Shown here piece after piece: positions 1 to 29,067 of a stretch of DNA of 29,067 nt. The stretch covers positions 1 through 29,067 of IMG/VR virus record IMGVR_UViG_3300015368_000316. One strand, written 5' to 3'. Each line of letters starts with the position of its first letter. Positions within the stretch are counted from its first letter, which is position 1. The stretch comes from a virus. The position numbers and the translations under genes are program-made. The notes below the pieces were generated by a model. The model was not told the DNA's origin. It searched no databases and saw nothing but the letters and a program-made list of their open reading frames with translations.

Positions 1-1358
1 ACTCTGGCACTAATAGTACATTTGGTTCAATCACGACTATTGGCGGCGGTGGTGGTGGCTCTGGCACTAATCAGGTTGGCGCTAACGGCGGTTCCGGTGG
101 TGGCTCAAGTACATTAGGCGGCGCTAATAATGCTGGTGGTGTCGGCACGGCTGGACCGCCTGTCCAAGGGTTCAACGGCGGCATTGGCAATCAGCCGGGG
201 GCACAGGTTTCAGCGGCAGGCGGTGGTGGCGCGTCTGCGCTTGGACAAGACGCTGGTGCTTCTGCTGGTGGTAACGGCGGAGCCGGTCTTACTTATACCG
301 ACGGTATAACACTGTCTTCAACCGTGTACGCTGGTGGTGGCGGCGGCGGCGGTACGACAAATGGTTCGGGCGGCACTGGCGGTGGTGGTGCAGGTGCCAT
401 CAACAACGCCAATGGTTCAGATGCCACCGGGTTTGGTTCTGGCGGCGGCGGGTCACGCGACCTTTCTGCTGGTGGTGGTAACGGCGGCGCGGGTTCCAAT
501 GGCATCGTCATCATCAACTACTTCCCGGCGCAGACCCAGTTCAAAACTGCCAGCGGCACCTTCCCTACCCCGTCCGATTGGATGAACATCGGCAACTCCA
601 TCGAAGGCATCGGTGGTGGTGGCTCGGGCTTTGGTACGGTTGGTGCCGGTGGTGGGGGCGGTGCCTACTCTAAGGCCGTCAACGTCGTTCTCGCAAAGAG
701 TGGCAGCTACTCCTACACCGTCGGTGGCGTAGCCAGTGACACCTCGTTCAACACCACGACGATGGTGGCCAAGGGTGGCGTGACTGCAACGGGCAGTGGC
801 TCGGCTGCGGGCGGCGACAGAACCACATGCTATGGTGGCCTTGGTGGCGGTACAAGCAATCCCGGCACGACCTATTCGGCATCGGGTGGCGCGGGTGGCG
901 CAGGCTCTACCGACGGCGGTGGCGGTGGTGGCGCGGGTGGCCCTAGCGGCGGCTCTGCCCTTCCAGCCATCGGCGGTGCAGGTGCCTCAGGCGGCGTTGG
1001 TACTGGTGGTGGTGGTGGTGGTGCTGACGGAGGCGGTGCCGGTTCAGGCGCGATCGCAGGTACAGCCGGTCCAACAGGAGGCGGTGCAGGCGGCGCTGGT
1101 GCTACCACTGGCTCAGCAGGCCCCGGCAATCCGGGCACTGAATGGTCTAGCTCTTATGGTGCTGGTGGCGGCGGGGGTGGTGTGTCCATCGGTGTTGCTG
1201 GTGTTGGTAACATCTACGGTGGTGGAGGCGGAGGAGCCGCAGGCGGCACAATCGGCGCCGGGGCAGCTGGCCTTCTTGTTATCACCTACCCACTAGCTGG
1301 CGCGGCTCCTTCCCCCGCCGTCGACAACTCTGGCACAGGCATTATGATCCTCGCATGA
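1..1358 (+). CDS. Glycine-rich tail or fibre protein, 5' end missing
   Basis: The reading frame (codons starting at base 3) is open from the window edge to the TGA at 1356-1358, so the gene starts upstream; the GTG at 324 is an internal valine codon, not a start. The product is dominated by runs of Gly with Ala, Ser and Asn. It looks like two glycine-rich units. The first ends with a hydrophobic strand (GIVIINY) at about 505-528. The second begins near 543 (TASGTFPTPSDW) and ends with GLLVITY at about 1270-1290. This layout is typical of glycine-rich domains at the ends of phage tail or fibre proteins, where poly-Gly helices can form a receptor-binding tip. The position upstream of the tail tubular genes fits. 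The receptor cannot be read from the sequence. Confidence 0.75.
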   Translation, partial: SGTNSTFGSITTIGGGGGGSGTNQVGANGGSGGGSSTLGGANNAGGVGTAGPPVQGFNGGIGNQPGAQVSAAGGGGASALGQDAGASAGGNGGAGLTYTDGITLSSTVYAGGGGGGGTTNGSGGTGGGGAGAINNANGSDATGFGSGGGGSRDLSAGGGNGGAGSNGIVIINYFPAQTQFKTASGTFPTPSDWMNIGNSIEGIGGGGSGFGTVGAGGGGGAYSKAVNVVLAKSGSYSYTVGGVASDTSFNTTTMVAKGGVTATGSGSAAGGDRTTCYGGLGGGTSNPGTTYSASGGAGGAGSTDGGGGGGAGGPSGGSALPAIGGAGASGGVGTGGGGGGADGGGAGSGAIAGTAGPTGGGAGGAGATTGSAGPGNPGTEWSSSYGAGGGGGGVSIGVAGVGNIYGGGGGGAAGGTIGAGAAGLLVITYPLAGAAPSPAVDNSGTGIMILA

Positions 1359-1648
1359 CAAAATCCATCTTCCACGGCGCGGGTTACTACCTCAACGACA
1401 ACCGAGCCTCGGGCGGCAAGAAGGCCGAGGACGATCTCTTCATCTGCACTCACTGCGAGCAAACCCTGCTCAAAGCGGTGTGGAAACAAGCGGGCGGTAT
1501 GTGCACTGTTTGTGCCGCCCCGATCTGCATAACGTGCTACGATAGGACACATCGGTTCGGCTGCGAGGGTCCTATGGTAAAGAAACTAGAAACAGCCGTT
1601 AACGAGGCCTATAGGCGTGAACAGAACGCTAAAGTCTTAGGCATATAA
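1355..1648 (+). CDS. Small Cys-rich zinc-finger-like protein
   Basis: 97 residues. The ATG overlaps the previous stop codon (ATGA), which suggests translational coupling. Three CxxC pairs (CTHC, CTVC, CITC) are followed by a His and another Cys (THRFGC), enough ligands for two zinc sites in a cross-brace or B-box-like arrangement. The C-terminal third is charged and helical (KKLETAVNEAYRREQ). No family is recognised. It could be a structural metal-binding protein co-made with the tail fibre, or a regulator. Zinc binding is inferred from Cys/His spacing only. Confidence 0.7.
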   Translation: MTKSIFHGAGYYLNDNRASGGKKAEDDLFICTHCEQTLLKAVWKQAGGMCTVCAAPICITCYDRTHRFGCEGPMVKKLETAVNEAYRREQNAKVLGI

Positions 1649-1661
1649 AGGAGACTGATCA

Positions 1662-2141
1662 ATGCCTACCTTCTCTGGTGGCAATGGTGGCGCCAGCTTC
1701 ACGCCATCGACCACGAACGACAACTACACCCTCGACGCTGTTGGCGGTGCTACCGGTACCTTCGGCAAGGTTGTGGCGATTGGCTGGGGCGGTCGCTTGA
1801 CCTCCTCGACCGGTTACCGCACCCGCTGGACCCGGCCCACCACTGCGGGTGTCGGCGCTGGCACGGCCATCACCCTGGCCTACCACCAGCCGCTCTACAC
1901 CTCGGCCCAGATGGCGGTGAACTCGACCTATGCCACCACCCAGCCGGTGCTTGCGACTGACCCCGCGGGCAACCTTCATCAGCAGGACTGGAACGCCCAA
2001 GGCGGCGTCGGTATGGTGGTCCTCCCGCTGGCCAACCCGTGGTGGTGCGTGAAGGGCGTTCTGCAGGGCTCGATCTCCTGCCGCAACGTCGCTGGTACCG
2101 ACGCGGCCGGTTCTTCCTACGAAGTCACCTGGGAAGAATAA
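1662..2141 (+). CDS. Hypothetical structural-type protein, 159 aa
   Basis: The start has a strong ribosome binding site (AAGGAGA, 7 bases before the ATG). The protein is rich in Gly, Thr, Ala and aromatic residues, with alternating polar and hydrophobic stretches that suggest a beta-sandwich. It lacks a signal peptide, membrane segments or known motifs. It has two Cys near the C-terminus (WWCVKG and ISCRN). Its place between a tail or fibre gene and the tail tubular genes makes a virion role (head decoration, fibre accessory) plausible, but I do not recognise the family. Confidence 0.65.
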   Translation: MPTFSGGNGGASFTPSTTNDNYTLDAVGGATGTFGKVVAIGWGGRLTSSTGYRTRWTRPTTAGVGAGTAITLAYHQPLYTSAQMAVNSTYATTQPVLATDPAGNLHQQDWNAQGGVGMVVLPLANPWWCVKGVLQGSISCRNVAGTDAAGSSYEVTWEE

Positions 2142-2344
2142 TGGACACGGTCCTCACCAAGGACGGTCGGCAGAAGCGTATCGAGCGGCGGCTTGAACTT
2201 CGTTGTTCTTGCGGCACTTCGCTTCACTGCCCGGCTGGTGAGGACCCGTGGTTCTGGATCAATACCCCTGATGCGGAGGGGTTCTACACTTCGCATCAGG
2301 GGCACGTTATCTCGCCGATAATCGAGTACCGAGAGGTTGAATAG
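2141..2344 (+). CDS. Small hypothetical protein, 67 aa, with CxC motif
   Basis: The ATG overlaps the stop of the previous gene (TAATG), which fixes the start; a longer in-frame version from 2039 would overlap the preceding gene heavily. The N-terminal half is basic (KDGRQKRIERRLELR), then RCSCGTSLHC gives three closely spaced Cys. It is not recognised. A strong inverted repeat lies inside its coding sequence at 2265-2302 and is described separately. Confidence 0.6.
   Translation: MDTVLTKDGRQKRIERRLELRCSCGTSLHCPAGEDPWFWINTPDAEGFYTSHQGHVISPIIEYREVE
2265..2302 (+). repeat. Intragenic 14-bp hairpin
   Basis: CCCCTGATGCG (2265-2275) and CGCATCAGGGG (2292-2302) are perfect 11-base inverted complements. 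Pairing continues inward with a G-T wobble (2276/2291), A-T (2277/2290) and G-C (2278/2289), giving a 14-bp stem and a 10-base loop. No T-run follows, so a classical intrinsic terminator is unlikely. An RNase III-type processing site or an mRNA stability element in the late transcript is possible. Confidence 0.6.
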
Positions 2345-2964
2345 TGGCAACTACAACCTCCGGCGGTCATCGCGAGTACCAAGAACTAGCTAACCGTGGC
2401 TACCGCTGGTTTCAGTCCGGCGTGCAAGGGCCGAACGTCGCTGCCGTTGCGCCAATCAAGAACTATGCATTCAATGTACAAGAACAACCAGGCCATCCTC
2501 TACCTCAGCTCTTCGCAGGGCGGGCGCCGTATAAGACCGTTGCTCCGGGTACCGGGCAGGACCAGTTTTACACCCGGCAGGAACAGCCGTTCCATCCCGG
2601 CCCACAATTCTGGCATGGGCGCTATACCAACACCGCAGCTCCGCCACAGATTACCGATCGGATCTTGCTTCGGCAGGAGCAGCCGGATCACCCGCGGCCT
2701 ACAGTTAACAGTGGCGTTTTCCCCAAAAACGTTGCGCTTACCACGTCCTCATGGGTGCTTATCACTCCTCAGTGGCAGCCGTACCACCCGAAGCTCCACG
2801 TCAGCTACTGGAAAACCATCGCCACGATCGACGTCAACAACGGCGATAAGCTCGTGCTTCGGCAAGAACAACCTTACCAAGCCCTTTGGCCGCCGCCGCC
2901 GATGATGCCGGGGTGGCCCACCGAGGGCGAAACCGCTTTTGGGTACATTATAGGAATAGGCTGA
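2344..2964 (+). CDS. Repeat protein with five QEQP-type units, 206 aa
   Basis: It starts with GTG overlapping the previous stop (TAGTG), with GAGAGG upstream as ribosome binding site. The motif QEQP, usually preceded by Arg and followed by x-HP-x-P, recurs at residues 46, 79, 111 and 174, with a diverged copy QWQP at 143, so the period is 31-33 residues. Aromatic and Gly residues (FAGR, FWHGRY, NSGVF) follow each motif. The last unit becomes proline-rich (PPPPMMPGWP). The regular period suggests a solenoid or a set of equal binding sites, perhaps contacting a repeated virion surface. No family is recognised and there is no signal peptide or membrane helix. Confidence 0.65.
   Translation: MATTTSGGHREYQELANRGYRWFQSGVQGPNVAAVAPIKNYAFNVQEQPGHPLPQLFAGRAPYKTVAPGTGQDQFYTRQEQPFHPGPQFWHGRYTNTAAPPQITDRILLRQEQPDHPRPTVNSGVFPKNVALTTSSWVLITPQWQPYHPKLHVSYWKTIATIDVNNGDKLVLRQEQPYQALWPPPPMMPGWPTEGETAFGYIIGIG
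2479..2925 (+). repeat. Degenerate tandem repeat, about 96-bp period
   Basis: Five in-frame units within the 206-residue protein each begin at a QEQP or QWQP motif (codons at about 2479, 2578, 2674, 2770 and 2863). The units are conserved in the motif and a few hydrophobic positions but diverged in between, so this is an old protein repeat, not a recent DNA duplication. Confidence 0.7.
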
Positions 2965-3335
2965 TGGAAGATAAACCAAACACCGACGCGCTACTGCTCC
3001 GGATTGCACAGGAGCTAAAGGACATTCGCCAGCTGGTGACCAAGGCTGTGAACGCCATGCACGAGGCCGAGGGAGAAATCCCCGAGAAAATGCGGCGGTT
3101 CACCAACTACTACCACGATGTGGTGCATCTCAAGGGCGAGTACTTGTCGATAGGTATCCCTGCCCCGCCCCATGTCGACCGCGAGATGGAACGGTGTGAC
3201 GATCGGTACCGCCAACTGCTCACCGAGCAGCACACAGACGGCGGTGCATTTGAGAAAGTCCGCCGCGAAATGGCAAAGGACCCAGCCAATAAATGGGACC
3301 ACACCCGCCTCCTATCCAAAGGACCAAACGAATGA
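2964..3335 (+). CDS. Hypothetical helical protein, 123 aa
   Basis: The ATG at 2964 overlaps the previous stop (TGATG) and has TAGGAATAGG upstream; the longer in-frame version from 2886 lacks such support. The protein is charged and almost entirely helical (LLLRIAQELKDIRQLVTKA, then a KVRREMAKD region), with no Cys-rich or membrane segment. It is not recognised. The compact, stop-to-start arrangement with its neighbours says it is co-translated with the tail-region genes. Confidence 0.6.
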   Translation: MEDKPNTDALLLRIAQELKDIRQLVTKAVNAMHEAEGEIPEKMRRFTNYYHDVVHLKGEYLSIGIPAPPHVDREMERCDDRYRQLLTEQHTDGGAFEKVRREMAKDPANKWDHTRLLSKGPNE

Positions 3336-3532
3336 AACAAGGACGCGCAACGACCTCGATGGTCGGAAGCACAAAGACCGAGCCGGTTAGCCGGGCGGTG
3401 TCGCCCGGTGCGGTTAGCCGCATGGGCAACATCGTGGCGCCCGGTACCAAGCCCGAGCAGATGTACGAAGGCCGAGGCTTGAAAGCCCCGATGAAGTCTG
3501 TGACCCATTACCCTAAAGGAAGTCAGAAATGA
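3332..3532 (+). CDS. Small basic hypothetical protein, 66 aa
   Basis: The ATG overlaps the previous stop (ATGA) and AAAGGA lies 9 bases upstream. The protein is basic, rich in Gly, Ser, Pro and Lys, and probably extended or disordered, with a short internal echo (VSRAVSPG then AVSRMG). It is not recognised. It could be a minor virion component or assembly factor, judged only from its place just before the tail tubular genes. Confidence 0.55.
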   Translation: MKQGRATTSMVGSTKTEPVSRAVSPGAVSRMGNIVAPGTKPEQMYEGRGLKAPMKSVTHYPKGSQK

Positions 3533-3720
3533 ACGTTAACGACCTCCTCACCACGCTGGAAGTCTATGCCCACCTGCGTGACCTCCCTCAGTACGCTGAA
3601 CTGCGGATTGTGATTGAAAAACAGTTGAAAGAAGCGAACGAAGCTACTCGTCCTCCGACGCCTATATCTATCCCGGCTAAGGCAGAAGGCGATGAGAAAC
3701 CCAATCGGAGGATCGCCTAA
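3529..3720 (+). CDS. Small hypothetical protein, 63 aa
   Basis: The ATG overlaps the previous stop (ATGA) with AAAGGAAG upstream. The N-terminal 40 residues form one or two amphipathic helices (LLTTLEVYAHLRDL, then IVIEKQLKEANEA). The tail is Pro/Lys-rich and ends NRRIA. The codons for the RR pair form the GGAGG ribosome binding site of the next gene. Function unknown. Confidence 0.55.
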   Translation: MNVNDLLTTLEVYAHLRDLPQYAELRIVIEKQLKEANEATRPPTPISIPAKAEGDEKPNRRIA

Positions 3721-3896
3721 TGGCTGACATTCTTTCACAGTACGGTTCTGACTCTTCCCAGCCCCAGGAAGCACGAGCGTCCAAGGGCGGCGAGTTGACC
3801 CCTAAGCCGCTTGCTTACTCGCCGCCGGTGGGCCCGCGTAGTGGGTCCCACACTAATCACGGTTGCTGTGGTACTTCAACGCAGGGCAAACACTAA
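3720..3896 (+). CDS. Very small hypothetical protein, 58 aa
   Basis: A short ORF fills the gap before the tail tubular A gene. The ATG overlaps the previous stop (TAATG), GGAGG lies 8 bases upstream inside the preceding gene, and its own stop TAA overlaps the next ATG. The protein is Ser/Pro/Gly-rich, begins MADILSQYGS and ends with GSHTNHGCCGTSTQGKH, which has two adjacent Cys and three His near the C-terminus. Exact packing at both ends is the best evidence that it is real. Metal binding by the tail is possible but unproven. Confidence 0.6.
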   Translation: MADILSQYGSDSSQPQEARASKGGELTPKPLAYSPPVGPRSGSHTNHGCCGTSTQGKH

Positions 3897-4975
3897 TGAC
3901 CGACAATGTGGACATCGTCAACCGGGCTCTCCAGGTAATCGGCACCCGCACGACGGTGACCGCAGCGGAGCTTGCCAACCAGACCTCCAACGAGGCCATT
4001 CAGGCGAACTTGATCCTGACGCAGTACCGGGACCAACTTCTCCGTATGGCCCCGTGGGACTGTGCGCTGAACTACGCGAACCTTACCTACATCACCTCGG
4101 TACCGGGGACGCCAGAGAACACGTCCCCGGTTACCACCCTTTGGCAGAAGGGCCAGCCCGCCCCACCGTGGGCCTATGAGTACCAATACCCGGTCGACTG
4201 CCTCCGGGCCTGCTTTATCATCCCCGCGAACCAGACCGGCTACGCGGGGATCCCTATCACCACCGCGGTGACCGGCGGGGCCTCTGCGTTCTGGAACGGC
4301 CAGCCAGTTAAGTTCAAGGTGGCAATCGATCAGTTTTACCCGGTGACCGCTGCGGCGGTGGTAGCAGGAGGAACGGGTTATGTTATCGGGGACGTTATCA
4401 CTCTCCCTATCGGACCTACAACTTCAGCGCCTATTGGCGCGCCAGTTCAGCTACGTGTCGCCACAGCTCCCGGCGGGGTTGTTGCTACCGTCACTGTCGT
4501 CAACGTCATCCTCGGATCAGCCACGCCCCTTGGTGGTTCCTACTTCGCCCCACAAACCGGGACCATAGCCCAGTCCTCAACCACCGGCTCTGGCACAGGC
4601 GCCACGTTCACCCTGACCTTTGGGTCGCAAGGCGATCAACGAACGATCCTGACCAATCAAGAATTCGCCACAATGGCGTACTGCCGCCAAGTGACCGACC
4701 CGAACGTGATGGATTCATTGTTCCAAGAAGCCTGGACTAGCGTCCTTGGCGCGGGCCTGACTATGGCCCTCACTGGCGACAAGGGCCTAGCCAACATGGC
4801 CATCGGCAGCGCTAACCACAAGCTGCTCGAAGCGCGGAAGGTCGACGGGAACGAGGGGCTGACGACCAACGACGTTACTCCGGATTGGATTCGCATCCGT
4901 GGCATTGCGTCTCAAGGCTACGTTTCAGGTCCTTGGTCGGGGTTCGACTGGGGTTCCTCTTGGCCAACGTACTAG
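3896..4975 (+). CDS. Tail tubular protein A-like head-to-tail adaptor
   Basis: 359 residues from the ATG overlapping the previous stop (TAATG). The N-terminal segment (NVDIVNRALQVIGTRTTVTA, then a long helix and QLLRMAPWDCALNYANL) and the C-terminal segment (ILTNQEFATMAYCRQVTDP, ALTGDKGLANMA) match the pattern of T7 gp11-type proteins. These form the gatekeeper ring linking the portal to the tail nozzle. Residues about 150-243 are an insertion between the two conserved parts. It begins near AGGTGYVIGDVITL and ends at ATFTLTFG, and a similar segment occurs in the next gene. The partner gene directly downstream resembles tail tubular protein B, as in T7-like phages. The family call rests on pattern recall. 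Confidence 0.65.
   Translation: MTDNVDIVNRALQVIGTRTTVTAAELANQTSNEAIQANLILTQYRDQLLRMAPWDCALNYANLTYITSVPGTPENTSPVTTLWQKGQPAPPWAYEYQYPVDCLRACFIIPANQTGYAGIPITTAVTGGASAFWNGQPVKFKVAIDQFYPVTAAAVVAGGTGYVIGDVITLPIGPTTSAPIGAPVQLRVATAPGGVVATVTVVNVILGSATPLGGSYFAPQTGTIAQSSTTGSGTGATFTLTFGSQGDQRTILTNQEFATMAYCRQVTDPNVMDSLFQEAWTSVLGAGLTMALTGDKGLANMAIGSANHKLLEARKVDGNEGLTTNDVTPDWIRIRGIASQGYVSGPWSGFDWGSSWPTY
4343..4624 (+). other. Inserted GGxGY domain in tail tubular A-like protein
   Basis: Residues about 150-243 hold AGGTGYVIGDVITL, a VATVTVV strand, TGTIAQSSTTGSGTGATF and TLTFG. The same order of motifs appears at 6164-6388 in the neighbouring gene. It interrupts the adaptor core and looks like an exchangeable beta-rich module. 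Confidence 0.55.
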
Positions 4976-4984
4976 GAGCGGCTC

Positions 4985-7783
4985 GTGGCCCAACCAACGA
5001 TCCAACATAGCTTTAACTCCGGCGAATGGGCCCCGAACCTTTGGGCAAGGACCGACATCGCCAAGTACGCCTCCGGCGCGGCGCTGCTGAGGAACTTCTT
5101 CGTGGACTACCGAGGTGGGATTTCTACCCGGGTAGGAACGAAGTACATTCTTCGGGGGTATAAGGACTCTACCGATATCCGATTGATCCCCTTCCAAGCC
5201 AGCTTCGCGGTGAAGTATGCTATGGAGTTCGGCGACCAGTATATCCGGTTCTATGCCAACGGCTCGCCAGTGCTCGAGACTGGTGTGGCGATTACCGGCG
5301 TGACTAGCGCGAACCCGTGCGTGGTCTCGGTAACCAACACTTGGTCAGTGGGTGATTGGGTCTACATCACCGGGGTCGCTGGGATGACTCAGCTAAACGG
5401 GAACTACTACATCATCGCGGCACGGGCGGGCGGTTCGATTACCCTCAATGACCTGTTTGGTAATGCGGTCGATTCCTCGGCCTATACTGCTTGGACCTCC
5501 GGTGGTACCGCCGCGCGGATCTACACGCTGACCTCGCCATACGCCGCGGCCGATCTTCCAACGTTGAAGTTCTCACAAAACATCAACACAATGGTCTTCA
5601 CACATGTTAACTACGTGCCCTACGCGCTTACCTACGCGGCACCGACTAGTTGGACTCTCGCCGCGATTGTGTTTGGCTCTGCCGCTTCTGCACCGACCAA
5701 TGCGGTAGCCACAACCACCCTCGGGGGCGGAAGTGTTAACTATGGCTATGTGGTAACCTCAATGGACGGCACCGGGCAGGAGAGTCTTATTTCCTCCCCA
5801 GCTTTGTTGGCGAATAAGGCGGATCTTCGCTCTGTTGTAGGCACTAACACCATTTCCTGGGATGCCCAAGCGGGCGCGTCGAGCTATAATATTTACAAAG
5901 CTATCGTATCCTACGCGGGCCCGATCCCAGTAGGCGCCTCCTATGGCTACATTGGTAATACCGAAGCAACAAACTTCGCCGATACCAACATCACCGCGGA
6001 CTACAGCCAGCCCCCACCGACCTACTCCAACCCCTTTGCAACGGGGTCGAAGGTTACCGCGGTCACACCGGTAATAGTCGGGTCATATACCACGGCCCCG
6101 ACTTTGACTTTCACAGCGGCCCCGGCTGGTGGTGTAACCGCCACTGGTACGTCGGTGATGAGTGTTATCACCGCGACAGTGTCGGCAGGCGGTTCGGGCT
6201 ATGCGGTAGGCAATACCATCACCCTTGCAAACGGGGTGATTCTTACCGTGGCTACTCTATCGTCCTCCGCTGTGGCCACGGTGACTATCACCGCCGCAGG
6301 ATCGACTGGAACCATACCAGCCAACCCCGCCCCACAGGTATCAACCTCTGGCACTGGCGTATCGGCTACCTTCACCCTAGCATGGGGGCTGCTGTCGGTC
6401 ACAATCACCAACGCGGGTGCTGGGTATCTTGCCACTCCGGCAATCACCTTCTCCGCAGGCGCGGCAACCGCCACAGCTACTCTAGGCCCCGCCTCAGTCG
6501 GCAACCCAGCGGTCTCGGCGTTCTTCCAGCAACGTCTCGCACTGGCCGCGCCAACATCGAACCCGCAGACGATCTACTTCTCGCAGCCGGGCGGGTATTA
6601 TAACTTCAACGTATCTACCCCGACACTGGACGATAACGCGATCACATCCTCGATCGTATCGGGCCAGTTAAACAACATTAAGTATATGATCCCCCAACCA
6701 ACAGGGTTGATTACCCTAACCGACGGCGGATCGTTTCTAATCAACGGAGGTAGCCTTGGTTCTGCTATTACTCCTGCGAGCATCACAGCGAACGCCCAAA
6801 GCTTTCTTGGTTGCAACGATATGCCTCCTATTGTTGTTAACTACGACATCCTTTACGTACAATCAAAAGGATCATCTGTCCGCGACGCGAGTTATAACTT
6901 CTACGCCCAGGTATTTACCGGCGCAGATATCTCCGTGATTGCCTCGCATTTATTCTTCGGCTATCAGCTGTTAGAATGGGCGTGGGCCGAAGAACCGTAT
7001 AAAGTCGTCTGGGCGGTGCGAAACGACGGAACCCTACTCTCGCTCACCTTTGTGAAAGAACAAGAGTTCATTGGATGGGCGCACCATGACACCGCAGGCG
7101 GGAGCTTTAAGTCGGTCTGCACCCTTGTAGAATCCGCGACGACAGGTTATCAGAACTTTGTATATCACATTGTACAACGGACGGTAAACTCACAGACTGT
7201 ACAATACATCGAACAGTTTCCTGAGCGGGCCACGACCGGGCTGGTTAAGGACTACTGGACAGTTGACGCGGGGCTACAATACTCGGGGGCGCCCGCAACG
7301 ACCTTCTCCGGCTGCCAGCATCTTTCCGGCCTTACCTGCACCGGGCTGGCTGACGGCGTGATTATCCCAGCCTTTGTAATGCCCTACAACGGGTCCTTTA
7401 CCTTAACAACCCCCGCGAGCTTGGTCACTGTCGGGCTGGCGGTCCTCGCGCAGGCCCAATCGCTCTATCTCGACCTAGGCAACCCAACGGCCCAATCGAA
7501 GGATAAAAAAATCCCGCGCGCGACTCTGCGTGTGACTGAGACCTTGGGATTGACCATCGGCTCTGACTCAAGCAACCAAGTCGCAATGAAGGATCTTGTT
7601 CGGGGGCAAGTCGGCCAGAACACAAACAAGGTAGTCACCGATCTCGTCACTGGCGATGCGACAACCACCATCGACCCGAAGTGGCAGGAGCCAGGGCAGA
7701 TATTCTTCCAACAACCCTATCCCTATCCGGCCTCGGTTTTGGGCCTCATCCTCGACGTAGCGGTCGGAGATACAGATAAATGA
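4985..7783 (+). CDS. Tail tubular protein B-like nozzle protein, 932 aa
   Basis: The GTG start has an AGGAG ribosome binding site whose first bases are the stop codon of the previous gene. The N-terminus (SFNSGEWAPNLWARTDIAKY, GGISTRVGTKY, RLIPFQASF, MEFGDQYIRFYANG) and a later part (QEFIGWAHHDTAGG, YIEQFPERA) fit the T7 gp12-type nozzle family, which forms the tail tube tip. Extra modules sit between them: a segment at about 97-175 resembling the FCCH-like domain often annotated in phage tail proteins (GVTSANPCVVSV to AYTAWTSGGTA), a fibronectin-like part at about 232-350, and beta-rich GGxGY modules at about 350-500. At 932 residues it is longer than T7 gp12 (about 790), and the extra modules account for this. 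Confidence 0.7.
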   Translation: MAQPTIQHSFNSGEWAPNLWARTDIAKYASGAALLRNFFVDYRGGISTRVGTKYILRGYKDSTDIRLIPFQASFAVKYAMEFGDQYIRFYANGSPVLETGVAITGVTSANPCVVSVTNTWSVGDWVYITGVAGMTQLNGNYYIIAARAGGSITLNDLFGNAVDSSAYTAWTSGGTAARIYTLTSPYAAADLPTLKFSQNINTMVFTHVNYVPYALTYAAPTSWTLAAIVFGSAASAPTNAVATTTLGGGSVNYGYVVTSMDGTGQESLISSPALLANKADLRSVVGTNTISWDAQAGASSYNIYKAIVSYAGPIPVGASYGYIGNTEATNFADTNITADYSQPPPTYSNPFATGSKVTAVTPVIVGSYTTAPTLTFTAAPAGGVTATGTSVMSVITATVSAGGSGYAVGNTITLANGVILTVATLSSSAVATVTITAAGSTGTIPANPAPQVSTSGTGVSATFTLAWGLLSVTITNAGAGYLATPAITFSAGAATATATLGPASVGNPAVSAFFQQRLALAAPTSNPQTIYFSQPGGYYNFNVSTPTLDDNAITSSIVSGQLNNIKYMIPQPTGLITLTDGGSFLINGGSLGSAITPASITANAQSFLGCNDMPPIVVNYDILYVQSKGSSVRDASYNFYAQVFTGADISVIASHLFFGYQLLEWAWAEEPYKVVWAVRNDGTLLSLTFVKEQEFIGWAHHDTAGGSFKSVCTLVESATTGYQNFVYHIVQRTVNSQTVQYIEQFPERATTGLVKDYWTVDAGLQYSGAPATTFSGCQHLSGLTCTGLADGVIIPAFVMPYNGSFTLTTPASLVTVGLAVLAQAQSLYLDLGNPTAQSKDKKIPRATLRVTETLGLTIGSDSSNQVAMKDLVRGQVGQNTNKVVTDLVTGDATTTIDPKWQEPGQIFFQQPYPYPASVLGLILDVAVGDTDK
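6164..6388 (+). other. GGxGY domain in nozzle protein, related to 4343-4624
   Basis: Residues about 394-468 read AGGSGYAVGNTITL, VATVTI, TGTIPANP, STSGTGVSATF, TLAWG, parallel to the insertion in the tail tubular A-like protein. A shorter variant follows (NAGAGYLATPAITF), so this region may hold more than one copy. Confidence 0.55.
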
Positions 7784-8208
7784 CAACCTTGATTACGCCA
7801 GTCGCCCGCGAACAAACACGACAGTTGATTTTGTCGTTGGAAGAGACGATGCTGTCTAAGGAAGAAGCGGTTATAATGAACCGTTATATAGAAGCCAGCA
7901 TCTCGGTTTACTCTGCTTTTGTTGGCGACCAAATCCTCGGCCTTTGGGGTTTGATCCCGCCCACGTTGCTTTCGGACCAAGCTTATCTATGGCTATACAC
8001 CACGCCCGCAGCGGAAGAACATCAGTTTATTGTTGTTCGGCGCGGGCAGATTGAGGTCAAGAAGATGTTGAAAACATACCCGAAGATCGTTGGGCATTGT
8101 GTGGTGGGGGCGGCCCAGAGTATCCGGTGGTTGAAATGGATGGGTGCAGTGTTTGGCCAGGCCGACGGGAAGTTAATTCCTTTCGCCATACAGAACGGGG
8201 AGGCTTAA
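7780..8208 (+). CDS. T7 gp13-like / GNAT-like protein
   Basis: 142 residues; the start overlaps the previous stop (ATGA). The central part (VYSAFVGDQILGLWGLIPP, then SDQAYLWLYTTP, then a helix and KYPKIVG-type segment) resembles the acetyltransferase-fold proteins found where T7 has gp13: predicted strands for self and environment sensing, then the IRWLKWMGAVF stretch near the end. The true GNAT acetyl-CoA loop is not obvious, so catalysis is uncertain. It is first of the four genes laid out like the T7 ejection-protein genes, which supports a role in virion core assembly. Confidence 0.55.
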   Translation: MTTLITPVAREQTRQLILSLEETMLSKEEAVIMNRYIEASISVYSAFVGDQILGLWGLIPPTLLSDQAYLWLYTTPAAEEHQFIVVRRGQIEVKKMLKTYPKIVGHCVVGAAQSIRWLKWMGAVFGQADGKLIPFAIQNGEA

Positions 8209-8760
8209 TTGGCTAATCCACTTTCAATTGCATCTATGGGTATGTCGGCTGTAGGCGCGGGTATTAACGCCTTCGGGGCGATACAATCAGGCGCTGCGCA
8301 GAGTCAGATGTATCAGTATCAAGCGGGGGTCGCTGAGACTAACCAGAAGATTGCCCTGCAAAACCGTGACTACGCTCTTAACGTAGGTGAGACCGATGCG
8401 GTTCGGTACGGGATGGGTGCCGCACAACGCGGGGCGCAGCTTAAAACCGGGATGAGCGCGTCGGGAATGGACATCGGATCCGGCTCAAAGGCTGATGTGC
8501 AGTCTTCGCAGCAGATTGTGTCTGGGATGGATTTGGGACAGATCCGTAATAACGCGGCAAGGAAAGCGTATGGTTACGAAGTTGAAGCGGCTCAAGACAC
8601 GGCTCAGGCTGGCCTTTACACTCGCGCGGCTAGCGACGCAGAGTCGGCGGGCGGCATCAAAGCGTTTGGGTCGTTAGTGTCAGGGGCTGGAAGCGTGGCG
8701 GATAAATGGTTGCAGCGGGATTATATGCTTGGCAACCCAAGAACCAATCAAACGGGTTGA
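8209..8760 (+). CDS. T7 gp14-like internal virion protein
   Basis: 183 residues from a TTG start directly after the preceding stop, with GGGGAGG 6-7 bases upstream. The N-terminus is Gly/Ala-rich and hydrophobic (MANPLSIASMGMSAVGAGINAFGAIQSG). It is followed by a long Ala/Gln-rich helical stretch with MSASGMDIGSGSKADVQ, a pattern common in gp14-like ejection proteins. In T7, gp14 is ejected first and forms the pore in the outer membrane. Gene order between gp13-like and gp15-like genes agrees with this. The TTG start may lower its expression. Confidence 0.65.
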   Translation: MANPLSIASMGMSAVGAGINAFGAIQSGAAQSQMYQYQAGVAETNQKIALQNRDYALNVGETDAVRYGMGAAQRGAQLKTGMSASGMDIGSGSKADVQSSQQIVSGMDLGQIRNNAARKAYGYEVEAAQDTAQAGLYTRAASDAESAGGIKAFGSLVSGAGSVADKWLQRDYMLGNPRTNQTG

Positions 8761-8771
8761 GGTGACGCATA

Positions 8772-10994
8772 ATGGCACAGATTCCTTACAGCCCCGTACC
8801 TACCGTAGCGCCAAGCGAAGCGCCGACTCCTGGCTTTCGACTCAACACGCCCGAAGGGGCTTTTGGTGGAGGGGAAGCGGGGGCCACGTCAGAGTTTGGC
8901 CAGCGTTTAGGCGCGGTTGGAAACGAGTTGTTTGGCCGCGCGATGGCGCTAAAAGAGGTAGATAATAGAACCGAGGCAGACCAGCTTAATGTGGATGTAA
9001 GTAAGGCACTTGGCGAACAACAGGCCACATTCAAGGCTTATAAAGGGGCAGATGCTAAAGCAAATCTGCAACAGCACTTCACTAATATGGAAAGTGCGCG
9101 TGCTGATATTGTCGGCAGAGCCTCTAACCCTATGGTAGCTAAGTTAGCTAATAGCGAATCTCGCGGGTTTATGTCGCGTGAGATATTCAGCGCTTCGGCA
9201 CATGCAGGAGATGAGTTTTCTAAATACCAGTTGAAGACTTCTATGTCAGTGGTTCAGTCCTTGCATGATAAGGTTGGTAGTAGCGCCAAAGACCAGGGTT
9301 TGTGGGATGACAGCGTTGGACAACTGCGCCAACAAATATATACTCAGGTCGGCTTGGAAGGATTAGGCTCTGATGCAGCTGAACAAAGGTTTAGCCGCGA
9401 ACAAAGTAAGTTAGCTTTAACACGAGTTACTTCGCTTGGCTTAACTGATCCAGTTGCAGCCGAAAAGATGAAGAACGATTACATTAAGACAGGGGTTATA
9501 AACGGCGACGATGTCTACAATGCTGATAAGCGAGTTAAGAATGAACTCAACACGACCGGCGCACGACTTGTAGCGTCAAATCTTTTCAACGGTGATAACC
9601 CACATTTCGGCGACGGAGTGGTCAGTACGGAGAGGGCCAAACTCGCTATAGCAGGCAATGAAGCAGATGCTCGGGGATATCAATCAACTGGCCCCGTGAC
9701 ACCTCATGGAAGGGGGTTAGGTAAATATCAAGTGGTAGAAGAATACCTGCCTGATTATCTAAAAAAGGCAGATATGCCGCTCATGACGACGGAACAGTTT
9801 CTGAATAATCCTAAGGCGCAAGAAGACCTTTTCGAAAAGACCTTTGTGGCAGACATGAATAAGTACGGGAGCTTTAACGAGGCGGCTTCTCGTTGGCTTT
9901 CTGGGCGCTCGGTGGCTGACGCGATTAAAGCTGGCGCGACAGATGTTAACGGCACAGATGTTCCTGCCTATTTAAAGAAGGCTAATGCCACTCTTGCCAG
10001 GAACATGACTCTTACTGAATTGCAAGCAGCAGGGAATACCATTGCGGCGCAACAATCTTCTGACCCCAATTATTCACAATATGTAACAGCACATATCGAC
10101 ACGGTGTATGGGCAACAGAAAAGGGCCGAACAGGAAGACAGTAGGGCGTTAAATGACGCAATCGCCGGACTCTTGTATGGTGTTAACAACCCAACTGGGC
10201 ATAAGCCAGAATCTTTAGACCAATTTACGGCCACACCAGAAGGTCGTGATGCATGGGATAGGAGCTCTAACAAACAAAAGAAGGTCATAACAGACGGGCT
10301 ACATCGTAATGTTGGCGACCCATATTCTTTCACCCCCGAGACACTGAAGGAGTATCAAAGAATTAATGGAATGTCCACGAGCGAAGATCAGAATGTATTA
10401 GCCGAATTTATGGACATCTCCATCTCCGAACAACATTTCCCTGACAAGGAAGCGAAGTTGTTACTTGCCAAGCAACGTGCGCTAAAAAAGAACACTGAAA
10501 CTAGCCCTAGAGTATCTCAAGCGATGGATCAAATTGGGTTTAACATCTTGGATGCCCAAGGAGTTAATAAGAAAACAGACCCCGATAATTACTACATCTA
10601 TCGGGGACAATTGGACGAGAAAATTGAACGCTGGCACGATGCCAATCCCGGGCAGAAAAAACCTACAAAAGCTGATTATCAGCAAATGAATAAAGAGCTT
10701 ATGGAGCCTATTATTCAGGAAAGTATTTTTGGTGATAAATCGACTCCTCTGTGGCAAATGCGGCCGACTGAAGAAGAAATACAAGCTATTATAAAACAAT
10801 ACAAGAGTAAAGGAGTGGACAATCTCACAGAGGGAGAAGTTCTTCTTGCACACATGAACAACATAAAAGAGGCGGAACGTAAGCGCCTCGTAGCAAGGGC
10901 GATGCTGGAAGAGAAGCTAAAGAAAGAGAAAGGGGTACCTCCAATAAACCCAAACCGGATAACTCCTCCCACGCTTTCTCCGAGAATGTTATAA
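8772..10994 (+). CDS. Internal virion protein with lytic transglycosylase-like domain (gp15 position)
   Basis: 740 residues; the start is supported by TGAGGTG about 7 bases upstream. Residues about 285-400 resemble a phage transglycosylase-like domain: IAGNEADARGYQSTGP with candidate catalytic Glu297, then THGR-like HGRGLGKYQV (313-321), the EQFLNNPKAQEDLFEKTF helix, and YGSFNEAASRWLSG. The usual Glu-Ser-Gly after the catalytic Glu is replaced by Glu-Ala-Asp. In T7 the peptidoglycan-cutting domain is in gp16; here it lies in the preceding protein. The rest is helical, like periplasmic-tunnel ejection proteins. Codon use is noticeably more A/T-rich than in the tail genes. Confidence 0.65.
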   Translation: MAQIPYSPVPTVAPSEAPTPGFRLNTPEGAFGGGEAGATSEFGQRLGAVGNELFGRAMALKEVDNRTEADQLNVDVSKALGEQQATFKAYKGADAKANLQQHFTNMESARADIVGRASNPMVAKLANSESRGFMSREIFSASAHAGDEFSKYQLKTSMSVVQSLHDKVGSSAKDQGLWDDSVGQLRQQIYTQVGLEGLGSDAAEQRFSREQSKLALTRVTSLGLTDPVAAEKMKNDYIKTGVINGDDVYNADKRVKNELNTTGARLVASNLFNGDNPHFGDGVVSTERAKLAIAGNEADARGYQSTGPVTPHGRGLGKYQVVEEYLPDYLKKADMPLMTTEQFLNNPKAQEDLFEKTFVADMNKYGSFNEAASRWLSGRSVADAIKAGATDVNGTDVPAYLKKANATLARNMTLTELQAAGNTIAAQQSSDPNYSQYVTAHIDTVYGQQKRAEQEDSRALNDAIAGLLYGVNNPTGHKPESLDQFTATPEGRDAWDRSSNKQKKVITDGLHRNVGDPYSFTPETLKEYQRINGMSTSEDQNVLAEFMDISISEQHFPDKEAKLLLAKQRALKKNTETSPRVSQAMDQIGFNILDAQGVNKKTDPDNYYIYRGQLDEKIERWHDANPGQKKPTKADYQQMNKELMEPIIQESIFGDKSTPLWQMRPTEEEIQAIIKQYKSKGVDNLTEGEVLLAHMNNIKEAERKRLVARAMLEEKLKKEKGVPPINPNRITPPTLSPRML

Positions 10995-11008
10995 CAAGAG
11001 GCCGTTAG

Positions 11009-14000
11009 ATGGCAAATGAAGACACTGATTATGACCCGGTAATTAGCGGCCGGCGCAGAGCTGCACTAGCAGCGCGAGCTAGCGTTGTTGCCGGTCAGGA
11101 GTATGACCCCGAACAAGCGGCGCAGGCATACGCCTTAGAGCAGGAAACAGGTGTGCCGAGTTCTATCATCTTCGGCGACGGAGACGTTAAGCCATTTGTA
11201 CGCGAGCAACGCACGATAGCCTCAGCAGAACTAGCGGCGACTAATAGGCGCATTGCTAATTTTATTGCTTCACACCCAATGGCAGCTGCGGCGGCGGGAG
11301 ATGACATTGGTAATCTAGATAATATCTCTAGTAGTTTTGACCGGTATAATACCAGGCGCACTACGTCTGCTGAAGGTGCTTTTACGCGCACCGCTGTTCG
11401 TGGTGTGGCGCCAATGGTCGGATCTTTGCCTGCCATGGGAGCTGGTGCTGAGGTAGGTGCTGCGCTCGGCGCACCTTTAGGCCCTGCAGGTGCGCTAGCC
11501 GGTGGCATCGTCGGTGGCATGGTAGGCGGCATAGGCGGATCATACGCTGTTTCATTAGTGCAGGACTGGTTGCTTTCAAAATTAGACCCCAACACTTTGC
11601 AAGCGTTGGGGCAAGATCCTGAACAGTTAAGGCTGGATCAACAGAAGCACGGTACCGCGGCCTTCTTAGGCAGCCTTGCCCCCTTTCTGTTAGCCATGCG
11701 ACCGGGTAGAATTCCACCTGTAACGCCTCCGCCGGGAGCTACGGCCCTTGAACGGATTATGAGTAAGCCCCTGACTGCTCGCGTGTTTGGCGCCGGAGCT
11801 ATGAGCGGCTTCGAGGCTGGGCATGAACTTTATGCAGGAGAGGGAATTGATCCGTTTAAGATCGGCATGTCGGCCGCCTTTGGCGCGGTCTTTGCCCGGG
11901 ATACTAAGTTCGGCAAAGCTAGCATGGAGGCGGGTGCGAACTTTGCAGGAAGAGTTGTGCCCTATCTCCGCGGTGGCAAGGAACCTCCTGTGGGGCTGGA
12001 CCCTATCGTGGATGATATTAAGATAAAAGAGGCAGAGGAATCGTCTGTTGCTTTCGACGAGCTGCTTAAGTCTGTGCAAGCAAGTAAGCTGGGCGACAGA
12101 GGTATGCTTGGGGAATACCTTAAGCAGTTTCCAGACGCGAAGGTAGAAGTTTCGGCCGAAGCTATACGGAAGCTTTATGGAGATAAGGTTCCTGAGACTG
12201 GGGATGGTTTGCTCGGTGATTTACCAGATGCAGTTAAGCAGATGGATGGTTCTGAAGTAGGCGGTGGGGATATTAGTATTCCACTTAAGGATTGGTTAGA
12301 TCCGACCAAAGTTAACAAGGAGAATGTAAACCAGCTTAAGGACCAAACTAGGCACCGACGTGGTGGGGTTAATAAGGAAGAGGCGGAGGCGCTTTTAGCA
12401 GTTGAAGCTCCGTTTAGGATGACACTTGAACGAAGAGCTACTGACATGGCCCCTGGTTCAAACGAGCATTCCTTTAACCTACTTGATGAAGGAAAGAATG
12501 TCGGTCCGATTGAGGGTAGAACTATATCCTTTGGAGAACTTGGAGAACTTGATCCTGTAGATAAAGCAAAGTACTTAGCCAAGGACCCGTCCTTGAGGGA
12601 TGACGAAAAGGTATTCATCATTGATGCGATGAGCCACCCCGAAAAGACAAAAACTAATGCCCCGCTAGGTGTAGCAGGGGCCCGAGGAATGTATGAAGCG
12701 ATAGGCCGACAATTTCCTGACATAACGGCTGTTATAGGCGATCGTATCATGGGGCCTCCTAGAAAAGCGATCTACCGCGTTAATACCAAGAAGCCACTTA
12801 CCACTCCCGCAATGGATGTGGTAAATGACATGCGTCGAACCTCGGGCGGGAAACCCATCGAGGCTTTGATCGAAGAAGCCAGGATGACTGTAGAAGAATC
12901 AGCGGTTGAAGCGGCTGAAGCAAGGGGGCCAGGCGCCGCTACAGAAGCAACACCACGACCCTTGCGCCAACCGGGTGCGTCTATATCGGAGCCCACTCGC
13001 CAAGGCGCGCTGAGCCTCAAAGATGCTGTTAAGACACCTGAAGTACAGCTTGAATTACCGCAAGCAGGCACTACGCGGGTGGAAGACCGCAAGCCGTTTA
13101 TGACGGGCTCGGCTATTGGGCGCACTAATAAGCAGCAAGAAGCATACCTTAAGGCCATCGAAGAAGTGGCTGATGCCGACCGTAAATGGGAAATGGAACG
13201 AACGGTGAAGGCAGAGGAAAAGAAGCAGACTCAAGAATGGAAAAATAATCGCGTTGCAGCGCGCGCAGAGGTAGCGGATGCGATAAATAACCGCCCAGAT
13301 ATCGCCGCTGATTCTATCCTTCGCGGTATTGATCCTGAAACAGGTAAGAAGCTAACTGCTAAAGTAAAGCTTGATAGCGAGAAGTTGTCCCCTGAACAGC
13401 GTGCGCTGTTACCAGATAAGTATCTAGCGAAAGATGGTATGCACCCCGACGATTTAGCCACATTGGTTGGCGTGCGTAGTGGTGATGAGCTAGTGGCTCG
13501 GTTAGCCGATTTGTATAAAGAGCGCGGCGATTCACGTATGGAGCCAAAGAAACATATTGATAGGTTGATTGATATTGAAACTGATCATTATATGGAGGCT
13601 AAATACGGAGACCTGAAAGAGAATATTATAGAAGCGGCTAAGGAACATATCTTTGCGGGCCAGGACGAGAATCTGCTCCATGAGCAAATCCTTTTGGTTG
13701 CCGAGAAGGCTAAATTGGAGTATTCGATTACTAAAGATGAACTGAATGCCGCTATTCGAGAAGAGATGTCACAGACGCGGATAGAGAACATCGATAGCGA
13801 TCGTTTCCTTGCTGATGCGGGAAGAGCAGGAAAGAAGATGGAAGCAGCGTTTCTGAAAGATGACTTTGTAGAAGCATTTCGCCAGGCACAAGCGCAATTC
13901 TATTCCCGCATAAGAGCCAAGATTGCTTATGAGCACGAAGTTATGTATGAGCGGTTTGCTAACCGTGCGGCGAAGTACGCTAAGAGGGACGTGCCGGGTG

Positions 14001-16441
14001 TCTTGCCTGAGTACACTAACTTCATTCAATTAGGCATGCTGAAGCTGGGGCAGAAGATTGGTAAATCAGTGCAGTTTCTACAGGATGAGATAAGTAGTGG
14101 AGCGTATAAAGACTTCGCGTCTTTTATTGCAGAGAAGGAAAGCAAAGTAAATCAACGTGATTTGAACGTTCCTGACTTCATGCTTGATTCGACTTTTAAT
14201 AAGCCCCTTAACGAATTAACTCTGGAAGAATTCCGGCAGGTTAATAGGGCTTTGACATCAATGGATCATAACGGGCGAGATGAACTCAAGTACGAGCTGG
14301 CAGGAGACAAGCAGGATTTGAAGGAAGTCCTGAGCAACATGATCGAGCGGATTAAATCCCTTGGTCCGGCTAAGAAATATCCGATCGATAGACCTTCGAG
14401 TAAGATACTTGATACAACGAAGTCTTATTGGTGGTCAGGGATCAATCTTGAATCGATGTTGAATCGGTTAGATAGAGACAATCCGCAGGGCATGTTCTTT
14501 ACCGGTATTGTTGATAAGTATGTTAGGGCCAGTAACAGCAAGAGCGCGATGCTGAAGGAGTATCAACAAAAGCTTGGCGAGCTTGGTGATATTAAAGACT
14601 TGGATAAGAAAGTAGCTAATGATCTATTTATAGATCCTATTACGGGATTGGCTTTTGAGATGCGCCAAAGGAACGTGCTTGGAATCTTGCAGAATTCAGG
14701 CAATGTAAGTAGTCTTAAGAAAATGGCTGAGGGATACAACCTAGAACCACAGCAGATTATTGATTGGTTGCGCCAGCGTACGACGAAGGATGATTGGGAC
14801 CGGGCGCAGAAGATAGGTAATTTGTTTAACGAATTATTTGGTAAAGCTAATAACATGTCTCGGCAGATCTCAGGGGTAGGAATTGAAGGGCTTGAGTTGC
14901 GGCCCTTTACAATAGACGGCATTGGTAGCTATGAAGGGTGGTATAATCCTATTAAGTATGATTCCCTACGGCCAGGGGCGAGTAAGAAACAGTTAGGGCC
15001 TAATGATTTAGAAGGTGAAGGATATTATAGGGCAACTACTAACCAGGGGTATACTAAAGAGCGTACTGGGTATGTAGCGCCTGTTGAATTAAATTTGGAT
15101 ATTGTTCCTGTGCGTATGCGGCAGATGATTCACGATATCAATATGCGCCCGGCTGTGATAGAGTTGGCAAAGATATTCTACGACCCGGCATTCAAACGGG
15201 CAATGATCGGGCATTATGGAAAGTTCCAAGCAGAAGAGCCTATAGCATTCTTGCGCGATATTGCTAACTCGACTAATTACAAGACGATCACATCTCAGAT
15301 GGGGGATCAAGCGCTTGAATACTTCAGACAAAATACTATCGCTACGTTGATCGGCTTTAATCCTTCTACAGTAATGAAGCACGGAATAACTGCGGCGATT
15401 AACTCCATGACTGAAGTGGGAATGGTTAATTGGACAAGGGAGTTTTTGAGCCTGACAGCAAAGGATGATATTTCAGGCACCCGTAATTGGACTATGGCCA
15501 TGGAGAAAAGTGAACAGCTTCAGCGGCGAATTCGAACTAACTTCACTGATTTGATTAAGGGGCACGAGCAAGAGTTAACAATGGCCAAGTCTTCATACCG
15601 TGAATTTATGATCTCTGCCGGCGCCACTCCTGTTGCTATATCCGATCTACTTTCAGCGGTACCGACTTGGTTGGCAAAGTACAAGATGGAGTTGGCCAAA
15701 GGCACAGATGAAGGCATGGCGGTATCGTTAGCGGATCGCGCTGTTCGTAACGCACATGGTGATTCTTCGTTAACTAACAAACCAGCTATCGCGCGTACTA
15801 ATGCCTTAGGGGCTTGGTTCTCTTCACTCTATGGATTCTTTTCTCACATGCAACAGAAGCAATATGCTTTGGCATGGAAAGCTTCGGATTTATATAAGGA
15901 TGTGGCGGGAAAGGGATCGGGGGATATTGAAAATGCGACTCGTCATATGCCTGACTTGCTTAAAGGGTTAATGTCATATGTGATCTTCCCCGCTATGATA
16001 GAAGAAATTGTCACACCTTATACTAATAAAGAAAAAGAATCGTGGGGTAAGAAGGCTATGTGGACATTGGTGCATGGTGCCGGCGCTTCTTTCGTGGGTG
16101 TTCGAGATGTTATGAACGCAGTTGTTAACACGAGAGACCCTCAGGCGGGGTTGCTTGGAACGGCGACTAAAACAGTCACTGATCTAGGTAAAGATTTGTC
16201 CCATGGCAGGCAGATTTTTAATCGTGACAGAGCGGAAAATCTGATCAAGCATACCTTTGCCCTTACAGGAGTGCTTACCGGGCTGACTAATGCCCAAGAG
16301 GGTAAGGCGCTGGAATACCTTTATCGTTACTATCAAGGTATGGAGCATCCTAAAGGTGCTTGGGATGTTGCGGTTGGTTTGCGCTATGGTAAGACTAAAG
16401 ATCATTCAAGGACCTTTGAACAATGGTTGAATCATCTATGA
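11009..16441 (+). CDS. Giant internal virion / polyvalent ejection protein, 1810 aa
   Basis: The ATG is preceded by AAGAGG 7 bases upstream. Residues about 130-190 are a Gly/Ala-rich hydrophobic block (GAGAEVGAALGAPLGPAGAL, GGIVGGMVGGIGG) suited to inserting in a membrane. Residues about 375-460 (VEVSAEAIRKLYGDKV, LGDLP, GGDISIPLKDWLD) match a module often found in phage large polyvalent proteins. The C-terminal part (about 1570-1810), with aromatic-rich FSSLYGFFSHMQQKQYALAW and amphipathic helices, resembles large polyvalent protein-associated domains. The position and size correspond to T7 gp16, which spans the envelope during DNA ejection, but no lysozyme-like motif was seen here. Composition is A/T-rich compared with flanking genes. 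Confidence 0.65.
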   Translation: MANEDTDYDPVISGRRRAALAARASVVAGQEYDPEQAAQAYALEQETGVPSSIIFGDGDVKPFVREQRTIASAELAATNRRIANFIASHPMAAAAAGDDIGNLDNISSSFDRYNTRRTTSAEGAFTRTAVRGVAPMVGSLPAMGAGAEVGAALGAPLGPAGALAGGIVGGMVGGIGGSYAVSLVQDWLLSKLDPNTLQALGQDPEQLRLDQQKHGTAAFLGSLAPFLLAMRPGRIPPVTPPPGATALERIMSKPLTARVFGAGAMSGFEAGHELYAGEGIDPFKIGMSAAFGAVFARDTKFGKASMEAGANFAGRVVPYLRGGKEPPVGLDPIVDDIKIKEAEESSVAFDELLKSVQASKLGDRGMLGEYLKQFPDAKVEVSAEAIRKLYGDKVPETGDGLLGDLPDAVKQMDGSEVGGGDISIPLKDWLDPTKVNKENVNQLKDQTRHRRGGVNKEEAEALLAVEAPFRMTLERRATDMAPGSNEHSFNLLDEGKNVGPIEGRTISFGELGELDPVDKAKYLAKDPSLRDDEKVFIIDAMSHPEKTKTNAPLGVAGARGMYEAIGRQFPDITAVIGDRIMGPPRKAIYRVNTKKPLTTPAMDVVNDMRRTSGGKPIEALIEEARMTVEESAVEAAEARGPGAATEATPRPLRQPGASISEPTRQGALSLKDAVKTPEVQLELPQAGTTRVEDRKPFMTGSAIGRTNKQQEAYLKAIEEVADADRKWEMERTVKAEEKKQTQEWKNNRVAARAEVADAINNRPDIAADSILRGIDPETGKKLTAKVKLDSEKLSPEQRALLPDKYLAKDGMHPDDLATLVGVRSGDELVARLADLYKERGDSRMEPKKHIDRLIDIETDHYMEAKYGDLKENIIEAAKEHIFAGQDENLLHEQILLVAEKAKLEYSITKDELNAAIREEMSQTRIENIDSDRFLADAGRAGKKMEAAFLKDDFVEAFRQAQAQFYSRIRAKIAYEHEVMYERFANRAAKYAKRDVPGVLPEYTNFIQLGMLKLGQKIGKSVQFLQDEISSGAYKDFASFIAEKESKVNQRDLNVPDFMLDSTFNKPLNELTLEEFRQVNRALTSMDHNGRDELKYELAGDKQDLKEVLSNMIERIKSLGPAKKYPIDRPSSKILDTTKSYWWSGINLESMLNRLDRDNPQGMFFTGIVDKYVRASNSKSAMLKEYQQKLGELGDIKDLDKKVANDLFIDPITGLAFEMRQRNVLGILQNSGNVSSLKKMAEGYNLEPQQIIDWLRQRTTKDDWDRAQKIGNLFNELFGKANNMSRQISGVGIEGLELRPFTIDGIGSYEGWYNPIKYDSLRPGASKKQLGPNDLEGEGYYRATTNQGYTKERTGYVAPVELNLDIVPVRMRQMIHDINMRPAVIELAKIFYDPAFKRAMIGHYGKFQAEEPIAFLRDIANSTNYKTITSQMGDQALEYFRQNTIATLIGFNPSTVMKHGITAAINSMTEVGMVNWTREFLSLTAKDDISGTRNWTMAMEKSEQLQRRIRTNFTDLIKGHEQELTMAKSSYREFMISAGATPVAISDLLSAVPTWLAKYKMELAKGTDEGMAVSLADRAVRNAHGDSSLTNKPAIARTNALGAWFSSLYGFFSHMQQKQYALAWKASDLYKDVAGKGSGDIENATRHMPDLLKGLMSYVIFPAMIEEIVTPYTNKEKESWGKKAMWTLVHGAGASFVGVRDVMNAVVNTRDPQAGLLGTATKTVTDLGKDLSHGRQIFNRDRAENLIKHTFALTGVLTGLTNAQEGKALEYLYRYYQGMEHPKGAWDVAVGLRYGKTKDHSRTFEQWLNHL

Positions 16442-16914
16442 ACCAGTGGCCCCACGACGACACCGCGAGTAAGAACGCTTTCTACGGCGACTTCCATTCG
16501 CCCGGTTGGCAAGACTTTAACCTCGTCCATTACACTGCGCCCTTTATGATGTACTACGCGAAGAAGCCGTTGAAGCATGGGCTGTTGGTGCACCGTAAGA
16601 TTATGCCCGCGATTGCTCAGGTGTTTGACGAGATATTTCTGGCTTGCCACAACTCTCAGGCTGAGGTAGATAAAACAGGGGTGAGCGATTTTGGTGGTTG
16701 CTTCAACATCCGCAACATCGCTGGGAGCAACAACTGGTCGAACCATAGCTGGGCCTGCGCGATCGACCTCGACCCAAGCCGGAACGGGTTTAACACCGGC
16801 CACGGGCACATGCAGGAGTTGGTAATCGACGCTTTTAAGCGGCAGGGATTTCTATGGGGAGGTGACTATCACGGCCGCACCGACCCAATGCATTTCGAGG
16901 CCGTGTCACGATGA
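16438..16914 (+). CDS. Endolysin, M15-type zinc D-Ala-D-Ala carboxypeptidase
   Basis: 158 residues from the ATG overlapping the previous stop (ATGA); the opening MNQWPHDDTASKNAFYGD fits the family N-terminus. An alternative ATG at 16423 has AAGGA 10 bases upstream. The M15 zinc ligands are visible as H103-SWACAI-D110 and H152 in DPMHFE. The usual Gly of HxxGxAxD is replaced by Ala-Cys. M15 enzymes cut the peptide cross-links of peptidoglycan. No signal peptide or membrane helix is present, so a holin should be needed, and a candidate follows directly. Confidence 0.85.
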   Translation: MNQWPHDDTASKNAFYGDFHSPGWQDFNLVHYTAPFMMYYAKKPLKHGLLVHRKIMPAIAQVFDEIFLACHNSQAEVDKTGVSDFGGCFNIRNIAGSNNWSNHSWACAIDLDPSRNGFNTGHGHMQELVIDAFKRQGFLWGGDYHGRTDPMHFEAVSR

Positions 16915-16925
16915 AAGGAACTGAG

Positions 16926-17114
16926 ATGAACTCTGATCAACTTGCTGGTGTTCTTCGTGCTATCCTTCCCGCGATTGTGGCGTTTGCAGTTGCGAAGGGT
17001 TGGGTTGGTGTGGGCAGCGCCGACTGGGTTGTTACCTCTGTGATTGCGTTGGCCGCTGCTGGCTGGTCGGCTTGGACCAACAAGCCCGGTACTGTAATCG
17101 CGCCGAAGTTGTAA
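16926..17114 (+). CDS. Holin candidate with two membrane helices
   Basis: 62 residues from the ATG at 16926, which has AAAGGA 6 bases upstream; an earlier in-frame ATG at 16911 overlaps the endolysin stop (ATGA) and adds five residues. There are two hydrophobic segments, ILPAIVAFAVAKGWVG and WVVTSVIALAAAGWSAW, joined by a short turn, and a Lys-containing tail. The shape and place after the endolysin fit small class II-like phage holins, and it resembles the Pam3-gp28-type holins I recall. Membrane pore formation is inferred. Confidence 0.65.
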   Translation: MNSDQLAGVLRAILPAIVAFAVAKGWVGVGSADWVVTSVIALAAAGWSAWTNKPGTVIAPKL

Positions 17115-17120
17115 CCGAGC

Positions 17121-17348
17121 ATGCTTACTTACGCCAAGATTGCTTTAACTCTGTTACAGCTGGCAGATGTTTTAGTCGCCTTGGCGCGGAGTAGGCAGCA
17201 AATGCAAGCGGGGGCCGATGCAGAAATTGCAAAGGCCTCCGCGAGTATTTTGCTTAAATGCCAAAGCGCGAAGGAGGTTATTAGAAGGGTTATGGCAATG
17301 AGCGAGGCGGAGGTGGATCAGTCGTTGAAGGAGCTTGAACCAAAATGA
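17121..17348 (+). CDS. Small protein with hydrophobic N-terminus and helical tail
   Basis: 75 residues. The first 22 residues (LTYAKIALTLLQLADVLVAL) are hydrophobic and amphipathic, followed by a charged helix with Gln/Ala/Glu (SRQQMQAGADAEIAKASASI) and a final acidic helix. The gene lies in the lysis cassette and its stop overlaps the next ATG. It might be a lysis accessory or inner-membrane spanin-like protein, but the hydrophobic stretch is weak as a membrane anchor. Not recognised. The ribosome binding site is poor. Confidence 0.5.
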   Translation: MLTYAKIALTLLQLADVLVALARSRQQMQAGADAEIAKASASILLKCQSAKEVIRRVMAMSEAEVDQSLKELEPK

Positions 17349-17539
17349 TATGCGTAGGGCTGTTGGTGGCTTACTGCTTCACCGCTACGCCGGGGCCGGT
17401 CGATTCGTTCTGCCTTGTTTACCAACCAGTGGTGTTGGCAAAGGGCGACGGGGCGATCGTGGGAACGGCAGCGGCTAAGCGGAGGATCTTGGCGAATGAA
17501 ATCTTTTATCGGCAATGGTGCAAGGAAGCCAGGAAATGA
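17345..17539 (+). CDS. Small Cys-containing protein of the lysis cassette
   Basis: 64 residues; the ATG overlaps the previous stop (ATGA) and GAAGGAG lies upstream. The hydrophobic start MICVGLLVAYCFTATPG could be a short signal or anchor, but the residue before the second Cys is Tyr, so it is not a normal lipobox. DSFCLVYQPV, then KRRILANEIFYRQWC, resembles small proteins I recall next to holins in alphaproteobacterial phages, sometimes suggested as Rz1-like. The remaining two Cys could form a disulphide. An outer-membrane spanin role is possible but weakly supported. Confidence 0.5.
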   Translation: MICVGLLVAYCFTATPGPVDSFCLVYQPVVLAKGDGAIVGTAAAKRRILANEIFYRQWCKEARK

Positions 17540-17811
17540 ACGAAGCCACGAATCTTATCTTAGCAATCTTCGGCGCGATTATGGTTTGGACTTCGTCGAT
17601 TGTTGGGGCGGTGCTTTGGCTCAGCGGGAAGTTCCGCGGTGTGGAGCAGACGATTTATAAAGAAATGGATAAGCTACGGAGAGAAGTAGAAGCGCGGCAT
17701 TATAATATAAACACTAGGATACAACGGTTGGAGATAAAGCTGTTTGGGTTTGCGGGGCCGGACCGTAGTACAGCCACGACCCCGCAAGATAACGGGCAGG
17801 GTAACCTTTAG
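17536..17811 (+). CDS. Membrane-anchored coiled-coil protein, lysis cassette
   Basis: 91 residues from the ATG overlapping the previous stop (ATGA), with AAGGA 9 bases upstream. One strong membrane helix (LILAIFGAIMVWTSSIVGAVLWL) is followed by a charged coiled coil (EQTIYKEMDKLRREVEARHY to IQRLEIKL) and a polar tail. This shape fits an inner-membrane spanin-like or holin-associated protein. It is the last gene of the plus-strand unit, and its stop codon overlaps the stop of the convergent minus-strand gene. Confidence 0.55.
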   Translation: MNEATNLILAIFGAIMVWTSSIVGAVLWLSGKFRGVEQTIYKEMDKLRREVEARHYNINTRIQRLEIKLFGFAGPDRSTATTPQDNGQGNL

Positions 17812-18143
17812 CGGGCTATCAGCAGGCCAGTGGCGGCACCAGCGCCCGCGCCGATCACGGCATAGGAACCGGCAACGCTAGCGGTGGTTGTTGCGGCCAG
17901 GGTGCCGCCGACAATCGTGCCGCCAGCAGTGCCAACGATCGCACCAACACCGAAGCCGAGCGCGGCGCCTACGATAGCGCCGCCAACGATACGGTCAAGC
18001 GGCGAGCAGTTGGCCGGGATGAAGAACAGACCGCATTCCAGAATCGACGGTGCTCGTTCGTTACGACGGTCTTTGGCGGCCGCCGGCGCAACAAACGCGA
18101 CGGAGAGAACAAACGCGGCAAGGGTAAGAACAAGCTTTTTCAT
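17808..18143 (-). CDS. Secreted glycine-zipper protein, 111 aa
   Basis: The ATG at 18143 has GAGGAG 7 bases upstream. A clear signal peptide (MKKLVLTLAAFVLSVAFVAPAAA) is followed by a short charged mature N-terminus, two Cys (ECGLFFIPANC) that could pair, and a long Gly/Ala-rich hydrophobic region with GxxxG spacing (GGAIVGAALGFGVGAIVG and following). Glycine zippers pack in membranes or oligomerise. It is last in the replication unit, so it may be made early. Possible roles are envelope modification, superinfection exclusion or a lysis accessory; none can be chosen from the sequence. Confidence 0.65.
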   Translation of the reverse strand: MKKLVLTLAAFVLSVAFVAPAAAKDRRNERAPSILECGLFFIPANCSPLDRIVGGAIVGAALGFGVGAIVGTAGGTIVGGTLAATTTASVAGSYAVIGAGAGAATGLLIAR

Positions 18144-18191
18144 TTCAGAACTCCTCAAGTTAAGGGCGGAATGCCCTGTTAACGGGGAAGG

Positions 18192-18752
18192 TTAGGTCCC
18201 CGAAACGTATGCAATCACAAGGCGAGCGGGGTATACGCCCTCACCGACACGGCGGTTATGATTGCCTGAAACAATGATTGGGTTGTTGCCCTCGAACCCG
18301 GTCACGATGCCGACATGGCCCCCGTTGCGGCCTCGTGCGAATACAGCAATTGCTCCGACCTGTGGGCTTACATGCGGCAGGGTGGCCCAGTCGCGGGCCC
18401 GGTTGGGGTTCTTTATTTTGGCTGCGGCTTCAGGCGCAACCATCGCCATGAACTTGCCACACCATACTGCGTTCCAGCCGGTAGGGTTTGTGCCGAGGTA
18501 GTGCCGCGCCTTGTCTACTAGATAGTTGCCGGACGCAACTACGTCTTTAATAACTCGCCGGGCCTGCTTCTGGGTGTTACGGGCGGTTTCAACGATAATC
18601 TTAGGCGTTTGGTGGACTTCGTTAGACTGCCTGCATCCACGGTCATCGCAGAGGATGTATGATTCTGAGGCAGGGGCGTAGAGTTGTTTGGCGTAAGAGT
18701 TTGTGGAGGCTGTTAAGAGTAGTATAAGTGCCGTAGTTAGGGCTTTTAACAC
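18192..18752 (-). CDS. Secreted cell-wall hydrolase, TIGR02594 / CHAP-NlpC-like
   Basis: 186 residues from a GTG start with AGGAGA 8 bases upstream. The signal peptide (MLKALTTALILLLTASTNSYA) is probably cleaved after residue 21. Residues about 77-185 carry the papain-like hydrolase pattern: ARHYLGTN, WNAVWCGKF with catalytic Cys98, GAIAVFARGRNGGHVGIV with His146, and SGNHNRR. Such domains cut peptide bonds in peptidoglycan. Its own signal peptide means it can reach the periplasm without a holin. It lies on the strand opposite to the M15 endolysin, downstream of the replication genes, which is unusual for a lysis enzyme. Confidence 0.75.
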   Translation of the reverse strand: MLKALTTALILLLTASTNSYAKQLYAPASESYILCDDRGCRQSNEVHQTPKIIVETARNTQKQARRVIKDVVASGNYLVDKARHYLGTNPTGWNAVWCGKFMAMVAPEAAAKIKNPNRARDWATLPHVSPQVGAIAVFARGRNGGHVGIVTGFEGNNPIIVSGNHNRRVGEGVYPARLVIAYVSGT

Positions 18753-18796
18753 AAGACTTCTCCTAAGTTGTTGATGATGGTTAGATTATGGCCCGT

Positions 18797-18835
18797 GCGC
18801 GGTGGGAAGTCAATCCTGCGATTTGATCACCGCGC
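18797..18835 (-). promoter_or_regulatory. 8-bp inverted repeat at end of ATPase gene
   Basis: GCGCGGTG (18797-18804) and CACCGCGC (18828-18835) are exact inverted complements around a 23-base spacer, and they span the ATPase stop codon. The stretch 18753-18809 between the ATPase and the secreted hydrolase is the longest noncoding gap in the window (57 bases). No T-run follows on the minus strand, so it may be a weak terminator, an attenuator or chance. Confidence 0.3.
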
Positions 18836-20045
18836 GCCAATGGAACTGGCGTGTGTTGGGATTGAGGCCGTCGGATTTTTCAAGCAGGCCGGAGCGCTCC
18901 ATGATCTCGATGACCCGCATCACGCTGTGAGCCGGGACTCGGTCGCGGGCGAAGTTGACGACTTTGTTCTCGGCCACCCCTTCGCGCTTGAGATCGGAGG
19001 CGAGGATGTAGTGGTAGATTTCGTCCATGGCCTTGGAGTCGGCACCGATCGCCCCGGCTTTGAAGATCTCAGGCATGAAGCCCTCGGCCTCAAGGAGCCA
19101 ACCCATGGCGGTGTTGAACACGGCCTTGGTCAGGAGGAGTTGGTTGCCGGAATCCACCGCGGCGATCATAGACAACTTAAGAAGATGCGCCAATCGTCGG
19201 GTGTTATAATGGGTGAGTTTTGGATGGTTTGGCACAGGGGCTTGGTCGAGCTTGCGCCAGTTGTTAATGGCGGCGCGGTAGTCTTCGGTGGCCACGAAAG
19301 GACCACTAAGAGAATTAATAAGACGGAGGTCGTGAACCATGTCAGGGCTAAGACCCCGAGCGCTTTGGGCAAAGAAATCATCGGAGATGATCCTTTCGTC
19401 GGAGAAGATCATAAGGACGCGGGAGGTGAAGCCTTGGTCCCAGGCGTTTTCGGGCATGAACTTGATGAGGTTGGAGGGGGTGGTTCCAGAAAGGATTGAA
19501 AGCTGTGGATGCTCGATAAGAATTTTAATATCATTTCCGCGTCGACGCTGTGCATAGGGTACGGTGACATCGTAGAACGTTGTAAGTCCTCCAATAATTT
19601 CATCGTCAAACTTGTGCATAAATGCTGATAGTTCGTCTGCAACAATGAACATCGAGTTGTATTCAAGGGGCCCCTCCGGGAGTCGGATTATGGATCGCTT
19701 GGAGTCGACAAGAGCGTCGACCATGGAAGCCATTGACATTGAAGTTGGTGAGAGGTGAAAGTCAGGTAACTCACGATAGAACTTTGCACAAGCCATGATG
19801 GTTCTAGTTTTTCCGACCCCTGGATGACCAACGAGGAATACATACAGGTTAGGATAAAGTGGGGCGGAAGTTTGTAGCCAGACTTTTTGTTCAAGTACGG
19901 CCCCGATGGTTCCAATGGCAGCCCACTTACGGAAGATAGGAGCGCTCTCGAGATTGCTCGCATGGTCAACGAAGCTTTCTATCCAAGAGCCCAACTTTCG
20001 GCGACCGCTTCCGTTGGTCATGCCCGGTGTAGTCTTTGAGGCCAT
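18810..20045 (-). CDS. P-loop ATPase (DUF3987-like, replication-associated)
   Basis: 411 residues from ATG 20045, which has AAGGA 8 bases upstream; ATG 20051 is an alternative. Walker A is LVGHPGVGKT (71-80) and Walker B is MFIVADE (132-138). The opening GSWIESFVDHASNLESAPIFRKW and the YPNLYVFLVGHPG context resemble DUF3987-type ATPases found next to phage primase, helicase or polymerase genes. The C-terminal 100 residues look like a winged-helix (NKVVNFARDRVPAHSVMRVIEIME). It may act as a replicative helicase or loader. The gene overlaps the polymerase gene by 80 bases, so the two are probably translated together. No primase motif was seen. Confidence 0.65.
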   Translation of the reverse strand: MASKTTPGMTNGSGRRKLGSWIESFVDHASNLESAPIFRKWAAIGTIGAVLEQKVWLQTSAPLYPNLYVFLVGHPGVGKTRTIMACAKFYRELPDFHLSPTSMSMASMVDALVDSKRSIIRLPEGPLEYNSMFIVADELSAFMHKFDDEIIGGLTTFYDVTVPYAQRRRGNDIKILIEHPQLSILSGTTPSNLIKFMPENAWDQGFTSRVLMIFSDERIISDDFFAQSARGLSPDMVHDLRLINSLSGPFVATEDYRAAINNWRKLDQAPVPNHPKLTHYNTRRLAHLLKLSMIAAVDSGNQLLLTKAVFNTAMGWLLEAEGFMPEIFKAGAIGADSKAMDEIYHYILASDLKREGVAENKVVNFARDRVPAHSVMRVIEIMERSGLLEKSDGLNPNTRQFHWRAVIKSQD

Positions 20046-21450
20046 CAACATTTTCCTTAGAGTAATCGCCTTTGTTCCAGCCGACTTTGCAGTCGTATGG
20101 GATGGTCATATCGCGGTTGTTTTTGAGGGGGATGGCTTCGAGGAGTTGGGCTTGGATGAGGGGGATGATGCGGTCTTCGTGGGCTTCGGGGTAGGCGATG
20201 GTGATGGCGTCGTGGTCTTGGAAGATGACGATGGCGTCGCGGGCCGACCAGATGCGAAGCATGGCGGAGTTTACGATGTCCGCCAAGGAACATTGGGGGT
20301 CGTACGCAATAGCTTCACGTAGAACGCCCTCGTCATTTCGTCGGCCCCAGAACTGACGTTTGCGTCCAGTAAGCGAAGTAAGAGTTCCAGCTCGTCGGAG
20401 GCTAGAGTCAACGTGGCTTTGCCATTGCTGGTGGGCAGGGAAGGCTCGGAAGTACTTGGGCTGAAAGGCTTCGACGACGCCAAGGGGGAGCTTGGCCTGT
20501 GCAGAGAGAGTTGCAGGTTTACCTCCGTAGTTACTTCCGTGCCCAAGTTTTTTGCACATGAAGCGGTAAGTGTAATGTCGGTAGTAAGGCTGCTCGGCGA
20601 TATCTTTATCTTGCTTGAGGTCACCTGTCCAAGGGAGGTCAGGCCAGCAAATTCTAGCAACTGCTGTATGTACGTCGCCAGATTCAACGGCATCGAGGTA
20701 GAGTCCATCATTGAAAAGGTTCCATTCGATTGCGCCGACGCAATAGCTCTCTCCGGACTTCGCGTCGAACTTGGCAAACTTCATTCCAGGATCGGCGATG
20801 AAGATAGAACGGAGAGACTCTTCGACATTCTGTAGGTTGCCTCCGGTTCCAAACTCAGAAAAGCTAGAACTCCAGCGGCCAGTAGAAGTACCAGCAATAT
20901 TGTAGCTAGTTCGAAGTCTTCCATCGGGGTCAATGCTCGTTTTGAGGACGGAGATTTTCTTGCCAAGGTCCCGCATGGTTGTGATGTGGCGGACGATCTG
21001 GCGGGCGATTAGGTATTGTTCCATCTTTTCAAGGGCTTCGCGGTTGACGGTGACCGTGCCGCCGCGCTTGATGGCCGGGATGGCGAGCTGGTTGTAGAAG
21101 AGGTCTTTTAGATCGGCCGGGGACCGCCAGTTGAAGTGGGGGAGGCCGACCCCTTCGAAGACGATGCGTTCGAGGTTGGAGTTGAGGTGCTCGATCTTGG
21201 TGAAGTAAGAGTCGATGACTTCGGCTTTACGAGCCTGATCAACCAAGACTCCCCGCAGTCGCATTTCCAAAGCTGGACCTTGTAACGCCCTCGAGAAGGT
21301 GTATGTACGATTCGTGAACTCATCCAATTGCGGTAAAAGCGCATCGAGAACCTCCGCGGTGATGCAGCAGTCGAGGCCGTTGTAGACTTGATCGGCTTCC
21401 CACTTTGAGAGGTCGGTGGGGGCGATGGTGGAGGTGTTGATTATACGCAT
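19966..21450 (-). CDS. DNA polymerase family A, polymerase subunit with Exo III
   Basis: 494 residues. Near the N-terminus, YNGLD (Y23, D27) is the Exo III signature of a 3'-5' exonuclease whose Exo I and Exo II lie in the separate gene at 21648-22760. Polymerase motifs: TSTGRWSS (188-195), motif A with D229 in KFDAKSGES, motif B R296-xxx-K300-xxxxG305xxY308G, and motif C QDHDA with H413 and D414. His304 sits where Pol I has Phe762 and T7 polymerase has Tyr526. Motif C has Ala where Pol I has Glu. Both metal-binding Asp are kept, so synthesis should be intact. No good ribosome binding site precedes the ATG; translation probably depends on the 65-residue ORF ending 3 bases upstream. Confidence 0.9.
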   Translation of the reverse strand: MRIINTSTIAPTDLSKWEADQVYNGLDCCITAEVLDALLPQLDEFTNRTYTFSRALQGPALEMRLRGVLVDQARKAEVIDSYFTKIEHLNSNLERIVFEGVGLPHFNWRSPADLKDLFYNQLAIPAIKRGGTVTVNREALEKMEQYLIARQIVRHITTMRDLGKKISVLKTSIDPDGRLRTSYNIAGTSTGRWSSSFSEFGTGGNLQNVEESLRSIFIADPGMKFAKFDAKSGESYCVGAIEWNLFNDGLYLDAVESGDVHTAVARICWPDLPWTGDLKQDKDIAEQPYYRHYTYRFMCKKLGHGSNYGGKPATLSAQAKLPLGVVEAFQPKYFRAFPAHQQWQSHVDSSLRRAGTLTSLTGRKRQFWGRRNDEGVLREAIAYDPQCSLADIVNSAMLRIWSARDAIVIFQDHDAITIAYPEAHEDRIIPLIQAQLLEAIPLKNNRDMTIPYDCKVGWNKGDYSKENVDGLKDYTGHDQRKRSPKVGLLDRKLR

Positions 21451-21453
21451 AGA

Positions 21454-21651
21454 CTAGTTAAGTTTCTTGTGTCGTGCAAGATGGTCTGCCACGATCTCAT
21501 TCATGAACTCAGGCAAAGTCTCTCCTTGTTCGATCGCTTCAGAGATTGCCTTCTCTGCGGCAGCGAAGTTCTTCTTGATCTGCTCGGTTATGCGATCGAG
21601 TTCCTTAATCTCTTCGGGGGTCATCCCGTCTTCCCAAGATTTCTTTGTCAT
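21454..21651 (-). CDS. Small ORF separating the two polymerase genes, 65 aa
   Basis: The ATG overlaps the stop of the UDG-exonuclease gene (ATGA), and its TAG ends 3 bases before the polymerase ATG. The product is acidic and helical (TPEEIKELDRITEQIKKNFA, then AAEKAISEAIEQG) without recognised motifs. Its codons have mixed third positions, unlike the C-ending codons on both flanks, which suggests a separate origin. It might be an inserted gene, or it might hold the two polymerase parts together. Function unknown. Confidence 0.6.
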   Translation of the reverse strand: MTKKSWEDGMTPEEIKELDRITEQIKKNFAAAEKAISEAIEQGETLPEFMNEIVADHLARHKKLN

Positions 21652-22760
21652 GCGTCGGCCTTTATGGTTTGAGAGTTCTTATGCTCTTGCTTCCACGCCC
21701 CGTGGTCGGTGTAGATCGAGCCGAGGAAGCCGAGGCCTTTGAGGGCTTCGGGCTGAAGGGCGTGTTGGAGAAGCATGGTGTCTTCGCAGGCGCCAAAGGT
21801 AGGAACGCGGTTGGCGCGCCATGTGAAGGCGAGGTCGTAGAGGCCGTTTTGGAAAACCTTGCGGATGGATCGGTCTTCGAGGATGGACCGGATAAAGACC
21901 CAAGCGGCCGATTCATCGGCGAGGGTTTTCCAATAGCTTTTGTTTCGCTTGCGCGAGTCCCAGATAGGGACGACCAAGGCGGTGGTGGGAGTGGGGGCGA
22001 AGCCGATGCAGGTGATTTGGTTCCCGGCGGTTTCGATGTCGACCGCGGCGAAGTCGGTGATGTAGCGGCGCTTGAACTCCCAGAGATCGGCGAGGTCGGG
22101 TTCGATCCAGATTTCACAAGCTGGGCGGCGGACCTCGGGAAACTCGGCCTCGCGTTTGGCCTTGACGAGGTCCATCACGGTGACGGGGCGGAGTTCCCAT
22201 TGGCGAAGGACAGCGGCCGGGTGGTATGTAGGAAGCACTTTGTATCCAACAGCAGTATGGGTGGATAGCCGAGTGGAACCGCGAACCTTAGAGATGCCTG
22301 TAAGTCCGCACAGTGCCCAGAGAGGCGTATTGCCGAAGGCGATAACCAAGTTCGGATCGATGGCGATGATTTCATCGGCGAGGGCCTCGAGGTGGGGGAT
22401 GTATTCGCGGGAGACGTAGCCGGATTTCTTCCGGTGGCCGCCGGTTAGGAGAGGATAGCCCCGGAGGCCGTCGCGCTTGTCAACGAATAGGGACCCGATG
22501 TCGTTGGCATGGGGGTGGAACGGGAAGACGTTGGCGCGGTGGACCTCTGGGTGTAGGCGCCAGACAGCGTCGATGCAGGCCGGATCGCCGAGGTTCCAGA
22601 AGCGAGAGATGAAGGAGTGGTCCTCGGAGGTGAGGGTGATGATGTCGGCCTCGTCGAGGAGGCGAAGTAACTCCACGCCACTTGCCCCGACGAAGCCGAA
22701 ACCCAGCTTTGCCTCATTACTGCCGTAAGCTTCGCCGAGGAGAACTATGGGCTTAGTCAC
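21648..22760 (-). CDS. UDG-like domain fused to N-terminal part of polymerase 3'-5' exonuclease
   Basis: 370 residues from GTG 22760, which overlaps the preceding gene by 8 bases; the longer version from 22871 would overlap that gene almost completely. Residues 1-205 resemble family 4/5 uracil-DNA glycosylases: LLGEAYGSNEAKLGFGFVG (7-25) and YHPAAVLR (179-186). The Cys set of family 4 iron-sulphur enzymes is not apparent. Residues 235-370 are a DnaQ-like fold with Exo I D241-x-E243 (VDIET) and Exo II N305-xxx-D309 (FQNGLYDL). The protein stops just after GLGFLGSIYTDHGAWK, before Exo III, which is in the polymerase gene. SPO1 polymerase is a known case with a UDG-like N-terminus in one chain; here the chain is divided. 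Confidence 0.8.
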   Translation of the reverse strand: MTKPIVLLGEAYGSNEAKLGFGFVGASGVELLRLLDEADIITLTSEDHSFISRFWNLGDPACIDAVWRLHPEVHRANVFPFHPHANDIGSLFVDKRDGLRGYPLLTGGHRKKSGYVSREYIPHLEALADEIIAIDPNLVIAFGNTPLWALCGLTGISKVRGSTRLSTHTAVGYKVLPTYHPAAVLRQWELRPVTVMDLVKAKREAEFPEVRRPACEIWIEPDLADLWEFKRRYITDFAAVDIETAGNQITCIGFAPTPTTALVVPIWDSRKRNKSYWKTLADESAAWVFIRSILEDRSIRKVFQNGLYDLAFTWRANRVPTFGACEDTMLLQHALQPEALKGLGFLGSIYTDHGAWKQEHKNSQTIKADA

Positions 22761-22941
22761 GGGTAACACCCAGTTGATCCACCAGCATTCGTGCCAAGGT
22801 TTCGATGACATGCGTGGCGTTGATGTAGGTGGTGCCCTCAGCCAAGGGCATGATAGCAACCTTGATCCCAAGCTCCTTAAGATGCTCAGGGTTGGTGCTT
22901 AGCTTGTCTGTGGGGTCGTAGATAACGTGAATGCTAGCCAT
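22753..22941 (-). CDS. Small hypothetical protein, 62 aa
   Basis: The ATG at 22941 lies 8 bases inside the preceding gene with AAAGGTG upstream. The product (MASIHVIYDPTDKLSTNPEH, then KVAIMPLAEGTTYINATHVI) has an alternating beta-alpha pattern with no known motif. It sits directly before the UDG-exonuclease gene and overlaps its GTG, so it is probably co-translated with the replication genes. Function unknown. Confidence 0.55.
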   Translation of the reverse strand: MASIHVIYDPTDKLSTNPEHLKELGIKVAIMPLAEGTTYINATHVIETLARMLVDQLGVTRD

Positions 22942-23119
22942 CTTCAAACACCTTTAGGGTTGTGGACTCATCCTTGGTTAAATACTCCACTCGATACATC
23001 GAGCCTTCTAGGAAGTACTTAAGCAAGCGGGAGAGGTTGCGGGTGTAGACGGGATCGCCAGAGAATTGGATATAGGCTTTGGGGGCCGAAGGATGCTGTA
23101 CCTTGTCTTCGGCCCCCAC
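22934..23119 (-). CDS. Small hypothetical protein, 61 aa
   Basis: It starts with GTG 6 bases after the stop of the putative ssDNA-binding gene; GGAG 9 bases upstream supports this start. The product has AYIQFSGDPVYTRNLSRLLK and ends with a beta-like MYRVEYLTKDESTTLKVFEDG. No family is recognised. It may be a small accessory of the neighbouring recombination genes. Confidence 0.5.
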   Translation of the reverse strand: MGAEDKVQHPSAPKAYIQFSGDPVYTRNLSRLLKYFLEGSMYRVEYLTKDESTTLKVFEDG

Positions 23120-23125
23120 TTCGCC

Positions 23126-23584
23126 TTACTCCACGACGAAGGTCTTGTTGATCCGCGCGAAGAACGACTCGCCATCCTTCGACGGTTCGTGGTTCACGAA
23201 GACCCCGACCTCGGCGCCGGGGGTCGACTCGATACCTTCACGAAGCGACTCGGCGGCGTTCATGTCGATGCCACAATGTTCGAGGAACTCCTTGAGGCGC
23301 CAGATCGAGCCCTCGGTCAGGTAGTAGGTGTTCTTCATGGTGACTTCGGACAGCTTCCGGGCGCCGAGGTAGGCCTTGAGTTCGTCAGGGTCCACGTCGT
23401 CACCGGCCGAGATCAGCTTGTGGGTGAATTCCACGAACTCGGTCTGTTTCTGCGAGGACTTATCGAACCGCGGCTGGCCGACAATCGAGGTGATGTAGGA
23501 GCCGACCGGCGCCGGCTTCGGCTTTTCGACATCGGACGGGGCGCGGTCGAGGATGGAGCCGAAGGTAGTGGGGGATTGTGCCAT
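23126..23584 (-). CDS. Putative ssDNA-binding protein (DUF669-like)
   Basis: 152 residues; AGGAAA upstream of the ATG lies inside the end of the ATPase gene. Features are a short disordered N-terminus, then VGSYITSIVGQPRFDKSSQKQTEFVEFTHKLISAG, which looks like the first strands of an OB-type fold with a Lys/Arg/Ser loop. A helix with aromatic residues follows (YYLTEGSIWRLKEFLEHCGID), and beta segments with GVFVNHEPSKDGESFFARI close the chain. This pattern resembles DUF669-type proteins encoded beside Sak4-like ATPases. It could coat single-stranded DNA for the annealase. The assignment is by context and pattern, not by a decisive motif. Confidence 0.45.
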   Translation of the reverse strand: MAQSPTTFGSILDRAPSDVEKPKPAPVGSYITSIVGQPRFDKSSQKQTEFVEFTHKLISAGDDVDPDELKAYLGARKLSEVTMKNTYYLTEGSIWRLKEFLEHCGIDMNAAESLREGIESTPGAEVGVFVNHEPSKDGESFFARINKTFVVE

Positions 23585-23587
23585 TGG

Positions 23588-24439
23588 TTATGCTTTCCTG
23601 ATAAGTTTGGGTTTGGGTGCTTGGGCAGGTGCCTTGCGCATGATCTCAAAGAACGTCGCCAGCCCGGTTTCGATTGGAAGGGACTTTTCGTCGAAAGCGT
23701 TCGGGTTGGTATTGGCGAGGTCGATCATAGCGTCGGAAGAGAGTTGGATGGTCCGCTTGCCTCCTTTGTTGGTGTAACGAACGTAGTTCGGGAAGTACTG
23801 GGGGATCTTGGGCGAGAGTTTCTGGCCGACCCCCTGAGGGAAGATCTTGGTGGTGCCATCGCCTTGTTCCATGTATTGACCGTGGGCGATGACGATGAGG
23901 TTGGTGGCGAAGCTGTCGGAGGTGAGCAGGGCGAGGGTGGACTCGACCGCGTCTTGGGCGTTGCCATAGACGGCTCGGCCATCGAACTTGCCGGTGCCTG
24001 CGCCGGGGATCACACTCATGCACCAATCATAAGCAGCGTCGCAAAGACGGCTAAGACTATCGATAACCAAAATGCAATCAGGGCCCCAGTCAGAAGGGAT
24101 GCCAAGATCGATTTCATCGCCTGAATCATCTTTGTATTTCCATCGGTCGAGCATCTTTGTGCCTTCGATGAAGGCGGTGGCTTTTTGGATAACCGGCCCG
24201 GAGGAGGTCATCTTGGAGACATCGCGCAGGGACCGGAACTCTACGTTGTCGAGTTTATCGGGGCATTGTTCGGAGATGAGCTTGGCGAGGATGTCGAGGA
24301 GGTTGTCGAAGTCGAGTATGCGAAGCTTGTAGCCGGCCTCTACGAGAGAGACAAGCGAGCCGGTTTTGCCTGACTTGGCATCGCCGAGGAGGAGGAGTTT
24401 GACGTAGTCGTTGGATTGGTGCTTAGAGAGACTTGGCAT
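23588..24439 (-). CDS. Sak4-like RecA-fold ATPase / single-strand annealase
   Basis: 283 residues from ATG 24439, which has GAGAA about 8 bases upstream and overlaps the previous gene by 17 bases. Walker A is GDAKSGKT (19-26) and Walker B is CILVIDS with D127. A later IVIAHGQYMEQ segment fits the sensor strand of RecA-fold proteins. The short core and lack of a RecA N-terminal domain match the Sak4 or AAA_24 group, whose members anneal single strands together with a cognate SSB. A putative SSB gene lies directly downstream and a Cas4-like nuclease two genes upstream, so this is probably the phage recombination module. Confidence 0.75.
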   Translation of the reverse strand: MPSLSKHQSNDYVKLLLLGDAKSGKTGSLVSLVEAGYKLRILDFDNLLDILAKLISEQCPDKLDNVEFRSLRDVSKMTSSGPVIQKATAFIEGTKMLDRWKYKDDSGDEIDLGIPSDWGPDCILVIDSLSRLCDAAYDWCMSVIPGAGTGKFDGRAVYGNAQDAVESTLALLTSDSFATNLIVIAHGQYMEQGDGTTKIFPQGVGQKLSPKIPQYFPNYVRYTNKGGKRTIQLSSDAMIDLANTNPNAFDEKSLPIETGLATFFEIMRKAPAQAPKPKLIRKA

Positions 24440-24626
24440 TGGCGACTTTCTCAAAAGTGATCTTGACCCGATCACCGGGGTGGAAGGAAAGCGGTTCGGT
24501 ACCGAGGGCGATGGATTCCTTAGAGCCTTGGAAGTGGGCGTAGTAGAGGCCGTCGTGGGTGAAGATGTCTTCGACGTAGGTGTAGATAGAGTACCGGGTG
24601 GTTATCGGCTCTTTAGAGGGTTCCAT
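24423..24626 (-). CDS. Small hypothetical protein, 67 aa, beta-rich
   Basis: The ATG has AAGGATCA upstream and lies 25 bases inside the nuclease gene. The product alternates strands (TTRYSIYTYVEDIFTHDG, LYYAHFQGS, then HPGDRVKITFEKV), a pattern that might fold as a small OB- or SH3-like barrel. No known family. Its place between the nuclease and the Sak4-like ATPase suggests an accessory role in DNA processing. Confidence 0.5.
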   Translation of the reverse strand: MEPSKEPITTRYSIYTYVEDIFTHDGLYYAHFQGSKESIALGTEPLSFHPGDRVKITFEKVANAKSL

Positions 24627-25657
24627 TGATCCTTCTCCTCTAGCTTGACGAAGTCGCTGCGAAGAAACTGCTCCCGGACCTGCGGCGACTTCGAGCAGAT
24701 CGACCGGAACTTACACCCGCCGAACTTATCGCAGGCGGTGTCGTTCATGGGGAAGTGGCCCGAGGTGGCGTAGTGTTCGGCAGCGTCGAGCCAATACCGG
24801 AGGTCGCCGAGCCATTCGTTAAGTTGGTCGGGGGTGCGGTAGGTGAGGCCCCGGACGAAACGGGCCCCTGGCTCACCGGTCTTGTCGAAGTCGAGCATGA
24901 GCTGGGCCGCGTTGATGATGACGCCCTTCACGGGGGCGTCGAGGATGACCTTGGAGGCGACGGAGTAGAGGGTCATTTGGTTCGAGGGGGACCATTGGTC
25001 GAAGTAGTAATCACCAAGGGTGGTCATGGCGGTTTTGTGGTCCATGACGAAGAGGGACCCGTTGAGTTCTTTGACCGAGTCGAGGTGGCCGCAGAGGAGG
25101 TAGGGTTGGGGGCCTTCGGCCGCGATGGTGTTCTCAAGCAAGGGAGCTTGCCTTGGCCCCCAATCTAGTTCGAACCTAAAGCTCAACTCCACCGCGGCCT
25201 TCCCATCGGCCTTGATATAGGTCTTAGCCGGGTCGTCGCGGTGGGCGTCGAGGTACCAGATCACGGCCCGGACGAGCATGGTCCGGGACTTGTATTTGCC
25301 AGGCTTGGTGGTTGGGTCGGGGGCGTAGTCGGCGGTGCGGATCAGCAGGGCCTTGACCACATCGAACACCGCGTCGTTGTGGGGGATCCCTGCGGCGCGG
25401 GACTGGTCGTAGTCTTGTAGTGCTTGGTGGTACTCGGACCCGAACCGAAGATGGACCGACTCGCCGGTGTGGCCCCAGAAGTCGACGTATTGGTACTGAT
25501 AGAGCCGCGGACAGGTTTTGAGTGCGCCGAGACAGGTGGAGTCCCATGCGAAGCGGATGTTGGTACCGGGGAGGAAAGGCGATTGCGCAGGACCTGAGGT
25601 GAGATGGGACTCATTGATCTCATGCTCCATATGGGCCATTGGATCGTTGCCACTCAT
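24602..25657 (-). CDS. PD-(D/E)XK nuclease, Cas4/RecB-like, with Fe-S cysteines
   Basis: 351 residues; GGAGG lies 7 bases before the ATG, which overlaps the previous stop (TAATG). The nuclease core shows H77 (RFGSEYHQAL), E157 (VELSF), D193 in GHLDSV, D206-x-K208 in MDHKTA, and Q227/Y231 in NQMTLY. C49 near the N-terminus with C309, C315 and C321 at the C-terminus matches the four-Cys 4Fe-4S arrangement of Cas4 and AddB nucleases. Such enzymes resect DNA ends, usually 5' to 3'. With the Sak4-like ATPase and possible SSB downstream it would supply single strands for annealing. There are no CRISPR genes nearby, so a Cas4 role in spacer acquisition is not suggested. Confidence 0.8.
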   Translation of the reverse strand: MSGNDPMAHMEHEINESHLTSGPAQSPFLPGTNIRFAWDSTCLGALKTCPRLYQYQYVDFWGHTGESVHLRFGSEYHQALQDYDQSRAAGIPHNDAVFDVVKALLIRTADYAPDPTTKPGKYKSRTMLVRAVIWYLDAHRDDPAKTYIKADGKAAVELSFRFELDWGPRQAPLLENTIAAEGPQPYLLCGHLDSVKELNGSLFVMDHKTAMTTLGDYYFDQWSPSNQMTLYSVASKVILDAPVKGVIINAAQLMLDFDKTGEPGARFVRGLTYRTPDQLNEWLGDLRYWLDAAEHYATSGHFPMNDTACDKFGGCKFRSICSKSPQVREQFLRSDFVKLEEKDQWNPLKSR

Positions 25658-25890
25658 TACCGCCTCCGGATCGTTGGGGCCGCAGGCGCAGGCGCCCCGC
25701 CAATGGCTTGCATCACGGCCGAGATATCGACCTTGGGGCCAGCCGTGTCGCGCTTGGCCTTGCCGCCAGTGGAGGCCGCGCGGGCCTTGCGGTGGTAGGC
25801 GATGATGGCGTCGATGTTTTCGGATGTGAGTTCGAGCGGGTCGATTTCCATCAACTGGTCGACGGTGTTGGGCGTGGTGTCGTCATTCAT
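25657..25890 (-). CDS. Small hypothetical protein, 77 aa
   Basis: AAAGGAAG lies upstream of the ATG. The acidic N-terminal half (VDQLMEIDPLELTSENIDAI) leads into a basic helix (YHRKARAASTGGKAKRD) and a Pro/Ala-rich tail ending TIRRR. The codons for that tail contain the GGAGG ribosome binding site of the nuclease gene. Not recognised; possibly DNA-associated because of the basic middle. Confidence 0.5.
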   Translation of the reverse strand: MNDDTTPNTVDQLMEIDPLELTSENIDAIIAYHRKARAASTGGKAKRDTAGPKVDISAVMQAIGGAPAPAAPTIRRR

Positions 25891-26038
25891 TGTGGGTTGC
25901 TTCCTTTATCTTTGCTCGGACCCAAGCGCGGACTTGTTCGGTCCAGCCCCGGCCGAAGCGGCGTTCGAGCCAGGCTTTGTCGTCGGCGTAGAGGTTGATT
26001 TTGCAGGGGGTTATTGGTTCGTCTAGCGGGGCGGGCAT
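25883..26038 (-). CDS. Ribbon-helix-helix-like mini-protein, 51 aa
   Basis: A short ORF fits exactly between two stop/start overlaps: its ATG overlaps the previous stop (TAATG) and its TGA overlaps the next gene by 8 bases. The product has a beta strand (CKINLYAD), then helix DKAWLERRFGRGW, turn, and helix TEQVRAWVRAKIKEA. This is the order expected for Arc/CopG-type ribbon-helix-helix DNA-binding proteins. Dimeric DNA binding and autoregulation of the early unit are possible but inferred. Confidence 0.5.
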   Translation of the reverse strand: MPAPLDEPITPCKINLYADDKAWLERRFGRGWTEQVRAWVRAKIKEATHNE

Positions 26039-26274
26039 TAGATGATAATCTCGACGGTTTTCTTAACGAACCAAAGCTCGTCGGAGTGGGGGAAGGCGCA
26101 GACCATGATCCGTTCGCGGTCGGGGTTGTTGCCCATTGTGGAGGAGATCATGGTCTGGGCTCGGTCGTGGTACGCGGCTTCGATAGGAAGCTTTATGCCG
26201 AACTCGAGGGTGAGTGCCTCGGCGAAGAGGGCGTGGATGAGCGCAGGGGTGAGACGGGCGGAAACAGGGTTCAT
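26038..26274 (-). CDS. Small hypothetical protein, 78 aa
   Basis: The ATG at 26274 overlaps the previous stop (TAATG) and has AGGAGA 6 bases upstream; the longer reading from 26436 overlaps the upstream gene and is unlikely. The product begins MNPVSARLTPALIHALFAEA, continues with a helix and ends in strands (IMVCAFPHSDELWFVKKTVEIII). Unknown function. Confidence 0.55.
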   Translation of the reverse strand: MNPVSARLTPALIHALFAEALTLEFGIKLPIEAAYHDRAQTMISSTMGNNPDRERIMVCAFPHSDELWFVKKTVEIII

Positions 26275-26690
26275 TATCGTCTCCTGATGGTAAGCGCGAG
26301 CGGGGCCGGGCTCGGATCGGGCTTGTATTCGATCCGAAGCACCGGCTTGGCGGGCTCCATTTGTACAGGGGCCCAGCCTTCGGGGATTGGTTCGATGGTG
26401 CCGATTAGGACTTGGACCTTGTCGAGGTAGATCCAAGCCCCGGCGCCGTTGTCTTCGACCCGGCAGGTGAGAACGTCGTAAGGGCTGCGGCCGTGAAGCG
26501 GGTGGTCGGGGTCGTAGGTTTTGGCGTTGTCGGATCGGTCAATGGACCGGGCTTGGTGGATGCGAAGGCGAAGGCGGATTGCGTTGGCGAGTGAAGGGAC
26601 CTCGGCCCGGATGCCGCGCGGGTCTTCAAGGGCCCGGTCGAGCAGGGTGAAGCAGTCGAGGTAGGCGTGGCGGGAAGTGGAGAGGCTCAA
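26274..26690 (-). CDS. Hypothetical protein, 138 aa, TTG start
   Basis: TTG at 26690 overlaps the previous stop (TTGA) and has AAGGA 8 bases upstream, supporting this rare start. The N-terminal half is helical and basic (LANAIRLRLRIHQARSIDRS), followed by a strand-rich part (YDVLTCRVEDNGAGAWIYLD, VQVLIGTIEPIPEGW). The C-terminus ends LTIRRR, whose codons carry the ribosome binding site of the next gene. No family is recognised. Confidence 0.55.
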   Translation of the reverse strand: MSLSTSRHAYLDCFTLLDRALEDPRGIRAEVPSLANAIRLRLRIHQARSIDRSDNAKTYDPDHPLHGRSPYDVLTCRVEDNGAGAWIYLDKVQVLIGTIEPIPEGWAPVQMEPAKPVLRIEYKPDPSPAPLALTIRRR

Positions 26691-26890
26691 AGGTCTAGTT
26701 CCTTAGCGGCGCAGGTGGTACAATGCCAGAGGTAGTGCCGGTGGGTGGAAGAGTGATCGTAGCGTTTCCAACCGTGGAGGCGGAGTTTGTATTGAGCGAT
26801 GTTACAGCCATAGGCATTGAGTTCAAGGGTCTTATCGCAGCCATCACAGACGCCGTTGAAGCGGCCGGAGGATTGCTTTTCTATCCCCAT
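26687..26890 (-). CDS. Zinc-ribbon-like protein, 67 aa
   Basis: The ATG at 26890 lies 10 bases inside the end of the helicase gene; longer in-frame starts would overlap it more. CDGC near the N-terminus and HCTTC near the C-terminus form a likely zinc ribbon, with several His between them (HSSTHRHYLWH). The middle is basic (KLRLHGWKRYD). It may bind nucleic acid or assist the helicase it is coupled to. The function is not known. Confidence 0.6.
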   Translation of the reverse strand: MGIEKQSSGRFNGVCDGCDKTLELNAYGCNIAQYKLRLHGWKRYDHSSTHRHYLWHCTTCAAKELDL

Positions 26891-28305
26891 CGGATGTCCC
26901 GCGAGTTGATTTCGAAGAGGCGGTCCATCGACCGGGTCTGGGCGACGTATCGGCAGTTGAGGTCTTGTTCGTCGTCGCGGCAGAGCCATGGGTCGAGGAA
27001 GTAGACGGTGGGGAATTCAAGGCCCTTGGCTTTGTGGATGGTCATGAGGCGGATGGTGCCCTTTTGGGCGAAAAGGTGTTCGGCGTAGCGGATGGCGGTG
27101 GAGAGGGACGAGCCGTGGGAGGCGAAGACCCGCATGCACTCGGCAAGGTCGGGGGCGGTGGTGGAGCCTTTGTCGATCTTCTCGGCTTCCCAATCAGCAA
27201 TGGCCGCGAGGAGAGAGGTGGTGCCCATGTCCTCGGGGCCGAGCTTTTTCATGATGCCGATGAGCTTGGGCCCGATATCGGAACCGGCAACAGAGACAGA
27301 GCGGCCAGCAATGAGAAGGCCCATAGCGACCCGAAACAAAGGTGCATTATTACGGCAGATAATAGCAGTATCATCGCTAAGATCAGCAGCGCCCAGTTCG
27401 TTAAGGGACTCCACATGCCCGCCCTCCTTGATCCATTTGAAATGAGGAACCCGCCATCGAGCCGCTTCGACTACCGCTTGGGGGCAGCGGAAGCTGACGG
27501 AGAGGTCGGCCGGGGTTGTGGTGAAGGCCTTCGCGAGGTGCGCCATGCCACTTTGCACTGCACCACGGAATCCGTAAATGCTTTGCCACGGGTCTCCGAC
27601 AAAGATCGCACGGTGCTTGATAAGCTTCGTAAGAAGCGCGTGATTGACTGGGTTGAGGTCTTGGGCTTCGTCCACAAGAACAAGTGGGAAGCGAGGAAAT
27701 GTTCCACCAAAGAGTCCAGGCATGTAAATTTGATCGTTATAGTCAATGTTGCCTGCGTAGGCCGCTTGGATCGACCGGAAGAGGACCGCGTCGATGAGGT
27801 CCGCGGTGAGGTCGTCGGGGGTTTCTTCGAGGGCGGCGTGGAAGGCAGAGGCAGTGATGAGGCGCTTGGCGGTGGGGTATTTGCCATCCGGGATATAGCC
27901 AAGAGCCTTTGCGAGAGCGACACCATGTATGACGTTCCAGTAGGAGTCCCAGAGTGGGCCTTGGTCGCGGCGTGGGGTTTCATCGATGATCCCTTTGAAA
28001 AGGTTTTGGGACTTACGAGGGTCGAGGGTGATGCGCTTCGACCCGAGCGAAGCGGCCCAGATGCGGTGGCCGAGGGAGTTGAAGGTGCGAACGGTGGTGG
28101 TTGAAGCCATGCGCTTGGAGGCGTCGTCGGCGATCTTTTTGTTGAAGCAAAGGTAGAGGATGGGCTTTTTAGGAACGACCTTTTCGATCATTTCAAGGGT
28201 CGAGGTTTTGCCTGCCCCGGCGAGAGCGTTGAGCATGAGGTTGGCGCCGGTGTTGGCGGCAAGGGAAAGGATCGACGCTTGCTCGTCGGTGGGGGCATGT
28301 GACAT
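26881..28305 (-). CDS. UvrD/Rep-like superfamily 1 DNA helicase
   Basis: 474 residues from ATG 28305, which has AAGGA 8 bases upstream; ATG 28311 is an alternative. All main SF1 motifs are visible: Q-motif-like PTDEQASIL, motif I AGAGKT (29-34), motif II VDEAQD (211-216), motif III GDPWQSIYGFRGA (237-249), motif IV SFRCP, motif V TIHKAKGLEF and motif VI YVAQTRSMDRLF. It is shorter than bacterial UvrD (about 720 residues), with reduced accessory domains, as is common in phage versions. It unwinds DNA 3' to 5' in recombination or replication restart. It is the first gene behind a promoter candidate at 28329-28357. Confidence 0.85.
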   Translation of the reverse strand: MSHAPTDEQASILSLAANTGANLMLNALAGAGKTSTLEMIEKVVPKKPILYLCFNKKIADDASKRMASTTTVRTFNSLGHRIWAASLGSKRITLDPRKSQNLFKGIIDETPRRDQGPLWDSYWNVIHGVALAKALGYIPDGKYPTAKRLITASAFHAALEETPDDLTADLIDAVLFRSIQAAYAGNIDYNDQIYMPGLFGGTFPRFPLVLVDEAQDLNPVNHALLTKLIKHRAIFVGDPWQSIYGFRGAVQSGMAHLAKAFTTTPADLSVSFRCPQAVVEAARWRVPHFKWIKEGGHVESLNELGAADLSDDTAIICRNNAPLFRVAMGLLIAGRSVSVAGSDIGPKLIGIMKKLGPEDMGTTSLLAAIADWEAEKIDKGSTTAPDLAECMRVFASHGSSLSTAIRYAEHLFAQKGTIRLMTIHKAKGLEFPTVYFLDPWLCRDDEQDLNCRYVAQTRSMDRLFEINSRDIRWG

Positions 28306-28328
28306 CGGCATTGTCCTTATTATCCCTG

Positions 28329-28357
28329 ATAGTAACACAGGGCGGCGGAGAAATCAA
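28329..28357 (-). promoter_or_regulatory. Sigma70-type promoter candidate
   Basis: In the 54-base gap before the helicase, the minus strand has TTGATT (28357-28352), a 17-base spacer and TACTAT (28334-28329): four of six matches at each box with ideal spacing. Transcription would start near 28322 and give a leader of fewer than 20 bases, then AAGGA and the helicase start. It could drive the whole minus-strand replication unit. Confidence 0.5.
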
Positions 28358-28359
28358 GC

Positions 28360-28572
28360 TTACTGTAATTTCCCTTGGCCCAGTTGGATTATCTGGTGGT
28401 TCATTCGCTTGATAAGTTCGGAGCAGGCAAGCCAGCCGTCGGCGAGGGCGGTGCCCTTTTTGTTGTTGGCATTGGCGCGGGTGAGGTGGGCGAGCATCGA
28501 ACAGCCTTCTTGTGCGTGGGCCAGGTCTTCGATGAGTTTGGCGAATACTTCGCCGTGGGTGGGGGTGGCCAT
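28360..28572 (-). CDS. Small helical hypothetical protein, 70 aa
   Basis: The ATG has GGAGA 7 bases upstream, placed inside the end of the previous gene. The product is mostly helical (GEVFAKLIEDLAHAQEGCSM, then LADGWLACSELIKRMNHQII). No known motif. It lies upstream of the promoter candidate, so it belongs to a transcript starting outside the window. Confidence 0.55.
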   Translation of the reverse strand: MATPTHGEVFAKLIEDLAHAQEGCSMLAHLTRANANNKKGTALADGWLACSELIKRMNHQIIQLGQGKLQ

Positions 28573-28575
28573 AGG

Positions 28576-28896
28576 TTATCTCCGTGAGATGGTTGGGGGT
28601 TTCGGGACGAAGCCAAGGCGCTCGGCGAGGTTGGTGATTAGGCCGGTGCCCTTGGGGGCGGCTGAGAGGGAGTAGTGATCGGGCCAGTCCACAGGAGGAT
28701 CAGGCACCTCGGTATGGAGGATGCCTACAAGGGGCCAATCCACGGCTAGGTCTAGGCGAAGGGTCCAATAGGGATAGGCCCTATGCCCGCTGGTGGGAAT
28801 GATCCAGCCCTGCTCGTCGCCGATCTGGAGTTGCTCCGCGATGTCGAAGGCGGGTTCGCCGCGGACGAGGTGGGCGATGAGGTAGGGTTCGCTCAT
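28576..28896 (-). CDS. Hypothetical protein, 106 aa
   Basis: The ATG overlaps the stop of the upstream gene (ATGA). The N-terminus (SEPYLIAHLVRGEPAFDIAE) and the following WIIPTSGHRAYPYW and VDWPLVGILHTEVPD segments look like a small mixed alpha/beta fold; no family is recognised. The C-terminus ends PPTISRR, whose codons contain the ribosome binding site of the next gene. Confidence 0.55.
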   Translation of the reverse strand: MSEPYLIAHLVRGEPAFDIAEQLQIGDEQGWIIPTSGHRAYPYWTLRLDLAVDWPLVGILHTEVPDPPVDWPDHYSLSAAPKGTGLITNLAERLGFVPKPPTISRR

Positions 28897-29067
28897 GTAA
28901 TCCCCATCTTCTTCAAAATGGTCCTCACCCCTTTGCGCTGGTCCTCGGAGAAGGAGGCGACCTTGCGGACGGCGGGGTGGGCTTGGGCTACGGAAGGGCG
29001 GGTGGTAGGCGGCGCCGCGTCGGAGTTTTCGATGAGGATATTCAGGGCCGCGGTGAGGCCCTCCAGC
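28893..29067 (-). CDS. Partial gene running off the right edge
   Basis: The frame is open from the window end to a TGA at 28895-28893 that overlaps the next ATG. The visible C-terminal 57 residues start with a helix (LEGLTAALNILIENSD), pass through a Pro/Ala/Thr linker, and end with a basic helix (SEDQRKGVRTILKKMGIT). The start and the bulk of the protein lie outside the window. Function unknown. Confidence 0.5.
   Translation of the reverse strand, partial: LEGLTAALNILIENSDAAPPTTRPSVAQAHPAVRKVASFSEDQRKGVRTILKKMGIT

Follow-up and report, generated by a model that had tools for sequence, protein, structure and literature searches.

The window, i.e., the whole stretch of DNA that was analysed, is an IMG/VR virus record of 29,067 bases. 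The genes of interest all lie on its minus strand. In the order of transcription they are a UDG-exonuclease gene, an ORF of 65 aa, a family A polymerase gene, and a DUF3987/primase gene, and their features were located as follows.

21648..22760, minus strand, UDG-exonuclease gene, 370 aa from the GTG at 22760, the likely start (the reading frame is open to 22871)
22040-22032, minus strand, Exo I residues D241 and E243, in the UDG-exonuclease gene
21848-21834, minus strand, Exo II residues N305 and D309, in the UDG-exonuclease gene
21659..21663, minus strand, AAAGG, Shine-Dalgarno-like, within the final codons of the exonuclease gene and 7 bases ahead of the ATG of the next ORF
21454..21651, minus strand, 65-aa ORF in the slot between the two halves, an orphan and probable passenger
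19966..21450, minus strand, polymerase gene, 494 aa, end of the exonuclease domain and then the family A polymerase domain
21384-21370, minus strand, Exo III residues Y23 and D27, in the polymerase gene
18810..20051, minus strand, DUF3987/primase gene, with an 86-base overlap with the 3' end of the polymerase gene

The first protein starts with a predicted UDG domain (PF03167, E 7.6e-11 in Pfam), after which a DEDDy 3'-5' exonuclease domain begins. The UDG motifs GEAYG and HP were present, and the fourth residue of the first motif varies among relatives. The polymerase protein was assigned to family A by its match to PF00476 (DNA_pol_A, E 1.4e-29 in Pfam). Both proteins matched one PHROG family, phrog_17 (DNA polymerase), the UDG-exonuclease protein at 554-789 and the polymerase protein at 807-1239. 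The two proteins are thus consecutive parts of one polymerase. UDG, exonuclease, polymerase is also the domain order of the SPO1-type polymerase.

A reading made from the sequence alone had placed Exo I and Exo II in one gene and Exo III at the opening of the polymerase gene, and its residue numbers are right if translation starts at GTG 22760. The DEDDy exonuclease signature (DxE, NxxxD, YxxxD) was complete solely when both proteins were taken together. The three ORFs lie in different frames, as had been described. The stop of the exonuclease gene and the start of the small ORF share ATGA, and 3 bases (21451-21453) precede the polymerase ATG. The mixed third positions of the small ORF between C-rich flanks were also confirmed, with third-position C at 58% in the exonuclease gene, 26% in the small ORF, and 47% in the polymerase gene. 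The 65-aa ORF had no Pfam or PHROG match and no relatives in the IMG/VR or phage records searched. In the window's break, no homing-type endonuclease gene was found with Pfam and PHROG.

Relatives were collected from IMG/VR. A scan with the polymerase protein gave 73 loci, and a scan with the exonuclease protein added a few more. The first survey, which included the Caulobacter phage Kuura and the window, comprised 73 junctions having both genes. A second scan with an alignment as the query found 357 relatives. The best 80 of the 357 were kept, and they provided 70 newly numbered loci with both genes. In total, 143 junctions were compared, of which 124 were distinct by flanking sequence, some contigs having been found twice. 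No polymerase relatives were detected among GTDB genome contigs.

The cut lay at the identical point in 143/143 junctions of these related viral contigs, and none was fused (the second scan being represented by the best 80 of 357). Because the polymerase protein served as the scan query, fused close kin would have shown up. In the 73 first-survey junctions, the exonuclease half mostly ended in T-I-K-R-D-x and the polymerase half started with M-R/K-I-I-x-T. Kuura and its relative L084 showed the same cut and a common polymerase start, M-A-x-I-x-x. Where the position was present, the residues were invariant for Exo I (66/66), Exo II (69/69), and Exo III (Y23 and D27, 71/71). The catalytic residues D229, R296, K300, Y308, H413, and D414 of polymerase motifs A, B, and C were invariant in 74/74. 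The polymerase motif residues were conserved, except that three distant rows show a conservative change from E to D. The distances of the exonuclease and polymerase proteins were concordant across phages (Mantel r 0.87). The chance of an assembly error or frameshift, which the sequence-only reading had raised itself, was checked, and the split is not an artefact, i.e., the same cut recurs throughout the 143 junctions (124 distinct). A sequencing frameshift cannot be the explanation, because the cut is the same in all junctions and the active-site residues are invariant.

The search for fused relatives and the alignment over the junction, both proposed earlier, were run. One chain crosses the junction in the Microcystis phage Mel-JY34, ctMlz233, vir526, Desulfofustis phage LS06, and about 20 IMG/VR contigs. 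When Mel-JY34-type chains were aligned across the junction, the fused chains had only a few residues between EWD.K and YN.KDA, and the split proteins had a short exonuclease tail and about 22 residues ahead of Exo III. The trees contained a single fused/split change, with SH-aLRT support of 98 with 75 rows and 100 with 134 rows. In a tree of 41 rows under a mixture model, the change had 99/99 support and appeared in 200/200 bootstrap trees; its direction is anchored by only 15 fused rows on long outgroup branches. The finding of a fused sister group, the Mel-JY34 group, upheld the earlier proposal of an ancestral single UDG-exonuclease-polymerase gene. As traced in these sequences, the split dates from the ancestor shared by a large clade of phages, in which it is fixed. 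The sister family is cut elsewhere: in L102 and L108 an HNH gene separates UDG from exonuclease, and in L083, L099, L104, and L110 small ORFs follow an LQN motif.

The contents of the slot were variable. It was empty in 37/124 distinct junctions, 14 of them with a 4-base overlap of the two genes (e.g., ATGA) and 11 with a 1-base overlap (e.g., TAATG), and in the remaining empty ones the genes were 0-29 bases apart. The other 87/124 held about 90-1800 bases between the halves, mostly with ORFs. By phmmer, the inserts of these 87 junctions comprised 105 ORFs in 75 unrelated families. Pfam identified endonuclease VII (3), HNH_3 (2 and 5 in two sets), and LAGLIDADG_3 (2) among the slot ORFs, so that HNH, endonuclease VII, or LAGLIDADG proteins were predicted in at least 12/102 slot ORFs scanned. 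KTSC (9), DUF7768 (8), helix-turn-helix, and zinc-ribbon proteins were also found, and most slot ORFs had no named family.

The nearest relative of the window, L004, showed 98% DNA identity on the exonuclease side and 95% on the polymerase side. Its slot holds an unrelated 62-aa ORF between the exonuclease TGA and the polymerase ATG, and the similarity with the window ends and restarts at the gene edges. Likewise, L051 and L053 carry unrelated inserts between flanks that are 94% and 89% identical. In L062 and L063, the insert was 99% identical and the flanks 84-86% identical, and since the insert is more alike than its flanks, the insert itself moved recently. On the tree, the presence or absence of an insert changed at least 21 times. 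The other non-overlapping gene boundaries of the operon were equally variable, and the boundary of polymerase and primase (about 100 bases of overlap) was closed in 64/65 relatives. The turnover is therefore not particular to the polymerase, and the slot probably serves as an ordinary small-gene slot of the operon, which exists because the polymerase gene was cut. Since the split is old and common to all members, the small gene of the window is a passenger. The 65-aa ORF would be the current occupant and probably dispensable for the polymerase.

Signals of expression were found at the end of the exonuclease gene. In relatives, the gene mostly ends in AAG-AGG-GAT directly ahead of the final codon and the stop. 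The Arg codon there was AGG in 36/52 sequences, which are related to each other, versus 8.8% in the rest of the exonuclease genes. A Shine-Dalgarno-like AGAGGG thus lies a few bases upstream of the stop-overlapping ATG, whichever ORF comes next, and AAAGG is its equivalent in the window. The C-terminal TIKRD tail was also considered as a purely protein signal, and this was partly rejected because the choice of the Arg codon suggests a ribosome site; T, I, and K of the tail are also conserved as residues. From the Shine-Dalgarno-like site and the ATGA or TAATG joins, the exonuclease gene, the passenger, and the polymerase gene look translationally coupled in one operon, probably with re-initiation.

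The fold was predicted for L017, in which the halves are separated in frame by only TAG and one codon. It was modelled as a single read-through chain from an alignment with fused and split relatives, and the model had a pLDDT of 80 and a pTM of 0.77. Its top PDB matches were Klenow-type chains (target TM 0.70-0.77), and the matches span nearly the full length, both exonuclease and polymerase domains. The junction residues 357-368 had a pLDDT below 50, and the conserved RII head formed a short strand alongside. The disordered junction loop of this single-chain model agrees with the earlier suggestion that the cut falls at a surface linker within the exonuclease domain. That the halves must work together was also borne out, as every catalytic exonuclease residue is kept on both sides. 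From the Klenow-like read-through fold, the invariant residues on both chains, and the correlation of the two proteins, the best inference is that the two chains would assemble in trans into one polymerase.

The explanation that we regard as very probable is an old split of a UDG-exonuclease and a polymerase, whose halves would join in trans and whose break serves as a slot for exchangeable genes. The polymerase would be made as two proteins, i.e., UDG with Exo I and Exo II, and Exo III with the polymerase domain, the break lying in the loop that joins Exo II to the helix of Exo III. Both chains would fold into a single enzyme that resembles Klenow, has its DEDDy proofreading site complete, and carries the UDG domain in front. 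Small genes, some of them for predicted homing-type nucleases, have entered, left, and been swapped at the exonuclease/polymerase boundary. A further idea, doubtful in our judgement, is that the split persists because it brings an advantage. The dosage of proofreading and UDG would be set apart from the dosage of the polymerase, and the slot passenger would tune fidelity via coupling. Several lineages are one codon away from re-fusion, yet 0/124 distinct junctions were fused.

The origin of the cut was attributed by the sequence-only reading to an insertion of about 200 bases, visible in the window, whose small protein might act as a clamp on the halves. The 65-aa ORF indeed sits exactly at the break and is joined on either side. 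However, neither part of the proposal was supported. The same split occurs with an empty slot in the 37 junctions, which already refutes the proposal as a general rule, the filled ones hold 75 unrelated families, the near-identical L004 has a different and unrelated ORF, and relatives of the 65-aa ORF were not found in the collections searched. That this ORF cut the gene and that its protein clamps the halves is thus extremely unlikely. The gene may instead have been cut in the common ancestor by an earlier insertion, possibly that of a free-standing homing-type nuclease, the first insert being later lost or replaced. This adds an origin to the main explanation and is not opposed to it. Every one of the deepest split lineages has an insert, up-pass parsimony gives the state "insert" at the base, nucleases appear among the slot ORFs at the frequency given above, the two sister-group members with an HNH gene were cut between UDG and exonuclease, and precedents exist in T4-like phages (PMC2988022). 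On the other hand, the slot nucleases belong to different families on scattered branches, some junctions are merely a stop codon and a start in the same frame, and a nonsense change with re-initiation leads to the same end state. The prospects of the older insertion appear about even. An ancestral slot that was empty, as the first tree had it, was dropped, since the larger set places inserts on the deepest branches.

Two further readings concern what the halves do. They could be joined into a full-length polymerase by programmed frameshift, stop read-through, or splicing. The ATGA overlaps give a -1 frame relation, and a single in-frame stop separates the halves in L017, L044, L125, L126, L136, L179, and L186. 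But the 87 filled junctions carry their long inserts, mostly with other ORFs, the stop types vary, and all three frame relations occur, so the frame relation is not conserved. As for splicing, the halves have their own starts and stops, the slot is empty in 37 distinct junctions, and Rfam gave no match, group I introns included, in the window or the tested loci. Such joining is very unlikely. It is somewhat less implausible, though still rather improbable, that the halves act separately, i.e., a polymerase without proofreading and a UDG-exonuclease as an independent repair enzyme. The genes are separate and UDG is a repair domain, but Y23 and D27 are invariant in the polymerase gene, Exo I and Exo II are invariant in the other gene, and the two genes share their history.

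The existence of this clade provides a natural set of putative two-chain polymerases cut through the proofreading active site, some having genes in the break and others none. It permits direct tests of the reassembly of a split enzyme, of whether proofreading is separable from synthesis, and of how an opened gene boundary turns into a place where genes are exchanged. An annotation is also corrected, that of the exonuclease half of Kuura, which is labelled hypothetical in its record.

Split phage polymerases as such are already known. Gene 43, a family B polymerase, is split in Aeromonas phages 25 and 44RR, nrdA of Aeh1 is split by mobE, and according to the review, the pieces of phage 25 gene 43 co-purify and are active (PMC2988022). 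The present split resembles these T4-type splits in that the gene of a phage enzyme of replication or DNA-precursor synthesis is divided, and a nuclease gene or some other sequence occupies the break. It differs from T4-type gp43 in being a family A enzyme of the UDG-exonuclease-polymerase type and in spanning an entire clade in which the slot content changes, whereas those splits were described for single phages.

In MEP401-type phages of OM43 bacteria, a family A polymerase is in two ORFs, the split being present in most of the group (PMC10580990; OP830906). A small ORF lies between the halves there too (77 aa), but the cut falls within the polymerase domain, following NLQN and directly ahead of motif A. 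The exonuclease domain is whole in the first ORF, and a UDG part was not seen. The MEP401 cut falls at the same place as that of the sister-family loci with the LQN motif.

Kuura (OQ067476) belongs to the same clade as the window, in which no other cultured phage was found, and its polymerase is 36% identical. Its cut coincides with that of the window, the halves being separated by two small ORFs of 98 and 102 aa, and a text search of the Kuura paper yielded no mention of the split (PMC9959647). The Mel-JY34 group has the same order of UDG, exonuclease, and polymerase, but as a single chain across the junction. Within the literature searched, what is new beside the T4-like gp43 and MEP401 splits is a UDG-exonuclease-polymerase cut between Exo II and Exo III, the origin of this cut in one old event with fixation throughout a large clade, and the measured turnover of the slot.

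In a relative of Caulobacter phage Kuura, the slot at the exonuclease/polymerase boundary was occupied by an RNase H gene. The boundary between the UDG-exonuclease gene and the next conserved gene (window 23126-23584) held two short ORFs in the window, and its length was highly variable across relatives too. The features are listed below; L-numbers denote loci of related viral contigs, with coordinates within each locus.

L084:3157-3678, RNase H (PF00075) gene
window 22753-23119, two ORFs, 61-64 aa long

In the UDG-exonuclease genes of L049, L052, and L058, the UDG match started only at about residue 75 (numbering of the window's domain). The N-terminal UDG part looks replaced or strongly diverged in these genes.

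Some polymerases of the Mel-JY34 type, the sister group, were interrupted, at one of two sites.

UDG/exonuclease boundary, HNH_3 endonuclease gene:
L102:1343-1684
L108:3626-3967

Directly 3' of the LQN motif, small ORFs:
L083:4662-5216
L104:4686-4958
L099:4644-4796
L110:4676-5573, ORFs, one methyltransferase-like

The HNH_3 gene divides the polymerase at a boundary other than that of the window clade. The small ORFs filling the post-LQN cut differ among the four loci.

The polymerase of MEP401, a phage of OM43 bacteria, breaks at the identical site after LQN. In phage ctLwi270 (MW202554), which also encodes UDG-exonuclease and polymerase as two ORFs (L112:1727-4364), the cut lies approximately 30 residues downstream of the window clade's break.
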